Positions 1 through 64,000 of a stretch of 64,000 nt of DNA are shown here, piece by piece. Made by a program: the position numbers and the translations under genes. The DNA is taken from NCBI RefSeq assembly GCF_000010305.1, contig NC_012489.1:1426001-1490000 (forward strand), in the 5' to 3' direction. Under the pieces are notes generated by a model. That model was not told the DNA's origin. It saw only the letters and a list, made by a program, of their open reading frames with translations, and did no database searches. This DNA comes from Gemmatimonas aurantiaca T-27 (GTDB taxonomy: Bacteria; Gemmatimonadota; Gemmatimonadetes; Gemmatimonadales; Gemmatimonadaceae). Numbering within the stretch: the first letter of the stretch is position 1; the number at the start of each line of letters is the position of its first letter.

Positions 1-430
1 TGCCACTCGGCGTATATCGCGTGACCTCACCACTGCGGGTCAAACCATAGATCGCCCCACCGTCCGCCGACACGAGAGACCGTACGGTGTCGGCACGCGA
101 CGTGGTGACCGTCCCCAGGCGCAAGTCGATGCGGACCGGACTGCCCCCGGTATCGATCGCGGCGAGATACCCGTCCTCCGCGCCAAACGCGATGACTTCG
201 GTGAGGGGCGGGACGCGTGACGCCGAGCGCCAGATCGTCGTATCGAGGGCCGGGTAGCGGACAGCCGTCAGGATGCCGCCGTCTCTCGACAGCCGCAGCA
301 CCAGGGGGTCAGGGCCACCGGGGATAGTGGGGGCGGCGTCGGCTCCGGCAGGGCGGGACGAGCGATCGGCACAGCCGCCGGCAACACCGCACGCGAGGAG
401 CACGAGCGCCGACGCGAGAAGCGTGCGCAC
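1..430 (-). CDS. Partial exported lipoprotein, unknown function
   Basis: An open frame runs leftwards off the window edge with no stop in about 143 codons. From a GTG start the N-terminus is a classic lipoprotein signal: a short basic start, a hydrophobic run and a cysteine in a VAGGC lipobox at about residue 20. The mature part shows repeated short beta-like stretches (GEDGYLAAIDTGG-like, SADGGAIYGL-like), which would suit a propeller or NHL/PQQ-like fold, but the fragment is too short to assign. An in-frame ATG at 484 would add 18 proline-rich residues; the GTG is preferred because it puts the signal peptide at the very N-terminus and leaves room for a promoter. It diverges from the ECF sigma gene, so the two may share a control region. 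Confidence 0.6.
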   Translation of the reverse strand, partial: MRTLLASALVLLACGVAGGCADRSSRPAGADAAPTIPGGPDPLVLRLSRDGGILTAVRYPALDTTIWRSASRVPPLTEVIAFGAEDGYLAAIDTGGSPVRIDLRLGTVTTSRADTVRSLVSADGGAIYGLTRSGEVTRYTPSG

Positions 431-507
431 GGGGGTAAAGTACCCGACCGGGGACGGTGGAGGGAGGGGCTGACGGTCAGGCATTCCGGTAGCATATTCG
501 GCGACAT

Positions 508-1089
508 ATGCCCGCGCCCGCTTCGCCCCCCTCCTTGACCGAACTGCTGCGCGCGGCCCAGGCCGGCGATACCGGTGCGCGCGACCGGGCGGGAACCGTG
601 GTCTACGAGGAGCTCTACAGCCTGGCGCGGGCCTACCTGAGCCGCGAACGGGGCGACCATACCCTCCAGCCCACCGCCCTGGTCCATGAGGCCTACCTGC
701 GTCTGGTGGGCCAGATGGCGCCCTGGAAGAACCGGGGGCACTTCTTCGGTATCGCCGCGCAGATGATGCGCCGGGTGTTGGTCGATCACGCCCGGCGCGC
801 CACGGCCGATCGTCGGGACCGGCAACGCTCCGTTCCCCTGGAGGCTGCGGAAACGGTGTCGCTGGATGACCTGGCCACGGGGGGCGCCGAGGACGTGCTG
901 GCGGTGCATGATGCGCTCGAACAGCTCGAACGGCTCGATCCCCGGCAGGCCCGCATCGTGGAATTGCGATTCTTCGTTGGACTGTCGCTCGAAGAAATCG
1001 CCGAATTGCTCGACATCTCGCCTGCCACGGTGTCCCGCGACTGGGCCATGGCACGTGCCTGGCTACGGGTGCAGCTCCGGGACAGTTGA
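508..1089 (+). CDS. ECF-type RNA polymerase sigma factor (TIGR02999-like)
   Basis: This 193-residue protein has region 2 (about residues 35-95, with LQPTALVHEAYLRL and HFFGIAAQMMRRVLVDHAR) and region 4 helix-turn-helix (about 140-190, with LDPRQARIVELRFFVGLS and EEIAELL...SPATVSRDW). The pattern matches the Sigma70_ECF/TIGR02999 group common in Acidobacteria, Planctomycetes and Gemmatimonadota. These sigma factors are usually encoded beside a Hanks-type Ser/Thr kinase instead of an anti-sigma factor, exactly as here: the next gene, 123 bp downstream on the same strand, is such a kinase. By family precedent it would direct RNA polymerase to a small regulon in response to the kinase; the signal and targets cannot be read from the sequence. 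Full length. Confidence 0.9.
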   Translation: MPAPASPPSLTELLRAAQAGDTGARDRAGTVVYEELYSLARAYLSRERGDHTLQPTALVHEAYLRLVGQMAPWKNRGHFFGIAAQMMRRVLVDHARRATADRRDRQRSVPLEAAETVSLDDLATGGAEDVLAVHDALEQLERLDPRQARIVELRFFVGLSLEEIAELLDISPATVSRDWAMARAWLRVQLRDS

Positions 1090-1212
1090 TCTCACACGGT
1101 CGGCACTGGGCTTCAGCATGACCATGGTGATGTACGACACATCCTGGATGAGGAGTTCCGGCGCCGCGTCACGCGTGTGGTCCATGGAGCACATGCGCAG
1201 GAATGACTCGGC

Positions 1213-3867
1213 ATGATCGACGACCGCGTGACACCAGCCGAATGGGCTGAGCTCAAGGTCTTGTGGGCCCAATCCGAATCGCTGGATGGGGCAGGGCAGG
1301 CGCACCTGCTCGCCACCGCGTCCTCAGCCCGTGTGCGGCGGGAACTCGCCAAGCTGCTGGCGGTCGCGGAGGAACAGGATGCGCTCGATCGTCCGGCCCA
1401 TGAACTGCTGGGACTCGCGATGGACGGCGCGTTCAGCGCCACAGGTGAGCGGGACAGCGTGGAAGCGCTGGCCGCACCGAGTCTGGTGGGTCGACGCGTC
1501 GGGCCCTATCGGGTGCTTCGGCTCATTGGCCGCGGTGGCATGGGCGCCGTGTACCTCGCTGAACGCGCCGACAATGCGTTCCGTCAGCAGGTCGCGATCA
1601 AGACGCTCTGGCGCGGTGCGGACTCCGATGTGCTGCTTCAGCGTTTTCGGTCCGAGCGACAGATCCTCGCGCAGTTGCAGCACCCCAACATCGCGCAGTT
1701 GCTCGACGGTGGTGCCACGGACGATGGCATGCCATGGCTGGCCATGGAGTATGTGGATGGCACACCGATCGATGCCTGGTGCGACCAGCAGTCGCTGACG
1801 ATCAATGCACGACTCGACCTGTTTCGTCAGGCCTGCGCGGCGGTACATCATGCGCATCAACGCCTCGTCATTCATCGCGATCTCAAGCCCAACAACATCC
1901 TCGTGACGCACGATGGTGTGGTGAAGCTGCTCGACTTCGGTGTGGCCAAGTTGATCGCCACCGAGGAGCACGAAAGCACACTGACCGGTGCTGGCCTGTC
2001 CCCGTTCACGATTGCTTACGCCGCACCCGAACAACTCACCGGCGACGTGGTGTCCACCGCCACCGACGTGTGCGCGTTGGGAGCGGTGCTCACCACGCTG
2101 ATCAGTGGATCACCACCACTGGCGTTGCAGGGCATGAGCGCCACTGAACAACTGTTGGCCGTGCGCGAACGTGAACCGCGTGCGCCCAGTCTCATCGCCC
2201 TCGGCGCCCCACCGGAAGTGGCGCTCGCCCGCAGTCTGTCATCGTCTGCACGACTCGCGTCGGTATTGCGCGGCGAACTCGATGCCATTGCGCAGATGGC
2301 GCTGCGTCGTGATCCCGCACGCCGGTATCCCAGTGCGGTGGCGCTCAGTGATGATATCCTGCGGTATCTGCGACGGGACCGCGTGCTTGCCCGTCCGGAC
2401 AGCACCGCCTATCGCATCCGCACTTTCGTACGTCGTCGTCGTGGGCTTACGGCAGCGGCGCTGTCGGCGCTCGTGATTGTGACCGGCGCTGGCGCCGTGG
2501 CATGGCGTCAGGCGTTGTTGGCGCGCGCTGAAGCCGCCCGCGCCGAGCGCGCTTCGTCATTCCTGTCCGGCATGGTCACCGGCACCAACGCCACGTCGTA
2601 CGATCCCATCGTGCGGCTTTCCACCTCGGGTACCCTGGCCGAGTTGTTGGACAGCGCGCTGGTTCGTGTACCGCGCGAGTTCGCGGATGACGTACGTATC
2701 CGGGCCCGCCTGTACACGGCTATCGGCGCGAATGTCATGACCCAATCGCGCTTTGCACTGGCGCGGTCGGTGCTGGATTCGGCACGGATGCTCGCGGCAG
2801 AAGGGTTTGGCACCCATAGCCCTGAGTATGCCCGGGCATGTCTCGAGAGTGCCGTTCTGCGTCTGGATATGGACGGCCCCTACGCCGCAGACGCATTCAT
2901 TGCGGCCGCCCGCGAAGCCGTCAAAGCGCTGCCGCCCGACGATGAACTGCATGCGCGCATCGCGCTGGTCGAAGCGTCGCGTGCGGTGTCGCTGGGACAG
3001 GTTCGTTATGCGGACTCGCTGGCGGCGGCGGTGGCACAACGTGAGCAACGACCTGACGGAGGTGGAGCCGGTGGTCGGGGCGGGCGCACCATTCTCTCGC
3101 TGCGGGCGCAGTCCATTCGGATGTTGACGTCCAGTTGGATTCACCGTGATCCACGGGAGTATCTGCGGCGAGCCCGCGCCGTGCTGGCACTCAGCGATTC
3201 GTTGGGACTCGCCAACACCAACGAACAGTTCAATGCCTGGGGGGCCGAATTCGAGGCACTGCTCGTGCTGGGACGGTCGGAAGAGGCATTGCCGATCCAG
3301 ACCCGTTTCGTCGAAGCGGTGGAACGACTTCCGCGCGAGTCACCGGCCGTATCCGCCGTGCTGGCTCGCAATCGGGCCTTCTGGGCCACGGTGGCCGGTG
3401 ATACGGTGCAGCGGCGGGTTCAGGCCCAGCGCGCCCTCGATCTTGCCGGTGATGGCACGGAGCTCCGAATCTCGGAGCGTCTTCTGGTGAACAACACCTT
3501 CGTGGAAGACGCACTGGCTCGCGGCGATACCGCCCAGGCTCGGCTGGTGGCACACCGCTCGGTGGTCGAGCTGGCGCGCTCCCGTTCCCCGATGGTGATG
3601 TCCTACGCCTATCTCTTCGACGGGCAGGCCGCATTGGCATCTCGCGACTTCCGTGGTGCCATCGCATCGCTCAATCGGGGACTGGACGAGGTGAACCAAG
3701 CACCCGAGCTCTGGAGCATGCGTCCGCGGCTTCGGCGGGTGCTGGCGTCGGCCTACGAGCGCATTGGCGATGCTGCACTGGCCGACAGCGTGCGGCGTCT
3801 TGATCCGCCCCGTGCCAACGTGCCGCCCTGCACGCCAGGTGGTGACTGGCGGGGGTGTGAGGACTGA
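1213..3867 (+). CDS. Membrane Ser/Thr protein kinase with TPR-like C-terminal region
   Basis: An 884-residue Hanks-type kinase. The catalytic domain spans about residues 95-390: glycine loop GRGGMG (106-111), ATP lysine K130, catalytic HRDLKPNN (221-228), DFG (241-243) and APE (271-273), so it looks active. A basic stretch leads into one membrane helix at about 412-431, followed by about 450 Ala/Leu/Arg-rich helical residues that resemble degenerate TPR repeats and would lie outside the membrane. The first 90 residues are a helical extension found in the same family. This kinase-TM-TPR architecture beside an ECF sigma factor is a recurrent pair in Gemmatimonadota and Acidobacteria; the inferred role is to sense an envelope or periplasmic cue and signal to the sigma factor. 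An AGGA lies 10 bases before the ATG. Confidence 0.9.
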   Translation: MIDDRVTPAEWAELKVLWAQSESLDGAGQAHLLATASSARVRRELAKLLAVAEEQDALDRPAHELLGLAMDGAFSATGERDSVEALAAPSLVGRRVGPYRVLRLIGRGGMGAVYLAERADNAFRQQVAIKTLWRGADSDVLLQRFRSERQILAQLQHPNIAQLLDGGATDDGMPWLAMEYVDGTPIDAWCDQQSLTINARLDLFRQACAAVHHAHQRLVIHRDLKPNNILVTHDGVVKLLDFGVAKLIATEEHESTLTGAGLSPFTIAYAAPEQLTGDVVSTATDVCALGAVLTTLISGSPPLALQGMSATEQLLAVREREPRAPSLIALGAPPEVALARSLSSSARLASVLRGELDAIAQMALRRDPARRYPSAVALSDDILRYLRRDRVLARPDSTAYRIRTFVRRRRGLTAAALSALVIVTGAGAVAWRQALLARAEAARAERASSFLSGMVTGTNATSYDPIVRLSTSGTLAELLDSALVRVPREFADDVRIRARLYTAIGANVMTQSRFALARSVLDSARMLAAEGFGTHSPEYARACLESAVLRLDMDGPYAADAFIAAAREAVKALPPDDELHARIALVEASRAVSLGQVRYADSLAAAVAQREQRPDGGGAGGRGGRTILSLRAQSIRMLTSSWIHRDPREYLRRARAVLALSDSLGLANTNEQFNAWGAEFEALLVLGRSEEALPIQTRFVEAVERLPRESPAVSAVLARNRAFWATVAGDTVQRRVQAQRALDLAGDGTELRISERLLVNNTFVEDALARGDTAQARLVAHRSVVELARSRSPMVMSYAYLFDGQAALASRDFRGAIASLNRGLDEVNQAPELWSMRPRLRRVLASAYERIGDAALADSVRRLDPPRANVPPCTPGGDWRGCED

Positions 3868-3986
3868 AGCGCCGCCGGTGAGGCAGATGCCGGCCGGGAT
3901 GATCGGCAATGAGTGAAAATCGACGCCGCCTGCGCGTGATAAGGTGGGCAGGGAAAACCTGCCATAGACCTCTTCCGGAGCAACGC

Positions 3987-4814
3987 ATGAGACAACGGGC
4001 GGCGGCAGTGAAGCAGTGGGGCATGGTGCTGGCGGCGATCAGCCTACTGGGTGCAGGAGCCGCGCAGGCTCAGACCGTGACATTCGATGGCATCGAACTG
4101 CGAGTGAACGCCACTCCCGGTCCGTCCGGCAGCCCCACCATACAGGGCGGGGCACTCATCATGTCGAATGGTGAGTACGGCGCGGCGCGGAGTGCCCTTT
4201 CGACGGGAACGTACAATCTGCTGAACGCGAATTGGTTCACGTCCTTCACGATGTTTTTCACGTGCAACAACGTGCCCAATGCGCCGGGCGAGAACGCAAA
4301 GATCTGTCCAGGAGATGGCATCGCGTTTGTCGTGACCGGGGGGGCAGACACCCAGATCGGTGGATCCGGACAAGACATGGGGTATGCCGGCTCGTTCGAG
4401 AACAGTCTGGCGTTCGCGCTCCAGACGTTCTGGCGCGAATTGCTGCTCGGACAGAATGGGAGCCTGACGCAGGTGTACGACAAGCCTTTCGGAGATGACA
4501 ATGAAAATTACCAACGGTTCTTCGACGTCTCGCTAGGCTACGACGCCGGCAGTCAGTCGTTGACCAGCCACATCACGGATGGGTTCACGTCGCTCAACCA
4601 GATCCACTCGGGGATCGCCTTGGGGTCGTGGGCCGAGGATGCCCGTATTGGCTTCACCGCCTCATCGGGTCTGGCGTCCGAGATATCCTCGGTCTCCAAC
4701 TGGAAATTTGAATACACGCCAGCGACCACGACCGTGCCGGAACCGTCCACCGTTCTGCTGGTCGCCGCCGGATTGGTGGGAATCGTGGTGTCCCGTCGCC
4801 GCAAGACCAACTGA
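3987..4814 (+). CDS. PEP-CTERM exported lectin-like protein
   Basis: A 275-residue exported protein. The chosen ATG follows a GGAG at about 6 bases and gives a signal peptide ending near AQAQ (residues 26-29); an upstream in-frame ATG would only add a non-conserved leader. The mature part has features of an L-type/legume-lectin-like beta sandwich (GDGIAFVV, the most characteristic motif, near residue 110, then FDVSLGYD and a late VSNWKFEY strand). The C-terminus is a textbook PEP-CTERM tail: VPEPS, one hydrophobic helix, then SRRRK. In the known system exosortase cleaves this tail and the protein goes to the cell surface or extracellular polymer. No exosortase gene is in the window, so it must act in trans if present. 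A small stem-loop (3947-3963) lies just upstream of the ribosome site. Confidence 0.85.
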   Translation: MRQRAAAVKQWGMVLAAISLLGAGAAQAQTVTFDGIELRVNATPGPSGSPTIQGGALIMSNGEYGAARSALSTGTYNLLNANWFTSFTMFFTCNNVPNAPGENAKICPGDGIAFVVTGGADTQIGGSGQDMGYAGSFENSLAFALQTFWRELLLGQNGSLTQVYDKPFGDDNENYQRFFDVSLGYDAGSQSLTSHITDGFTSLNQIHSGIALGSWAEDARIGFTASSGLASEISSVSNWKFEYTPATTTVPEPSTVLLVAAGLVGIVVSRRRKTN

Positions 4815-4842
4815 TCCACGCGGCACCGGCACACACGTACGG

Positions 4843-4890
4843 ACAAACAACGGGGGCGCGAGCATCATTGCTCGCGCCCCCGTTGTTTGT
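4843..4890. terminator. Bidirectional terminator hairpin between convergent genes
   Basis: A perfect 22-bp inverted repeat (4843-4864 with 4869-4890) has a 4-base TCAT loop and a GC-rich core flanked by AT-rich outer pairs (ACAAACAA / TTGTTTGT). The outer pairs give a short T-rich tail on either strand. It lies between the stop of the PEP-CTERM gene and the stop of the convergent outer-membrane protein gene, so it can end transcription from both sides. Confidence 0.9.
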
Positions 4891-4910
4891 GTCCGGTGTG
4901 AACCGATGGC

Positions 4911-5513
4911 TCAATAACTCGCGCCGAAGAACCAGGTGCCAAAACCCTTGCCATTCGGGCGGCTGACCGGCTTGGCCCAGTCCCAGCGAATGATCGCGAT
5001 GTTGAACAGGTTCATGCGCAGGCCGAACCCATAGCTGCGCAGCAGGGCGCGCTGCTTTGAGAAGTCGTAGTCGGTGGGCTGAGACAACGAGACCGTCTGG
5101 CCCTTCGACCACGCCACACCGGCGTCGTAGAAGAACAAGCCGTCGATCGGCGGCAAGCCGCCCAGCAACGACGTCCGCGCTCCGTACCGACGGATGATCG
5201 GGAAGCGCAGTTCCGCATTGGCGAACGCGACGCGGCTGCCGATCAGCTCTTCCGCGTTGCAGGAAGAGCCATCGTTCGACGGCAATCCGGAGCAGCTCAC
5301 GTAGCCGATGTCTTCACGATTGTAGCCGCGCACAAAATCGGGACGGCCGATCCACTTCGGGAAACGCATCTCGTCGCGCCCCACGGCCATGCTGGTCGTC
5401 AGGCGGGTGGCGAACGTGATGTAGTTGAAGAGGATGGGGAGATAGGACCGCGCGTCGGCCGTGTACTCGGTGTACTTCCAGGAGCCCACGGTCGGCTCGA
5501 CCTGCAGACGCAC
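4911..5513 (-). CDS. C-terminal barrel part of the broken BamA-like outer-membrane protein
   Basis: This 200-residue frame encodes the last beta strands of a BamA/Omp85 (surface antigen D15) barrel. It has FVRGY, matching the VRGY-type lid motif of the family, ELRFPI, FYDAGVAW and SYGFGLRMN strands, and an aromatic-rich end WFFGASY. It is the direct continuation of the upstream open frame (5314-8307) in another phase: removing one copy of the 79-bp duplication at 5468-5625 fuses the two into a single 1105-residue protein. As the sequence stands it would only be translated from an internal GTG and has no export signal, so it is unlikely to be made alone. Read it as the 3' half of one gene. Confidence 0.75.
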   Translation of the reverse strand: MRLQVEPTVGSWKYTEYTADARSYLPILFNYITFATRLTTSMAVGRDEMRFPKWIGRPDFVRGYNREDIGYVSCSGLPSNDGSSCNAEELIGSRVAFANAELRFPIIRRYGARTSLLGGLPPIDGLFFYDAGVAWSKGQTVSLSQPTDYDFSKQRALLRSYGFGLRMNLFNIAIIRWDWAKPVSRPNGKGFGTWFFGASY

Positions 5514-8307
5514 GCGCTTGCCGGAGATCGGTCCGGTAAAGCCGAACGGTGTACTTCCAGGAGCCCACGGTCGGCTCGACCTGCAGACGCACGCGCTTGC
5601 CGGAGATCGGTCCGGTAAAGCCGAACATGGAGTTGTCGGTCACCCAGGCCAGATACGGCGAGACCGTATTTGCCGACGCCACATTGCGTGTGGCTCCACG
5701 TTCCCAATACGTCGCGTAGCCGAAGTTGTAGTCGACCATGCGGGTGATGGGGACCGCTTGCTGGTCGATATTCTGGAAGCGCGCGCCGATCTCGAAGCGC
5801 GTGAATCGATTCAGCGGATAGAGACCCGCCGCAAACACCTGACGGAATACCAGACGCGCCATCTCCTGTGTCTGGTAGAACTGATTCTCCTGTTCCCCGG
5901 GTGTCTCGTAGAAATTGGAGATCAGGTACATCGGTTGTTGCAACACACCCGTGGTGTACTGCAGGCGCCGCCCAAGGCTGGTGTAGCCGGCAAAGACCTG
6001 TGCGTCGCCGAGCTGACCGTTGATCGAGCCGGACAGCGCCAGACGCCGGTCGCCGAGCAGATCACTCAGCACGATGGTCGTGCCGCCGTAAGTGCCCTGA
6101 CCAAAACCGTTCTGCTGGTAGCCGATACTGGGCTGCGCGATGTACTCCGGCGTGAGTTTGGCGCGGTACCGCGCTTCCTTGAAGCGTGTGGTATCGGGCA
6201 GGTAGAAATCGAAGCTGTCCATCAGCGCTTCGACGCTCACCGTTTCGCTGATACGCGCCAGGGTGGACGCCGGCAGTTCGCTCGACACACGCGCCACGTT
6301 GCCCGTGCTGGGCCGGTAGTACGACTGACGGGCGGCGGCGCTGTCCTGCACCGTCGCACGACGCAGATGGGCCGTGGGATCGACCGGTGGTGCAGGCGGT
6401 GTGGCCGCCCCCGTGGGCCGGCCCGGCTGTGCAACAACCTGTGGACCACCCTGGGCCACCACGACGTTCTCGCGGAACGGCTCCTTTTTCAGGGCACGCG
6501 GGTTCTTGATCTTCCAGATCGCGTGGTCGGTCTTCTCGTAGTACACGAACGCCATGATGTCCGCTTCACGTGCCCACGAGATGGCGGGGGACTGTTCAGC
6601 GACGGCGGTGACCGCACCGGCCACATTCGTGAGCTGGTAGTGCTCCTTGGCGTCGAAATCGTACAGGAAGATGTTGGCAATACCGGTGCGATCGGTCACG
6701 TAGGCCAGCGACTTGCCGTCGGGCGCCCACTGCGGATTGATCGCCCGTCCACCCTGACCGGGCAGGATCGTCATCTGCTGCGTTTCGAGATCGAACGTGA
6801 CCACCTTCCACGCACCGATCTTGAGAATATCGAGATCGGTGTCCGGACCACGGTCGCTGATGAAGGCAATGGTCTTGCCATCGGGCGACCACTGCGGCAT
6901 CAGGTCCCCGTACTGGTCCTTCATGAGTTGCGTGTACCCGGGCGCGTCCAGCGACACCACATACAGATCGCTGCTGCCATGCCGCATGCCGCTGAACACC
7001 ACCTTCCGCCCATCGGGCGAGAAGCTCGGGCTCAACACCTGGTCGAGCTCCAGGTCGATGCGCTTGACGATGTTCCGGGACTTTACGTCCATGATGTACA
7101 GCACGTCACGACCACCGCGCTGTCCCGTGAACGCCAACTGTTTGCCATCGAGCGAGAACGACGGCTGCGAATAGATGAAGCGCAGTTGTTCGAAGTCGGG
7201 ATTGGTGGTCGTCTTCACCAGGCGCGTGATGCGCTTGCCCGTTTCGGCGTTGGCCAGATACATCTCGGGGAAGACCTCACCACGCAGCAGGCTGCCGTAG
7301 CCGATGTACGTGATGAACTTGCCGTCATTCGACAGCGCCGGCGCCACGAACATGTTGGCAATGCTGCCCGTGCGCTTCTGCGACAGCAACGGCTCGGCGA
7401 AGCTGCGTGGGCGATCGAGTGACGCCACCACCGGCAGGAACTTGGCCTGCATCGCCTGCTTCCATTCGTTGCTCACTTCGTCGAGCGACATGCCGAGTTC
7501 GCGGCGGAACGCCCGATCGATCCCCAGGCTCGGCACGGCGTTCATGATCTCGCCGATCACTTCATCGCCCCATCGGCCGCCCACGTACTGCCAGAATCCG
7601 AGACCGTAGCGGTACGGGAAATACTTGTCGGGGCGCTCCGTCATCTGCGAGATGGACGGCAACGCATTGTTCACCACCGCATCGCGTACCCAGGCGTCCG
7701 TCCACGGGTGCTTGGGGCCAATGGACAGGTATTCGGCCAGACCTTCCATGAACCACAGCGGTGGATTCACCATCGCCAGGTTCTGCAAGCCGGCGCCCGC
7801 CCGTCCGCGCGAGAAGATGTCGAACGTGAACACGTGCACCATTTCGTGCGTGAGCACGTGCTCGAAGCTCTGCCAGTCACCGGAGAAGAACTGCGCCATG
7901 CGCTGCCGCAGCGGGTCGGTCACACCGCCCGTGCCTTCGCCGAGATCGCCGAAGACATTGCTCTGCGCAAAGTCGCCTGACGAGCCGAAGATGAGGATGG
8001 GCTTCTTTTCGCGGAACTGGTGCGACGTGAGGCGCGAGAGGCGCGCATAGGCCCGTTCGGCCATGCGCGCGGCATCAGGCGCCACGTCGGCAATCTCGGG
8101 ATAGTAGTGAACGAGGAAGTGCTCGGTCTCGATCACCCGCCAGCGCAGTCGATCGTACTGCACCTGGTTTTGTCCGAAGTATCCTTGGGCCTGCGCGGGG
8201 GTCGCCAACGTCGCGACGCCCAACGCGACGACAGCGGCCCTGACCGCGGCCACCGAAAGCTTTGCCACCTTCGCCTTCAACCGGGTCCACCGCTGCGCCA
8301 GCGTCAT
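5314..8307 (-). CDS. Outer-membrane protein: MA-like metallopeptidase, TolB propeller, BamA barrel (frameshifted)
   Basis: Starting from the ATG two bases after the rsfS stop, with GGAG upstream, the protein has a signal peptide to about residue 40 (PAQAQ). A gluzincin peptidase-MA-like domain follows (about 50-290; zinc motif HEMVH at 154-158, then MEGLAEY). Next come TolB/WD40-type PD40 repeats with SPDGR and APDGK (about 330-640), a linker, and the start of an Omp85-type barrel. After barrel strand NSMFGFTGPISGKR the 79-bp duplication shifts the frame, and about 54 nonsense residues lead to a stop at 5314; the true C-terminus is in the 4911-5513 frame. Intact length would be 1105 residues. 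The inferred place is the outer membrane with a periplasmic peptidase/propeller; the substrate is unknown. The break may be an assembly error or a real mutation. Confidence 0.8.
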   Translation of the reverse strand: MTLAQRWTRLKAKVAKLSVAAVRAAVVALGVATLATPAQAQGYFGQNQVQYDRLRWRVIETEHFLVHYYPEIADVAPDAARMAERAYARLSRLTSHQFREKKPILIFGSSGDFAQSNVFGDLGEGTGGVTDPLRQRMAQFFSGDWQSFEHVLTHEMVHVFTFDIFSRGRAGAGLQNLAMVNPPLWFMEGLAEYLSIGPKHPWTDAWVRDAVVNNALPSISQMTERPDKYFPYRYGLGFWQYVGGRWGDEVIGEIMNAVPSLGIDRAFRRELGMSLDEVSNEWKQAMQAKFLPVVASLDRPRSFAEPLLSQKRTGSIANMFVAPALSNDGKFITYIGYGSLLRGEVFPEMYLANAETGKRITRLVKTTTNPDFEQLRFIYSQPSFSLDGKQLAFTGQRGGRDVLYIMDVKSRNIVKRIDLELDQVLSPSFSPDGRKVVFSGMRHGSSDLYVVSLDAPGYTQLMKDQYGDLMPQWSPDGKTIAFISDRGPDTDLDILKIGAWKVVTFDLETQQMTILPGQGGRAINPQWAPDGKSLAYVTDRTGIANIFLYDFDAKEHYQLTNVAGAVTAVAEQSPAISWAREADIMAFVYYEKTDHAIWKIKNPRALKKEPFRENVVVAQGGPQVVAQPGRPTGAATPPAPPVDPTAHLRRATVQDSAAARQSYYRPSTGNVARVSSELPASTLARISETVSVEALMDSFDFYLPDTTRFKEARYRAKLTPEYIAQPSIGYQQNGFGQGTYGGTTIVLSDLLGDRRLALSGSINGQLGDAQVFAGYTSLGRRLQYTTGVLQQPMYLISNFYETPGEQENQFYQTQEMARLVFRQVFAAGLYPLNRFTRFEIGARFQNIDQQAVPITRMVDYNFGYATYWERGATRNVASANTVSPYLAWVTDNSMFGFTGPISGKRVRLQVEPTVGSWKYTVRLYRTDLRQARASAGRADRGLLEVHRVHGRRAVLSPHPLQLHHVRHPPDDQHGRGARRDAFPEVDRPSRFCARLQS
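5468..5546. repeat. 79-bp perfect tandem duplication, copy 1
   Basis: Bases 5468-5546 are identical to 5547-5625. The unit lies inside the barrel-coding part of the outer-membrane protein gene. Because 79 is not a multiple of three, the second copy shifts the frame. No spacer and no mismatch separate the copies, which fits either a very recent slippage event or a misassembled overlap. Confidence 0.97.
5547..5625. repeat. 79-bp perfect tandem duplication, copy 2
   Basis: This is the second copy of the unit starting at 5468, directly abutting the first. Deleting either copy restores a single open frame from 8307 to 4911 (3318 bases, 1105 codons plus stop), which shows that the duplication is secondary to an intact ancestral gene. 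Confidence 0.97.
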
Positions 8308-8309
8308 GA

Positions 8310-8693
8310 TTACCGCACTCCCTGCGTGATTTCTTTGTCCAATTGAACCGGTGTTGCGTCTCCCCAGAGTCGTTCGAGCTGGTAGAACTGCCGCAACGTC
8401 GGATGGAAGACATGGATCACGCAGTGGGCATAGTCGAGCAATGCCCAACGGCCCTGCGTGAGACCTTCCGTCATGGTGGTAGACACCCCAGACGTCTTCA
8501 ACCCTGCCTGCACGTATTCCGCTACGGCCCGGACATGGGTATCGGATGTCCCGGAAGCGATAACAAAAAAGTCCGTCATATCCGTCACTCCCCGGAGATC
8601 GAGGACCACGATATCGGTGGCCTTGAGCTCGCTCGCCAGTGCGGCGGCGCGCAGGGCGATGGGTTCTCCAGGACTTGGTGCGCGTTCAGCCAT
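8310..8693 (-). CDS. rsfS: Ribosomal silencing factor RsfS (Iojap)
   Basis: A 127-residue protein with the RsfS/DUF143 signature: KATDIVVLDLRGVTDMTDFFVIASG, then the TSDTHVRAVAEYV helix and GRWALLDYAHCVIHVF, the conserved DYGDVVVHVF-type strand. The family binds ribosomal protein L14 and blocks joining of the 30S and 50S subunits when nutrients are short. The ATG at 8693 is chosen over an in-frame TTG seven codons earlier. The outer-membrane protein start follows its stop by two bases, so the two are cotranscribed. It lies 208 bp after rplI and behind a strong terminator, so it probably has its own promoter in that gap. Confidence 0.93.
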   Translation of the reverse strand: MAERAPSPGEPIALRAAALASELKATDIVVLDLRGVTDMTDFFVIASGTSDTHVRAVAEYVQAGLKTSGVSTTMTEGLTQGRWALLDYAHCVIHVFHPTLRQFYQLERLWGDATPVQLDKEITQGVR

Positions 8694-8842
8694 GTACTCA
8701 GTAGGGAAAGGCAATGGCGGGGCGACCCGGCACTTGCCGGGAGGCGTACCCAGACTGCGGTACCCGAGATCGGTACCCGCCGAGCTCCGTGAAGGTTGCG
8801 GTGCGGACCTGCCAACGGACAGGGGCGCGCGTGGGTCGGGAC

Positions 8843-8880
8843 AAAAAACGAGGGGAGTCCAAGTGCTCGGACTCCCCTCG
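8843..8880 (-). terminator. Rho-independent terminator of the rpsF-rplI operon
   Basis: A perfect 12-bp GC-rich stem (8849-8860 with 8869-8880, 8-base loop) is followed on the minus strand by six T residues (A-run at 8843-8848). It starts 22 bases after the rplI stop and faces the same way as rplI, a textbook intrinsic terminator. Confidence 0.95.
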
Positions 8881-8901
8881 CATGGTTGTCGGTGATCGAC
8901 G

Positions 8902-9345
8902 TTACTGCTTGATCACCCACACCTTGATCTCGGGGTGCACGTCGGCATGCAGCCGGACGCCCACCCGATAGACGCCGAGCGTCTTGATCGGCTCGTTCAG
9001 CTCGATCTGGCGCTTCTCGATCTTGAAGCCCTGCGCCTCGAGCTGGTGCGCGATGTCGGCCGTGGTCACCGAGCCAAACAGCTTGCCTTCTTCGCCCACA
9101 CGGGCCGCGAAGGTCACCGAGACCTCGGCGAGCTTGTCGGCGATCGCCTGAGCGGCTGCGATCCGTTCGTTTTCGAGCGCTTCGAGGCGGCTCTTTTCGA
9201 ACGCGATGCGCTTGCGGTTACCCTGAGTGGCCTCGTAGGCGAAGCCGCGCGGGATCAGGAAGTTGCGGGCGTAACCCGGCGACACGGAGACGATGTCACC
9301 AGGATGTCCGAGCTTGTCGACGGCGTTGCGGAGAATGACTTCCAT
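8902..9345 (-). CDS. rplI: 50S ribosomal protein L9
   Basis: A 147-residue protein with the L9 N-domain (MEVILRNAVDKLG, then GYARNFLIPRGFA at about 24-36), a long connecting helix (about 45-75) and the C-domain (GKLFGSVTTADIA). It binds 23S rRNA at the base of the L1 stalk. A GGAG sits six bases before the ATG. It is the last gene of the S6-S18-DUF2232-L9 operon, followed by a clear terminator. Confidence 0.97.
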   Translation of the reverse strand: MEVILRNAVDKLGHPGDIVSVSPGYARNFLIPRGFAYEATQGNRKRIAFEKSRLEALENERIAAAQAIADKLAEVSVTFAARVGEEGKLFGSVTTADIAHQLEAQGFKIEKRQIELNEPIKTLGVYRVGVRLHADVHPEIKVWVIKQ

Positions 9346-9404
9346 GGGAACTCCGGGTCGAACCGGTGAAAGATTGAAACAGAAAGGCGGACGTCAGGAC
9401 CAGC

Positions 9405-10556
9405 TCAGGAGGACCACGGTCGGCTGGACGGCGAACCCGCCCGGAAATCCCGCCATGTGTCCCCGAGCCCGAGGGTGAAGGTGACCGCGAGCAACGCGAT
9501 CAGGACCCACACCGGCCCCAGAATCGGAACCAACAGCACCAAAGCCAACAGCGACCAGATGGCCGCCCGATCAGGGATCCACCATGTCAGCACGCCCGCA
9601 CCACGAAGGGCGTACAGCGTTCCGAACAGGCAGACCAGATTCAGACCGGCCACGCGCCACTCTGCCAGCGTGGGCAGCAGCAGCAGCGTCGCACCAACCA
9701 CCAAACCCCACACCCACTGATCGTTGAATCGCAGGTCCCGGAGTGCACCGATCGGCGGACCGATTCGCGCACGGGCGAGGCGATGATACGCCGCCCATCC
9801 CAGGGCCAGAGCCAACAACGACTCGAGGGCCAGCAGTGCCGGTACCAATCCCACGAGGGGACCGGGTCGGGCACCACCTACTGCATCGGACGCCGGCATC
9901 GGTGCCGCCAGCGCCACCAGGACTGCTTCCACCCGCGTGGTGCGTTCGACGGCCTCAGGGAAGCGCTGCGCAAAGCGACGCCAGGAATCCGAAGCCGAAC
10001 GAGCTCGCCACAATTCGAGCGATTCACCCAGACGATGCTGATACTCGCGGGAGAACATCTGCCCCGCCGCGTCAAACGTGCCCGCCGGCCCGAATGAACG
10101 AGCCGAAAAACCGGTCAGCGTGATGACGCCTGCCAAGGCCACCGCACCAATCGCCCGGGTCAGGAGCGGACGGGCCGGTGAGGCCAGGCAGACCAGCCCA
10201 AAGGCGGCGCCCAACGCAACCGACCATCCTCGCAGGAAAGCCCCGTAACCGGAGAGGGGGAGCGGGACCCGCCACAAGACGTAGGCCGCCGCAGACACCC
10301 ACAACACCGCCAGAAAGAGTCGCCCACCGGACCACCACCCCACCGTGGCACAGGCGGCGATAGCCACCAGCACCAGCAGAGCAAACTGTTCCATGGGCAA
10401 CAACAGCCGGACGGCACCGGCAAACAGCGCCAGCGTCGGCGGCCAGGCCGGCGCTGCGGTCACGGCGACCATCAGCACCAGGCCCAGCACAAACCAACGC
10501 CACCCACGCTCCTGCGGAGCGGTCGCGGCGAGACCCGGCGCGACCGCTCCGTTCAT
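9405..10556 (-). CDS. DUF2232 (YybS-like) integral membrane protein
   Basis: A 383-residue polytopic membrane protein with about eight hydrophobic helices (for example residues 23-48, 55-70, 75-95, 105-125, 245-262, 278-300, 330-365). A soluble loop at about 165-215 contains REYQHRLGESLELWR. The late FNDQWVWGL segment followed by paired helices resembles the DUF2232/YybS family, which in several phyla also sits between rpsR and rplI. The start codon lies two bases from the rpsR stop. The function is unknown; conserved placement inside a ribosomal-protein operon suggests growth-linked expression. The family call rests on pattern and synteny. Confidence 0.7.
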   Translation of the reverse strand: MNGAVAPGLAATAPQERGWRWFVLGLVLMVAVTAAPAWPPTLALFAGAVRLLLPMEQFALLVLVAIAACATVGWWSGGRLFLAVLWVSAAAYVLWRVPLPLSGYGAFLRGWSVALGAAFGLVCLASPARPLLTRAIGAVALAGVITLTGFSARSFGPAGTFDAAGQMFSREYQHRLGESLELWRARSASDSWRRFAQRFPEAVERTTRVEAVLVALAAPMPASDAVGGARPGPLVGLVPALLALESLLALALGWAAYHRLARARIGPPIGALRDLRFNDQWVWGLVVGATLLLLPTLAEWRVAGLNLVCLFGTLYALRGAGVLTWWIPDRAAIWSLLALVLLVPILGPVWVLIALLAVTFTLGLGDTWRDFRAGSPSSRPWSS

Positions 10557-10558
10557 AC

Positions 10559-10780
10559 TCAGCCCGTCTGCCCCTTCACGTACGGGAGCAGCGCGAGATA
10601 ACGCGCCTTCTTCACCGCCTTCGACAACTGACGCTGGTGGCGGGCATCCACGCCGCTCAGACGGCTCGGCAGGATCTTGCCGTAGTCCGTGATGAAGCGG
10701 GCGAGGAGACGATCATCCTTGTAATCCACGTAGCGGATCCCCGCTTCCGTGATCGGGCAGGGCTTCTTTGGGCGGCGCAT
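10559..10780 (-). CDS. rpsR: 30S ribosomal protein S18
   Basis: A 73-residue S18: [20 protein letters not shown] at the N-terminus, then the core [20 protein letters not shown] and [22 protein letters not shown]. It forms a heterodimer with S6 in the 30S platform. The start codon follows the rpsF stop by two bases with an AGGA Shine-Dalgarno inside the end of rpsF, so translation is probably coupled. Confidence 0.97.
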
Positions 10781-10782
10781 GG

Positions 10783-11175
10783 TTATTCCTCGTCGTCGTC
10801 GTCGTCATCGCTCGCGCGACGGCGCGAAGCGAGCTCTTCATCGCTGAGCTTGGGCGCGCCGAGCTCATGCTCGTGCAGCGTCACCAGGTAGCGAACCACG
10901 GTCTCGTCGAGCTTGAGCGCACGCTCGAACTCGGGAAGCGTCGTGGGGACCGTCGTGAAGTGGCTGATGACGTAGTAGCCATTCTCGTGACGGCCAATCT
11001 TGTAGGCGAGCTGACGACGGCCCCAGTGCTCGATCTCGGCGGGTTCCGCGAGGTTGAGCAGGGACTGCAGCTTTTCCAGCTTCTCCACAATCACCGTGTC
11101 TTCGAGCGCGCTGTCGAAGATGTACACGGCTTCATAGCGCCGCGTCGGGTTGCGGCGGATTTTGAGCTTTGCCAC
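10783..11175 (-). CDS. rpsF: 30S ribosomal protein S6
   Basis: A 130-residue S6 with the family strands [35 protein letters not shown] and a C-terminal acidic tail ([10 protein letters not shown]) that varies between species. The start is GTG with GGGAGGA eight to ten bases upstream. It is the first gene of the operon. The 190-bp leader to the next gene upstream would be the place for the S6:S18 autoregulatory RNA known in many bacteria; GC-rich stems are visible there but the motif could not be assigned with confidence. Confidence 0.96.
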
Positions 11176-11365
11176 TCGGCAATCCTCCCTATGGTCAGGA
11201 CCAGTGGTCGGGTGCCACCCGCAGTGCCGAGCCGCGGGCGGAGGGTTGAGAACATCAACCAGCCCACCCGAAGCGCGAATCGCTCCGGGCGAGCCTTTAA
11301 GGCTACTCAGTCCAGTACCACCGGTAAAGGGGCGGGAGGCCCGTCAGGCTCCCGCAAGGCCCCGC

Positions 11366-12142
11366 TCAGGGCTCCCGGGTCCCCGCCGCCGAGCGCAGGT
11401 ACAGGTTCAGCGAGCCAAAGCTCAGCTTGGACTTCATCTGCACCATCATGCGCCGGGCGTCGTCCGTGATCCACACCTCGGCCTTGCCGTTCTGGCTGAA
11501 GATGCCCTTGGTCTGGAAGGTGGGTTGCACCACCACCGTATTGAACGAGCCAGCGGGCACCGAGATCGTTTCCTTCCGCAACACCCGGATGCGCACCGGA
11601 TTGCCCTGGGCCTTGAAGTACCGGGCATACTCGTACGTCCTGCCCACTTCGAGCGGGATGGTGCGCACGAAATACAGGAACGAGCCTTCGTCCAGCGGCG
11701 ACGATACGGTCGGCTCTTCGTCCTTGTCCCCGTCCTTCATCATGCCGCGCTCGGGGAAAATCTCGTAACGACGCTTCCGCTCGTAGCTCCCCTCGTCCAC
11801 GTCCTGGTGGTACCGCAGCGAGTTGAGGGTGACCACGTCGAACCACGACTCGTACACGTCGTTCACCCGGTAGAGCGGGATACCGCCCTTGATCTGAAAG
11901 ACCGTGTGCCAGACCGGTTGGCCACGCACTTCGGTGATCTCGCGCACCTCCATGCTGCCGCCGCCCACTTTGAGCGATCCGAACTTGACGTCGTATTCGA
12001 GCTTCTCGCCCACCTGAAACGGCACGGCGGCGGCACCGGCCGGAACGGCGGCCTGTCCACTGAGGGGCTCACCCGAAAGCGGGGAGCAGATCAGCAGCGT
12101 CGCGAGCGCTGCCAGCATCGGCGCGAAAGCCATTCGCATCAT
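11366..12142 (-). CDS. Exported DUF3108 protein
   Basis: A 258-residue protein with a signal peptide (MMRMAFAPMLAALATLLIC..., cleavage near SGQA). The mature part fits DUF3108: VGEKLEYDVKFG, KVGGGSMEV, then YESWFDVVTLNSLRYHQDVDEG and a late VWITDDARRMMVQMKSKL strand with LNLYL. These are envelope proteins predicted to have a LolA/outer-membrane-beta-like fold; function unknown. An in-frame TTG 16 codons upstream would push the signal peptide inside the protein, so the ATG at 12142 is used. It lies behind the ychF terminator and upstream of rpsF on the same strand. Confidence 0.8.
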   Translation of the reverse strand: MMRMAFAPMLAALATLLICSPLSGEPLSGQAAVPAGAAAVPFQVGEKLEYDVKFGSLKVGGGSMEVREITEVRGQPVWHTVFQIKGGIPLYRVNDVYESWFDVVTLNSLRYHQDVDEGSYERKRRYEIFPERGMMKDGDKDEEPTVSSPLDEGSFLYFVRTIPLEVGRTYEYARYFKAQGNPVRIRVLRKETISVPAGSFNTVVVQPTFQTKGIFSQNGKAEVWITDDARRMMVQMKSKLSFGSLNLYLRSAAGTREP

Positions 12143-12166
12143 GGAAGCAACATACCCAGCGTACGG

Positions 12167-12203
12167 AAAAAAGATCGGCGCAGAAGCCAAGCCTCTGCGC
12201 CGA
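12167..12203 (-). terminator. Rho-independent terminator after ychF
   Basis: A 10-bp GC-rich stem (12175-12184 with 12194-12203) is followed on the minus strand by TCTTTTTT. It lies about 50 bases after the ychF stop and in front of the DUF3108 gene, separating the two transcription units. Confidence 0.9.
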
Positions 12204-12252
12204 AGCCTCGGTCAGCATGGCGAGGCACCCAGGTGCACCGCCATGCGCCCCA

Positions 12253-13353
12253 TCACACGTTGAAGCGGAACAGCAGGACGTCTCCGTCCTGCACCACGTA
12301 CTCCTTGCCTTCCGACCGCACCGCACCCTTTTCACGCGCCGGCTTCCATCCGCCCAGCGTCGAAAAGTCGTTGAAAGCCACGGTTTCGGCGCGGATAAAC
12401 CCTTTCTCGAAGTCCGTGTGAATAACACCCGCCGCTACCGGCGCCGTGTCACCACGATGGATCGTCCAGGCCCGCACTTCCTGCTCGCCGGCCGTGAAAT
12501 ACGTCTCGAGGCCCAGCAGCGTGTAGCCGGCGCGGATCAGCCGGTCGAGGCCAGCCGTCTCGATCCCCAACGAGGCCAGGAACTCCACCCGCTCTTCGGT
12601 CGACAATTCGGCCAGCTCGGCTTCGATCTTGGCCGAAAACGGCACGACCTCGGCATGTTCGCCGCTCGCCGCCACCGCCGCCCGCAACGCCTTGAGGTAC
12701 GGGCCTTCTTCGCCCGACAGCTCGGCATCGGTCACGTTGGCCGCGTACAACACCGGCTTGGCCGACAACAATTGCATGCCGGAGAGCTTGGCCAGCGCAT
12801 CGGCATCGAGGCCGGCACGCCAGAGCGGCTTGCCCTCGGACAGGGCGGCGTTGGCCGCTTCGAGCGCCGGCAGTTCTGCCAGTGCCTCCTTGTCGGCCGC
12901 CTTGGCCGCCCGCTTCACCTTGTCGAGACGCTTTTCCACCGTGGCCAGGTCGGACAGCGCGAGCTCGAGTTCGATGATCTCCTTGTCACGCGCCGGGTCG
13001 GGCTGCCCCATGACGTGGGTGACATCGTCGTCGGCAAAACACCGGATGACATGCACAATGGCGTCGGTCTCGCGGATGTTCTGCAGGAACTTGTTGCCAA
13101 GGCCTTCACCCTGCGACGCGCCCTTCACGAGTCCGGCGATATCCACGAACTGCACCACCGCCGGCACCGTGCGCTTGGGCTGCACGATTTCCGCCAGGCG
13201 TGTCAGGCGCGCGTCCGGCACCTCCACCATGCCGACATTCGGTTCGACCGTGCAGAACGGATAGTTGGCCGCTTCCGCCTTGGCAGACGTGAGGGCGTTG
13301 AACAGGGTCGACTTGCCGACATTCGGGAGACCGACGATACCAAGGCGGAGCAT
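12253..13353 (-). CDS. ychF: Redox-regulated ATPase/GTPase YchF (Obg-like, OLA1 family)
   Basis: A 366-residue TRAFAC-class protein with the YchF order: G1 GLPNVGKST (7-15), the Obg-type effector stretch NYPFCTVEPNVG, G3 DIAGLVKGAS, a coiled coil (about 125-165), NVTD near 205, and a C-terminal TGS domain (TYFTAGEQEVRAWTI ... HTDFEKGFIRAE). The family prefers ATP over GTP and associates with the ribosome and with oxidative-stress control. Full length. It has its own terminator downstream and lies about 110 bp from the upstream peptidase gene, so it is probably a single-gene unit. Confidence 0.96.
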   Translation of the reverse strand: MLRLGIVGLPNVGKSTLFNALTSAKAEAANYPFCTVEPNVGMVEVPDARLTRLAEIVQPKRTVPAVVQFVDIAGLVKGASQGEGLGNKFLQNIRETDAIVHVIRCFADDDVTHVMGQPDPARDKEIIELELALSDLATVEKRLDKVKRAAKAADKEALAELPALEAANAALSEGKPLWRAGLDADALAKLSGMQLLSAKPVLYAANVTDAELSGEEGPYLKALRAAVAASGEHAEVVPFSAKIEAELAELSTEERVEFLASLGIETAGLDRLIRAGYTLLGLETYFTAGEQEVRAWTIHRGDTAPVAAGVIHTDFEKGFIRAETVAFNDFSTLGGWKPAREKGAVRSEGKEYVVQDGDVLLFRFNV

Positions 13354-13424
13354 CTGAGCTGGACGGAGGAACAGGCAAAAACGAACGAACCCGGAAATCT
13401 AGCGGGGCGGCCGAGGCGGATGAA

Positions 13425-13458
13425 ATCAGGCGGCCCGGGAAGACCAGAGCCGCCTGAT
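13425..13458 (-). terminator. Terminator-like hairpin after the M28 peptidase
   Basis: A 10-bp perfect stem (13425-13434 with 13449-13458, 14-base loop) begins three bases after the M28 peptidase stop on the minus strand. The following T tract is short (TTTCAT), so it may be a weak or factor-assisted terminator. Confidence 0.65.
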
Positions 13459-13460
13459 GC

Positions 13461-15188
13461 CTACTGTGTGCAGGTGCCGCGTGGGTCCAGGCGCGGGCCG
13501 TTCACCACTGGCCGCGTGGCGGTATTGCCCAATTCGAGCGCGATGCCCGCCACCAAGCGTGTCACACGCTGCAGGTGGGGATAGTCGATGTACTGCGGCT
13601 CGTCGGTAAGCTGGTGATACGCCGAGTGGCCACCGGTGGTGAAGAACGTCACCGGGATGCCCCACTTCGCGTATTCGTAGTGATCGCTGCGGCAGTAGAT
13701 GTTCATCGGATGGCCGTTGGCGTCCATCGCGTAGTCGAACGTGAAGTTGTACTTGCCATCTTTGTTGACCCGCTCGACCAGGTCACCGAGGTCGCTCGAC
13801 AGGCGACGCGATCCGACCAACTGCAGGTAATCCGGGCCACCGCGCAGCTCCTTGCCCTCCTTGCTCATGCCCGTGACATCGGTGGCCGCACCACGACCCA
13901 CCATGTCCATGTTGAGCTGCGCGATGATGGAATCGCGCGGCACGGTGGGATGTTCGGTGAAATAGGCAGATCCCCACAGTCCCTTTTCTTCACCGGCGTG
14001 CCATACAAACACCGTGCTGCGCTTGGGCTTCGTCTTCAGCGACACGAGATACTCGGCCACTTCGAGCACCGCCACGGAACCGGATCCATCGTCGTCGGCG
14101 CCATTGAAGATGGAATCGCGGCGCGGCGCCTTGGTCTTGCGCAGCTCCACCAGTTCGGCGTTGATCTGCGTGAACTGATCCGGTGATCCCATGTTGCCTT
14201 CGTCTTCTGCACCACCCGGGCGCACGATGCGATTGAACACCAGAATCGAGTCGTGATCGAGTGCGCGCGGCGCGACGCCGACATGGTCACTGTGCGCACC
14301 TACGGCCACGTACTGATTCTTGAGCTTCGCGTCGCTGCCCGGCAGGATGGCCACGACATTCCGTGCCGGGAACGTGGCGGCCGATACGTCCACATGGGCC
14401 TTGATCGACAGCTTCGCGCCCACGGTGCCCGGCGTCAGTTGGCTGACCGGCGTGGGAAAAAGCTTGGCCGCGGCGGTCTCCGAGACGAACAGACGTCCTT
14501 CGAGTTGCGGCAGGGAGGGATCGATGAGCTGCGATCCACCGCGCAGAGCATAGCCCATCACACCCGCGGTGCGCGGCGGCAGCAGGAACACCACACCGGC
14601 CGCGCCCTCTGGCGTGATCGCCGCGCCTTCAAGGGACTTGAGCAGCGCCGCATTCGACGCTTCCGGCGCGTACGCCACGATGCGCCCCTTCACCTGATCG
14701 GCCGACAATGCCGCCGCCGTTTCTCCAAACGGCCCGGCATAGATCACTTCCACACCATCGAGATCGAGACTGGTGTTGCCGCCGATCGCCCAGTCGGTGC
14801 CAATCGCCAGTGATGCGCCGCCCGCGATGAAGGACGACATGCGATCCACACGGCGGGTCTTGAGCGGCAGCGTCTGGAAAAACGTGCCATTCTCACCGGC
14901 CGGCGTAAGGCCGAGTCGCTGCACTTCGCGCGCGAGATAGTCGGTGGCCTTCACATGGCCTTCCGTCCCGACATCACGACCCGAGAGAGAATCGTCGGCG
15001 AAGATGTACAGCCGCGTCATCAGGTCTTGCGAGGTGATCGCAGCCGACGTGGGCTTGGGCTCGTGCTTGAGCGGTAGCGGGGAACTGTTCACACCCGCCG
15101 ACGCCGCCCCCTGCGCGGACAGCACCGGCGACACACCCACGAGGGCACACCCGAGCGCCAACGCAGCGCGGGAACGGGTCAGAATCAT
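13461..15188 (-). CDS. Exported M28-family metallopeptidase with PA-type insert
   Basis: A 575-residue exported peptidase (signal peptide to about residue 26, LSAQG). An N-terminal segment (about 50-130) leads into a PA-like domain (about 135-270) that splits off the catalytic M28 domain. The two-zinc ligand set is complete: AHSDHVG (H299), GADDDGSG (about D366), HAGEEKG (E400/E401), NMDMVG (D428) and GGHSAYH near 535. M28 members remove N-terminal amino acids or act on dipeptides, so a periplasmic peptide-scavenging aminopeptidase is inferred. A long charged insert (about 305-355) between the first two ligands is unusual. Its start overlaps the BNR protein stop by four bases, so the two are coexpressed. 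Confidence 0.9.
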   Translation of the reverse strand: MILTRSRAALALGCALVGVSPVLSAQGAASAGVNSSPLPLKHEPKPTSAAITSQDLMTRLYIFADDSLSGRDVGTEGHVKATDYLAREVQRLGLTPAGENGTFFQTLPLKTRRVDRMSSFIAGGASLAIGTDWAIGGNTSLDLDGVEVIYAGPFGETAAALSADQVKGRIVAYAPEASNAALLKSLEGAAITPEGAAGVVFLLPPRTAGVMGYALRGGSQLIDPSLPQLEGRLFVSETAAAKLFPTPVSQLTPGTVGAKLSIKAHVDVSAATFPARNVVAILPGSDAKLKNQYVAVGAHSDHVGVAPRALDHDSILVFNRIVRPGGAEDEGNMGSPDQFTQINAELVELRKTKAPRRDSIFNGADDDGSGSVAVLEVAEYLVSLKTKPKRSTVFVWHAGEEKGLWGSAYFTEHPTVPRDSIIAQLNMDMVGRGAATDVTGMSKEGKELRGGPDYLQLVGSRRLSSDLGDLVERVNKDGKYNFTFDYAMDANGHPMNIYCRSDHYEYAKWGIPVTFFTTGGHSAYHQLTDEPQYIDYPHLQRVTRLVAGIALELGNTATRPVVNGPRLDPRGTCTQ

Positions 15189-16456
15189 GGCTTCGAAGTC
15201 GGAGAAAGAGGAACACGCGCAACACGCACCGCAATCGACGGTGTCACGGTGGTATAGGCCGCAATGAGTGCATCACCATGACGGGCGATGCGCGGAAATC
15301 CACTCTGCCGCGCGCCACTCGTGCTGGCGATCACCTGAGGTACCCCAAGCGCTCCGTCGAGTCCCACGCGACGCACCAAGACCTCGGACTTCTCCGGTGA
15401 GCGCTGTTCCAGCCACACCACCACCGGACGTGTCTGATCATCGAGCAGCACGTCCACCCGTCCGATCGGGTCGCCATCATCCACCCGCACCGGCGCGGCA
15501 AATGTCGCACCGCCGTCCACCGAGCGCGCCACGTACACGCGAGCGGTATCGTGTGCCGCGGTATACCACGCCACGACAACGGTGTCACCGGTGGCGGCCA
15601 CCTGCGGGCCATTCACCGGACAACCCGGATAGTGCCAGTCGTCGTTGTGCACCTTCTGCGGTTCCGTCCAGCCGCTCGCTGTCTGGCGCACCACCACGAT
15701 GTCGCGAATCTCTTCGGCAGTGCGGTCGCGATAGGCAATCACACGGCCACTGCGGGCACCGGCTGTTCCGGTCTGGCAACAATCACAGGTACGCGCGTCG
15801 ACCAGCGTTTCCCGCTCGAGCGAGCCATCAGGCGCGATGGCCGCCGTGCGCACGGTCATCTCTCGTGCGGAATCGGGCATCGCACTCTTGCGACCATCCA
15901 GCCACACGAGGCCGATGCGATCGGCGCCCTCGGCCCACATGGACACGAAGCCATGTTCGGCGGCCAGTCCGTCGGTGTGTGGCGTGACCGGCGCGCTCCA
16001 GGTACGGCCACTGTCTTTGGACCGCACGACACGCACGCCGTAGCTGTACTTGCCGTTGGCTTCCCGCTCCAGCCAGTGCGCGGCCAGGTCGCCGTTGCCG
16101 AGTGCCGTCATGACGGGAAAGTCGGCCCAGTTCACGAAGAAGTCGCGCTGGGCGGCGATCGTGCGTGTCGAATCCCACGCGCTGTCACGCCATTCAGCCA
16201 TCTGGATGCTCACCGACGAATCGGCGGCCCGCTGCGTCCAGGAGAGGAACAGGCGATCGTCCGGCGTGACTTCCAGATAGGGCGTGTTGCCGCCACCCGG
16301 CGTGGGGCTCGCCAGTTCGGTCGGAGCGCCCAGGTCGAGTGACGTGGAGGCATTGGCGAGGTCGCTGCTGCCGGGCGCGCAGGCCGCGAAGGCAGACACG
16401 GACGCGCAGGCGAGGACGCCACGCAGTAGGATTCGAAAGCGGGGGGAATGGGCCAT
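15185..16456 (-). CDS. BNR/sialidase-like six-bladed propeller lipoprotein with CxCC motif
   Basis: A 423-residue lipoprotein (signal ending in the lipobox AFAAC near residue 25). The mature chain shows Asp-box/BNR-type repeats (SKDSGRTW, SVDGGATF) spaced as in a sialidase-like propeller. Sialidase catalytic residues are not evident, so sialidase activity should not be assumed. Two cysteine clusters stand out: CDCC in the middle and DWHYPGCPVNGP about 50 residues later; both have counterparts in the propeller-TlpA protein at 45824-47839. They could bind metal or form disulfides. The ATG is preferred over an in-frame TTG two codons earlier because GGGGAG lies at a good distance. It precedes and overlaps the M28 peptidase gene. 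Confidence 0.75.
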   Translation of the reverse strand: MAHSPRFRILLRGVLACASVSAFAACAPGSSDLANASTSLDLGAPTELASPTPGGGNTPYLEVTPDDRLFLSWTQRAADSSVSIQMAEWRDSAWDSTRTIAAQRDFFVNWADFPVMTALGNGDLAAHWLEREANGKYSYGVRVVRSKDSGRTWSAPVTPHTDGLAAEHGFVSMWAEGADRIGLVWLDGRKSAMPDSAREMTVRTAAIAPDGSLERETLVDARTCDCCQTGTAGARSGRVIAYRDRTAEEIRDIVVVRQTASGWTEPQKVHNDDWHYPGCPVNGPQVAATGDTVVVAWYTAAHDTARVYVARSVDGGATFAAPVRVDDGDPIGRVDVLLDDQTRPVVVWLEQRSPEKSEVLVRRVGLDGALGVPQVIASTSGARQSGFPRIARHGDALIAAYTTVTPSIAVRVARVPLSPTSKP

Positions 16457-16520
16457 ACACAAAGCTCCCCCCGCGGTCGCCAGTTCTCAACCCGCCACGT
16501 GCCGTGGCGTTTCCGTCCCC

Positions 16521-18200
16521 ATGGACCTGACGCTCTCCTCCATGAATTCGCGCCTGTCCCTCGTCCCCCGTCCCTTGCTGGGCGCGCTGGCCCTCGGGCT
16601 TGCCGTCGGCACCCCGGCGGCACCGCGCCTCGAAGCGCAGACGCCGGCCACGTTTCCCACCAACGACGCCACGCTCAAGCGGATCTGGACGCTGGGCATG
16701 GACAGCTCCCACGTCGAGCGCCTTGCTCAGCAGTTGCTCGATTCCATCGGCCCGCGCCTGACTGGCACCGCGCGGCAGAAGGCGGCCAACGACTGGGTGC
16801 TCTCGCTCTACAAGCAGTGGGGTGTGGACGGCAAAAATGAGCAGACCGGCACCTGGCGTGGCTGGCGTCGTGGGCACTCGCACATCGATCTGCTCACGCC
16901 GCGTGTGCGGACGCTCGAAGGCACGATGCTGGCCTGGAGTCCGGGCACGAACAAGAAGGACCTGACCGCGTCCGTGATTGTGCTGCCGCGCTTTGCCGAC
17001 AGCACCGAATTCGTGAAGTGGCTGCCGCAGGCCAAGGGCAAGTTTGTGCTGGTGTCTGCGCCGCAGCCCACCTGCCGGCCCACCGACAACTGGCAGCAGC
17101 ACGCCACGCCTGCGTCCAAGGCGCGCATGGACAGCCTGCGTGCGGACGTCAATCGGGAGTGGGGTGGCATCAGCGTGCGCGGCACGGGCTACTCCAACGC
17201 GCTCGGCACCGGGAGCCTCGGCGTGCGTCTTGAAGAAGGCGGCGCGGCCGGTGTGATCTCGTCGCGCCCCAAAAACGCCTGGGGCACCATCGATGTATTC
17301 GAGAGCTACAACCTCAAGGCGCCGGCCATCGCACTCTCGTGCGAAGACTACGGTCTCGTGTTCCGTCTGGCCGAGAACAAGCAGTCGCCCACGGTGCGTC
17401 TCAATCTCGACGCCGACCTGCTCGGCGAGCAGCCGATCTTCAACACCATCGGCATGATCAAGGGCACGGAGAAGCCGAACGAGTACGTGGTGCTCTCAGC
17501 CCACTTCGATTCGTTCGATGGCGGCTCGGGTGCCACGGACAACGGCACCGGTTCGCTCACGATGCTCGAAGCCATGCGCATTCTGTCCACCGTGTATCCC
17601 AAGCCCAAGCGCACCATTCTGATTGGCCACTGGACGGCCGAGGAGCATGGCCTGGTGGGATCGCGGGCGTTCACTGAAGACCATCCGGAAGTGGTGCAGG
17701 GGTTGCAGGCGCTGTTCAACCAGGACGGTGGCACGGGTCGTGTGCAGAGTGTGGGTGCCGGTGGTCTGATCGATGCCGGGGTGCATCTGCGTCAGTGGCT
17801 GTCCGTGATGCCCACTGAGGTGTCGTCGGCAATCACGCCGCGCATTCCGGGCGCCCCCAGCGGTGGTGGCAGCGACGATGCGAGCTTCGCGTGCCATGGT
17901 GCACCGGCCTTTGGTCTCGGTGGCATTGGCTGGGACTACGGCAGCTACACCTGGCACACCAATCGCGACACATACGACAAGGTCGTGTTCGACGACCTGC
18001 GCTGGAACGCGACGGTGACCGCCATGTTGGCGTACCTGGCCGCCAACGATGCGACCACGATCACGCGCGAGCGCGCAACGGCCGAGCAGATCCGTCCGCA
18101 GGGCGGCGCGGGTGCAGCGGGAGCGGGAGGCAATGCCGGGGCGTTTGCCTGGCCGACCTGCCAGAAGGCGCCTCGCAAGACCAATCCACGTTTGCGCTGA
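16521..18200 (+). CDS. Exported M28-family metallopeptidase
   Basis: A protein of about 559 residues with a signal peptide (cleavage after LEAQ) and the M28 fold. The metal ligands are visible in order: SAHFDS, ATDNGTGS, TAEEHG, NQDGGTG and YTWHTNRD. An N-terminal part with DSIGPRLTGTARQKAANDW and a PA-like middle (VISSRPKNAWGT) follow the carboxypeptidase Q-like organisation. An Ala/Gly-rich stretch (GGAGAAGAGGNAGA) precedes the basic tail. Two ATGs are possible (16521, 16542); neither has a strong ribosome site and both give usable signal peptides. It diverges from the BNR lipoprotein/M28 pair, so this locus holds two M28 enzymes of different subtype around one control region. A peptide-scavenging role is inferred. 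Confidence 0.88.
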   Translation: MDLTLSSMNSRLSLVPRPLLGALALGLAVGTPAAPRLEAQTPATFPTNDATLKRIWTLGMDSSHVERLAQQLLDSIGPRLTGTARQKAANDWVLSLYKQWGVDGKNEQTGTWRGWRRGHSHIDLLTPRVRTLEGTMLAWSPGTNKKDLTASVIVLPRFADSTEFVKWLPQAKGKFVLVSAPQPTCRPTDNWQQHATPASKARMDSLRADVNREWGGISVRGTGYSNALGTGSLGVRLEEGGAAGVISSRPKNAWGTIDVFESYNLKAPAIALSCEDYGLVFRLAENKQSPTVRLNLDADLLGEQPIFNTIGMIKGTEKPNEYVVLSAHFDSFDGGSGATDNGTGSLTMLEAMRILSTVYPKPKRTILIGHWTAEEHGLVGSRAFTEDHPEVVQGLQALFNQDGGTGRVQSVGAGGLIDAGVHLRQWLSVMPTEVSSAITPRIPGAPSGGGSDDASFACHGAPAFGLGGIGWDYGSYTWHTNRDTYDKVVFDDLRWNATVTAMLAYLAANDATTITRERATAEQIRPQGGAGAAGAGGNAGAFAWPTCQKAPRKTNPRLR

Positions 18201-18248
18201 TCGCCAGACGGCGAGCATACTCGCCGGTTCAATGATCCATGCCTGACG

Positions 18249-18288
18249 GACGTCCTCCGCTGACCGTGCCGGTGCAGCGGAGGGCGTC
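18249..18288 (+). terminator. Stem-loop after the M28 peptidase
   Basis: A 14-bp stem with one G-T pair (18249-18262 with 18275-18288, 12-base loop) begins about 50 bases after the peptidase stop. It lacks a T tract on the plus strand, so it is either a factor-assisted terminator or an mRNA 3'-end stabiliser. It separates the peptidase from the next gene on the same strand. Confidence 0.55.
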
Positions 18289-18353
18289 TGCATTGGGCCC
18301 TGTATCGGGCGGTTGGTCCTTCCTCTTGCACGGACCAAACAGCATGATTGGGC

Positions 18354-19751
18354 ATGTTCGGTCTGATTATTGGACTTTGGTGGGCGCAGTGGGCGGGCAT
18401 CGGATTTGGCCCGACTCCTGATGGCTTCCGTGATGGCTCCCGTAGTGGGTCCGGGCCGCCGGTGCGCCCGGCGCCCGAGTGGCGACCACGGTTGCCGATC
18501 AGCGACACCGTGCGTGGCTTCGTGTACGACAGTCTGCTCGCGGAGCCCCTGACGGGCGCGCTCGTGACCGCGATGCCGGGTGGCGAGACCACGGTCTCCG
18601 ATTCGGTGGGACACTTTGTACTGATCAGTGCACAGCCGGTGGAATTGGTGCAGGCGGTGCATGCGGAACTCGATCAGATCGGCTTGGGGGAGATGCGTGT
18701 GGCGCGCGTGCAAAATGCCGCCGCACGTGAACTTGTTCTCGCTACGCCGTCACGGCGCACCATCTGGCAGCGACTGTGTGGGCAGGTGCCGCCGAACGAT
18801 GCCATGACGGGCATCGTCTTTGGTTCGGTGCGCGACGGCGATGGACGCACGCTGCTGGGGGGCGTGATCGTGGATCTGCAATGGGAATCGCTCCAGATGA
18901 GCGCTGACACGATGCCACGATATGAAACACGAACCACCCGCAGCGATACCTCGGGGCAGTTCCTGTTCTGTGGCGTGCAGGAGTTTGGTCAGGCGGGCAT
19001 TGCCGCACGCGCTGACGCCCGACACAGCGGCAATGTGCTGCTCTATGCGGAAGTGCGACCGGTGCGGCGGGTGGATCTGGTGTTGGGAGCCATCAACGCC
19101 CCCGCCGTGCTGGTACGGGGGACCGTGCAGGATCCACATGGCGCACCGGTATACGATGCCACAGTGGAGATCGACGGAGGCGAACAGCCGGCCCGGACCG
19201 ATTCCGCTGGCGGATTCACAGTGATTCGTGTGCCCCCTGGCTCACGCATGATGACGGTGCGCAAGGTGGGATTGCTGCCCACACTCCGGACAGTCGATGT
19301 CGTGGAGACCATGACCCCCATCACCATCACCATGGAACGGGGCATCTCACTCGACGGGGTCACGGTGACCGCACGTCGCACGGTGAGTCGCACGTTGCGT
19401 GACCTGATGGAGCGGCGGCGGGCGGGGATCGCCGGGTTTTTGGACTCGACACGGATCATGCAATTCCCGCGCACACAGAGTGTCCTGCGCATGATCCCTT
19501 CACTCACCGTGCACACCGTAGCCAATGGCGTCGACTTCACGCTGCACGGACGCCTCAACTGCGGTGCCTCCGTCTACATCGACGGCGTCAAGGTGGAAAC
19601 AGAGGATCTGGCCGCACTGCCGATGGAGGACATTGCCACCATCGAGTCGTATGGGACCGACACATTTGCCCCACCGCAATATCGATCCTTCGTGGAGAAG
19701 CCCTGCGCGGTGATTCTCGTGTGGACCAAGCCGCGCCTCAAACGCCCTTGA
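18354..19751 (+). CDS. Barrel-less TonB-plug protein with carboxypeptidase-regulatory domains
   Basis: A 465-residue protein with two or more carboxypeptidase-regulatory-like (CnaB-type) modules (DTVRGFVYDSLLAEPLTGA at about 45; VRGTVQDPHGAPVYDATV at about 260), then a TonB-receptor-type plug (MIPSLTVHTVANGVDFTLHG, YIDGVKV, IATIESYG), ending in CAVILVWTK. A complete receptor would continue with 22 strands; here the protein stops right after the plug. The N-terminus is a short hydrophobic stretch of weak signal quality; an ATG at 18354 is used because the upstream in-frame codon is TTG. The same architecture and C-terminal motif recur at 19780 and 57895. Function unknown; an interaction with TonB-type receptors or a surface scaffold is speculation. 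Confidence 0.75.
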   Translation: MFGLIIGLWWAQWAGIGFGPTPDGFRDGSRSGSGPPVRPAPEWRPRLPISDTVRGFVYDSLLAEPLTGALVTAMPGGETTVSDSVGHFVLISAQPVELVQAVHAELDQIGLGEMRVARVQNAAARELVLATPSRRTIWQRLCGQVPPNDAMTGIVFGSVRDGDGRTLLGGVIVDLQWESLQMSADTMPRYETRTTRSDTSGQFLFCGVQEFGQAGIAARADARHSGNVLLYAEVRPVRRVDLVLGAINAPAVLVRGTVQDPHGAPVYDATVEIDGGEQPARTDSAGGFTVIRVPPGSRMMTVRKVGLLPTLRTVDVVETMTPITITMERGISLDGVTVTARRTVSRTLRDLMERRRAGIAGFLDSTRIMQFPRTQSVLRMIPSLTVHTVANGVDFTLHGRLNCGASVYIDGVKVETEDLAALPMEDIATIESYGTDTFAPPQYRSFVEKPCAVILVWTKPRLKRP

Positions 19752-19779
19752 CGATTCGGTCGGGAAAGGACCCGGAAGA

Positions 19780-21156
19780 CTATCGTCGAGCGTTGATGTG
19801 GGCTTTGGTCCATACCAGCACGACCGCGCAGGTGTTGCCCGGTGTCTGGAAGCGTGATGGGGCCATGTTCTCGCTCGGATAGATCTCCATCGCCGCGAGG
19901 GCGTCCTTGGGCAGCCGCGAGAGCATGCTGTCGAACTCATTGGGCTCGCGCACGCCGTTCACCCACAGCGTGGCCAGGCAATCGCTCCTTCCACGGAGCA
20001 CGAAGTCGCTGGGCGCACGACCGACCTGTGGACGAATGCCGGGTGCTGCGGACAATGCCAAACGGGTGGAGGGGTATCCGAGGAAGTAGGTGGAATCCAG
20101 GAACCGTCCCTTGTTGGCGACTTTGCGCTCGTCCAGTTCGCGAGCATCCCGCGACAGCGGACGCGCATCGCGCGTCACCACCCGTTCAAGATTGGTCACG
20201 GCAGTGCGCTCGATGGCGATTTCGAGGTCGGTTGTTCCCTTCGCGGTGAGGTCGAGTATCACCGCATTCGTGAGGAAGCCGACGCGGCGGGCGGTGACCA
20301 TGCGACTGCCCGTGGGTACGGCGGGCAGGGTGAAGCGACCATTGGGACCCGATGCGATATCGGCGACAAAGCCATCGATGCTGACCGTGGCTCCCGCCAC
20401 GCTGGCTCCACTTTCGTCGACCACCCGCCCCTGGACCGCGGCAAATGCACCAACCCCTTCGGTCGGTCCGACCACCAGATCCCGCCGACGCACGGATGAA
20501 GGAGTGGCTTCCACGAGCACATTGCCACTGCGCCAACTGCTCGACGACGCGACCACCGCGGCCGGACCAAAGTCCTGCACGCCGCAGAACACGTAGTTCC
20601 CGAGCGAGTCGCTGCGCGTGGTGATGCTCTCCATGCGCTTGAGGGTGTCCGCCAGACTACGCACGGATTCCCACTGCAGCACGACGCCGAGTCCCGCCAC
20701 ACGCGTCGTGCCATCGGCGGCCAGGATGCTGCCGAAAACGATGCCGCCATTGCCACCGCCGGGCCGGCGCGCCGGTGCGCACAGGCGCGCCCAGATCGTA
20801 TTGATGCCCGGGGTCGAAACGATGGGACGTGCCCAGGCATCGGGGCCCTCCGGGCGTGTCGCCACCAGTTCACCAAGCCCCAATCGGTCGGTGCGTTCAT
20901 GAAAGGCCACCAATCGATCGACGCGGCGGCTGCTCACGATGAAGAAACGTCCGGCGGAGTCACTGACGGCCGACTCGCCACCGGGTTCGGCGGTGACCAG
21001 CGCACCGGCCAGTGGTTGCCAGGACAGGCTGTCGTACGCGAGACCGCGGACGGTGTCAGCGGCCGGCCCGGACTGGGCGTCGGCGCGCAACGCGCCGATG
21101 AGCATGAGGGCCGTGACGAACAGAAACGAACCCGGGACACAACGGAATGGACGCAT
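19780..21156 (-). CDS. Barrel-less TonB-plug protein with carboxypeptidase-regulatory domains (paralogue)
   Basis: A 458-residue exported protein, convergent with and paralogous to the gene at 18354. The signal peptide (MRPFRCVPGSFLFVTALMLI..., cleavage after RADAQ) is clear. The modules match in order: ADTVRGLAYDSLSWQPLAGALV, LCAPA region, VVLQWESV, the second regulatory repeat VQGRVVDESGASVAGATVSID, then the plug (PSDFVLRGRSDC, LWVNGVREP, AAMEIY) and the terminal CAVVLVWTK. It ends without a barrel. An extended frame of 52 codons upstream is rejected because it buries the signal peptide. It lies 55 bp downstream of a sensor kinase on the same strand and may be the last gene of that sensor cassette. 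Confidence 0.78.
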   Translation of the reverse strand: MRPFRCVPGSFLFVTALMLIGALRADAQSGPAADTVRGLAYDSLSWQPLAGALVTAEPGGESAVSDSAGRFFIVSSRRVDRLVAFHERTDRLGLGELVATRPEGPDAWARPIVSTPGINTIWARLCAPARRPGGGNGGIVFGSILAADGTTRVAGLGVVLQWESVRSLADTLKRMESITTRSDSLGNYVFCGVQDFGPAAVVASSSSWRSGNVLVEATPSSVRRRDLVVGPTEGVGAFAAVQGRVVDESGASVAGATVSIDGFVADIASGPNGRFTLPAVPTGSRMVTARRVGFLTNAVILDLTAKGTTDLEIAIERTAVTNLERVVTRDARPLSRDARELDERKVANKGRFLDSTYFLGYPSTRLALSAAPGIRPQVGRAPSDFVLRGRSDCLATLWVNGVREPNEFDSMLSRLPKDALAAMEIYPSENMAPSRFQTPGNTCAVVLVWTKAHINARR

Positions 21157-21211
21157 CCCAAACGCTACTGCCGGAACGGCCCTCCAAGGAAGGGCTGAGA
21201 TCCGCTGCGGC

Positions 21212-23161
21212 TCAATCCCGCTGTGCCGCTCCAGCGATCGCTTCGGTGACCCTTTCGGTGACCGCTTCAGGCGCCAGCAGGGGCAGCACCATGACAAAAC
21301 GGGTCCCTTCACCGCGTTTCGATGAGACCGTGAGCGTCCCGGCTGCGTCGCGCAACATCGACGCGATCGAGGCCACGCCGATGCCCGTGCCTGAGCCGTT
21401 GGGCTTGGTCGTGAAAAAGATCGAGCCCAGCTTCTTCAATGTCTCAGCGTCCATGCCTTCTCCGGTGTCGCGTACCACAATCGACACGTAAGGCGGACGT
21501 CGCGATGGTGCGACGCCGATGATGTGTCCGCTGAGCTCCTGCACCGTAGCCGTTTCGATCGTGACGACGCCGGCATGGGGGCCGATGGCGTCGCGGGCAT
21601 TGGCCAACAGATTGAACAGCGCCTGCACGAATTTGGTGTGATCGGCCTGCACGAGCAGTGGGTGGGGCGCGAGCGCCAGCTCCAGTGCCACACTGCCAGG
21701 CAACAACCGGCGCAGCAGACGCTGGTGTTCCTCGATGCAACGGTTGACATCGAGCGGGTCGAGTCGCTGTTCGCCATCGCGCGCCAGCGTCAGCAGACGT
21801 CGTGTGATTTCCCGCCCACGCTGCGCGGCCAGGACAATCTCCTGCAGGTCTTCCTGGATGATGTGGTCGGTGGGGATTTCGGTCGCTGCGGATTGTGCGG
21901 CAGTGGACGTAATCGCGACCACGTGGTTGAAGTCGTGTGCCACCGTGCCGGCCAGGTGGCCGATCGATTCGAGCCGGCGTGAGGCGGCCAGTGCTTCTTC
22001 CAGACGCCCGCGCTCGTCGAGCTCCACTTCGAGCTCTCGACGGCGGGCTTCCAGATTGGCGATCAGTTCTTCGATGGTGTTGGCCATGACGTTGACGTCG
22101 TGCCCGAGCTGGGAAACTTCGTCATGGTGGCTATCGGCCGGGACACGTGCGTGGCGGTCATTGTTGGCGATGCGACGTACGACCTGCGCCAACACCACGA
22201 TGCGTTGCGCAAAGGTCTCGCCGATGAGCACGATCAACGTCCCGATCAGCACGAGTACGCCGGCGGAAAACATGAGCGCCGCGCGCGTTTCTCCGCGCAC
22301 CAGATTCGCGACCTCACTTCGGTCCACCACGATGGCCACGTACCACGGCAACGTCTGCAGATCCACGGCCGTCTCGACCATGGTGTGGTCATTGTCTACG
22401 CCGACGAGCAGCCGATCCCGCACCTCCAGTCTCCACCGATTGCTGGGATCCACTTCGTCTGACTGCAATTGATGCCAGGGTGACACCTGCACATTGGCCC
22501 GCACATCCGCGATCGGCCAACCGATGATGAGTCGTCCATCTTCCCTGTGCTCACGCAACCGCAGCAGCGCATAGGCCGGTATGGATCCGGCCAATTGACT
22601 CAGGATCTGGCCAAGCGCCGTGACCCGCGTCTGCAGGGCGATCAGTCCGACTTGTGTACCGGCCGCATCACGCACGGCGGCGACAAACACGATCTCCACC
22701 GGTGTGCCGCTCGAGTCGGTCATGGTGCGGGCGGTGGGAAACGCCAGTGCGTTGTCGCCGGGACTCGGTCGCCAGGTGGTCAGAGGAGACGTGGAGAACT
22801 GGACGCGCCCGGCCGAGTCGACAATCGTCGCTGCGATATTGTGCAGCGGATCGTGCCGTACCAGCGTTTGCAGGGCAAAACGGGCGTCCTGAATGGAACT
22901 GACGTCGCCGCGGGCAACGGCCAGCACTCTGGGGTTGAGCGCGGTACTCCGCACCGCATCCAGGCGATCGGCCAACAGCGCATCCAGTTGAGTTCTCGCC
23001 GAGAGAATATTGGCAGCCAGACTGGCTGATACCTGCTCCTGCAACTGGCGCGAGAGGAACCGATGGTTGCGCCAGGTGACCACACCGAGCGTGGCCGCCA
23101 CAAACGCCACCAGGGCGCACGCGACCAGGATCCGCAAACTGATTGGCCGGGACCGCGTCAT
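21212..23161 (-). CDS. Membrane sensor histidine kinase (dCache-HAMP-HisKA-HATPase)
   Basis: A 649-residue kinase: TM1 (about 10-28), a periplasmic Cache-like sensor (about 35-285), TM2 (about 295-315), HAMP (about 316-370), a coiled coil (370-398), the phospho-acceptor box GTVAHDFNHV (H409), and a HATPase domain with N box NLLANARDA, G1 DTGEGMD, F box FFTTKPNGSG and G2 GTGIGVAS. All catalytic boxes are present, so it should be active. The H-box type (AHDFN) is that of the NtrB/HPK4-like group. No response regulator is adjacent. Its start lies three bases after the stop of a binding-protein gene, implying that the binding protein and kinase are made together. Confidence 0.9.
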   Translation of the reverse strand: MTRSRPISLRILVACALVAFVAATLGVVTWRNHRFLSRQLQEQVSASLAANILSARTQLDALLADRLDAVRSTALNPRVLAVARGDVSSIQDARFALQTLVRHDPLHNIAATIVDSAGRVQFSTSPLTTWRPSPGDNALAFPTARTMTDSSGTPVEIVFVAAVRDAAGTQVGLIALQTRVTALGQILSQLAGSIPAYALLRLREHREDGRLIIGWPIADVRANVQVSPWHQLQSDEVDPSNRWRLEVRDRLLVGVDNDHTMVETAVDLQTLPWYVAIVVDRSEVANLVRGETRAALMFSAGVLVLIGTLIVLIGETFAQRIVVLAQVVRRIANNDRHARVPADSHHDEVSQLGHDVNVMANTIEELIANLEARRRELEVELDERGRLEEALAASRRLESIGHLAGTVAHDFNHVVAITSTAAQSAATEIPTDHIIQEDLQEIVLAAQRGREITRRLLTLARDGEQRLDPLDVNRCIEEHQRLLRRLLPGSVALELALAPHPLLVQADHTKFVQALFNLLANARDAIGPHAGVVTIETATVQELSGHIIGVAPSRRPPYVSIVVRDTGEGMDAETLKKLGSIFFTTKPNGSGTGIGVASIASMLRDAAGTLTVSSKRGEGTRFVMVLPLLAPEAVTERVTEAIAGAAQRD

Positions 23162-23164
23162 ACG

Positions 23165-24166
23165 CTACGGTGGAAGAAAGTCGGACGTCATGAGCACCCT
23201 GAAATCCGGCCGGGAACGCAATCCCCCGATTTCCGTCAGATAGCGAATGTGCGGTTCCGCGGACTGCTTCAGCGTCCCATCACCTCCTGCGCGCAACAAC
23301 TGACGATTCTCCTGCGGTGTCAGCCATCGCATGCCGATCGCCGGCGGGAGTGCCGACACGGGGCGGCCCTGCGCACGCGCCGCGAGCGGACGCAAGGCAT
23401 CGGCCGAATCGGCGTACGTCGTCGAGAGGGCGAGCAGACGAGACACCAGTTGACGGACGGTGTTCGCGCGGGTTTCGAGGATGTGCTTCCGCACCGCCAG
23501 GCATTGCAGGATCAGCCCGGGCGTCTGACTCGACGAATAGAGGATGTGATACGGCGGTTGGCGCACGGCATCGAGTGGTGGAGACCATGTGACGATGGCC
23601 TCCACGCTGTCCGATTGCAGCAGATGCACCGCATGGCTCGCTGTAGTCGTGATGATCTCGACGTCCTGCATATGCAGGCCTTCCCGCTCGAGCGCCTGGG
23701 CCAGCAGGACTTGCACGAACGTCCCGGGCGCAATCGCAATGCGCTTGCCACGCAATGCGCCAATGCTCGGAAAGGGCGCCGCCGCGATCAACGCGTCGGC
23801 GCCGTTCGATTCATCGGTGCACACCACGATCTTCAAATCACGCACGGATTGTTGAAGGCGCAGCAGGTCCGGCAACGACCCGGCAACGGCGTCGAACGAG
23901 CCGCCGGCAAAGTCGGCATAGAGATCCGATGGCGACGTGTGAATCGTGATCGTCGCGAGGCGCATCGCATCGGCCCCCGTCCCCAGAGCCCGCGTCGAGT
24001 CGGTGGTCTCGCTGGCGACATCGAGGGCGTAGTACCCGGCCCATAGTCCGTGCACGATACGAAGCGGCGGCGGCGGGGCAACCTCCCGACGACACGCCAC
24101 TGACAGCATCAGTAGCACAACCAGCAACATCAACGGGATGTGGCCACGCCACAGCGCGACGTTCAT
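23165..24166 (-). CDS. NMT1/SsuA-like periplasmic substrate-binding lipoprotein
   Basis: A 333-residue lipoprotein (lipobox LSVAC at about 26). The mature part follows the NMT1/THI5/SsuA binding-protein pattern: RIVHGLWAGYYALDVASE at the N-terminus, LYADFAGGSFDAVAGSLPD, then GKRIAIAPGTFVQVLLAQAL and VEAIVTWSPPLDAV in the second lobe. Such proteins normally feed sulfonates, nitrate, taurine or pyrimidine precursors to ABC permeases, but no permease or ATPase gene is nearby. Instead it is packed between two sensor kinases, suggesting a sensory role in which ligand-bound protein touches a kinase sensor domain. The ATG at 24166 is used since the upstream in-frame codons are non-ATG. A hairpin-rich 134-bp gap separates it from the upstream kinase. 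Confidence 0.8.
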   Translation of the reverse strand: MNVALWRGHIPLMLLVVLLMLSVACRREVAPPPPLRIVHGLWAGYYALDVASETTDSTRALGTGADAMRLATITIHTSPSDLYADFAGGSFDAVAGSLPDLLRLQQSVRDLKIVVCTDESNGADALIAAAPFPSIGALRGKRIAIAPGTFVQVLLAQALEREGLHMQDVEIITTTASHAVHLLQSDSVEAIVTWSPPLDAVRQPPYHILYSSSQTPGLILQCLAVRKHILETRANTVRQLVSRLLALSTTYADSADALRPLAARAQGRPVSALPPAIGMRWLTPQENRQLLRAGGDGTLKQSAEPHIRYLTEIGGLRSRPDFRVLMTSDFLPP

Positions 24167-24209
24167 GCGTAGTGTCGGAGGGAATCGACAGGGAACTCGG
24201 CGCAATCAT

Positions 24210-24240
24210 AGCATGGCGGTCATGACATGCGCCATGTGCT
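24210..24240. repeat. Imperfect palindrome between kinase and binding-protein genes
   Basis: An inverted repeat with CATGGCG / CGCCATG arms (24212-24218 with 24230-24236) plus outer AGC/GCT pairs encloses TCATGA. It lies in the only sizeable gap of the sensor cassette and could be an attenuating hairpin or an operator. No T tract follows. Confidence 0.4.
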
Positions 24241-24300
24241 CTAGCGGCCGTGCTCCATGGGCGGGCCCGTGCGCAGGCTCGGGCTGTTCCGCGTTGTCGT

Positions 24301-26268
24301 TCAGTCCAGACGCATGTCCGGATGCGGGTTCACCGATGGCGTCGCCGTGTTCGGATATTCGATCAGCGGGAGAATGAGGGAAAACTCCGTGCCTTGTCCC
24401 AGTGTGGATTGCACCGCCAAGGCCCCTCCGAATGCCCGCAGCATCGTGATGACGGACGCAATGCCGAGCCCGTTCCCCACCGTTGCGGCTTTGGTGGTGA
24501 AGAAGAGCTGCCCGAGTCGATCGATCGTTTCCGGTGTCATGCCGCTCCCGGAGTCCTGTACGCTGATGGCTACGTACGACCTTGAGCGTATAGGCGGTGC
24601 TCCTCCCACAAAATGCGGAGGCAACGTCGAGATGATGGTCGTGCTGAGACGGACGGCACCGGAGGCCGAGGCCATGGCATCACGCGCGTTGGACAACAGG
24701 TTGAAAATCGCCTGAAGCAGTTGCGTGCGATCCGTGCGGATGAGCAGGGACCGATCGTCTTGCACGAGTTCGAACTTGATCGACATCGGCAGCAATCGAC
24801 GGAACAGCGACCGATGTTCGACCAGGCACGCATTGGCATCGAACACTTCCACTTCGTTGGTGCCGTGGCGTGCCACCGACAGCAGGCGTTTCGTGATTTC
24901 GCGACCACGTTGTGCCGCCAGCAGGATGACGCGCAGCTCTGCCTGCATCTCGTGTGATTCGGGCACGGCATCCGACGCACTCTCGGATGCCGTCGCCACG
25001 ATCGACAACACATTGTTGAAATCGTGAGCGACGGTGCCGGCCAGATGGCCGAGCGAATCGAGTCGACGGGTCGCCGCCAACTGTTCTTCCAGTCGTGAAC
25101 GATGGTCCAGCTCCTGCTCCAGTTCACGACCGCGGTTTTCCAGACGCGTGACCAATTGGTCGATGGTGTCGGCCATCGTGTTGATGTTCACGCCCAGATG
25201 CGTCAACTCGTCCTGCGTACCGGTGGTCGGCACCCGTGCACTCTGTGGATCGGCGGCGATCTTTTGCACCACCCCATCCAGCACCGTGATACGCCGCGTC
25301 ACTCGGCGGCTGGCGACAAAAATGATGGCGCCCATGAATGCCAACATGAGCGCCGAAAACGTGAGCGTATTGCGGGTTTGAGCTCGGGTGGGGCCCACCA
25401 ACACGTGCTCTGGTACGAGCATGCCGATGTACCACTGGTCGTCCCGCAGATTGACCGCCGATTCCCGAAGCCGGACACCCGTGTCCCGCATCTGGAGCAG
25501 GCGCTCACGCACACTGCGTCTCCATCGCTGGGCCCTGGATCCGGGCTGGTCACCGGTGGTCCAGGAGAGATTGTCCACGGGGATGGTCCTGACCGGCAAC
25601 GGCCAGGCGGCAATGATCCGCCCGTTTTGCCAACGCACGCGCAAGGTGGTGCCCACTGGAGCGGTTCGGGCATACTCACCCAGGACATCCGACAGGAATC
25701 GTGTGTGCTCCCGCCAGGTCAACGCGCCGATGTGGTTACCCGCACTGTCCCGCACGGCAACGCGATAGGCGATCTCTCTGGTCACCCACATGGTGTCGGT
25801 GTGGGTGATGATCTGTGGTAGCACATCCGCCGGCATGGTGTCGAGCACCTGCGGAATCGGCGCACCGATCGCGATCGCGAGCCTGCGGGATCGGTCGGTG
25901 AGGGTGATGCCGATGAATTGTGCGGGATCCTGCTGACGCAGTGCCTCGAGCGCGATCCGGGCGTCGGGCAGGGCCTTTTCATCACCGGCCGCAACGGCCA
26001 CCACGGCCACCACGGCCACCACGGCCGGGTTCAGCGCGGCGACCTGGACGTCATTGAGCCGCGCGGTGATGACCGCATCGACATTGCCGGCGATGGCGAT
26101 CACATGCGCGGCCAGATCCGAAGAGATCCGGTCCTGCAGCAGCCCGGAAACCACTCCATGGCTGCGCCAGGTCACCACAACAAGCGAGAAGGCCGCGACG
26201 CTGAATAGCAGCGCGGTGGCTCGCGCGACCAGTTGTCGTCGCGGGGCGATGGATGACGCGGCCGTCAT
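24301..26268 (-). CDS. Membrane sensor histidine kinase (paralogue)
   Basis: A 655-residue kinase with the same plan as the gene at 21212: TM1 (about 15-33), periplasmic sensor (40-295), TM2 (302-320), HAMP, coiled coil, H box GTVAHDFNNV (H415), HATPase with NLLSNARDA, DSGSGMT, FFTTKAATVG and GNGLGIAS. The start at 26268 is chosen because it matches the paralogue's N-terminus; an ATG at 26334 with AGGA upstream would add 22 residues. The sensor domain holds a short VAVVAVVAV expansion made by a 9-bp tandem repeat (25994-26020) that the paralogue lacks. Together with the binding protein and the second kinase it forms one directional cassette without a response regulator. Confidence 0.88.
   Translation of the reverse strand: MTAASSIAPRRQLVARATALLFSVAAFSLVVVTWRSHGVVSGLLQDRISSDLAAHVIAIAGNVDAVITARLNDVQVAALNPAVVAVVAVVAVAAGDEKALPDARIALEALRQQDPAQFIGITLTDRSRRLAIAIGAPIPQVLDTMPADVLPQIITHTDTMWVTREIAYRVAVRDSAGNHIGALTWREHTRFLSDVLGEYARTAPVGTTLRVRWQNGRIIAAWPLPVRTIPVDNLSWTTGDQPGSRAQRWRRSVRERLLQMRDTGVRLRESAVNLRDDQWYIGMLVPEHVLVGPTRAQTRNTLTFSALMLAFMGAIIFVASRRVTRRITVLDGVVQKIAADPQSARVPTTGTQDELTHLGVNINTMADTIDQLVTRLENRGRELEQELDHRSRLEEQLAATRRLDSLGHLAGTVAHDFNNVLSIVATASESASDAVPESHEMQAELRVILLAAQRGREITKRLLSVARHGTNEVEVFDANACLVEHRSLFRRLLPMSIKFELVQDDRSLLIRTDRTQLLQAIFNLLSNARDAMASASGAVRLSTTIISTLPPHFVGGAPPIRSRSYVAISVQDSGSGMTPETIDRLGQLFFTTKAATVGNGLGIASVITMLRAFGGALAVQSTLGQGTEFSLILPLIEYPNTATPSVNPHPDMRLD
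25994..26020. repeat. Three 9-bp tandem units inside the kinase sensor domain
   Basis: Three perfect copies of ACGGCCACC, plus a partial fourth, encode the VAVVAVVAV stretch (minus strand). In the paralogous kinase the equivalent site reads ALNPRVLAVARGD, so the expansion appears to have occurred after the duplication. Copy-number change here keeps the frame. Confidence 0.85.
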
Positions 26269-26424
26269 CGGCGGCGTGAAGAGACGGTAGGATTTGTTGG
26301 GGAGGATTTGCCGGTCCGAGAGACCAGAAATCATCCTGATTCCTGCAGGCGCCACAACAATACGATCACCAGGAGCCGCCCGCCAATCGTGACCACGGGG
26401 AGCGCTGGGACGACTGGTGCCGCT

Positions 26425-26997
26425 CTACCGTCCCATGGAGCTGACGGCCTTTTCGGTCCCCTCGGCGATCCACAGCTCGATCGCGTCGATCATGCGCGGC
26501 GTGATGTCGTCCACGAGGGCACGTTCATCGCGTGGCATGGTGTGGAGCACGAAGTCGGCGAGATCGCCGATCTGACGACGCTCGTCAACCGGCTTGATTC
26601 CAACCCGCAGGCGCGGATAGGTGGGGGACTTGAGATGGGCCTCGATGCTCTTGAGACCATTGTGCCCACCCGGACTGCCAGCCGCGCGCAGGCGATATTC
26701 GCCCACTGGCACGGCGACTTCATCGACCAGGACCATGAGGTCCTGCGCCGCGGTCCAGCCTTCCCGCTTGAGATAGGGGCGCAACACCGAGCCGCTGAGA
26801 TTCATGTATGTCTGCGGCTTGACCAATTTCACCTTTTTCGTGCCCACCAGCCCCGTGGTCGACACGGCATCGCCGTCCTTGCGCCACGGTTCAAAGTGCC
26901 AGCGCTCTTTGAGCGTGTCGATGAGCCACCACCCCACATTGTGACGGGTGTTCTCATACTCCCGACCGGGATTGCCAAGTCCAACGATGACTTTCAT
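26425..26997 (-). CDS. pth: Peptidyl-tRNA hydrolase
   Basis: A 190-residue Pth with all family motifs: VIVGLGNPG (3-11), the catalytic histidine in NTRHNVGWW, KPQTYMNLSG, LVDEVAVPVGEYRLR and GSPGGHNGLKS. It releases peptides from peptidyl-tRNA that drops off the ribosome, and is essential in bacteria. The ATG at 26997 is used; an upstream extension of 17 basic residues is not part of the family. It follows rplY by about 105 bp on the same strand, the usual prs-rplY-pth order. Confidence 0.96.
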   Translation of the reverse strand: MKVIVGLGNPGREYENTRHNVGWWLIDTLKERWHFEPWRKDGDAVSTTGLVGTKKVKLVKPQTYMNLSGSVLRPYLKREGWTAAQDLMVLVDEVAVPVGEYRLRAAGSPGGHNGLKSIEAHLKSPTYPRLRVGIKPVDERRQIGDLADFVLHTMPRDERALVDDITPRMIDAIELWIAEGTEKAVSSMGR

Positions 26998-27102
26998 ACG
27001 CAGAGGAAGACGCGCGGGGCGCGGAATGCGCCAGCGTGGGGTGACCATGCTGAACGGACTCCGCGCCCCGCGGGACTGAAACGAAACAGAATGCCGAGCG
27101 AC

Positions 27103-27729
27103 TTACTTGTCGTCGGGCTTCGGCTTGCGGATGAGCTCCGGCTCGGCCGCACCATCGGCCTTCTCTTCCTGCACCTTCGGCGGCTGGACCACGCACACCG
27201 TCGCGGTGGCGTCGTCGAGCACCTTGATACCGGCCGGCAACTTGAGGTCGGCCACGTGCAGCGACTTGCCCAGCTTCACACCCGAGATGTCCACGTCGAT
27301 GTGGTTCGGGATGCTGGCCGGATCGACCTGGATATGCAGTTCGTGCATGATCTGGTCGAGGATGCCGCCTTCGAGGCGGACACCTTCCGGCGTGCCGATG
27401 TACACGATCGGGCACTTCACCGACACCGTCTCACCAGCCACCAGCTCCTGGAAGTCGATGTGCAGGATGGAGCGCTTGAACGGGTGGCGCTGGATTTCGC
27501 GGATGAGCGTGCGCGCCGTCTTGCCATCGATGTTGAGTTCGATGACGGTGCTGCTGACCGCGATGCTCTTGATCAGGCGCTCGGTCTCACGCGCGTTGGT
27601 CGTGAGCGACTGCGGCTCACGGCCATGGCCGTAGATGACCGAGGGGATGTTGCCGGCCTGGCGGATCTTGCGTGCGGCGCCCTTGCCGGTTTCGACGCGA
27701 GCGGTGGCGTCGAGCGTAACGTTTGCCAT
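27103..27729 (-). CDS. rplY: 50S ribosomal protein L25 (general stress Ctc type)
   Basis: A 208-residue L25 of the long Ctc/TL5 type. The N-terminal 5S-rRNA-binding domain (LDATARVETGKGAARKIRQAGNIP, VIYGHG, IELNIDGKTARTLIREIQ) is followed by the beta-rich C-domain (VYIGTPEGVRLEGGILDQ, HELHIQVDPASIPNHIDVDI). It ends in an acidic/lysine tail. The gene lies between prs and pth. Its leader contains a run of CAGGTG hexamers (27809-27856) whose unit resembles a Shine-Dalgarno core, about 80-127 bases before the start codon. Confidence 0.95.
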   Translation of the reverse strand: MANVTLDATARVETGKGAARKIRQAGNIPSVIYGHGREPQSLTTNARETERLIKSIAVSSTVIELNIDGKTARTLIREIQRHPFKRSILHIDFQELVAGETVSVKCPIVYIGTPEGVRLEGGILDQIMHELHIQVDPASIPNHIDVDISGVKLGKSLHVADLKLPAGIKVLDDATATVCVVQPPKVQEEKADGAAEPELIRKPKPDDK

Positions 27730-27808
27730 GTGACCATCTCTCCAAAAAGTGGTGCGGGAGTAACCGGATCTCGGTCGTCCCGTCCGTCGTGCAACTGCGA
27801 CTGCGTTT

Positions 27809-27856
27809 CACCTGCACCTGCACCTGCACCTGCACCTGCACCTGCACCTGCACCTG
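27809..27856. repeat. Eight perfect hexamer repeats (CACCTG / CAGGTG)
   Basis: Eight head-to-tail copies of CACCTG on the plus strand, CAGGTG on the coding strand, fill 48 bases of the prs-rplY gap (147 bp), in the rplY leader. Such arrays change length by slippage. The array does not cross any coding frame that looks real. Confidence 0.95.
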
Positions 27857-27876
27857 CGTTGGTGTTGCGTACTGCG

Positions 27877-28845
27877 TTATTCGAACAGCACGCTGACGCT
27901 TTGATCCGCGTGCGTGAAGCGAATGGCCTTGGCCAGCAGATCACCCACCGACAGGATGCGCAGCGTGTCGAAGCGCCGCTCCTGGGGCAGATTGATCGAA
28001 TCGGTGACCACGACTTCCTTGATGGGCGCGTTGGACAGGCGCTCCACGGCCGGGCCGCTGAACAGCGCATGCGTGGCACACACGTAGATGTCGTTGGCGC
28101 CGAGATTCTTGAGCGCGCGTGCAGCTTCGGATACCGTGCCCGCCGTATCGATCATATCGTCGGGAATCAGACAGTCGCGGCCTTCCACTTCGCCGACGAC
28201 GTTCATGACTTCGGCCACGTTGGCTTTCGGGCGACGCTTGTCGATGATCGCGAACGTGGCATCGAGCCGCTTGGCAAAACCGCGCGCCATCTTGGCCGAT
28301 CCCACATCCGGTGCGACGACCACCAGGTCCTTGAGCCCCTTCCGGCGGAAGTAGTTCGTGAACACCGGTGAGGCGTAGAGGTGATCGACGGGCACGTCGA
28401 AGAACCCCTGCAACTGGTGCGCATGAAAGTCGAGTCCGAGCACCCGATCGGCGCCGGCGGTCTCGATGAGATTGGCCATGAGCTTGGCGCCGATGGCCAC
28501 ACGCGGCTGATCCTTGCGGTCCTGACGGGCGTACCCGGTGTAGGGCAGCACCGCGGTGACACGCGCCGCAGAGGCTCGGCGCGCCGCGTCGACCAGCAGC
28601 AACAGCTCGAGCATGTTCTCGCCCGGCGGATTGGTGGGCTGCACCACGAACACATCCGCGCCGCGAATGTTTTCGTCGATGCGCACAAACACCTCACCGT
28701 CGGCGAAGCGCGAGCAGGTCACCTTGCACAACTCCGCGCCAAGCGAGCGCGCAATCTCTTCGGCCAGCGGCTGGTTGGCCGTGCCGGAGAGGATCTTGAA
28801 ACCACGGGGCGAGGACGCGGCTGGAACGTCCGTGGCGGCGCTCAT
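27877..28845 (-). CDS. prs: Ribose-phosphate pyrophosphokinase
   Basis: A 322-residue PRPP synthase that makes phosphoribosyl pyrophosphate from ribose 5-phosphate and ATP for nucleotide, His and Trp synthesis. Motifs seen: LSGTANQPLAEEIA, RFADGEVFVRIDENIRG, FVVQPTNPP, LLLLVDAARRASA, PYTGYARQDRK, GLDFHAHQLQGFF, the PRPP loop DDMIDTAGT near 225-235, and CATHALFSGPA. The ATG at 28845 gives the usual length; an upstream 43-codon extension is not family-like. First gene of the prs-rplY-pth group, downstream of tRNA-Gln. Confidence 0.96.
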   Translation of the reverse strand: MSAATDVPAASSPRGFKILSGTANQPLAEEIARSLGAELCKVTCSRFADGEVFVRIDENIRGADVFVVQPTNPPGENMLELLLLVDAARRASAARVTAVLPYTGYARQDRKDQPRVAIGAKLMANLIETAGADRVLGLDFHAHQLQGFFDVPVDHLYASPVFTNYFRRKGLKDLVVVAPDVGSAKMARGFAKRLDATFAIIDKRRPKANVAEVMNVVGEVEGRDCLIPDDMIDTAGTVSEAARALKNLGANDIYVCATHALFSGPAVERLSNAPIKEVVVTDSINLPQERRFDTLRILSVGDLLAKAIRFTHADQSVSVLFE

Positions 28846-29022
28846 GAGGATCTCACGCAGGTTGAAGGTCGAAGCGGAGCACCAAAAACGGGGCGGAGTG
28901 TCACCGGTACCTTCTGGCAGGCGCGGTGTCTCCGTCCCAATTGTCGGCAGCCCTTGAAGATAAACGGGCCGCATCCGGTTTCCAACCAGACGGGCCCGAC
29001 TATGAAAAAGTCTTGTAAGCCG

Positions 29023-29069
29023 TTGTGGGGAATTGTCTTACCCCAAATCAGTAACCCGAACCCCACAAC
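29023..29069 (-). terminator. Possible hairpin downstream of tRNA-Gln
   Basis: GTTGTGGGG and CCCCACAAC arms lie 29 bases apart in the gap between the tRNA and prs. In the tRNA direction the second arm is followed within 15 bases by CTTTTT. It may be a weak terminator for the tRNA or part of the prs leader; the long loop makes this uncertain. Confidence 0.4.
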
Positions 29070-29081
29070 TGCTGTTTTGAG

Positions 29082-29153
29082 TAGGCCCACTTGGAATCGA
29101 ACCAAGATCTCCGGCTCCAAAGGCCGGGGTAATAGCCGTTATACGATAGGCCA
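29082..29153 (-). tRNA. tRNA-Gln (anticodon UUG)
   Basis: A 72-base cloverleaf on the minus strand. The acceptor stem pairs TGGCCTA with TGGGCCT (one G-U pair, and a U1-U72 mismatch in place of the weak U1-A72 pair typical of tRNA-Gln). The D arm contains AACGG, the anticodon stem is CCGGC/GCCGG with loop CTTTGGA (anticodon TTG at 29118-29120), and the T arm is CTTGG-TTCGATT-CCAAG. The discriminator is A and CCA is not encoded. It lies between the ROK kinase gene and prs. Confidence 0.93.
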
Positions 29154-29209
29154 GCAGTGCACACCGCCGTGATGACCGCGGTCGTGTGAATGCGAAGGGA
29201 ATCCTAGCA

Positions 29210-30124
29210 TCATGCGCCTGTTGCAGGCCAGAGCCACGCCGCACCTCGTACACCGCTCGAATCGCCATGGTGATGGCGCACGACCGGCGTCACGAGGCGA
29301 TCGGAGAACACCCAGCGCGGCAATTCGCGCACAAGATCGACCACGACCCCTTCGGTATTCGACAGCCCGCCGCCCAGAACGATCACGTCCGGATCGAGCA
29401 GGTTGATGACCGTGGCGAGGCTGCGGGCCATCCGTCCGATCCAGCGCGTGCGTGTGGCGATGGCCTCGGCGTTGCCGTGCGCGGCGGCTTCCATGATGGA
29501 CGCGGCATCGTGCCGTTGCCCGGTGGTGCGTGCATGGTCGGCGGCCACCCCCGGTCCTGACACCCAGCTCTCGATGCACCCCTGTCGTCCGCAATAGCAG
29601 GCGGGGCCCGGGACCTCGTCGGCGGTGGCCCACGGCAAGCCGTTGTGGCCCCACTCGCCACCAATGAGGTTGCGGCCGGCGTGCACACGACCGGCGTGCA
29701 CGATGCCGCCGCCAACACCGGTGCCCATGATCACGCCGAACACCATGTCGGCGCCTCGCGCCGCACCGTCTGTGGCCTCGGACAAGGCAAAGCAGTTGGC
29801 ATCGTTCTCGGTGCGCACAGCCCGCGCGAGCGCACGCTCGAGATCGCGCGCCAGGGGTTCACCGATGAGCCAGGTGGAGTTGGCGTTCTTGACGAGTCCG
29901 GTCTCAGGCACGATGACACCGGGAATACCCAGGCCTACGGTGCCGCGTGCGCCAACGTGTGCTTCCAACTGGTGGACAAGCGCGGTGATCGCAGCGACTG
30001 TTTCGACGTAACTCCGAGGTGTTGGCACACGCCGTCGTGCCAGTTCCGCGCCGTCTGTTGCCAGCGCGATCCCTTCGATCTTTGTCCCGCCCAGGTCGAT
30101 GCCAATTCGTACGTCAGTCTGCAT
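29210..30124 (-). CDS. ROK-family sugar kinase (glucokinase / N-acetylglucosamine kinase type)
   Basis: A 304-residue ROK kinase: phosphate-1 motif IGIDLGGTKIEGI at the start, VGLGIPGVI, ENDANCFALSEA with the catalytic aspartate, GTGVGGGIVHAG, the ROK signature GEWGHNGLPW, and the zinc motif CYCGRQGCIESWVSG. It should phosphorylate a hexose (glucose, N-acetylglucosamine or mannose) at C6 with ATP; substrate choice cannot be read safely. The start ATG overlaps the start ATG of the divergent glycosidase within GCATGC, so the two genes share one very compact start region. A much longer frame upstream is antisense to the glycosidase and is rejected. Confidence 0.88.
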   Translation of the reverse strand: MQTDVRIGIDLGGTKIEGIALATDGAELARRRVPTPRSYVETVAAITALVHQLEAHVGARGTVGLGIPGVIVPETGLVKNANSTWLIGEPLARDLERALARAVRTENDANCFALSEATDGAARGADMVFGVIMGTGVGGGIVHAGRVHAGRNLIGGEWGHNGLPWATADEVPGPACYCGRQGCIESWVSGPGVAADHARTTGQRHDAASIMEAAAHGNAEAIATRTRWIGRMARSLATVINLLDPDVIVLGGGLSNTEGVVVDLVRELPRWVFSDRLVTPVVRHHHGDSSGVRGAAWLWPATGA

Positions 30125-31712
30125 GCCGCGACATTGTCCCGTCGCACCCGTTGGAGCAAGTGCGCGTGGGCGCGTGCCGGTCGTGGCGTTGGTCGCGTTG
30201 ACGCTGATGCTGTTCGCGGCGTGTGGGGGGTCACCGGCCGATCCCACCGGGCCTGTCGTGCCACCACCGGTGGTCCCGCCACCGGAGCCGCCGGTGACAC
30301 CGTTCACCGTGCCGACCATTACGCGAGAGTTCCGCGGCATGTGGATCGCCACGGTGGCCAACATCGATTGGCCGTCCCGCACGGGACTCTCCATTCCGCA
30401 GCAGCAGGCAGAATTCGTGGCGCTGCTCGATGTCGCACAGCAGGCGGGGCTCAATGCCGTGATCCTGCACGTGCGCGCGGCGGGCGATGCGTTGTATCCC
30501 TCCACCCTCGAACCGTGGATGCGGTCGTTCAGCGGGACACAGGGCGTCGATCCCGGCTGGGATCCGCTGCAGTATGCCATCGAGCAGAGTCATGCCCGCG
30601 GCATCGAACTGCATGCCTGGTTCAATCCGTTCCGAGCGGGCAACGCGAGCGACACGGCGCGTCTCGCGGAAGCACACTTCGGACGTAAACGACCCGATAT
30701 CCTGCGGCGCTATTGCTCGCAGCTCTGGTTCGATCCCGGTGAAGCCGCCACGCATGACCAGGCCATCGCGGTGGTGAGTGATGTGGTGCGGCGCTATGCG
30801 GTGGATGGGGTGCACATCGATGACTACTTCTACCCTTACCCAGAGACGGGGTGCACCACCGATTTCCCCGACAACACGGCGTTTGCCGCGTATCAGCGTC
30901 AGGGAGGCACCATGGCGCGGGCCGATTGGCGGCGTGACAATGTGAATCGGTTCGTGGAGCGGCTCTACGCGACGGTGCGCGGACTGTCACGCACGGCACG
31001 AGTCGGGATCAGCCCCTTTGGTATCTGGCGTCCCGGTAATCCTGCCGGCATCACGGGGCTCGATTCGTATGCGTCCATCTACGCCGATTCGCGTCTGTGG
31101 CTGCAGCGTGGCTGGGCGGACTACTTCGCACCACAACTCTATTGGTCCAGTACGTCGGTGGGGCAGAACTACAACGCCCTGCTGACGTGGTGGACACAAC
31201 AGAACACCATGCGCCGTCACCTCTGGCCCGGCCTGGCGTCGTATCGCATCGCCGACGGCAGCTCGGCGCCATTTGCCGTCACGGAAATCTCCACGCAGAT
31301 CGGCATCACACGCGCCCAATCGTCTGCCAGCGGCGGGCCAAGCGGTACGATCTTCTACAATGCCAGCAGCGTGAAGAACGACCGCGGTGGATTCGTCACC
31401 GCACTGAAGTCCGGGCTCTATGCCGATGGCGCGATACCACCGGCTACCACCTGGCTCGAAGCACCAGCTCCCGTGGCACCGACCATCGCGGCCACCCGAG
31501 GGGCCGTCAACGTGCAGTTGACCATCACGTCCGGCGGCGGTGAACCGCAGTGGTGGCTCGTGCGATGGCGCACCGCTGGTAGCTGGCGTCAGCGTGTGCT
31601 GCCATACACCACCCGCACATTGGATATCCCACAAGCCGGTATCGAAGGCATTGTCGTCACCACGATCAATCGCGTCGGCACAGCCAGCACAGATGCCGTG
31701 TGGCGCCCATAA
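30123..31712 (+). CDS. GHL10-family glycosidase-like lipoprotein
   Basis: A 529-residue lipoprotein (signal VVALVALTLMLFAAC, lipobox cysteine followed by GGS and a Pro-rich linker of about 30 residues). The main domain is the glycosyl-hydrolase-like GHL10/DUF187 TIM barrel: REFRGMWIATVANIDWPS, NAVILHVRAAGDALYPS, GIELHAWFNPFR, VDGVHIDDYFYPYP, ISPFGIWRP and FAPQLYWS. Aspartates in DGVHIDDYFYP are the likely catalytic region. A C-terminal fibronectin-like segment follows. Family members are linked to cell-wall or peptidoglycan glycan degradation. Several starts are possible; ATG 30123 is used, with 30099 as alternative. The neighbouring ROK kinase could phosphorylate a released amino sugar (inference). 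Confidence 0.85.
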   Translation: MPRHCPVAPVGASARGRVPVVALVALTLMLFAACGGSPADPTGPVVPPPVVPPPEPPVTPFTVPTITREFRGMWIATVANIDWPSRTGLSIPQQQAEFVALLDVAQQAGLNAVILHVRAAGDALYPSTLEPWMRSFSGTQGVDPGWDPLQYAIEQSHARGIELHAWFNPFRAGNASDTARLAEAHFGRKRPDILRRYCSQLWFDPGEAATHDQAIAVVSDVVRRYAVDGVHIDDYFYPYPETGCTTDFPDNTAFAAYQRQGGTMARADWRRDNVNRFVERLYATVRGLSRTARVGISPFGIWRPGNPAGITGLDSYASIYADSRLWLQRGWADYFAPQLYWSSTSVGQNYNALLTWWTQQNTMRRHLWPGLASYRIADGSSAPFAVTEISTQIGITRAQSSASGGPSGTIFYNASSVKNDRGGFVTALKSGLYADGAIPPATTWLEAPAPVAPTIAATRGAVNVQLTITSGGGEPQWWLVRWRTAGSWRQRVLPYTTRTLDIPQAGIEGIVVTTINRVGTASTDAVWRP

Positions 31713-31771
31713 GACAACACACTGCCAATGGGTGCCTCCCACTGTCATGCACACACCAAAGCCAGCCCCAA

Positions 31772-31883
31772 CCTACCACTTATCACCTACGACGTAGTAC
31801 CCGCTCCCTACCACCTGGCCATCGCGAGCGCGCGACAAAACGGTAAGGTCTTAGGTGGCGGGTACTAAGTGATAAGTGGTAGG
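31772..31883. repeat. 112-bp imperfect inverted repeat between convergent genes
   Basis: Outer arms of 15 bp are perfect (31772-31786 with 31869-31883). Inner arms of 10 bp pair 31795-31804 with 31858-31867, and a third short pairing CCACCT/AGGTGG lies inside, closing on a GC-rich AT-poor loop. It fills the gap between the convergent GHL10 and MHS transporter genes and could terminate both. Its AT-rich, CTACCAC-type sequence is unlike the surrounding coding DNA, which suggests a dispersed intergenic element. Confidence 0.8.
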
Positions 31884-31907
31884 TGATAGGTGATAGGTGA
31901 TAGGTCA
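31880..31907. repeat. Four tandem heptamers (TAGGTGA)
   Basis: Three perfect TAGGTGA units and a fourth with one change (TAGGTCA) follow directly on, and overlap, the right arm of the large inverted repeat. The same TAGGTG core is part of the arm, so the array may have grown from the element's end. Confidence 0.9.
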
Positions 31908-31921
31908 ATGCGGCGGGGGGA

Positions 31922-33226
31922 TTATTCAGACATATAACCAATCTTGCTGCTTTCTTTCATCGTGACATACACCACCAGCGACCCTGCAATGCAGGCGGTC
32001 ACGTACCAGTAAAACCACTGTTCGTGCCCGATCGACTTGAACCACAAGGCGACATACTCCGCCGTACCGCCAAACAGCGACACCGTGATCGCATAGGGCA
32101 GTCCCACACCCAGGGCGCGAATGCTGGTGGGAAAGAGTTCAGCCTTCACCACGGCATTGATCGCGGTATAGCCGCTCACTGCGGTGAGGGCCAGCAGCAA
32201 CAAGCCAATGGCACCGCCCACGCTGGTCGTGTGCTCGAGTGTCGTGAGCAAGGGCACGGTGCCCAGCGTGCCGAGTACGGCAAAGGTGGTGAGCACGGGC
32301 CGCCGACCGATGCGATCGGAGATGGCGCCGACAATGGGCTGCAGACACACGTACACGGCCAGGGTCACGGCATTGATGAACGTGGCTTGCTGGGCAGTGA
32401 AGCCCACGGTGTTCACCAGAAATTTCTGGGCGTATGTCGTGAAGGTGTAGAACGCCACGGTGCCACCCGCGGTGAGGCCCACGACGGTCAGTACGGCACG
32501 TGGATGCTGGAGCAGCCCCCGAATGCTGGCCGCCGCCGATGTCGCCGGCCGTGTGGCGGCGTCACGCTGATAGTCTTCTGTTTCTTCGAGCGAACGCCGC
32601 ATCAGCACCGCGACCACCGCGCAGCAGGCACCGATCACGAACGGGATACGCCACCCCCACGCCAGCAATTGCTCGTGCGTGAGGATTCGCTGCAACAGCA
32701 GCAGCACCCCGAGTGCGATCAATTGCCCCGCAATCAGCGTGACATACTGAAAGCTCGACCAGAATCCGCGGTGGCGTTGTCCGGCCATCTCACTCAGATA
32801 GGTCGCACTCGCGCCATATTCGCCACCCACACTCAAGCCCTGCAGCAATCGCGCCAATACCAGCACCGTTGGCGCCAGCAATCCGATGCTCGCATAGCTC
32901 GGGGTGATGGCAATGAGCAACGAGCCCGCGCACATCAACAACACCGACAACGTCAGGGCGGCTTTGCGGCCATGGCGATCGGCATACCGACCCATCACCC
33001 AGCCGCCCAGCGGTCGCATGAAAAACCCCACCGCGAACACGGCGGCGGCGTTCAGTAGCTGCACCGTCTGGTTCGCCGGCGGAAAGAAACTCTTGGCGAA
33101 ATACAGCGAGAACGCCGAATAGGCGTACCAATCGTACCACTCCACCAGATTGCCGATCGATCCACCGATGATCGATCGCAGGCGCGATGGGCGCCGGTCG
33201 CCCGCGCCGCTGGATTCAGTGTGCAT
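31922..33226 (-). CDS. MFS transporter, metabolite:H+ symporter (MHS/ProP-KgtP) family
   Basis: A 434-residue, 12-helix carrier. The MHS signature is clear: IGGSIGNLVEWYDWYAYS at the start, FFMRPLGGWVMGRYADRHGRK (loop 2-3 motif), LLQGLSVGGEYGA, the EETEDYQ loop after helix 6, and a second GRRP motif in the loop 8-9. The family moves organic acids (alpha-ketoglutarate, citrate, shikimate) or proline/betaine with protons; the substrate is not assignable here. The ATG at 33226 leaves the cytoplasmic N-terminus short; a 65-codon extension is rejected. It follows the P-loop protein by 17 bp, so they are likely cotranscribed. Confidence 0.9.
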   Translation of the reverse strand: MHTESSGAGDRRPSRLRSIIGGSIGNLVEWYDWYAYSAFSLYFAKSFFPPANQTVQLLNAAAVFAVGFFMRPLGGWVMGRYADRHGRKAALTLSVLLMCAGSLLIAITPSYASIGLLAPTVLVLARLLQGLSVGGEYGASATYLSEMAGQRHRGFWSSFQYVTLIAGQLIALGVLLLLQRILTHEQLLAWGWRIPFVIGACCAVVAVLMRRSLEETEDYQRDAATRPATSAAASIRGLLQHPRAVLTVVGLTAGGTVAFYTFTTYAQKFLVNTVGFTAQQATFINAVTLAVYVCLQPIVGAISDRIGRRPVLTTFAVLGTLGTVPLLTTLEHTTSVGGAIGLLLLALTAVSGYTAINAVVKAELFPTSIRALGVGLPYAITVSLFGGTAEYVALWFKSIGHEQWFYWYVTACIAGSLVVYVTMKESSKIGYMSE

Positions 33227-33243
33227 ACGGGCGGGCAACAGGA

Positions 33244-34128
33244 TCAGAGAGAGGAAGTGGCGCGGGCAGGTGAGGCGTCGATCGTCCGCGCGAGATGGGC
33301 GAGGACATCGGCTTCGGTACGCAACAATGGTACGTCTTCCATCTCGATCACGTAGCCGTACCGCTCGGCGATGGCTTCGTACAGCGGCGTGCGGTGATCC
33401 AGGAGTTGCTCGAAGCCCCACACCGCGAAGTCATCGGGGTCGACCATCGCATCGTCACCGATACCCCGTTCCGTCTTGTACTCGCGCCATTTGGCATCGA
33501 GGAACCCGGGGTTGTAGTACATCGGCTTGGGATGCTTGCGGAACCGTTCCACCAGCATGCGCGCGTGGTCGGCGGTGCCACGGATGTACACCAGCATGGT
33601 GTGCTGCGAGAGGCATTGCAGCACCGCATCGTGGGGATCGTTCACATCCACCACTTCGCACAGGCTGCCGCCGGAATCGCTCACAAAGTGCGTGTAGCCG
33701 TAGATCTCGCGCGCCCGTTCGACAAACTCCGGGATATCCAGCAGGGCACTGATCTCCGCCTGGCGATGCTGCGCTTGTCGGCGGCAGTACTCGGCGTACG
33801 GAATGCCGCCCCGGGCTTCGTTACCCGGCTTGCCGAGGTAGGTGGACAGCGGGCTCAGGTTCTCGAAGGAGATGTTCGAGCGGATGTAGATGGAGTCCGA
33901 GCGCAGCAACTGGCGCAGGAACGGCACCTTCATCGCTTCACGCTTGAAGTTGTCGACGATGTGCTCGCCCATGTACCGCGTACCAATGCGGTAGTCCACC
34001 GAATACTGGAACCAGTCCTGCTTCTGCAGCAGACCGGCCAGGGTGGTCTTGCCCACTCCGGACATGCCGAAGAAGGTCACGGCATGTGCCGGCTGGTCCA
34101 GGAAGGCTTGGCCCGAGGAGAATCGCAT
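33244..34128 (-). CDS. Unassigned P-loop NTPase-like protein
   Basis: A 294-residue soluble protein with a clear Walker A, GMSGVGKTT (21-29), right after a hydrophobic strand (AVTFF). A Walker B-like FVSDSGGSLCEVVDV segment lies near 155-170, where the aspartate may be functional, and LVYIRGTADHA near 190 resembles the strand before a kinase lid. The rest is rich in conserved-looking aromatic blocks (YSVDYRIGTRYMGEHIVDN; MYYNPGFLDAKWREYK). No membrane segment or signal. I do not recognise the family; a nucleotide or small-molecule kinase/ATPase is plausible from the loop alone. The ATG at 34128 is used. It precedes the MHS transporter by 17 bp and diverges from the thioesterase. Confidence 0.65.
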   Translation of the reverse strand: MRFSSGQAFLDQPAHAVTFFGMSGVGKTTLAGLLQKQDWFQYSVDYRIGTRYMGEHIVDNFKREAMKVPFLRQLLRSDSIYIRSNISFENLSPLSTYLGKPGNEARGGIPYAEYCRRQAQHRQAEISALLDIPEFVERAREIYGYTHFVSDSGGSLCEVVDVNDPHDAVLQCLSQHTMLVYIRGTADHARMLVERFRKHPKPMYYNPGFLDAKWREYKTERGIGDDAMVDPDDFAVWGFEQLLDHRTPLYEAIAERYGYVIEMEDVPLLRTEADVLAHLARTIDASPARATSSL

Positions 34129-34208
34129 CGTGCTAAGTTCCGCCAGCGCGTCGGAGTCCTCAACCCCCCGGCGCTCTCGCCCCACGATCCGTCTATCCCA
34201 CACCCACG

Positions 34209-34637
34209 ATGTCCTTCGCCAAGCACGGTCTCCAGGTCTTCGAGATTCCCATCACCGTGCAGCCGGAGGACATCGACGACAACGACCACGTCAACAATGT
34301 GGTTTACCTGCGGTGGATCTTCGACGTGGCGCTGGCGCACTGGAACGTGAGCGCCCCTCCCGAGATGAAGCAGCAGTATGGGTGGGTCGCTACGCGGCAC
34401 GAAATCGACTATCGGCGGGAAGCCGTGCTGGGTGATGCCATCGTGGCCCACACGTGGATCGGTGGCGTCGATTCGCGGCGCTTCGAACGACACACCGAAA
34501 TTGTCCGGGTGAGCGATGATCACGTGCTGGCCCGCGGCAAGTCGCTCTGGACACTGCTTTCTCGGGATACGGGGCGCATCACCCGCATCCCCCCGGAGAT
34601 GATCGAACTGTTCAAGGCCTACATGCACCAGACCTGA
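34209..34637 (+). CDS. Acyl-CoA thioesterase, hot-dog fold (4HBT/YbgC-FadM type)
   Basis: A 142-residue single hot-dog domain. The N-terminal QPEDIDDNDHVNNVVYLRW block carries the 4HBT motif with the catalytic aspartate before HVNN. Later strands read RHEIDYRREAVLGD and RRFERHTEIVRVSD. It would hydrolyse acyl-CoA thioesters; chain-length preference is unknown. It diverges from the P-loop protein gene with about 80 bp between starts. A stem-loop (34636-34670) overlaps the end of the gene before the convergent TonB receptor. Confidence 0.87.
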   Translation: MSFAKHGLQVFEIPITVQPEDIDDNDHVNNVVYLRWIFDVALAHWNVSAPPEMKQQYGWVATRHEIDYRREAVLGDAIVAHTWIGGVDSRRFERHTEIVRVSDDHVLARGKSLWTLLSRDTGRITRIPPEMIELFKAYMHQT

Positions 34638-34690
34638 CCGGCGCACCACCGCGAGCCGGAGTGGCCGGTCTGCCGGGCGCGCGGCCGCGC

Positions 34691-36673
34691 TCAGAGATCT
34701 GCCGACAGTCGTACCACCAGTGTGCGACCGGCGGCGTGCGCAAACTCCTTGTATCGCGACATGAAGTCCTGGTATCGGGCGTCGAACAGGTTTCGGACAC
34801 TGACATCGATGTGGACCAGGCCGCGCGGTGTCATCCGGCTGAAGCCCGTCGAGGCGTGCACGGCGGTCCAGGCCGCGGGTGCGAAGTCATCGCGGAACGT
34901 GCGCGTCTGTCGTGCATTCCATTCGGCCGTCAGCGACGCCGACCGACCGGGCCCCTGCTGATCCCAACGCACCGATGACGTGGCGCGAAAGGGGGGCACG
35001 AAGGGCAGGGCGCTGCCATCGGTGGTGTTGCTGGCGCGCACCACATCGGCTGTCGATTGCACCGTGATGCCGTGCCCCACCGCCACCGCCAGTGCGGCCT
35101 CCGCACCCACGAGACGTGCGTTGCCCTGACGCACCTGTAGTGAGTCGAGTGCACGCCCGGGCTCACCCACAGGGGCAAGGTAGATGTAGTCCCGGATACG
35201 ATTCACGTAGCCGGTGAGCTCTCCCGATGCGACGCCTGATCGCAGACGGAGCCCCACGTCGGTATTGAGGCTGGACTCCACGCGCAGATCGGCGCGCCCG
35301 ATTTCGAACGCGCGTGTGCCTTCGTGAAAGCCGTTGGCAAAGAGATCCGATGCACTGGGCGCCCGAAAGCCACGTGCCACGTTGATCGCCAGCGACAGTG
35401 GCGACTCTGCGCGATACACGGCACCCAGCGTCCCCGTCATCGCGTTGAACTGCCGTGAGGTGGCAGCCAGACCGAGCACCGCATTGCCTGGCGTGGACAA
35501 CGAGCGCCAATCGTGTCGAGCGCCGGCCGAGAGCGACCATGCCCCGACGGTGGTCTGCTCGAGGGCATACACACCGAACGAACCCGTGCGGCTGTCCGGA
35601 ATGAGCGTGTAGCGGCCGAAGGTATTGAACTGCGTCTGCTGCACCGCTGTGCCTACCACGCCGGTCAGACCACGCCAGGGCGCATGGTGCCAATGCGCAA
35701 ACCCGGTGAGTGTGCGCGACGCCAAACCCAGCGTCACCTGTTGGGTGGTGGCATTGTCGAACTCGGCGCGACGGTTCTCTTCCCATCCGGCCTGCACCTG
35801 CAGCCGCTGTCCGCCGCCGCGCAGGTTGCTCTCCATGGTGAGACGATGCGTGCGAATACGCTGCCGTCCGTCATAGCCGGGAGCGGTGATCGGATCGTCG
35901 GCAATGCGAATGGTCTCGTCGCGCGTGGACGCCGTGACTTCCACATCACGTTGCTCACCATGCCACCCCGTGGTGCCTTCGAGATATCCGGTGAGGTTGC
36001 CCGTGTTGAGCACGGGACCGTTCGGGGTGCGCAGATCCCCAGCGCGTCGACCGGTACCACTGAGGCGCCACCCCAAGGCGCCACGGGCTCCTTCGCCGAC
36101 GAGCGTTGCCGACGGCGCTTGATTGGCCGAGTTGTAGGCCATGGCGATGCGGCCACGCAAAACACCGATGTCTCCCTCACCACGCGGCAGTGCCCGGCGC
36201 ACCACATTCACCACGCCCCCCAGTGCATCCGAGCCATACAGCACACTGGCCGGTCCCTTCACTACTTCCAGGCGTTCGGCATCCGCGCTTTCCACATTCG
36301 GTGAATGATCGTGACCCCACTGCTGGGTCTCGGTACGCTGGCCATTGGCGAGCGTGACCACGCGGTTGTTGGTGAGCCCGCGGATCACCGGCTTGCCGAT
36401 GCCCGTGGTCATGGAGAGCGAGCGCACCCCGGGGATCTGTTCGAGTGTCTCGCCCAGCGAGGCTCCCTGGTTTCTCCGTAGGGCCGCTCCGGAGAGCTGC
36501 GCCGTGGGCTGCGCGATACGGCGGGCATCGGTGGCGACCGCCGTCGCGGTCACCTGCATGGTGGGCAGCGCGCGAGCGGACGAGTCGCGCTGCACCGAAT
36601 CGCGGCGAGCGGATTGGGCCGCGAGTACGCCCGGGGTACAGGCCAGGAGAAATACAAGTTTGATGTGTTTCAT
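34691..36673 (-). CDS. TonB-dependent outer-membrane receptor, probably metal-related
   Basis: A 660-residue receptor: signal peptide (cleavage after VLAAQ), a TonB-box-like segment (PTMQVTATAV), plug (about 55-170) with LEQIPGVRSLS, PVIRGLTNNRVVTL, QQWGHDHSPNVES and ERLEVVKGPASVLYGSDALGGVVNV, then a 22-strand-type barrel to the C-terminus. The histidine-containing HDHSPN stretch in the plug apex recurs in receptors linked to zinc, manganese or iron uptake, but no ligand can be proved. Directly upstream, touching the start codon, lies an AT-rich palindrome (36675-36704) that resembles DtxR/MntR-type metal-repressor boxes. There is no good Shine-Dalgarno, so the mRNA may be nearly leaderless. 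Full length. Confidence 0.9.
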   Translation of the reverse strand: MKHIKLVFLLACTPGVLAAQSARRDSVQRDSSARALPTMQVTATAVATDARRIAQPTAQLSGAALRRNQGASLGETLEQIPGVRSLSMTTGIGKPVIRGLTNNRVVTLANGQRTETQQWGHDHSPNVESADAERLEVVKGPASVLYGSDALGGVVNVVRRALPRGEGDIGVLRGRIAMAYNSANQAPSATLVGEGARGALGWRLSGTGRRAGDLRTPNGPVLNTGNLTGYLEGTTGWHGEQRDVEVTASTRDETIRIADDPITAPGYDGRQRIRTHRLTMESNLRGGGQRLQVQAGWEENRRAEFDNATTQQVTLGLASRTLTGFAHWHHAPWRGLTGVVGTAVQQTQFNTFGRYTLIPDSRTGSFGVYALEQTTVGAWSLSAGARHDWRSLSTPGNAVLGLAATSRQFNAMTGTLGAVYRAESPLSLAINVARGFRAPSASDLFANGFHEGTRAFEIGRADLRVESSLNTDVGLRLRSGVASGELTGYVNRIRDYIYLAPVGEPGRALDSLQVRQGNARLVGAEAALAVAVGHGITVQSTADVVRASNTTDGSALPFVPPFRATSSVRWDQQGPGRSASLTAEWNARQTRTFRDDFAPAAWTAVHASTGFSRMTPRGLVHIDVSVRNLFDARYQDFMSRYKEFAHAAGRTLVVRLSADL

Positions 36674-36674
36674 G

Positions 36675-36704
36675 AATTTAAATTAGGCAAGACTAAATTT
36701 AAAA
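36675..36704 (-). promoter_or_regulatory. Candidate metalloregulator operator at the TonB receptor start
   Basis: An AT-rich inverted repeat, TTTAAATTAG-GCAAGA-CTAAATTTAAA, ends one base before the receptor start codon in a region that is otherwise GC-rich. The core TTAGGCAAGACTAA is close to the palindromic boxes of DtxR/MntR-family repressors. The same bases offer a plausible TAAATT -10 element, so a bound repressor would block initiation. No regulator gene is in the window. Confidence 0.55.
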
Positions 36705-36743
36705 CAAGGGCAAGCTCTCACGAGGGACACGGGGGTATCAACA

Positions 36744-36779
36744 CAACGCCCCGGCGTGCCGAAGCAGGCCGGGGCGTTG
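36744..36779 (-). terminator. Terminator-like hairpin after the aminotransferase
   Basis: A 12-bp perfect GC-rich stem (36744-36755 with 36768-36779, 12-base loop) starts 18 bases after the aminotransferase stop on the minus strand. The tail is TGTTGAT, so the T tract is weak. It insulates the TonB receptor downstream from aminotransferase transcription. Confidence 0.7.
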
Positions 36780-36797
36780 GTGTCTCGAAGGCGGGGG

Positions 36798-38066
36798 CTA
36801 GCGTCCGACCATCTTCTGCAAGCGACCTACCGCTTCCCGCACACTGGCCTCGTCCGGTCCGAACGAGAAACGCAGGTATTGGCGGAACCGCGATGTATGG
36901 TCCGCCCGCCGCTTGCCGGGATTGATGTCGAAAAAGATGCCGGGCACGGTGATCACCCGTTCCCGCAGGGCGGCCTCGAAGAAGGCCTCGCCGTCGTTGA
37001 ACGGGGCAGGCAGTGACGCCACACTGGCCCAGGCATAGAAGCCGCCTTCCGGTTCGTGCTCTACCGTGAGGCCGGCGGCGCGCAGTCCATCCACCAGAAT
37101 GCGACGCTTGCGCGCGAAGGCCTGATGAATGGCAATCACTTCCTGGTGTGCGTGCTGTGGATCGACCAGCGCACACGCGGCTTCCTGCAGCGGACGGTTT
37201 CCACCACCGTCGAGGAAGCTGCCGGCACTGGTGGCGGCTTCGATCACATCAGCGGGGCCCACAATCCAGCTCAAACGCCAGCCGGGGCAGCGCCAGCCCT
37301 TGGTGAGTCCATCGAGGATCACCACCGGGTCGCGATTCACGTCTTCCACGAACTCCGCAGCACTCACGGTGGTGCCTTCCATCAGTCCTTCATCCCACAG
37401 GTAGTGGGAGTAGAACTCGTCGAAGATCAGCGTGCAGCGCAGATCACGCGCTTCCTGCACCCACGCGGCGAGCGAACGGCCACGCAAGACCCGACCGGTG
37501 GGATTTGCCGGATTGGACAGCAACAACGCGCCGAGCCCGCGGCCCGTGATTTCACGTCGCAGGTCGCGCGCCGAGAGGGCGTAGCCGGTTTCGGGTTCCA
37601 GCAGCAACGGGATCGCACTGAACGTGCCGAAGATCTCGAGCAGTTCTTCGTACGCCGTATAGTCGGGCAATACGTGGCCAAGATTCACGTTGCCCAACGA
37701 TGCGACGACGCGGGTGAGCGACGAACGCCCGCCACCACAAATGCACACGTTCTCCGGGCCATACTGCGACGCCTTGCCCTGCCGATAGCGTGCATTGTAC
37801 AGATCGGCGACGGCGCGCCGCAGCGCGTCGATGCCGCCCACGGGAGCGTATTCGTAGTCGTCGGCGGCGATACGCACGTCGAGCGGCCGCGACGGGGCAC
37901 CAGGCAGCGGTCCGGTCTCAGGCTGGCCCTGCCCAAGATTGCACCAACCGTCGGTGCCGGCGCGATAGCCAAGTTCGCGCGCGCGATCCATCACGTAGAT
38001 GACACCGGTGCGTGGCACCGGGCGGAAGCCGGGAATGGCAGACGGAGGTGTGGTAGCGTCGATCAT
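36798..38066 (-). CDS. PLP-dependent class I/II aminotransferase
   Basis: A 422-residue fold-type I enzyme. Motifs: NLGQGQPETG and YEYAPVGGIDALRRAVADLY at the N-terminus, CICGGGRSSLTRV for cofactor phosphate binding, LLLSNPANPTGR with the conserved asparagine, LIFDEFYSHY with the aspartate and tyrosine, DGLTKGWRCPGWRLSW with the Schiff-base lysine, and a C-terminal RFQYLRFSFG-like arginine region that binds substrate carboxylate. It belongs to the aspartate/LL-diaminopimelate aminotransferase superfamily; the amino donor is not clear. A single-gene unit between the YdeI-like gene and the TonB receptor. Confidence 0.85.
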   Translation of the reverse strand: MIDATTPPSAIPGFRPVPRTGVIYVMDRARELGYRAGTDGWCNLGQGQPETGPLPGAPSRPLDVRIAADDYEYAPVGGIDALRRAVADLYNARYRQGKASQYGPENVCICGGGRSSLTRVVASLGNVNLGHVLPDYTAYEELLEIFGTFSAIPLLLEPETGYALSARDLRREITGRGLGALLLSNPANPTGRVLRGRSLAAWVQEARDLRCTLIFDEFYSHYLWDEGLMEGTTVSAAEFVEDVNRDPVVILDGLTKGWRCPGWRLSWIVGPADVIEAATSAGSFLDGGGNRPLQEAACALVDPQHAHQEVIAIHQAFARKRRILVDGLRAAGLTVEHEPEGGFYAWASVASLPAPFNDGEAFFEAALRERVITVPGIFFDINPGKRRADHTSRFRQYLRFSFGPDEASVREAVGRLQKMVGR

Positions 38067-38131
38067 GCCACAATGTAGTCAGTTCGGGGGCCACGCTGTC
38101 CGAACCACATCGTGCATGACAGCGCGGTGAC

Positions 38132-38725
38132 CTAGGGCAGACGCTCACCGCGTGCCGAACAGTCCATCAGCATGGTGAAGCGTTTTTCCCGTGTGTCTTC
38201 CCGCTTGGCGCTGATCACCCACCACACGGCCACTTTGCGATAGCTCGGCGCCTGTGCTTCGAAGAACGCCAACGCCTTCTTCTTCCGCCGGAATCGTCCG
38301 GCATAGGGCTCCGGCAATTCGACAGTGACTTGTTCGAACGCATAGATGCCCACCTTGTTGCCGGTGCGCGCTTCGAACGCCCGGCGTCCGGCGTCGGTCA
38401 TGCGACCCGCCGCTTCCAGCTCTTCGACGTGCTTCACGTTCACCGCGCTCCAGATACTGCCCACTCTTCGTGGTGTGAAGCGAATCGTGTAGCGCGTCTC
38501 GTCGACACGTTTGCGCACGCCATCGATCCAGCCAAAGCACAGCACCTCGCGGACCGACTCGGTCCACGTCATGCTGGGTATCCCACTGCCGATTTTGTGG
38601 AATCCCACCAGTAGCTCACTCGTCTCCGCGTGATGGCGTTCCAGCCATGCCCGAAACTCCGCAGCCGAGGCGAAATACATCGCCTCGGCTGCGGGGGAAA
38701 CGCGTGCGGTCTTTTTCGCCGTCAC
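38132..38725 (-). CDS. YdeI/OmpD-associated (OmdA) family protein
   Basis: A 197-residue cytoplasmic protein. The N-terminal part MYFASAAEFRAWLERHH...ELLVGFHKIGSG and SVREVLCFGWIDGVRKRVD, then RFTPRRVGSIWSAVNVKHVEELEAAGRM, followed by a C-terminal KKKALAFFEAQAPSYRK...WVISAKREDTREKRF block match the YdeI/OmdA family. E. coli YdeI is linked to peptide/polymyxin resistance, but the molecular role is unknown. A GTG ten bases after the S9 peptidase stop gives the typical KKT-containing N-terminus; an ATG at 38680 is the alternative. A second YdeI-type protein is at 45184. Confidence 0.82.
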   Translation of the reverse strand: MTAKKTARVSPAAEAMYFASAAEFRAWLERHHAETSELLVGFHKIGSGIPSMTWTESVREVLCFGWIDGVRKRVDETRYTIRFTPRRVGSIWSAVNVKHVEELEAAGRMTDAGRRAFEARTGNKVGIYAFEQVTVELPEPYAGRFRRKKKALAFFEAQAPSYRKVAVWWVISAKREDTREKRFTMLMDCSARGERLP

Positions 38726-38735
38726 GATGATGCGA

Positions 38736-41450
38736 TCAGGGAACGATGGATGCTGCAGGTTTCGCGTTTTTGACGTAAATGTCCATCCACGCGACCCAGC
38801 GGGCCCACATGTCCAGATCGCTCGCATACGTGGAGACGGAGTGATCTTCGTACGGGTACATGTACAGGGCAGCGTTCTTGCCAAGTCCCTGCAGGGCTGC
38901 GTACATGCGCGTGGAGCTGATCGGGTCGGTGCCGGTGTTCTGATCTTCCAGGGCGTGATACAGCAGCAGCGCCCCCGAGATCTTGTCGGCCCGCAGGAAC
39001 GGCGACATGTCGAGGTACGTGGACTGCGCCTGGTAGAAGTTGCGGCGTTCGCTCTGGAACCCGAACGGGGTCAGCGTGCGGTTGTACATACCGTCACCGG
39101 CAATGCCGGCCTTGAAGTTCGGCATCAGCGACATCGCATTCACGGTGCTGAACGCGCCGTAGCTGTGACCGCCCAGGCCCATGCGATCACGATCGACGAA
39201 GCCGGAATCGACCGCCGCGTTGATCACCGCATCGAGGTTTTCCTTGAGGTCGCGCGTGTAGTTGTCGTTCATGCGACCGGCATCGCCGTAGATGGGGATG
39301 TCTGGCTGAATGAACGCATACCCCTGCGACACGAACATCCACTGCGCCGACGCCGGACGCGCCGAGGGCACAGCCCGGAAGGCGTTGATGTTGGTGGTGT
39401 AGCGTGAGCGCTCGTAGTCCTGGAGATTCGAATACTCGCGCGGATAGAACCAGATGATGCCCGGCAGTTTCTGACCCGGCTTCCAGTCGCGCGGCAGCAG
39501 CACGTCCACCCAGTACTTCGTGCCGTCACGCGGGCGCGTGACCTGGAAACGCTTCGAGATCGCGCCGCTCACTTCGGGGCCCACATCGACGTTCTTCGTG
39601 AGCTGCTTGGCGTCGGTGCCACCAGCCGAACGCAGCCAGGCATCCTGAATCGTGGTGCGCGATTCACGGGTCACCACGAACTGCGATACGTCGTCATCGA
39701 GCGCGGCCACGAAGGACTCGTAGGTGTCCGCCGGGCTGTCCATGAGACGTGTGCGCGACCGTGAGGTGATGTCCATGCGATCGAGGAACGGACGCGGAGC
39801 CTGCTTGTACCAGTTGGCGCCCGGTGCGCGCGTGCCGGTGAGCGCCACCGACTTGCCGTCCTTGCCCAGCAGCACGTAGTTGACGCCGTGCACCCGACGC
39901 GCCACGAGCTGGCCCGCGGTGGAGTCGGTGTTCTGTGCCGCACCACCAAACCCGCCGCCACCAAAGGGGCCGCCGCCTGCGGCGGGCAGACGCACATTGC
40001 GACCGAGATTGAAACGCTGGGTCGGTTCCTTCACGCGCACGGCGATGACCGCGCCGCTGTCGGCCACGAACATCGTGGTGCTGTCGGTGCTGAACGCGAC
40101 ATTGGTGAGCTGCGGGCCACCCTGATAGAGCACCGTGGTGTCATTGGGGCCGTACGGCGCGCGCCACAACACGATCTGTCCCTTGGCGGCCTGCACACGA
40201 ATCGGCGCACCGGCGCCCATGCCCTGGCCGCGCGTGACCGTGCTGTCACCTGCTGCGCCATTGGGGCCGCCACTCCGGCCACCGGCCGGCGCTGCGGGCG
40301 CCGCACCCGGCACATTCTTGAGATACAGGATGCCCGCCCCGATGGGGTACCACTGCAGGTTGCGCTTGGTCGTGTCGGACGCGGCCACCGCATCGCCGCC
40401 GCCAAACCCACCGCCGCCAGCCTGGGCTTCACGCAGTGGTGTGCGGGCGAGTGTCGACACCACCTTGCCGGTGCCGTCCCACAGTTCCTGCACCGTGCCG
40501 AAGTTGTTGACCGGTACCAGGTACGAGAACGGCTCCACCATCCGTGTCACGCGGACCCACGCGCCGTCGTGCGACGCGGAGAGATCCCGGACCATCGTAG
40601 GCGCGCCGATGTTGCGCACGGCCTTGCTCCGCACATCGATGAGGGCGACCTGACCCGTGGTGTAGTAGGTCAGTTGTGCCTTGTCGTGCGGGTCCTTGAG
40701 CAACGAGAAGTGCACGGGCTGCGGCACGGCGCGCGATTCGGTGAGGCGCACCTGCGGACCGTCTTCGATGTCGCCGGCACCATGGGTGGGCAGAGCGCCG
40801 CGTGCCGTAGGCACCAGCACCGTCACGACATGTTTGCCGTCGCCGGTGAATTCGAGGTCCGTGACAAATGTGGCAAGCAGCGGACGCTCGCTGAGGCGGG
40901 TCGACTTGCCCGTGTTCACATCGGCCACATACGCATAGCTGGCCGTGGGGAAGTTCGCGATGAAGGCCACGTGCGAACCGGTGGGTGACCAGACCGGGGC
41001 GCTGATCGAAGCCCCGGCCGGCACCTGCAGCGCCCGCGTGCTGCCCGTGCGCGGATCGACGAGTTCGATGCCGCTACGGTTGCTGGTGGTCACACTGCGG
41101 GCACGGTTGGCGCGGGTGTCCACCTGGAGGCCGCCGAGCCAGATGTGAGGCGCGCCGTACGCCTTGATGTCGCCGCGATCCGCGCCGGTGGGGCGCAGGA
41201 ACCAGCGCCGGTCCGGGCTCTGGTTCTCGAAGGAAATGTCCACACGCGGCGTCATCACCATGCGCTCGATGTTCTCGGGCGGCTTGATGAAGGTCTCGGC
41301 GCGCAGGGCACGCTGGGGGTCCCAGCTACCATTGGTGGCCGGAGCGCTGGTGGCGGCGCCGGCGGCGTTCTGCGCCATGGCCACGGAGAATGGAGCGGCG
41401 GCCAGCAGCGCCAGCGGGGCGGCGAGACGCTTGGGGGAAAACACGGACAT
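38736..41450 (-). CDS. Exported S9 prolyl-oligopeptidase-family peptidase
   Basis: A 904-residue exported enzyme (signal peptide ending AMAQ). An N-terminal seven-bladed-type propeller (about 80-620; repeats such as SPTGSHVAFIANF and STDSTTMFVADSG) precedes an alpha/beta hydrolase domain (about 640-900). The catalytic triad is visible: serine in GLGGHSYGAFST, aspartate in LEDQNTGTDP and histidine in YEDHSVSTY. A Gly/Pro/Ala-rich insert (about 380-405) lies between blades. S9 enzymes cleave short peptides after proline or with other specificity. It precedes the YdeI gene by ten bases. With the two M28 enzymes it suggests a peptide-feeding periplasm. Confidence 0.9.
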   Translation of the reverse strand: MSVFSPKRLAAPLALLAAAPFSVAMAQNAAGAATSAPATNGSWDPQRALRAETFIKPPENIERMVMTPRVDISFENQSPDRRWFLRPTGADRGDIKAYGAPHIWLGGLQVDTRANRARSVTTSNRSGIELVDPRTGSTRALQVPAGASISAPVWSPTGSHVAFIANFPTASYAYVADVNTGKSTRLSERPLLATFVTDLEFTGDGKHVVTVLVPTARGALPTHGAGDIEDGPQVRLTESRAVPQPVHFSLLKDPHDKAQLTYYTTGQVALIDVRSKAVRNIGAPTMVRDLSASHDGAWVRVTRMVEPFSYLVPVNNFGTVQELWDGTGKVVSTLARTPLREAQAGGGGFGGGDAVAASDTTKRNLQWYPIGAGILYLKNVPGAAPAAPAGGRSGGPNGAAGDSTVTRGQGMGAGAPIRVQAAKGQIVLWRAPYGPNDTTVLYQGGPQLTNVAFSTDSTTMFVADSGAVIAVRVKEPTQRFNLGRNVRLPAAGGGPFGGGGFGGAAQNTDSTAGQLVARRVHGVNYVLLGKDGKSVALTGTRAPGANWYKQAPRPFLDRMDITSRSRTRLMDSPADTYESFVAALDDDVSQFVVTRESRTTIQDAWLRSAGGTDAKQLTKNVDVGPEVSGAISKRFQVTRPRDGTKYWVDVLLPRDWKPGQKLPGIIWFYPREYSNLQDYERSRYTTNINAFRAVPSARPASAQWMFVSQGYAFIQPDIPIYGDAGRMNDNYTRDLKENLDAVINAAVDSGFVDRDRMGLGGHSYGAFSTVNAMSLMPNFKAGIAGDGMYNRTLTPFGFQSERRNFYQAQSTYLDMSPFLRADKISGALLLYHALEDQNTGTDPISSTRMYAALQGLGKNAALYMYPYEDHSVSTYASDLDMWARWVAWMDIYVKNAKPAASIVP

Positions 41451-41540
41451 ACGAGGGGGCTCCGAAAGGGAAGGAGACGGACACTGGAAAGTACGTCCGA
41501 GCCCGGGGCGGCGTTTAGGGGCCGCCCGCCCCCAATGTGG

Positions 41541-43127
41541 CTACCAATCCGTCGGCTTGTAGTCCTTGAGGAACTTGCCCCACATGTGCTCGCCGGTGTT
41601 GATGCCGTCGATGATGGGATCCACGATTCGGGCCGCGCCGTCCACGATGTCCAGGGGCGGGTGGAATCGGTGCTCCTCCACCTTCCGGGCGGCAATGTGG
41701 ACGGGGTCCTCGTCGGTGACCCAGCCGGTGTCGGCGGCATTCATGTGGATGCCGTCGTTCACATAGTCGGCGGCCGAGGTACGCGTCATCATGTTGAGCG
41801 CGGCCTTGGCCATGTTGGTGTGCGGATGGCGGGTCGTCTTGAACTTGCGATAGAACTGCCCCTCGACCGCGCTGACATTCACGATGTGCTTGTCGCGCTC
41901 GGGCGTGCGCATCATGAGTGGCTTGAGCCGCGCGTTCAGCAGGAACGGGGCGATGGCGTTGACCAGTTGCACTTCGAGCAGCTCCACGCTCGGCACTTCG
42001 TGCATCAGCAAGCGCCACGAGTTGCGATCGCGCAGATCCACCTGCTGCAGATCCTGATCGAGTCGCCCTTCCGGAAAGAGATGGGACTGTTCGCGGTGTT
42101 CTTCCTCGAGCAGCGCGACCTGCGACAGTTCGGCGGCATGCGTGATACCAGCCACTTCGGCCAGCGCCCGCGGCAGTGTGGCCGGTGACAATGATTCGTC
42201 AGAAGCGGCACCCGCTTCGGGCAGCATGTGATAGCCGCGCACGCCCTCATACGCACCGAGCAACTTGCGGGCGTTGTCAGGCATGGCGCTCAGCGACGCG
42301 CGTTCGAGATCCATCATGTGCTTGTAGAAGTCGGGCGGACGCCGGACGGTCTGACAGGCATTGTTGACGATGAAGTCGAGCCGGTCGTGCGTGGTCATCA
42401 TGTGATGACAGAACGCTTCCACGCTGGGCGTGTGACGCAGGTCGAGGCCGTAGATCTCGAGACGATGTCCCCACTGCGCAAAATCGGGTTCGGCGGCATA
42501 GCGCTGCGCCGAGTCACGCGGGAATCGTGTGGTCACCACCAGATGGGCGCCGGCTCGCAGCAGCTTGATGCCGGCCTGGTAGCCAATCTTCACGCGACCA
42601 CCGGTGAGCAGCGCCACACGGCCGGAGAGGTCGGCGGACTCGGTACGCTTCCGGTAGTTGAATTCGGCGCAGGTGGGGCAGAGCTGATCGTAGAAGTGGT
42701 GGATGACCGAGTACTGCTGCTTGCACACGTAGCAGTGCTGCGGTTCCAGCGCTTCGCGGAACTCGTCCTCGTCAATCGTTTCCTGTGCGTCCGAGCCGGG
42801 GAGCAGATAGTTCGGCGTGGTGAACACCGTCTGCCGGCGCAGGCGACGGATACCGGTCTCCTGCAGTTGATTCTCGGCGTCCTGCAGCTTGGCTGTGCGC
42901 TCCACCTTCTTCTGCCGTTTGGTGGCCTTCACCATTTGCCGGCGCAGGATCGCGTCGGGGCGCGAGACTTCACCGGCGGCCTTGAGCAGCCGGCGCCGTT
43001 CGTCGTCCGGAATGTCCAACAGCCCCGCACGATCATTGGCGAGCTGTTCGAGCAGTTCGGTCGCCGCGGCTACGCGGGCGGCGAGTGTGGCGTCGGAGGA
43101 TTCAGTGGGCAGCACGTTTTCGGCCAT
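41541..43127 (-). CDS. SDR-like protein with helical extension and zinc ribbon, lacking catalytic Tyr
   Basis: A 528-residue fusion. Residues 1-100 are charged and helical; CYVC (132-135) and CPTC (150-153) form a four-cysteine zinc ribbon; from about 168 a Rossmann short-chain dehydrogenase fold follows: LTGGRVKIGYQ (nucleotide loop), DLRHTPS, FIVNNACQT, a long insert (about 275-385), VNVSAVEGQF (S419) and HTNMAKAALNMM. The SDR YxxxK motif reads TxxxK here (T437, K441), so ordinary alcohol dehydrogenase chemistry is doubtful although cofactor binding looks kept. The insert and ribbon are well beyond the usual 250-residue SDR. Function unknown. It is separated from the small-protein pair upstream by a large inverted repeat. 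Confidence 0.8.
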   Translation of the reverse strand: MAENVLPTESSDATLAARVAAATELLEQLANDRAGLLDIPDDERRRLLKAAGEVSRPDAILRRQMVKATKRQKKVERTAKLQDAENQLQETGIRRLRRQTVFTTPNYLLPGSDAQETIDEDEFREALEPQHCYVCKQQYSVIHHFYDQLCPTCAEFNYRKRTESADLSGRVALLTGGRVKIGYQAGIKLLRAGAHLVVTTRFPRDSAQRYAAEPDFAQWGHRLEIYGLDLRHTPSVEAFCHHMMTTHDRLDFIVNNACQTVRRPPDFYKHMMDLERASLSAMPDNARKLLGAYEGVRGYHMLPEAGAASDESLSPATLPRALAEVAGITHAAELSQVALLEEEHREQSHLFPEGRLDQDLQQVDLRDRNSWRLLMHEVPSVELLEVQLVNAIAPFLLNARLKPLMMRTPERDKHIVNVSAVEGQFYRKFKTTRHPHTNMAKAALNMMTRTSAADYVNDGIHMNAADTGWVTDEDPVHIAARKVEEHRFHPPLDIVDGAARIVDPIIDGINTGEHMWGKFLKDYKPTDW

Positions 43128-43243
43128 AGCCTTGAAATATAGCCGAGCCGGACGGTCAGTCAGAGCTGGCGGGAGGTCATATTTGTGACATGCGATGGGG
43201 GCTGGGTGGCGGCAGGCTGCCGGGTGGGGCGCCCCTTTGGGGC

Positions 43244-43354
43244 GCGATACCTGCAGGATCAACAGCCGGATAAAGGCAGAATCACGACGATGAAAACTCA
43301 ACTATTGGATTTTTGATCCTGCTTTTATCCGGCTGTTGATCCTGCAGGTATCGC
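43244..43354. repeat. Large inverted repeat, 41-bp arms
   Basis: Arms 43244-43284 and 43314-43354 match over 39 of 41 positions (the inner two differences are near the 29-base loop), with a perfect outer 31 bp. The gap (268 bp) holds no gene. Short GC hairpins flank both sides. The arms contain CTGCAGGATCAACAGCC-type sequence unrelated to neighbouring genes. No transposase or target-site duplication is seen, so a REP/BIME-like or MITE-like element, or a terminator between the SDR and the small gene pair, is most likely. Confidence 0.9.
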
Positions 43355-43394
43355 CGCCGCAGGCGGCCCGTCAACGCCCGCAAACCACCCAGAC

Positions 43395-43721
43395 CTATTC
43401 GTCCAGAAAAGCCGATCCAGGGTGCACGGGCAGTCGCCAGTAGTACCACTGGGCCTCCGCGGTCCAGCCTTCGGCGGCCGCGTTCTCTTCCCCCCAGACG
43501 CAGGCGCCCGCCAAATAGCTCGCCTGCCGGAAGCGGGTATCGGCAGCGGTCAGCGTGGCGATCTGGTCGCTCGTGAGCTCTACTTCGTCGAGTGTGCGCC
43601 GGAGGTCGAGGTCATTGAGGTAGTCGTCGAACGTGAGCGGATAGCCGCGCTCCACGTCTTCCACCGTGCGACCCCATTGTGCGAGGCGTGCATCGGTCGC
43701 TGAGGCTGGGCCGGCGTTCAT
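43395..43721 (-). CDS. Small acidic protein, possible immunity/antitoxin partner
   Basis: A 108-residue acidic cytoplasmic protein (no signal or membrane segment) with TVEDVERGYPLTFDDYLNDLDLRRTL, a helical middle and WGEENAAAEGW...WYYWRLPVHP near the end. It overlaps the upstream gene by four bases (ATGA), so both are translated together. The upstream product looks like an anchored nuclease-type toxin domain, and small acidic proteins placed this way are often immunity proteins. I do not recognise the family; the role is inferred from context only. The large inverted repeat lies just downstream. Confidence 0.6.
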   Translation of the reverse strand: MNAGPASATDARLAQWGRTVEDVERGYPLTFDDYLNDLDLRRTLDEVELTSDQIATLTAADTRFRQASYLAGACVWGEENAAAEGWTAEAQWYYWRLPVHPGSAFLDE

Positions 43722-44227
43722 TGCGGACGTCTCGTGAGCTGGCGGCGGAAGTATCGCTCGCCGTCGTTGGGTTTGAAGAAGGTGCGGATGGTGCCATCGG
43801 CATCAAAGGCCAGGAATGCGCCGGAACTCCGCTGATAGCGTGAGACCACACCGTCCGCGGAGCGGGTGGCTTCGAGTATGTCCTCACCCACCGGCCCATC
43901 GCGCACGGCTTGCGCCAGCGCGAGATACGCGGCGGCACTCTGCACGCCGAACTCGTGGCCGTGTTTGTCGAAGTGTTCCTGCAGGCGCTCCCGATTGCGA
44001 AACCCGCGGCTGCCAAACCGCTCTGACGTTGGCGCGCCGACAGACGGTGTCGCGGCCGGAGCGGCCGGCGGTGCGACGGAGGGCGACACCTCGGAGGGCG
44101 ATACCGCGGATGGGGGCGATGACGCCTCCACGGGAGCTGCCGTATCGGGCGAGCCGAACTGCGACCAGAGAAAGGCCGCCAGGCAGCCGAAGATCACCAG
44201 GACGAGACGCAGTTGCTTGGGGGACAT
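43718..44227 (-). CDS. Membrane-anchored protein with BECR-like nuclease toxin domain (tentative)
   Basis: A 169-residue protein: an N-terminal signal anchor (about 6-22), a Pro/Ser/Ala/Val linker (25-68), then a compact C-terminal domain (about 75-163) with RLQEHFDKHGHEFG, SAAAYLALAQAV, an ADGVVSRYQRSSGAFLAF hairpin, DGTIRTFFKPNDG and a final YFRRQ. This order (HF-KHG-EFG helix, YL-A helix, beta hairpin, TFF-P) resembles C-terminal toxin domains of the Barnase/EndoU/colicin E5-D/RelE (BECR) group in polymorphic and contact-dependent toxins. The call is by motif memory, so tentative. The overlapping downstream small gene could encode immunity. The toxin is anchored, not fused to a secretion carrier, which is unusual. 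Confidence 0.55.
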   Translation of the reverse strand: MSPKQLRLVLVIFGCLAAFLWSQFGSPDTAAPVEASSPPSAVSPSEVSPSVAPPAAPAATPSVGAPTSERFGSRGFRNRERLQEHFDKHGHEFGVQSAAAYLALAQAVRDGPVGEDILEATRSADGVVSRYQRSSGAFLAFDADGTIRTFFKPNDGERYFRRQLTRRPQ

Positions 44228-44299
44228 TCGTGGACGCTACGGCCGGCGGGTGCGCACCACAACCACCCCGAAGCCACGCCGCCGCGTCATATTCCCCGC

Positions 44300-45160
44300 A
44301 TGAGCGTTGTCGACGAACTCCTGACCCTGCTCGAGCTCGAAAAGCTCGAGGTGAACATCTATCGTGGTCGCAATCGCGATCTCGGTACCGGCCGTGTCTT
44401 TGGCGGCCAGGTCTTTGCGCAGGCCCTCGTGGCCGCCCGCCGCACCGTGGACGAAGCCCGCGAAGCCCATTCGGTGCACGGTTACTTCCTGCGCTCCGGC
44501 GATCTCAAGGCGCCGATCGTGTTTTTTGTCGACCGTCCCCGGGATGGCGGCACCTTCACGAGCCGGCGTGTGACCGCCATCCAGCACGGTGAGGCGATCT
44601 TTCATCTGTCCGCGTCCTTTCATGCGCCGGAGCAGGGGCTGGATCACCAGTCGACCATGCCCGATGTGCCGCCGCCCGAAAGCCTGCCCACGGAACTCGA
44701 GCAGATCCGCGACCATCTCGATGCCTTCCCACCCGAACTGCGTGCCGTTCTGACGCAGGAGCGGCCGCTGGATGTGCGCACCGACATGCCCTATGTGCCC
44801 GGGCGCGTGCACTCGAAGGTGCCACAACGGTTCTTCTGGTTTCGTGTCATCGAACGTTTGCCGGACGATCCCATCATGCATCAGGCCATCCTGGCGTATG
44901 CGTCCGACTACGGTTTCCTGCCCACCGCGCTCGCGCCACACGACATCCAGTATCGCGACCCGAAGCTGTTTCTCGCGTCGCTCGATCACACGCTCTGGAT
45001 GCACCGTCCGTTTCGCGCCGACGATTGGCTGTTGTACGTGATGGACAGCCCAACGGCCGCCAACGCACGTGGATTCGTGCGGGGGCAGGTGTTCACGCGG
45101 GATGGCACCTTGGTGGCCTCCACCGCGCAGGAAGGCCTGCTGCGTATCAAGACACCCTGA
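44300..45160 (+). CDS. tesB: Acyl-CoA thioesterase II (TesB family)
   Basis: A 286-residue double hot-dog thioesterase: LEKLEVNIYRGRNRD and RVFGGQVFAQALVAA in the first half, SVHGYFLRSGDLKAPIVF and DGGTFTSRRVTAIQ in the middle, then LAYASDYGFLPTAL with the conserved aspartate, the SLDHTLWMHRPFRADDWLLY segment and FTRDGTLVASTAQEGLLR with the C-terminal glutamine. It hydrolyses medium/long acyl-CoA to free acid and CoA. The ATG at 44300 is used. It diverges from the toxin-like gene and is followed after 23 bp by the DUF1801/YdeI gene. Confidence 0.94.
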   Translation: MSVVDELLTLLELEKLEVNIYRGRNRDLGTGRVFGGQVFAQALVAARRTVDEAREAHSVHGYFLRSGDLKAPIVFFVDRPRDGGTFTSRRVTAIQHGEAIFHLSASFHAPEQGLDHQSTMPDVPPPESLPTELEQIRDHLDAFPPELRAVLTQERPLDVRTDMPYVPGRVHSKVPQRFFWFRVIERLPDDPIMHQAILAYASDYGFLPTALAPHDIQYRDPKLFLASLDHTLWMHRPFRADDWLLYVMDSPTAANARGFVRGQVFTRDGTLVASTAQEGLLRIKTP

Positions 45161-45183
45161 ACACCGTCAGCCACTCGCTACGT

Positions 45184-45798
45184 ATGGGCACACGCGATCC
45201 TCGTTTCGACGTGTACATCGGCAAGTCTGCCGAATTCGCACAACCCATTCTCGCGCATATTCGCGAGGTGGTGCATGCCGCCTGTCCCGACGTGGAAGAA
45301 ACGATCAAATGGGGCTTCCCGAACTTCAGCTACTCGGGCGGCATCCTGTGCTCCATGGCTTCGTTCAAGGCTCATTGCAGCTTTGGCTTCTGGCTCGCGC
45401 GCGAGGTGCTCGGCGACGACATGAGCGATGAAGCGATGGGGCAGTTCGGGCGTGTGTCCAGCATCAAGGAACTGCCGAGCAAAGCCGTCCTGACGCGCTA
45501 CATCAAGAAGGCCATGAAGCTCAACGAGGCCGGTGTGAAGGCCTCACGCCCGGCGGCACAGGCCGGCGCCAAACGGGCGGCACTCGTGGTGCCTCCCGAA
45601 CTCGCCAAAGCGTTGGCGCGTCAACCGGCTGTCAAGAAACAATTCGACGCCATGAGCCCTTCGCATCGACGCGAATACTGCGAGTGGATCGCCGATGCGA
45701 AGAAGCCTGAGACCCGGGAGCGGCGCCTGCTCAAGGCGATCGAGCAGATCGCCGAGGGCAAGTCGCAGAACTGGAAGTACGAAACGCGGTCGTCCTGA
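45184..45798 (+). CDS. DUF1801 and YdeI/OmdA domain protein
   Basis: A 204-residue cytoplasmic protein. The first half (DPRFDVYIGKSAEFAQPIL, EETIKWGFPNFSYSGGILCSMASFK) is a DUF1801/YdhG-type domain. The second (VPPELAKALARQPAVKKQFDAMSPSHRREYCEWI, KPETRERRLLKAIEQI) is the OmdA/YdeI-type C-terminal helical region. Function unknown. It lies 23 bp after tesB on the same strand and probably shares its transcript. It differs clearly from the other YdeI protein at 38132, so they are not recent duplicates. Confidence 0.85.
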   Translation: MGTRDPRFDVYIGKSAEFAQPILAHIREVVHAACPDVEETIKWGFPNFSYSGGILCSMASFKAHCSFGFWLAREVLGDDMSDEAMGQFGRVSSIKELPSKAVLTRYIKKAMKLNEAGVKASRPAAQAGAKRAALVVPPELAKALARQPAVKKQFDAMSPSHRREYCEWIADAKKPETRERRLLKAIEQIAEGKSQNWKYETRSS

Positions 45799-45823
45799 TC
45801 GGGCGACCGCGTGCATGAGTCGA

Positions 45824-47839
45824 TCAGCGCGCGAGCGCGACCGGCTTGACCAAGGCCTGCTCGATGGCGGTGCGTGCGCCATCGAGCGCGCCGTGAATGT
45901 TGCCCGCGGTCTTCCACAGCACGCGCCCGTTGCCGTCGATGAGATAGGTCTCCGGCACACCCACCACACTGTACGTGCGCTGTACGATGCCCTGCGGATC
46001 GTGTCCGATGGACATGGCGAGTTTTTCCTTCTCGGTGAAGCGCACCACCTTGCCCGGGTCACCCTGATCCACGCTCACGGCGACGACCCGCAGCCCCTGC
46101 GCACGATAGCGGGCGAAGAGCGCATCGAGATCGGCCATTTCTTCACGGCATGACGTGCACCACGTGGCCCACACGTTGAGCAGGGTCACGCGACCCGGCT
46201 CGACGATCTGCAGCGAATCACCACGCTGCGCGCCCGACACCAACCGCACACCGTAACTCGGCGCCTGATCGCCCGTCTGGAGCGGGCGGAAGGCATCATC
46301 CACGGTGGCCGCCTGTGCTGCCGGAACACCACCAAGCTTCGCACGGCGCACCATCACCTGGGTGTTGCCCACACGGGGGAGCGGCATGGAGGCATTGGGA
46401 TCCTTCATGTTCGGCCGCGGCGCGGCGGCCGCCACGGTTTCGAGCGTTTGTTCGGCCCACGCAATCGTGAGTGCCGTGGCTGCCTGATCCACGGTGAGTA
46501 CCGGGAAGGTGGCGGAACGACCCGGTGCACTGACCACGGTGGCCGAGTCGAACGTGGTGCCACCATTGCGGGAAACACGCAGCGTTACCTGCGGCACGCG
46601 CTTCGTGCCGTCGTCCCATGTGGCAAACACCGTGGAGGATGCGCCCGTGCCCGCGACCGCGAGCTGCACGTGTGCCGGCTGGGAGGCTTCGGCTACACCG
46701 AGCGAGGTGGCTGCAGCAAACGTGGCCCCACGATCGCTCGACTGCGTGTAGAACACACCCGCCGCGCCAGGTTTGCCGGTCCACCAGGCCACATGCAGAC
46801 GTTTCGACGGATCGACGGCGAGCGATGGACCCGCGTGCGGGCAGCCGTCGAAGATCCAGTTGTCGGCATGCACGCGCACCGGTTCACTCCACGTGGCGCC
46901 ATGGTCAGTGCTGCGTGCGACCACGATATCGCGGATGGTCTGCGGGGAAGCTGCGCCGTGCGCCGCGTGAGCGTCTGCGGCCCCACCGGTAGCCGGCGCC
47001 GCTGATGAAGCGGGCGCCGATGTATCGGCGATCACCGCACGCCACGACAGGTACACCGTGCCATCGGCATCGGCGGCAATGGCCGTACGGCAGCATGGGC
47101 AGGCTTCCGTGAGCGTCGACGTCATGGGCACCACGCGCACGTTGGCCGCCCACGTGGCGCCACCGTCGATGGAGTGCGTCATGTACACCGCCGACTTGCC
47201 CGCGCGTCCATCGAGCCACGCCACGTAGAATGTGCCATCCGGTGCGGCATGCAACGCATGGAAGTTGTGCGAACCAAAGTCCGCGCCGTTGGCGAGCCCC
47301 TTCGTGGTGTCATCGGTGACGGTGACCGGTGAGCTCCAGGTGGCGCCACCATCATCCGAACGCACGAACCGCAGGGCACTGGCCGGAAAACGACGACCCG
47401 GTACGAGCTTGCCCACCACGTAGAGCGCACCGAGGGTGGACGAACCACCAGCCCGTGTCGACCAAGCCAGTTTGGGCGGCGCTTCGCCGTGTGGCTCGAT
47501 GGGGCCCAGGGGGTCCGTGAGCTCACGCAGCACCTGCGTCGTGTCACCATCGCGCGCAACGAGCACATGTAGACGACCGTCGGTGCCACCATCAGGGGCC
47601 GAGACCCATGCGGTGGCATGTCGGCCATCGGGTGCCAGCGCGAGAATGGGCGCTGCGCCAACCTGGGTCACAGCCGACAGGGTGTGCGCGCTGTCAAACG
47701 CGATGGTTGAGGCGGCAACGGTGGTGGTGTCATGGGGCACCGCATCACCGCCGCATGCGGCCATGGCCGCTGTCGCCACGAAGGTGGTCGCAGCGATCCA
47801 CAAAAGACGGGGAGCAGGGAACGGCGTGAGCGACGACAT
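45824..47839 (-). CDS. BNR-propeller lipoprotein fused to a TlpA-type thioredoxin domain
   Basis: A 671-residue lipoprotein (lipobox AAMAAC about residue 28). The first 500 residues form a propeller with Asp-box repeats (SDDGGATW, SIDGGATW, STDHGATW, SSDRGATF) and carry EACPCC and DGCPHAGP, the same cysteine pattern as the lipoprotein at 15185. The last 140 residues are a TlpA/ResA-like thioredoxin fold (LLNVWATWCTSCREEMADLD, VVAVSVDQGD, GVPETYLIDGNGRVLWK) with active site WCTSC. The protein therefore joins a possible metal or disulfide-bearing propeller to a reductant domain in the periplasm. It starts one base after the TonB receptor stop, so the two form an operon. Confidence 0.85.
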   Translation of the reverse strand: MSSLTPFPAPRLLWIAATTFVATAAMAACGGDAVPHDTTTVAASTIAFDSAHTLSAVTQVGAAPILALAPDGRHATAWVSAPDGGTDGRLHVLVARDGDTTQVLRELTDPLGPIEPHGEAPPKLAWSTRAGGSSTLGALYVVGKLVPGRRFPASALRFVRSDDGGATWSSPVTVTDDTTKGLANGADFGSHNFHALHAAPDGTFYVAWLDGRAGKSAVYMTHSIDGGATWAANVRVVPMTSTLTEACPCCRTAIAADADGTVYLSWRAVIADTSAPASSAAPATGGAADAHAAHGAASPQTIRDIVVARSTDHGATWSEPVRVHADNWIFDGCPHAGPSLAVDPSKRLHVAWWTGKPGAAGVFYTQSSDRGATFAAATSLGVAEASQPAHVQLAVAGTGASSTVFATWDDGTKRVPQVTLRVSRNGGTTFDSATVVSAPGRSATFPVLTVDQAATALTIAWAEQTLETVAAAAPRPNMKDPNASMPLPRVGNTQVMVRRAKLGGVPAAQAATVDDAFRPLQTGDQAPSYGVRLVSGAQRGDSLQIVEPGRVTLLNVWATWCTSCREEMADLDALFARYRAQGLRVVAVSVDQGDPGKVVRFTEKEKLAMSIGHDPQGIVQRTYSVVGVPETYLIDGNGRVLWKTAGNIHGALDGARTAIEQALVKPVALAR

Positions 47840-47840
47840 G

Positions 47841-50210
47841 TCAGCGTCCTCCGGTGCTGAGGGTAACACCGGCGTTGAACGTGCGACCTGCGCCGGGGAA
47901 GTAGAAGCGACCATTGCCGGAGTTGGTGGCCAATGCCGCTGCATATCGCTTGTCGAGAATGTTCTCGACGTTCAGGAAGAACTCGGCGCGCGACGTGCCC
48001 GTACGCGTGCCGCGCACTTCTGGCAGGCGATACGAGATCGTGCCGTGGGCCAGTGCATAGCCCGGCACGGCGCTGAACGCCACCGGCACAATGCGCGGCG
48101 GTGCTCCGGTTTGCGTGACCTGCGTGTAGATCGTGCCACGTGAGGTGTTGGCATTGTCCACGTATGTCTTGCCCTGTACCTCACCCCAAACCGAGAGATT
48201 GATCGACGCCGTGGGACGTAGGCGCACTTCCGTCGCGCCGCGATGCTGCGGCACGCCCGGAATGAGCTTGCCGGCGTAGTCCACCGCCACCGACTGCCCC
48301 TGCGCATTGATCTCGGTGCCGCGGAACTCCTTCATGACGTAGTGCGCGTACGTGTACGATGTGACGATGTCCATCCAGGGCGCCACCAACGTGGTGGCAC
48401 TGAGTTCGAGGCCGGTGCGCCGCGTGCGGCCCACGTTTTCGTAAATGGTGCGCGGGAAGGCCACGCCCGGAATCACCACCGTGCGCGAGAGGAACTCCCC
48501 CGTCACGTTCGTGCGATAGACCGCCGCATCGAACAGCACGCGACTGGCCACCAGTGCCTTGGCGCCCACTTCGTAGTTCACCAGCGACGACGGACGCAGG
48601 TCGGTATTGAGACCACGAATGGTGTCGGGGCTGGCCGTCAGCTCGCTGTTGGTGGGCACCTCAAAGCCACGGGCCACGCTGGTGTACACACTCACGCCCG
48701 GGCGCACGTCGTAGCGCAGCGCGACACGTGGCGAGACCTGATCGAACGACTGCGTGACGCTCAGATTGGGGCGGATGCGGTCGTCGATATCGAAGGTCAC
48801 CTTGTCGTAGCGCGCTCCGGCGGTGAGCGTGAGCTTGCCGCGTGTGATGTCGGCCGAGGTGTACGTGCCAACACTGGGCAGTGTCACGTACTGATTGGTG
48901 CATTCCGTGCGCACGATGTTGGCCACACGATCGTTCACGCACGGCGTGGAGCGGCCCTGTTGACCGGCCACGTTCGTCCACTGGCGCGAATCGCCGTACC
49001 AACGATCGAGATCGAGTCCGGTATTCAAGCGCACCGCGACACCGTCGGTCGTTCCAAATCCGATGGCATGTCGCAGGCCGCCCTGCACCCGGTGCGTGCT
49101 CTGGTCCACCACGCGGAAGATCGGGTGCTGAATGGTGCGCGCGGTGCCAAACGCAAAGGCGTCGATGCTGCCGAAGCGTGTGCCCAACCCCTGCGAGGCG
49201 CGGGCGCCAAAGCGCCACCGCTGTTCCCGGCGACCGTAGGCGCCCGTCACGTTGAGCGGATCGGCAGCCCAGGGCTCACTTCGCCAACTCGCATCGGTGA
49301 GCGAACCGGGGATCTGCATATCGAGATCGCTGTACGAGGCATCGAGACCGATCCGCGTCGCCTTGGCAGCCGGTGCAGCCTGGCCATCCTGCTGGCGCGT
49401 CCAGTTGAGGCGCAGATTGGCCCGCTGCATGTCGTTCTTGTTCTGCACGCGCATGCCGGCGAGCGAGGTGTTGCTCGCCTGCAGGTACCCATCGAAGGCG
49501 CCTCGGGCACCACCCATGGACAGGTCCACCTTGCGGAGGTTCACCGAGTCGAAGCCAAACCCGCCGCCGGTGACACGCAGTGAAACACCCTGCAGTTCAC
49601 GGCCACTGCGGGTGATCACATTCACCACACCACCGGACGCGGCGCCGCCGTACATCGCGCTGCCTGGACCGCGCACAATTTCAATGGATCGTGCAGCGCC
49701 CAGGTCGAGTTGGTCGAGACGGGTCTGGCCATCGGGTTCGGTGATGGGCACGCCATCGAGCAGCAGGCCCACGCCACGCACACCAAAGCCGCCGCGCGCT
49801 CCGCTGCCACGGATGGAGAGACGTACGTCATCACCACCAAAGAGATTGCCGGCAATGACACCCGGCACGGTGCGCAGGGCCTCGGTCAACGACACCGTGC
49901 TCGTGCGGTTGATGGTATTGGTGTCGATCACGGTCATCGAGACGGGCAGCTTGCGCAGCTCCCGCTGATCGCGCGTGGCCGTGGTGACGACGGGATTGAG
50001 GGCGCGGGCCTTGCGCGTGGAGTCCTGCGCGGCGCTGTCCGCCTTGGTGCGTTCCTGTGTGACGCGCTGAGCGTGCAGGGTGAGCGGCAGCGACACCGCG
50101 AGCAGTGCGGTCGCGATGGAGGGAAGCATGCGATACGCGGGGCAGGCGAGTGCGCGCAGTGAAGTGCGCGACAGCACCAGCCCTCGCGTCTGTATCGACG
50201 AAAGCAGCAT
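47841..50210 (-). CDS. TonB-dependent receptor, candidate copper transporter
   Basis: A receptor of about 789 residues. The plug carries LPVSMTVIDTNTI, VPGVIAGNLFGGDDVRLSIRG, LLDGVPITEPDGQ and IEIVRGPGSAMYGGAASGGVVNVI; the rest is a long barrel with a paired-cysteine extracellular loop (STPCVNDR ... TECTNQ), ending in a beta-signal-like FNAGVTLS. Two starts are possible: the ATG used here or ATG 50129, which gives a shorter, cleaner signal peptide ending LHAQ. Upstream (192 bp away) lies a His/Cys-rich DUF2946-like protein and downstream a propeller-TlpA fusion. In Pseudomonas a gene of this kind is found beside copper receptor genes of the OprC/NosA type, so copper is the working guess. Confidence 0.85.
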   Translation of the reverse strand: MLLSSIQTRGLVLSRTSLRALACPAYRMLPSIATALLAVSLPLTLHAQRVTQERTKADSAAQDSTRKARALNPVVTTATRDQRELRKLPVSMTVIDTNTINRTSTVSLTEALRTVPGVIAGNLFGGDDVRLSIRGSGARGGFGVRGVGLLLDGVPITEPDGQTRLDQLDLGAARSIEIVRGPGSAMYGGAASGGVVNVITRSGRELQGVSLRVTGGGFGFDSVNLRKVDLSMGGARGAFDGYLQASNTSLAGMRVQNKNDMQRANLRLNWTRQQDGQAAPAAKATRIGLDASYSDLDMQIPGSLTDASWRSEPWAADPLNVTGAYGRREQRWRFGARASQGLGTRFGSIDAFAFGTARTIQHPIFRVVDQSTHRVQGGLRHAIGFGTTDGVAVRLNTGLDLDRWYGDSRQWTNVAGQQGRSTPCVNDRVANIVRTECTNQYVTLPSVGTYTSADITRGKLTLTAGARYDKVTFDIDDRIRPNLSVTQSFDQVSPRVALRYDVRPGVSVYTSVARGFEVPTNSELTASPDTIRGLNTDLRPSSLVNYEVGAKALVASRVLFDAAVYRTNVTGEFLSRTVVIPGVAFPRTIYENVGRTRRTGLELSATTLVAPWMDIVTSYTYAHYVMKEFRGTEINAQGQSVAVDYAGKLIPGVPQHRGATEVRLRPTASINLSVWGEVQGKTYVDNANTSRGTIYTQVTQTGAPPRIVPVAFSAVPGYALAHGTISYRLPEVRGTRTGTSRAEFFLNVENILDKRYAAALATNSGNGRFYFPGAGRTFNAGVTLSTGGR

Positions 50211-50402
50211 GGGAGACAACCGATTGTATGGAGCAGACGCGCCGATCGGCCGCTGGAGGGCGGATCAGTGCGTCGCTGACGTATGAGGTGCAGCGCGCAG
50301 CAAACGGCGAGGCGCCGGTGAGCTGTCATGCTGCAGGAGGCCAATACGTGGAGGCGTTCCGGTGCCGCTACCCGGGGTGATCACGGGCAACGTGCAGGGG
50401 CC

Positions 50403-50858
50403 TCAGCCTACAATCGGTGGCGCAGTGGGGAAGGGAAGCACAAAGTCGACCCATGAGGCCATGACTTCGTGTGCCGCACGACCAGGCTGCGATGTCGCGA
50501 TGCGTACCACCGAGGCGATGGGATACGTGTCAGCGGCATGCAGGGTTGGCACCACCGTCGCGCAGCAGTGGCCGATGCAATGGCACTCCTGGTCGCCACC
50601 TTCATGGTTGTCGTGCGACGATCCATGGTGTGATGCGACGTCGGGCGCCGGGTTGGCCGCCTGCGGTGTGCCATGTGCACTGTGGTCGATCACATCGTGC
50701 CCGGAGCGCTGCACCGGAGCGGTCAGCGCCGCCTCGTGTGCCGCGATCGCACTGTTGCCGGCCGAGCATGCATGGAAAAGCCCGGCGTCACTCTGCACGA
50801 GTGACAACCATGCTCCCACGAACAAAGCCAGCCAGCGGGCGATCGGTGACTTCCGCAT
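50403..50858 (-). CDS. Exported His/Cys-rich DUF2946-like protein
   Basis: A 151-residue exported protein: signal-like MRKSPIARWLALFVGAWLSL, then a hydrophilic part rich in metal-binding residues (HHGSSHDNHEGG, ECHCIGHCC), and the C-terminal DFVLPFPTAPP signature seen in DUF2946 proteins. Histidine and cysteine make up about one sixth of the mature chain, supporting metal binding. DUF2946 proteins commonly accompany copper receptors and copper efflux genes. A 192-bp gap separates it from the receptor gene, and it lies 133 bp from the hydrolase operon end. A longer frame upstream is antisense to an unrelated gene and is rejected. Confidence 0.75.
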   Translation of the reverse strand: MRKSPIARWLALFVGAWLSLVQSDAGLFHACSAGNSAIAAHEAALTAPVQRSGHDVIDHSAHGTPQAANPAPDVASHHGSSHDNHEGGDQECHCIGHCCATVVPTLHAADTYPIASVVRIATSQPGRAAHEVMASWVDFVLPFPTAPPIVG

Positions 50859-50991
50859 CCCTTGGACGCTAATCGAACCGGGCCCAAGGTGCCATTGCCT
50901 TTCGTCCTGCATCGGACGCGGCGCGTCCCACCACTCGTCCACGGAATCGACGACGTCCTCCGGTCGGCCCACCGTGGACGGCCATCGCTGC

Positions 50992-52020
50992 TCAACGACG
51001 GCGCACAAAATCGACAATGCGGTCGCGGATCTGCTCTGTCTGATGCGGCGCCATGATGCGTCCGGCGATGACATGGGCATCGTCGTCGTCCACCGGCGTG
51101 ACCGGCACCACCTCGAGGCGCGCACGATTCGTGTTTTGCACGCGCGCAATCCAGGCGGCGGTGCGGGCCGGGTCGACCACCGCATCGGCCTCACTGTAGA
51201 ACACGAGCGTGGCCAGATCGTAGTGGTCGAGCGGTGACTCGCGCACATACTCCACCAGCGCCTGCATGGGGAAGAGCACGGTCGACGGATACCGCACGGT
51301 CCAGTAGCGACGCTGCGCATCGTTGCGTGGTGTCCACTCGCGATACGGAATGAATGGGGGCAACACGCGGTTGGCCCACGGCAACGTCAGCACCATTGCC
51401 GCCGGATCACGCGGCGCAAAATTGGGCGCCAGCAGGACCACTGCAGCCAGGCCTTCACGGTGTGCACGTGGCTGCTCCGCCAACCAGGCGGCCAGTGTGC
51501 CGCCGGTGGACGTGCCGATCACCAACACGGAATCGCCGAGTGCACGACCAATGGCCAGTGCCTCTTCGGTGTCGATGAGCCAATCGGTCGCCGTCACGTG
51601 GCGCAGGGAATCACCGGGCAGTCCGTGCCCACGCAGTCGGGTCTCGAACAGGTTGGCGCCGAGGGCACTCGCCACGTCTTCCGGCAACGGGGCTGTTTCC
51701 TGCCGGGTCGCCGAGAAACCGTGCAGGTACACCACACTCCACGGGGTACGGCGAGGCCGAGCATCTGGCCCCGAATCACTTCGCGCAAAAACAATGCGTT
51801 TGCTGACGCCGGTGTCCGTCACGCCCGCGGCGCGCTCGGCACGTTCCAGTTGTGCCACGAGGGTGGAGAGATCGTGCGCATCGGAAAACGACGAGACCGT
51901 CGCCCGAGACGGGGGCCATTGCACCGTGGTCACTGGACCCGCCACTACTACCAGCACGATCAACGCCGCGACCATCGCACCCGCCCACCACCAGCGTCGA
52001 CGGGTGCGTGTTGTGGTCAT
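50992..52020 (-). CDS. Membrane-anchored alpha/beta hydrolase
   Basis: A 342-residue serine hydrolase. An N-terminal membrane anchor (about 11-33) follows a basic start (TTTRTRRRWWW). The catalytic domain shows VVYLHGFSA (oxyanion region), FETRLRGHGLPGDS, the nucleophile GTSTGG, the aspartate in FYSEADAVVDP and a histidine in DDDDAHV. It resembles carboxylesterases/monoacylglycerol lipase-like enzymes; the substrate is unknown. Last gene of a six-gene operon, starting three bases after the TldE stop, with the active domain predicted outside the membrane. Confidence 0.83.
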   Translation of the reverse strand: MTTTRTRRRWWWAGAMVAALIVLVVVAGPVTTVQWPPSRATVSSFSDAHDLSTLVAQLERAERAAGVTDTGVSKRIVFARSDSGPDARPRRTPWSVVYLHGFSATRQETAPLPEDVASALGANLFETRLRGHGLPGDSLRHVTATDWLIDTEEALAIGRALGDSVLVIGTSTGGTLAAWLAEQPRAHREGLAAVVLLAPNFAPRDPAAMVLTLPWANRVLPPFIPYREWTPRNDAQRRYWTVRYPSTVLFPMQALVEYVRESPLDHYDLATLVFYSEADAVVDPARTAAWIARVQNTNRARLEVVPVTPVDDDDAHVIAGRIMAPHQTEQIRDRIVDFVRRR

Positions 52021-52023
52021 GGC

Positions 52024-53436
52024 TTACACCGCGTCCGACAGGCTGCTGAAGTTGAAATCCCGCACCTTGATGGGCGGCATGACCACACCCGGGCCACCTT
52101 CGCCGCCCGCGGTGCGCACACTCTTGCCGATGCCTTCGAGGTTGTTGAGCATGAACAGCGGCGAGTCGTTGAAGCGGAAGTTCTTGACGGGGCGTGCGAT
52201 CTTGCCGTTCTCGATGAGAAACGTGCCGTCACGTGTGAGCCCGGTGTACATCAGCGTACGCTGATCGAGCGGGCGCAGGTAGAAGAGTCGTGTCACAAGC
52301 ACGCCACGGGTGGTGCTGGCGATCAATGACTCGAGGGACTCCGTGCCGTCGGCCATACGCAGACCACCTGTGCCGCCGGTGGGCGTCTTGCCCTGCTTGT
52401 TGGCCCAGAAGCGGTTGTACGCCAACTGGTTGAGCACACCATTCTTCACCCACGTCTGGCTGGACATAGGCAGTCCTTCGTTGTCGAACGGCGATCCCAG
52501 TACAAGCGGATCGGCGGGGTTCGACAACAGGGTCACCCGTTCATCCACGATCTTCTCGCCGAGCTTGGTGCCACCGGGCTTGGAGAAGGCCGAACGTCCT
52601 TCATCGGCCGCGCGGGCCTGGAACGCATTGCCCATGAGCCCCACAAGATTGGCTGCCGCTTCCGGTTCGAAGATCACCGTGTAGCGCCCCGGCTCGATGG
52701 CCACCGGGTTACGCGAGCGACGCGCCTTGTCGATGGCCCGGTTGGCCACATCCTGAAAGTCGATCCGCGACCAATCGTTGTCTTCCGCGCCGGCCCAACC
52801 GGAACCGGTGCCGTCGTTGGTGCGTGCCGTGAGCGTGTAGTTGGCCGTGGTCGCCCGGTGATAGGCGAACAGGCCCGCGTTGGTACCGATGGCGGTGGCG
52901 CCGGCGTTGCAGATGATGAAACCGGCCACCGTGAGCTCTTTGCCGGCCCGTGCCGGGGCGAGCGCCGACAGGGCCGCTTTGGCACGATCTTCCGCCGTGA
53001 GGTCTGCCGTGCGATCAAACCACGCATTCACCGGCTGGTACTGTTGCGCGGGCAATTCGCCGAGATACTCGGGATCTTCCGGCGCGAGCTTGGCCAGTGC
53101 TTCCGACTGTTGCACCGCACGCTGCAATCCTTCCGGGCTGCGATCGTTGGTCACCACGCTGGCCTTCCGCTTGCCGAACACACTTTGCACGCGAATGGTG
53201 GTGTTGGTGGTCGCGCCCGAGGTGGACAGTTGATTGTCGGCAAACCGCAGATTGGTCTCGCGATTGCTTTGCACGGACACGCGCACGGCGTCGGCCTTGG
53301 ACAGCTTCACCGCGCGTTCAATGACCGCCTGCGCTTCATCGCGGGTGAGTACGCCCAGGGGGGCACGCTGTTCCGAATCGGTCGATGCAAACAGCGACTT
53401 GGGAGCGCCGTCACGTGATGTGATGATGTGGCTCAT
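52024..53436 (-). CDS. TldE/PmbA-family metalloprotease subunit
   Basis: A 470-residue TldD/PmbA-fold protein lacking the HExxxH motif, as expected for the TldE subunit: VQSNRETNLRFADNQLSTSG, EYLGELPAQQY, GFIICNAGATAIGTNAG, VIFEPEAAANLVGLMGNAF, and LRMADGTESLESLIASTTRGVLVTRLFYLR with LTRDGTFLIENGKI at the end. It has no signal peptide. It pairs with the Tat-type TldD encoded immediately upstream and overlaps it by four bases. TldD/TldE heterodimers degrade unfolded peptides and mature some RiPPs. The cytoplasmic-looking N-terminus next to an exported partner is a point of interest. Confidence 0.9.
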   Translation of the reverse strand: MSHIITSRDGAPKSLFASTDSEQRAPLGVLTRDEAQAVIERAVKLSKADAVRVSVQSNRETNLRFADNQLSTSGATTNTTIRVQSVFGKRKASVVTNDRSPEGLQRAVQQSEALAKLAPEDPEYLGELPAQQYQPVNAWFDRTADLTAEDRAKAALSALAPARAGKELTVAGFIICNAGATAIGTNAGLFAYHRATTANYTLTARTNDGTGSGWAGAEDNDWSRIDFQDVANRAIDKARRSRNPVAIEPGRYTVIFEPEAAANLVGLMGNAFQARAADEGRSAFSKPGGTKLGEKIVDERVTLLSNPADPLVLGSPFDNEGLPMSSQTWVKNGVLNQLAYNRFWANKQGKTPTGGTGGLRMADGTESLESLIASTTRGVLVTRLFYLRPLDQRTLMYTGLTRDGTFLIENGKIARPVKNFRFNDSPLFMLNNLEGIGKSVRTAGGEGGPGVVMPPIKVRDFNFSSLSDAV

Positions 53437-55079
53437 ACCGCGCGTCCCGTGTTGATGATGTTGGCGTTGCGGAAGCGTGCTGGCGGGCACCCGTGGCTCA
53501 CGGCGTTGGCCTGGCCGGGCTGGCCCTTGCCATCGTTGAACGTGCCGCCGTGCATATAGCTCTTCTTGCCGCCGAGCATGTCGAGGGTGTTCCAGAAGTC
53601 CGGCGTGCGCATCTGGTACGCGGCGTCCTTCACCTGGCCCACGATCTTGCCCTTCCGGATTTCGTAGCAGAGCTGCGCGCCGAACTGCGCGTTGTACCGC
53701 TGCTGATCGATGGAATACGACGCGCGACCGATCATCGCGATGCCCTTGTCGGTGGCGGCGATGAGATCGTCCCAGCCCAGGTCCTTGTCGCCGGGCTGCA
53801 GCGACACATTGGGCATGCGCTGGAAGGAGACGTCGGCCCAGCTCTGTGCGTAGGCGCAGCCGTGCGAGCGCACCGGCTTGCCGTTCTTTTCATACCATGC
53901 CCGCAGCCACGGCGCCTGTTCGCGCGTGGTCTGGTAGTCGACGAACACACCGTCCTTCACGATGTGGAAGTCTTCGGGCTGCACACCATCGTCGTCATAG
54001 CCGATGGTGGCCAGCGCGCCCACTTCACTGCGATTGCCCACCACGTTCATCATGGACGGGCCGAGGCGCAGGGAACCAAGCACCTTGTCGGGTGGCGAGA
54101 TGAAGCTGGTGCCGGCGTAGTTCGCCTCGTAGCCCATTGCCCGATCGAGTTCGGTGGAGTGACCGATGGACTCGTGAATGGTGAGGAACAGTTGCGACGG
54201 GTGCAGGATGAGATCATAGCGCCCCGGCTCCACCGCCTTGGCCGTGAGCTTCTCTGCGGCTTCGGCAGCCCACACCTTGGCATTGGTCACGATGTCGGCT
54301 TCGAGCACGTACTCCCAGCCGCGACCGGCCGGCTGCACCACTTCGGGGCCGCGCACGGCGGTGCCGGAGCGATCAGGGGCTACGGCGGTGCAGCTCATGG
54401 TCACCCAGCTACGCACATAGTCCTGCGTGATGACGGAGCCTTCGGTGTTGGCGTAGTTGCGTTCCTCCTTCACGAACGAAAGCCCCGAGTTCACGAAGCG
54501 CACGTTGGCCACGGTGAGCGCTGCGGCATTGGCGCGCAGCAGCAGGTCGGCCTTCTCTTCCACGGCGATCGTGAACGGATCGGTCACATAACTCGAGCGC
54601 CAAGTGGCGTTCGGATGCGCGGGCGTGGGCGCCAGTTCGACACGACGATCACGCGCCACACGATTGGCTTTGGCAATGGCCACAGCCTCCTGTGCTGCGC
54701 CGCCCACTCCGGGCTTGGTGAGCTCCTGTGTGGCCGCGAACCCCCAGCAGCCATCCACCAGCACGCGCACACCGCAGCCCATGGTATCGGTATCCACGAC
54801 ATCGGTGACCTGCCGTTCACGGGTCTGGACGCTGTTGTTGCGGTTTCGCGAAATGCGCACATCCGCCCACGACGCGCCGGCGCGCTTGGCCGCGTCGAGC
54901 GCTTCCATCATCAACTCGCGGGTGGGCGCGTCGGTGGAGAGTGGGGGGAGTGGCGCCGGTGAGAGCAGGCCTGGGTATCCACCGAGTGGGGCTCCAGTCG
55001 CGGAGAGCAGCGACGGAGCCACGGCGAGGCCGCCCAAGGCGACCGAACCGTTGCGCAGGAAGTCACGACGAGTCGTCAT
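53433..55079 (-). CDS. TldD-family metalloprotease with Tat signal
   Basis: A 548-residue TldD-fold protease. A twin-arginine signal leads (TTRRDFLRNG, then a hydrophobic stretch to about 28). The catalytic zinc motif is present: TIHESIGHSTELDRAMGYEAN (HESIGH at 302-307). The C-terminal VSHGCPPARF may supply a further ligand, as the third ligand is a cysteine in E. coli TldD. The N-domain holds RISRNRNNSVQTRERQV. E. coli TldD is cytoplasmic, so the Tat signal means folded export, possibly with TldE riding along. It lies six bases after dienelactone hydrolase and overlaps TldE. Confidence 0.9.
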   Translation of the reverse strand: MTTRRDFLRNGSVALGGLAVAPSLLSATGAPLGGYPGLLSPAPLPPLSTDAPTRELMMEALDAAKRAGASWADVRISRNRNNSVQTRERQVTDVVDTDTMGCGVRVLVDGCWGFAATQELTKPGVGGAAQEAVAIAKANRVARDRRVELAPTPAHPNATWRSSYVTDPFTIAVEEKADLLLRANAAALTVANVRFVNSGLSFVKEERNYANTEGSVITQDYVRSWVTMSCTAVAPDRSGTAVRGPEVVQPAGRGWEYVLEADIVTNAKVWAAEAAEKLTAKAVEPGRYDLILHPSQLFLTIHESIGHSTELDRAMGYEANYAGTSFISPPDKVLGSLRLGPSMMNVVGNRSEVGALATIGYDDDGVQPEDFHIVKDGVFVDYQTTREQAPWLRAWYEKNGKPVRSHGCAYAQSWADVSFQRMPNVSLQPGDKDLGWDDLIAATDKGIAMIGRASYSIDQQRYNAQFGAQLCYEIRKGKIVGQVKDAAYQMRTPDFWNTLDMLGGKKSYMHGGTFNDGKGQPGQANAVSHGCPPARFRNANIINTGRAV

Positions 55080-55085
55080 GGGCCG

Positions 55086-55955
55086 TTACTTGAGGTTGGT
55101 CTTGAAGAAACCCAGCGTGCGCGACCACGCGTCGTCGGCCGTGGCCTTGTCGTACGCCTGGCCGGTGGGATTCGCGAAAGCATGACCGGCGTTCGGGTAG
55201 ACCTGAATGGTCACCGAACGACCGGCCCTCTTCATCTGCGCTTCCATGGCACGCACACTGTCCACGGGAATGCCGGTGTCCTTTCCGCCGAAGAGGCCGA
55301 GTACCGGCGCCTTGAGCCGCGACAGCTCCGGTGCTGCGGTGATCGGCGCACCGTAGTACATCACCACCGCGTTCACATTGGCGCCACCAGCGAGTCCGGT
55401 GCGCAACGCCCAGTGTCCACCAAAGCAGTAGCCGACCGCCCCCACGGATGACGCACCGTTCTTGCGCAGATAGTCGACAGCCGACGCGACATTGCGCTCA
55501 CCTTTGGCGATGTTGGCCATGCCGGCCTGATAGAGCTTCATGGCCGCGTCGGATGTGGTGGCCACCTGTCCGCCGAAGAGATCGACCGCGAGCACGGTGT
55601 ACCCTTCGCCGGCATAGCGATCGGCCATGGCTTTGATGTTGTCGTTGATGCCCCACCATTCGTGCACCATGACGATGGCCGGTCCGGTCTTGGCGGCCGA
55701 TTTGGGCTTGGCGAGATACCCGCGCACGGCGGCGCCATCGACCGTCCCGTATTGCACCATGTCACCCACCACCGCCATGCGCGGTGCGATGCCAGCGCCC
55801 AGGGATGCGGTGGGCACTTCGTGCGCGTGTTCCTTGTGCATCGCCGCAGCGTAGTCGGGCTGCGATTGTTGCTGCGGTTGCTGCTGTGATTCGGCGGCGC
55901 CGATGGGCGCTGCCACCAGCGCGAGGGTCGCGGTCAGTGTGCGAAGAGATCTCAT
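55086..55955 (-). CDS. Exported dienelactone hydrolase family protein
   Basis: A 289-residue exported alpha/beta hydrolase. After a signal peptide (cleavage near GAAES) and a Gln-rich spacer (QQQPQQQSQ), the catalytic domain shows the DLH pattern: IVMVHEWWGINDNI with the conserved glutamate, the cysteine nucleophile GYCFGG, the aspartate in FGGKDTGIP and histidine in YPNAGHAF. DLH enzymes open lactones or cleave esters; the natural substrate here is unknown. The start may be the GTG at 55961 overlapping the previous stop (GTGA) or the ATG used here. It is part of the six-gene operon. Confidence 0.87.
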   Translation of the reverse strand: MRSLRTLTATLALVAAPIGAAESQQQPQQQSQPDYAAAMHKEHAHEVPTASLGAGIAPRMAVVGDMVQYGTVDGAAVRGYLAKPKSAAKTGPAIVMVHEWWGINDNIKAMADRYAGEGYTVLAVDLFGGQVATTSDAAMKLYQAGMANIAKGERNVASAVDYLRKNGASSVGAVGYCFGGHWALRTGLAGGANVNAVVMYYGAPITAAPELSRLKAPVLGLFGGKDTGIPVDSVRAMEAQMKRAGRSVTIQVYPNAGHAFANPTGQAYDKATADDAWSRTLGFFKTNLK

Positions 55956-55957
55956 GG

Positions 55958-56827
55958 TCACGATGGCGGTTGGAGAGCCGAAACAAGTGCTGCGGTGAAT
56001 GCCGGTGCGGATTCTTCATGCGGCCAGTGTCCCACGCCATCGAAGGTGGTGACATCGGCGTGGGGGAAGGCCTGGCGCCACTGCGCGAGTACGGGCGGTG
56101 GGAAAGCCCGGTCGGCGAGTCCCCAGAGGATCGTCATGGGTACCTGATCGAGTGCCATCCGTCGCTGCCACAACCGGTCGAAAAACGCGCTGCTTTGCGT
56201 GAGTGCGCGGGCCAGCGCAAACAGCACCCGCTCCCGGCTGTCAGCGTCGGGGAACAGCGACTGGTAGTATCCGTGCACGGCGGGATCGAGCCGGGCGCGA
56301 TGGCCATAGGCGCCCGGCATCAGGATGCGCAGTGACGCGTTGAGATGCCGGTACAACTGACGGACCAGCCACGAGTTGGCCAGGCGGGCCTGCTTCCACA
56401 TGGCAACGTCGTGTTCGAAACTCCACATCCAGGTGTTCACGACCACGAGCCGCGCGAGACATGACGGATGGTCCAGCGCCCAGTCGAGCGCGATCGGTCC
56501 ACCAAAATCGTGCACGACGAGCGTGAACGGTTCGGTCGGCGCGTGTGTGTCCATGAACGCGCGGAAACGCACCGCGTGGGCTTCCGGCGTGTAGCTGGCG
56601 TGAGCCGGACGCTCACTCTGTCCGAACCCCAGGTGATCGAGCGCGATGCAGCGATGGGTGTCCTGCAATGCGCGGATCTGATGACGCCACTCGTAACTGC
56701 TGGTTGGGGTGCCGTGCACGAAGCACACAGCCGGTCCCGCGCCGACGTCGATGTAGTGCAAGGCGCCATCGACGGTTTGATGGCGTTTTGCGGGCCACGG
56801 CCAATCGTTGGGCGCGAACACGTTCAT
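55958..56827 (-). CDS. Haloalkane-dehalogenase-like alpha/beta hydrolase
   Basis: A 289-residue cytoplasmic alpha/beta hydrolase: VCFVHGTPTSSYEWR (oxyanion strand), ALDHLGFGQSERP, the nucleophile motif VVHDFGGPIALDWA with aspartate, a lid domain (about 130-200), and a late WPHEES block with the catalytic histidine (GHWPHEE). An aspartate nucleophile followed by F not W is seen in the broad dehalogenase/epoxide-hydrolase-like group, so substrate (haloalkane, epoxide or ester) stays open. No signal peptide. Its stop and the next start touch; its own start overlaps the dehydratase stop by one base. Confidence 0.8.
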   Translation of the reverse strand: MNVFAPNDWPWPAKRHQTVDGALHYIDVGAGPAVCFVHGTPTSSYEWRHQIRALQDTHRCIALDHLGFGQSERPAHASYTPEAHAVRFRAFMDTHAPTEPFTLVVHDFGGPIALDWALDHPSCLARLVVVNTWMWSFEHDVAMWKQARLANSWLVRQLYRHLNASLRILMPGAYGHRARLDPAVHGYYQSLFPDADSRERVLFALARALTQSSAFFDRLWQRRMALDQVPMTILWGLADRAFPPPVLAQWRQAFPHADVTTFDGVGHWPHEESAPAFTAALVSALQPPS

Positions 56828-57819
56828 CAGCCCGCTCCGACGGCCCGCGCGAGGATCTTGGGATCGATGTTGCCACCCGTCACCACCACCAGCGTTGTGC
56901 GACCGCGGGTGTCGAGCCGCCCGGAGAGCAGGGCGGCCAGTGCTGCGGCGCCACCCGGTTCGACCACCAGTTTGAGCTCACGTACGGCAAAGGCGATGGC
57001 GGCCAACACTTCATCTTCCGATACCCGCAGGCCTTCACCCACGCGCGGTTGATTGATCGAGAACGTGAACTCACCCGGAATATCGGTCACGATGGCATCG
57101 CAGATGGATCGATGACCCGGCTCGTTGGCCACGCGATATCCGAGCTCGAGCGAGCGGGCCGTGTCGTCGAAGTGCTCCGGTTCGCACGGATGCACCACCG
57201 TACCTGGTGACACGGCTTCCGCCGCGATAGCACACCCTGCTGTGAGCCCGCCGCCGCCACAGTTCACGTACAGGCGATCGGGCGTGGCACCGCGCGCGGT
57301 CGCCTGCTGCAGCGCTTCGAGTGCCAGCGTGCCCTGACCCGCCACCACATGCGGGTCTTCGAAGGGTGGCACGACCGTGGCATCGGTCTTTGCCGCGATG
57401 GCCCGCCCGATCGCCACACGATCTTCCGTGTACCGGTCATACAGCACCACCTCGGCACCGAACGCGCGCGTGCGTTCGATCTTGAGCGACGGCGCGTCTT
57501 TCGGCATCACGATGGTGGAGCGCATGCCGAGCAGGGTGGCGCTGTAGGCGACGGCCTGCGCGTGGTTACCCGACGAAAAAGCCACCACGCCGCGTGTGCG
57601 CTCTTCGGGAGAGAGTTGCAGCAGGCGATTGAGCGCGCCGCGCAATTTGAACGAACCGGTGTGTTGCAGCACCTCGGCCTTGAGCAATACACGACCGCCG
57701 GCCGCGGCGTCGAGTGCGGGAGATTCCAGCAGCGGGGTGACCGCGGCGTGTGGCGCAATGCGCGCCGCCGCGGCGCGGATGTCGTCGATGGACGGAGCGA
57801 TCAGTGCGGAAGCGGTCAT
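56827..57819 (-). CDS. PLP-dependent threonine/serine dehydratase
   Basis: A 330-residue fold-type II enzyme: TPLLESPALD, the PLP lysine in QHTGSFKLRGALN, VAFSSGNHAQAVAYSA (phosphate and substrate loop), GQGTLALE, YVNCGGGGLTAGCAIA (phosphate cup) and a serine-type end VVVTGGNIDPK. It converts L-threonine/serine to keto acid and ammonia, or acts as a serine racemase; the short length (no regulatory domain) fits catabolic TdcB-like or racemase types. First gene of the operon leading to the TldD/TldE and hydrolase genes; its own promoter should lie in the 75 bp before it, next to a short hairpin (57829-57852). Confidence 0.9.
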   Translation of the reverse strand: MTASALIAPSIDDIRAAAARIAPHAAVTPLLESPALDAAAGGRVLLKAEVLQHTGSFKLRGALNRLLQLSPEERTRGVVAFSSGNHAQAVAYSATLLGMRSTIVMPKDAPSLKIERTRAFGAEVVLYDRYTEDRVAIGRAIAAKTDATVVPPFEDPHVVAGQGTLALEALQQATARGATPDRLYVNCGGGGLTAGCAIAAEAVSPGTVVHPCEPEHFDDTARSLELGYRVANEPGHRSICDAIVTDIPGEFTFSINQPRVGEGLRVSEDEVLAAIAFAVRELKLVVEPGGAAALAALLSGRLDTRGRTTLVVVTGGNIDPKILARAVGAG

Positions 57820-57894
57820 CCTTGGAATGTCTCGCCCGGGCAGGGGCGGGACAAGCCAACGCCGGCCAGTCTGCGCACGCGGACGGGTGGTGTG

Positions 57895-58701
57895 CTACTT
57901 GAGCCAGAGCACCACCGTGCCACAGGCCGCGCCACCGCTGGGTTCCAGCGCTCGCGCAGAGGGCGCTCCCGTCGCGTTGTATCGGGCGGGCGTGGTAGCC
58001 GGCGTGTAGAACTCGAAGCCGAGGATATCCGACGTGTTGAGCCAATCCAGTCTGATACTGGGTGCGTCCTCCCGCAAACCATTGACCCACATCACTGGCA
58101 TGCAGGGGATGCCGGACCGTGTGATCAGCAGCCGATTGCCGCCGTCTGTTCCCGCCAACCCAACCCGCAAGGCACCGAACCGGCCGTGCAACAGTGAGGA
58201 CACGCTGGTGTTCTTGTGCTTCTCGAAAAAACGCCAGTCCAGAAATCGCCCAATGCCCATGCTACGGGATTCCTCGAATTGACGCAGTCGCATGGCATAC
58301 CGTTCCTCGAACTCCGCTTCCACGCGCACCGTACTGAGCGTCGGGGGGATGGGGGTGAGTACGACCTGCATGGAGAGCGAATCACGGGCCATGAACTGCG
58401 TCGTGACATGGACCGGCGAGTACCCGATGGCGCGCACCACGAGCTCCTGGTCGCCCGGCGGCACATTGGTCAGACGGAAGACGCCTTTGCCGTCGGCCAT
58501 CGTCCATTGGCCAAGCTCTGCGACCCCGATGAGTGCTGCCCGCACCGGACGACCGGACACGGCATCCAGCACCTGGCCGCTCAGTTGCGCGGGAGGTTCG
58601 TTCGTGGTCGCCGATACTGGCGACTGCGCGGTTGCCTGGGCCGCGACCGGCAGTGCAAAGAGCATCAGGCCTGCGATCACACCTGCAACAATCGATCGCA
58701 T
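57895..58701 (-). CDS. Barrel-less TonB-plug protein with carboxypeptidase-regulatory domain (third copy)
   Basis: A 268-residue exported protein with a signal peptide (cleavage after PVAAQ), one carboxypeptidase-regulatory module (LSGQVLDAVSGRPVRAALIGV, GVFRLTNVPPGDQELVVRAIGY) and a plug (FGALRVG, VMWVNGLREDAP, ILGFEFYTP), ending in CGTVVLWLK. It is shorter than the copies at 18354 and 19780 (one regulatory module, not two or more) but keeps the same plug and the Cys-x-V-x-L-W/V-x-K end. No barrel follows. The gene lies between ispE and the dehydratase operon on the same strand, with 56 bp to ispE. Confidence 0.78.
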   Translation of the reverse strand: MRSIVAGVIAGLMLFALPVAAQATAQSPVSATTNEPPAQLSGQVLDAVSGRPVRAALIGVAELGQWTMADGKGVFRLTNVPPGDQELVVRAIGYSPVHVTTQFMARDSLSMQVVLTPIPPTLSTVRVEAEFEERYAMRLRQFEESRSMGIGRFLDWRFFEKHKNTSVSSLLHGRFGALRVGLAGTDGGNRLLITRSGIPCMPVMWVNGLREDAPSIRLDWLNTSDILGFEFYTPATTPARYNATGAPSARALEPSGGAACGTVVLWLK

Positions 58702-58757
58702 GGGAAGAGGCCCTCACTCGCCAGGGTGTTTGTGCCGTCCGCTTCGACGCGCGGCGT

Positions 58758-59645
58758 TCAAAACGTCATGGTGGATACGAGCGTCGCGTCGGTTGATGTC
58801 GCCAATGTACCGTTCACATTCCCTGCACGCAGCAGGAAACACGTGGCGCCACTGCCACTCATCATCCCGATAGCGGGCCGTCCCTGCGAGCGCAGCACGG
58901 CGGCCTGATGTTGCACGATCGGCAGTGCCGTGGCCACGCCGCCATGCATAGCCGGCACCACCCGCTCGAAATCGTTCGCCGCAATACCCGCAATCGCATC
59001 CCAACTGTCGAGCGCGTGAGGTGCGAGTCGTGCGGCGGTGATGGGGGCCTGTGCTGCCTCGCGCCACGCCGCAAAGGCTCCGTAGGCGGAGCCGGTGTTC
59101 ACACCCGATGCGAAAGTCACGAGCGTCACCGCCATCGGAGGCAGCGCCGGCAGGGCCAGCAGACGATCGCCCCGTCCCCAGGCCCAGGCGCGCGAATCAC
59201 CGCTCACCAGGAATGGCACATCGGCTCCCAGCGCGCCGCCGATTTCGAGCAGTCGTGTGAGTCCGAGTGGTCGCGGGGCGAGGGCATCGAGTGCGCGCAG
59301 AACCGCTGCCGCGTCGGCGCTTCCTCCGCCCAGACCTCCACCCACGGGGATGTGCTTCTCGATGTCGATCTGCCAGCTACGCAGCCAGTCGGCTTCGTGT
59401 GCATAGGCCGCTGCCGCGCGCCAGGCGAGGTTGCTGGTGGCGTCCCCGAGACCTGCAGCGGGCATCGCCGGTCCGTCGCAGTGCAGCGACGAAGGGCCGT
59501 CGTTCACCTGCACATGCACCACGTCGTGCAACGCCAGTCGCTGAAACAGCGTTTCGATGCCGTGATACCCACTCGCTTCGCGCGCCAGGATGCGCAGCAC
59601 GAGATTGATCTTCGCATGCGCCCGTTCGACATGCACGGCCGTCAT
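58758..59645 (-). CDS. ispE: 4-diphosphocytidyl-2-C-methyl-D-erythritol kinase
   Basis: A 295-residue GHMP kinase of the MEP isoprenoid pathway. Motifs: AHAKINLVLRIL at the N-terminus (substrate lysine), GYHGIETLFQRL, the ATP loop IPVGGGLGGGSADAAA (100-113), LGADVPFLVSG and a C-terminal MMSGSGATCFLL motif. It phosphorylates CDP-methylerythritol at position 2. The start overlaps the flippase-like gene by four bases, so it is in one operon with pdxJ, the Hpt-like gene and the flippase-like gene. Confidence 0.95.
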   Translation of the reverse strand: MTAVHVERAHAKINLVLRILAREASGYHGIETLFQRLALHDVVHVQVNDGPSSLHCDGPAMPAAGLGDATSNLAWRAAAAYAHEADWLRSWQIDIEKHIPVGGGLGGGSADAAAVLRALDALAPRPLGLTRLLEIGGALGADVPFLVSGDSRAWAWGRGDRLLALPALPPMAVTLVTFASGVNTGSAYGAFAAWREAAQAPITAARLAPHALDSWDAIAGIAANDFERVVPAMHGGVATALPIVQHQAAVLRSQGRPAIGMMSGSGATCFLLRAGNVNGTLATSTDATLVSTMTF

Positions 59646-60658
59646 GATTCGGCCGTGGCGCTCTGGGCGTGTCGGACGTTGCCGAAGCTGAGACCGAGGC
59701 GGGCGAAGTACACGGCGCCGAACACCGTAATGGGAATGAAGCTGAGCAGGTGGTAGCCGAGCGCCCAGCTCACCGCGAGCTCCTTGGGCACTCCATAGAC
59801 ACCCAGGCCGGCCACGGCCACCACTTCAAACACGCCGAAGAATCCAGGGGAACTGGGGATCGCCACACCGATGCCCAACACGCCCTGTAGAAACAGCGCC
59901 GCACTGAACGGCACGTCCACGCCCACGGCCATGAAACCGAGGTACAGCCCCAGTGCGTGCACTGCCCAATGCGCGATGGCCCATGCCATGACGGCAAGGA
60001 AACGTCGGGTATCGCGCAAGACGGCCAGTCCACCGATGCCCAATTCCACGAAACGCACCAGTGCATCGGCGTAGCGGGGCAGGAGGCGACGCGCCACGGC
60101 ATCGGTCCAACCGATGATGCGCGCCGGCTGCAACACCACCGCATAACACACAGCCAGGAGCATCAGCAGCAGCACGATACCGCCGCGTGCGAGTTGCGGG
60201 ATGGACTGTCCCGCAATGGTCGCGCCCACCGGGAATCGCGGATCGAGCATCGCGCCGAACATCATGCCGAATAGCACCAGCGCATCGAACACCCGATCGA
60301 CGCCCAGCGAACTCAATGCGGTGGTGAGCGGCACGCGCGGTACTTCACGCGTGAGCGCAAAGGCGCGCCCGAACTCGCCGGCCCGCAGCGGGAAGACGTT
60401 GTTCATCATCATGCCGATGGCCGTGCTGCGCCACAGCGGTCCAAAGGGCAGGGTGCCCACGACCGGCTCGAGGATGGGCTGCCAGCGCCGCGCCCGGAGT
60501 GGGAAGATGCAGGTCGCCACGACGGTGCACGCGGCAAACAACACCGCATTCGAGGTCCGCAACACACGCCACACGTCCTGCACGTCCACACTGCGCAGCG
60601 TCCACCACAGCAACAGGGCGCTGAGCGCAAACCCGACCCACGTTTTCCAACTGCGCAC
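59642..60658 (-). CDS. LPG-synthase-TM / flippase-like membrane protein (UPF0104)
   Basis: A 338-residue polytopic protein with about eight helices. The family pattern is visible: a first helix followed by RSVDVQDVWRVLRTS, PLRARRWQPILEPVVGTLPFGPLWRSTAIGMMMNNVFPLRAGEFGRAFALTREV, ALSSLGVDRVFDALVL and GIGVAIPSSPGFFGVFEVVAVAGL. These are lipid-carrier flippase or lysyl-phosphatidylglycerol-synthase transmembrane proteins; a role in moving a lipid-linked intermediate is possible. The start is GTG. It overlaps ispE and lies 13 bp after the Hpt-like gene. Confidence 0.85.
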   Translation of the reverse strand: MRSWKTWVGFALSALLLWWTLRSVDVQDVWRVLRTSNAVLFAACTVVATCIFPLRARRWQPILEPVVGTLPFGPLWRSTAIGMMMNNVFPLRAGEFGRAFALTREVPRVPLTTALSSLGVDRVFDALVLFGMMFGAMLDPRFPVGATIAGQSIPQLARGGIVLLLMLLAVCYAVVLQPARIIGWTDAVARRLLPRYADALVRFVELGIGGLAVLRDTRRFLAVMAWAIAHWAVHALGLYLGFMAVGVDVPFSAALFLQGVLGIGVAIPSSPGFFGVFEVVAVAGLGVYGVPKELAVSWALGYHLLSFIPITVFGAVYFARLGLSFGNVRHAQSATAES

Positions 60659-60671
60659 TAGTGCCCCACGC

Positions 60672-61685
60672 TCACGTCGTCACCGCCAGGTCGAGCAGAT
60701 CGCTGAGTTCATCGAACAGGGCGTGGGCTTCGGGCGCCGTGGTTGTGCCGCGCTGCCAATGCCGCGCGAGCTGGTCACGCACATCGCGGGCCCGGGTGAT
60801 GGCGGAGTGACCGCGATAGAGCAGTGACTCGATCGGCACGACGGCGGGTTCCGGCGCCGGTGCACCGGCCCAGGTGACGGCCACCTGTTTCACTTGTTGC
60901 GCGAGCTGTTGGTCCGTCAGCTCACGATTCATGAGCAACTGCGCGAACGCCTGGACGCCGGCGCGTTCGGCACTGGTGGCCAGCGGCGCATGTGCCATAC
61001 GTGTGGCCAGCCCACCGATACTGGTGGCGCCATAACTTTCGGCCACGTCGCCGAGGCCGCTGAGGGCCCGACGCACGCCGTCGGTGAGGGCCAATTGCGA
61101 AGGCCCCGGTTCGCTGCTGGCCAGGGCGGCGCCTTCGCGGGCCACGCCGCCGGCCGCCGCCGCGATATCACCGCGGAAACGCTGGGCCAGCGTGATGGGG
61201 GGATTGGGATTGCGCTGCACCACCGGAGGCGCGCCATCGTCCGGATAGAATCGCGCGATGGGCAGCACCCGGGCAGCCGGCGAATTGGCCGGGGCGCTGG
61301 TGGCGAGATAGCCGGCCGCCACCGCCGCCAGCGCCGCCGACTGCGTGCGGGCGCGTCGCTGTTCCACATCGCTCCAGAGTGCCGCCCGGGTCACCAGGGC
61401 CCGCAGCTCGGCCAGCGCGCCGCGCACGGCGAAGTGCAGGCGCTGGTCCCAGCGCAGCTCCTCATCGCGCAGTCCCGTGGCGATGCGCTCCACCGTGGAC
61501 GTGAAGTCCGGCAGACCCTCGAGGCGCGTCATGGTGGCACTACCGCGCAAGGCGCGGGCGCTGGCCAGAAATGCCGTCGCATCGGGCGTCGCCTGTGTGG
61601 CATCGCTCATGAGCTGGTCGAGGCGATCGAGGTATTCGACCGCTTCCGTCTGGAAGAACTCGATGAGGGCCTGCGGTGCGCTCAT
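60672..61685 (-). CDS. Hpt-like helical protein lacking the phospho-acceptor histidine
   Basis: A 337-residue soluble helical protein. The N-terminus resembles a CheA/Hpt domain: LIEFFQTEAVEYLDRLDQLM and ARALRGSATMTRLEGL. In CheA-type domains this helix reads HxxKG with the phospho-histidine first; here the position is Arg (R44 of SARALRG), so it cannot be phosphorylated. A Pro/Ala-rich middle (about 130-165) joins a second helical part (about 195-330). I do not recognise the whole protein. Its place between pdxJ and ispE gives no functional hint. It may be a pseudo-Hpt scaffold for response regulators, or a distant relative with another job. Confidence 0.6.
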   Translation of the reverse strand: MSAPQALIEFFQTEAVEYLDRLDQLMSDATQATPDATAFLASARALRGSATMTRLEGLPDFTSTVERIATGLRDEELRWDQRLHFAVRGALAELRALVTRAALWSDVEQRRARTQSAALAAVAAGYLATSAPANSPAARVLPIARFYPDDGAPPVVQRNPNPPITLAQRFRGDIAAAAGGVAREGAALASSEPGPSQLALTDGVRRALSGLGDVAESYGATSIGGLATRMAHAPLATSAERAGVQAFAQLLMNRELTDQQLAQQVKQVAVTWAGAPAPEPAVVPIESLLYRGHSAITRARDVRDQLARHWQRGTTTAPEAHALFDELSDLLDLAVTT

Positions 61686-61737
61686 GCGGAACCCACTTCC
61701 CGGGAGAGGCGTGCGAAAGGCGAGGAACGTCGGAACG

Positions 61738-62478
61738 TCAGAACAGGTCAGCGGCGCGTGCGTCGTCCATCATGGCGCGGATTTCGTGCACCGCCACTTC
61801 GAGTCCCACAAAGATGGCGCGTCCCACGATGGCATGCCCGATGTTGAGCTCCTCGATCTCGGGAATCGCCGCCACCGGCCCCACGTTGGCCACCGACAAT
61901 CCGTGGCCGGCGTGCACGGCGATGCCGATCGCTGCCCCGTGCGCCGCCGCGTCACGCAGCGCACGCAATGTGGCCGGATCGCGCGGGGCATGGGCGTACT
62001 GTCCCGTATGGAGCTCCACGGCATCGGCGCCGATACGGCGACTCACGTCGACAGCCTCGCGTTCCGGGTCGATGAACAGGCTGGAGCGGATGCCCGCTGC
62101 CCGCAGACGGGCGATGGCGTCGCGCAGCACGACCTCGTGCCGCACCACATCGAGCCCCCCTTCGGTGGTAATCTCCTCCCGGCGCTCGGGAACCAGTGTC
62201 ACCTGCGCGGGCCGAAGTGTTTCGGCAAGCGAGAGCATGTCGTCAGTGGTGGCACACTCGAGATTCAACAGCGTCGTCACCTGGGCCATCAGGCGATGGA
62301 TGTCATCGTCCTGGATATGGCGTCGGTCTTCGCGCAGGTGGGCGGTGATGCCGTCGGCGCCAGCGCGTTCACACAGGAGCGCCGCGGCCACCGGGTCGGG
62401 TTCCTGGCCACGACGGGCCTGCCTGACCGTGGCCACATGATCGATGTTCACGTAAAGACGCTGGTAGCGAAGATCCAT
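61738..62478 (-). CDS. pdxJ: Pyridoxine 5'-phosphate synthase
   Basis: A 246-residue TIM-barrel enzyme with the PdxJ motifs YVNIDHVATVRQARRG, ITAHLREDRRHIQDDD, NLECATTDDML, VTLVPERREEITTEGGLD, ELHTGQYAH and HAGHGLSVANV...ELNIGHAIVGRA. It makes pyridoxine 5'-phosphate (vitamin B6) from 1-deoxyxylulose 5-phosphate and 3-amino-2-oxopropyl phosphate. It is the first gene of a five-gene group that also contains ispE; both pathways use 1-deoxyxylulose 5-phosphate, so coexpression makes metabolic sense. Confidence 0.95.
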   Translation of the reverse strand: MDLRYQRLYVNIDHVATVRQARRGQEPDPVAAALLCERAGADGITAHLREDRRHIQDDDIHRLMAQVTTLLNLECATTDDMLSLAETLRPAQVTLVPERREEITTEGGLDVVRHEVVLRDAIARLRAAGIRSSLFIDPEREAVDVSRRIGADAVELHTGQYAHAPRDPATLRALRDAAAHGAAIGIAVHAGHGLSVANVGPVAAIPEIEELNIGHAIVGRAIFVGLEVAVHEIRAMMDDARAADLF

Positions 62479-62595
62479 CTGCGGGGTAAGCCTCGGAATC
62501 CCGGTGGGGTGCCCAGTTGCGGTGGTACGAATAGGTTAGCAGCGTGAGCAGCACGCGGTAGTTCACGCCTCACATCAGGCAGAAAGGAGGCCCTG

Positions 62596-63168
62596 GTGCC
62601 CGGAACAATATCCAACGCTCGGCGCAACGCCGAGCGCAACGCAGGACACGGTGGCATGCGCGGCCACGCCTGGCCCAGTCGGGTGCGTGGTACCGTGGCG
62701 GCGATGGCCGTCGTCGTGCTGAGCGCTTGCGCCAAGCAGGTGGTGTCCTCGGGCACGACGTTGCCGGGTGCTTCGCCAGTCCCGTCGGTCACCACGGACG
62801 ACCCGTCCACCTTCGGCAGCGCCACCGGCAAGGGCGCGATCGAAGGGTTCCTGAAGGCGGTGAACGCGCAGGATCTGCAGGGCATGTCGGCGCTCTGGGG
62901 CAATGCCAAGGGATTGGCACGCGATCAGTTCAAGCGCGAAGAACTCGAAAAGCGGCTCATCGTCATGCAGTGCCTCATTCAGCATGACAAGGCGGTTTTC
63001 CCCGAGGATCGTCCGCGCCTCGTGACCGGCGGCCGACAGGAGTTTCTGATCGAACTGACCAAGCAGGGCGCCTCCGCCCGCACCTCCATCACCACGGTGC
63101 AGGGCCCTGGTGGCCGCTGGCTCGTGGAAGACGTGGATGTGGCCAAGCTGCGCGACTTCTGTCGTTGA
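62596..63168 (+). CDS. Small lipoprotein with SnoaL/NTF2-like look, unknown
   Basis: A 190-residue lipoprotein: a basic, Arg-rich leader, hydrophobic run and lipobox VLSAC (about residue 45), then a Ser/Pro/Thr linker and a globular end: GAIEGFLKAVNAQDLQGMSALWGN, REELEKRLIVMQCLIQHD, EFLIELTKQGASARTSITTVQGPGGRWLVEDVDVAKLRDFC. The helix-then-beta pattern with DxxxWLVEDV could be an NTF2/SnoaL-like or DUF-type cone fold. The GTG start is supported by AGGAGG five bases upstream. Function unknown. Confidence 0.7.
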   Translation: MPGTISNARRNAERNAGHGGMRGHAWPSRVRGTVAAMAVVVLSACAKQVVSSGTTLPGASPVPSVTTDDPSTFGSATGKGAIEGFLKAVNAQDLQGMSALWGNAKGLARDQFKREELEKRLIVMQCLIQHDKAVFPEDRPRLVTGGRQEFLIELTKQGASARTSITTVQGPGGRWLVEDVDVAKLRDFCR

Positions 63169-63175
63169 TTGATCC

Positions 63176-63250
63176 CTGACCGATCGCGGATCGGTCAGGA
63201 ATCCCCCATTGGGCAATGCCCGGATGCCAGCCCGAACGACCCGGGCTGGC
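63176..63250. terminator. Two stem-loops between convergent genes
   Basis: An 11-bp perfect stem with a 3-base GCG loop (about 63175-63185 with 63189-63199) and a 9-bp stem (63226-63234 with 63242-63250) lie between the convergent stops of the lipoprotein and the epimerase gene. Neither has a long T tract. They likely end transcription from both sides. Confidence 0.65.
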
Positions 63251-63267
63251 TCCGCTGGACACGCCGA

Positions 63268-63678
63268 CTAGTATTCGGATAGTTCGACGAGGACACCACC
63301 TGTCGCACTCGGATGGAGGAAGGCGATGCGCTTGCCCTCCGCCCCGATGCGTGGCGTTTCGTCGATGAGTCGGAGTCCGGCGTCACGGCACTTCTGCAAG
63401 GTGCCGTCGAGGTCGTCCACCGCAAAACAGACGTGATGAATGCCCGGGCCCCTTTTGGCGACGTACTTGCCGATGGGGGTGTCTTCGGACTTTGCCTCGA
63501 GCAGCTCCACGAGCGATTCACCGGCGGCCAGCCCCGCAATCGAGGCACCGTCGGCGTCGTCGAGGGGTACATCAGGCATGCCGAGCACATCTCGGTAGAA
63601 GGGGAGCAACTCGTCGAGAGCACGGACGGCAATGCCGATATGGGCGATGCGCGTGCCGCGGCGAACGGAATCGGTCAT
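63268..63678 (-). CDS. mce: Methylmalonyl-CoA epimerase
   Basis: A 136-residue VOC-fold enzyme: RIAHIGIAVRALDELLPFYRDVLGM with the metal histidine, SLVELLEA, KRGPGIHHVCFAVDDLD (second histidine), IAFLHPSATGGVLVELSEY with the metal glutamate. It interconverts (S)- and (R)-methylmalonyl-CoA in propionate and odd-chain breakdown. The ATG at 63678 is used; a 57-codon upstream extension is antisense to thioredoxin. It diverges from thioredoxin with about 50 bp between starts. Confidence 0.92.
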   Translation of the reverse strand: MTDSVRRGTRIAHIGIAVRALDELLPFYRDVLGMPDVPLDDADGASIAGLAAGESLVELLEAKSEDTPIGKYVAKRGPGIHHVCFAVDDLDGTLQKCRDAGLRLIDETPRIGAEGKRIAFLHPSATGGVLVELSEY

Positions 63679-63731
63679 GGTCGGTCGAGGGATCGGGTGT
63701 GACAGGTGCCGTATTCTAAACGGAGCACACG

Positions 63732-64000
63732 ATGGCGAACGCAGTGGAAGTGAAGGACGATACGTTTGCGACCGAAATCGAGCAGCATGAAGGGCTCGCC
63801 GTGGTCGATTTCTGGGCAACCTGGTGCGCGCCCTGCCGCATGATCGCACCGATCGTCGAGCAACTGGCGACGGACTACGCCGGTCAGGCCAAGGTGGCCA
63901 AGCTCGACGTCGACAACAACCAGCGGACGGCCGCGCGTTTCAACGTGCGCTCCATCCCGACCATCCTGTTCTTCAAGGACGGCAAGCTGGTCGACCAGGT
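63732..64000 (+). CDS. trxA: Thioredoxin (3' end beyond window)
   Basis: The first 89 residues of a thioredoxin: VEVKDDTFATEIEQHEGLAVVDFWATWCAPCRMIAPIVEQLA with the active site WCAPC, then DVDNNQRTAARFNVRSIPTILFFKDGK with the cis-proline loop. It reduces disulfides in the cytoplasm. CGGAG lies six bases before the ATG. Truncated by the window end; about 15-20 residues are missing. Confidence 0.97.
   Translation, partial: MANAVEVKDDTFATEIEQHEGLAVVDFWATWCAPCRMIAPIVEQLATDYAGQAKVAKLDVDNNQRTAARFNVRSIPTILFFKDGKLVDQ

Follow-up and report, generated by a model that had tools for sequence, protein, structure and literature searches.

The binding of solute-binding proteins (SBPs) to kinases, chemoreceptors and cyclases is established in general (PMC9602780), and the genes are associated in ten of the eleven characterised SBP-activated kinases (PMC11113362). 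In systems of the BctC–BctE, ChvE–VirA and XylFII–LytS type, the gene for a periplasmic SBP lies beside that of a membrane kinase, and the SBP is thought to engage the periplasmic domain of the kinase. The Gemmatimonas aurantiaca T-27 locus we describe here resembles these systems in gene arrangement and in the SBP–kinase contact we propose, but differs from them in having an NMT1-type SBP, a duplicated kinase and no adjacent response regulator. It also has no linked transporter, whereas BctC is part of a transporter operon (PMC9602780). We found no literature on the locus itself.

Organisation of the locus

The window we analysed is a stretch of 64,000 nucleotides (positions 1426001–1490000) of a genome which consists of a single contig of 4,636,964 bases, and the coordinates given below are those of the window. 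The three open reading frames (ORFs) of the locus are all on the – strand and are transcribed after pth (26425–27048) in the order HK-A (24301–26268), the SBP lipoprotein gene (23165–24166) and HK-B (21212–23161), with 134 bp (24167–24300) separating HK-A from the SBP gene and 3 bp separating the SBP gene from HK-B. HK-A has an ATG start within an open frame that extends to 26355 from a GTG, and the SBP gene also has an ATG start, with a TTG at 24205 as a possible alternative. These coordinates, the two gaps and the shared strand agree with a preliminary description of the region, and neither a permease nor a response regulator was found among the neighbouring ORFs. No sigma-70-like site was seen on the – strand of the 134 bp spacer, and the promoter scan returned sites no more commonly than in shuffled sequences. 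Rfam had no match in the spacer, a tRNA-Gln being the sole RNA element matched.

The solute-binding lipoprotein

The SBP passed the gathering cut-off of the Pfam NMT1/THI5-like family (PF09084; 26.6 bits compared to 20.5), and scored below the curated cut-offs of both the SsuA_fam sulfonate SBPs (TIGR01728; 72.6 compared to 163.5 bits) and the putative urea SBP ABC_peri_uca (TIGR03427; 70 compared to 333.9 bits). The AlphaFold2 model of the protein (pLDDT 89) matched TauA (Z 26.6, rmsd 3.5, 280 aligned) and SsuA (Z 24.8), in keeping with its first assignment as an NMT1/SsuA-type binding protein, and it has a lipobox-like LSVAC sequence with Cys25 invariant among the kinase-linked relatives. 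The SBP is like the TauA and SsuA ABC SBPs in fold and NMT1 family, but it shares ~16–20% identity with them and stands without a permease. It also has the motif DESNGAD at residues 118–124 (DxSxGxD), which neither TauA nor SsuA shows at the corresponding alignment position.

This motif offers a clue to the ligand. DxSxGxD was present in 36 of the 37 signalling-linked SBPs and in 10 of the 16 that are ABC-linked, the latter including SBPs encoded beside urea carboxylase genes and an agmatinase gene. Urea carboxylases often act on guanidine, imported via ABC transporters (PMC12186494). The TIGR03427-like ABC SBPs found beside urea carboxylase genes share the motif and a weak profile similarity with the Gemmatimonas SBP, but are followed by permease and ATPase genes where the Gemmatimonas SBP is followed by a kinase. 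As the motif is common to the urea carboxylase- and agmatinase-linked SBPs and missing from TauA and SsuA, we tentatively suggest a small N-rich compound (of the urea, guanidine or amidine type) as the ligand in preference to a sulfonate, and treat this as a lead given that the link between motif and ligand is indirect.

Conservation in near relatives

The SBP and HK sensor domain were both found in the same three of 149 relatives only, including this genome. In the two other Gemmatimonas genomes, the gene order is pth, SBP, one kinase and an M28 peptidase, with the SBP and kinase genes overlapping or abutting, and HK-A is absent from the locus in both. The conserved unit is thus made up of the SBP and one downstream kinase, kept between the same flanking genes, and the two-kinase design noted in the preliminary description holds for this species but not for either of its same-genus relatives, which have one kinase each. 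The SBP and kinase proteins share ~40% identity within the genus, and such fast divergence could mean that they are under weak constraint.

Two convergent genes encoding CarboxypepD_reg proteins (18348–21312) lie between the HK-B and M28 peptidase genes. The adjacent protein designated 19780 had been described as a plug protein that might be the output or another sensor part of the system, but in Pfam it shows CarboxypepD_reg domains only, with the plug domain not detected. The CarboxypepD_reg genes are absent from the locus in both same-genus relatives, and we rejected 19780 as a member of the system as it has no counterpart at the same place in these two genomes.

Two sister kinases with different sensor domains

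HK-A has a transmembrane (TM) helix (residues ~12–40), a diverged periplasmic domain, a second TM helix (~300–324), a HAMP domain (319–369), the DHp His415 in the sequence HDFNN, and a HATPase domain (513–635). The equivalent parts of HK-B are a TM helix (~4–32), a dCache domain (~33–290), a second TM helix (~292–328), a HAMP domain (318–364), His409 in the sequence HDFNH, and a HATPase domain (507–628). The motifs HDFN, NARDA, DxGxGM and GxGxG are all present in both proteins, which thus have the phospho-acceptor His as well as the N and G boxes of putatively active histidine kinases, and the periplasmic domain held between the two TM helices is one on which the SBP could dock. HK-B scored below the Pfam dCache_1 cut-off (26 compared to 45), and the model of its sensor domain (pLDDT 70, and hence less sure) matched the PctA LBD (Z 16.1, 3.2 Å over 218 residues) and DctB (Z 15.0). 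The earlier label of a Cache-type kinase is therefore borne out for HK-B by a weak Pfam match and a clear dCache (tandem Cache) fold in the model.

The two kinases are paralogous, as had been proposed (42% identity over 631 columns), and group as sisters to the exclusion of the kinases of the relatives (support of 100/98 for the kinase core and 99/98 for the whole protein), and the duplication therefore postdates the split from these relatives. HK-B keeps the ancestral position and is the positional orthologue of their single kinase, and HK-A is a lineage-specific duplicate, an additional copy which this species alone has among its near relatives. Over the whole chain, HK-A departs from the residue common to the other three kinases at 71 sites and HK-B at 45 sites; HK-A is the younger tandem duplicate, and its sensor domain has diverged faster than that of HK-B. 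We also note a 9 bp tandem repeat of 4.6 copies (25986–26026 on the – strand, 93% match) inside the part of HK-A coding for the sensor domain, which encodes VVA repeats at a six-residue insertion that neither HK-B nor the orthologues have, and which may be a slippage hotspot.

Absence of a receiver domain

No Response_reg domain was found in either HK-A or HK-B, which are not hybrid kinases on this basis, and the two orthologous kinases end where HK-A and HK-B end. HK-A and HK-B resemble the CckA/VirA-like HDFNN hybrid kinases in the kinase core (NCBIfam matches), but do not reach the whole-protein cut-offs and seem to have lost the C-terminal receiver. When a DNA pattern for HDFN[N/H] was run on the genome, 15 sites were found (with none for the reversed pattern), of which 14 encode HDFNN, and HDFNH occurs only in HK-B. 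A receiver match was present in the same open frame in all 13 of the HDFN[N/H] kinases outside the locus (all HDFNN). Since sampled kin located behind SBPs, one in genome G248 and several in other genera, retain the in-chain receiver, it is simpler to suppose that the Gemmatimonas kinases have lost theirs. HK-A and HK-B would then need a separate receiver, and this is consistent with the earlier suggestion of a regulator encoded elsewhere, which it sharpens; the cognate response regulator could not be picked out among the 81 receiver matches.

A wider family of signalling-linked SBPs

A profile built from the three Gemmatimonas SBPs and searched against 395 genomes of the phylum identified relatives in 20 Gemmatimonadota genomes. 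The closest SBPs from outside the genus (in G200, G267 and G256, and at two loci in G248) are encoded directly before HAMP kinases, of which four are receiver-bearing HisKA hybrids and the fifth is an HWE kinase with an adjoining receiver-only gene. An SBP gene is found directly upstream of a HAMP kinase in six Gemmatimonadota genomes besides this one, and the more distant SBPs of the phylum occur mostly with a permease and ATPase. At locus L034 (6945–9950), a HAMP–HWE kinase and a receiver-only protein come after the NMT1 SBP, which shows that this type of SBP can have different classes of kinase behind it. The SBPs of a separate Gemmatimonadota family (L044–L048) are ~570 residues long and have a hydrophobic stretch near the N-terminus; permease genes come next, and then ATPase genes where the contig reaches far enough. 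An SBP search of genome contigs gave one locus, which was rejected as an ABC system.

We also searched 398 Pseudomonadota genomes with a profile of eight kinase-linked SBPs, and 132 of these were matched at E 1e-30 or better. At 40 sampled loci the next gene encoded a kinase or GGDEF/EAL protein in 29 cases and a permease in eight, with three ambiguous, although these loci were chosen from the top-scoring matches of a search that itself started from kinase-linked SBPs, and the share of 29 in 40 is not a frequency (the next gene was typed by Pfam domains for 17 of the 29, and by phmmer match to kinase queries for the rest). Many of these SBP and signalling gene pairs have a 4 bp overlap, and on a Niveispirillum plasmid the SBP is followed by an EAL protein. 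At six of the 29 loci (L111, L112, L118, L119, L121 and L124) there is a same-strand kinase-like gene directly upstream as well. Where we compared the kinases on either side of the SBP (L111 and L118), they are ~40% identical over the cytoplasmic part and unlike at the N-terminus. The kinase sandwich therefore recurs, with other partners. The preliminary description had proposed looking for the same gene order in other genomes, and the SBP-then-kinase order does recur, including in distant genomes, which is more than would be expected by chance. The signalling label clusters strongly on the SBP trees (0 of 500 shuffles were as low), with support of 99/99 for the main signalling clade and 100/99 for the clade of the window SBP, and the AU test (p 0.40) neither establishes nor rejects a single origin of the kinase-linked SBPs. 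It should be noted that at L129 (3896–6208) and L143 (3315–5489) the signalling protein adjoining the NMT1 SBP carries at its own N-terminus an SBP domain of phosphonate-binding type (PF12974), fused to PAS and to GGDEF or kinase domains, giving two SBP modules per system.

A probable periplasmic three-component sensor

We think it likely that the locus encodes a three-component sensory system which works in the periplasm. A small solute would be bound in the two-lobed cleft of the lipoprotein, and the ligand-loaded SBP would then dock on its conserved partner HK-B, at the dCache domain, altering kinase activity via TM2 and the HAMP domain. With the C-terminal receiver apparently lost, phosphate would be passed to a receiver encoded elsewhere, and HK-A may signal to this regulator too, modulate it, or be on the way to responding to a different input. 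The SBP gene adjoins a kinase gene across genomes, as in SBP-activated kinases. Adjacency is not proof of SBP–kinase coupling, and AgtS and AruS are raised as a caution here, but here the pairing is kept in different genera and phyla and the genes mostly overlap or nearly do so, which is stronger evidence than a single adjacency, if still indirect.

The usual role of NMT1-type SBPs is in ABC importers, and orphan SBPs in other bacteria possibly use permeases encoded elsewhere (PMC13068155). The Gemmatimonas protein might likewise be an import SBP with a distant permease, its kinase-flanked place reflecting the regulation of uptake or being incidental, but we regard this as quite improbable. 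It is the sole NMT1 match in the genome, and a query search of the genome found no SsuC-like permease (best E 0.04), making an import role unlikely. There are 12 BPD permease matches in the genome, and the eight genes that we typed by family encode oligopeptide, phosphate, molybdate and polar-amino-acid permeases; with no permease among the neighbouring ORFs and none of SsuC-like type found in the genome, the protein lacks the partner expected of an ABC importer component. Furthermore, a permease was never the next gene among the kinase- or signalling-linked SBP relatives we examined, and where we looked for a permease in the relatives or for an SBP no longer kept beside the kinase, we saw neither. 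These findings support the earlier view that the ligand is more likely sensed than imported. Sensing need not involve the SBP, as many dCache domains bind ligand themselves, including those of PctA and DctB which are similar to the HK-B model, and the kinases could detect the ligand directly with the SBP as a co-inherited passenger, or as a protein that delivers or scavenges the ligand. However, the SBP–receptor gene order outlasts both a switch of the periplasmic domain from dCache (~260 residues) to a shorter form (~150) and a switch of output from kinase to GGDEF/EAL, and direct sensing seems to us unlikely.

The three-component sensor we prefer is compatible with a refinement in which the kinases form a split pair, with HK-B (HDFNH) acting as the kinase and HK-A (HDFNN) as the phosphatase of one shared regulator, under opposite or separate inputs. 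E/DxxT/N is the predicted phosphatase motif of HisKA proteins, in which the relevant position is the fourth residue after the His, and substitution of the catalytic residue abolished phosphatase activity and kept kinase activity in reported kinases (PMC11502775). This position is a His in HK-B, alone amongst the 15 HDFN[N/H] kinases, and an Asn in HK-A and the orthologues, and receivers are missing from both HK-A and HK-B. On the other hand, the effect of the His is uncertain, the HisKA_3 motif DxxxQ/H allowing for a His (PMC11502775), and the faster divergence of the HK-A sensor means that HK-A may have a different partner. We therefore hold the split pair to be possible but doubtful.

Implications

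More speculative, and on balance doubtful in its entirety, is the proposal that permease-free NMT1 lipoproteins are exchangeable inputs for kinases and c-di-GMP enzymes in the Gemmatimonadota and Pseudomonadota, and that Gemmatimonas has in addition split this signalling between a kinase-only HK-B and a kinase/phosphatase HK-A, both stripped of receivers and acting on one separate regulator. SBP-and-sensor pairs prove to be widespread, and this one is marked by its duplicated kinase and by the loss of the usual built-in output domain. Characterised SBP–kinase pairs are few (~11; PMC11113362), and permease-free pairing of SBPs with signalling proteins in two phyla provides a bioinformatic handle on indirect sensing, in the form of an SBP sequence class whose next gene usually encodes a signalling protein. 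Within this class the Gemmatimonas locus is a natural experiment, in which one SBP is found with two sister kinases that differ at the predicted phosphatase residue.
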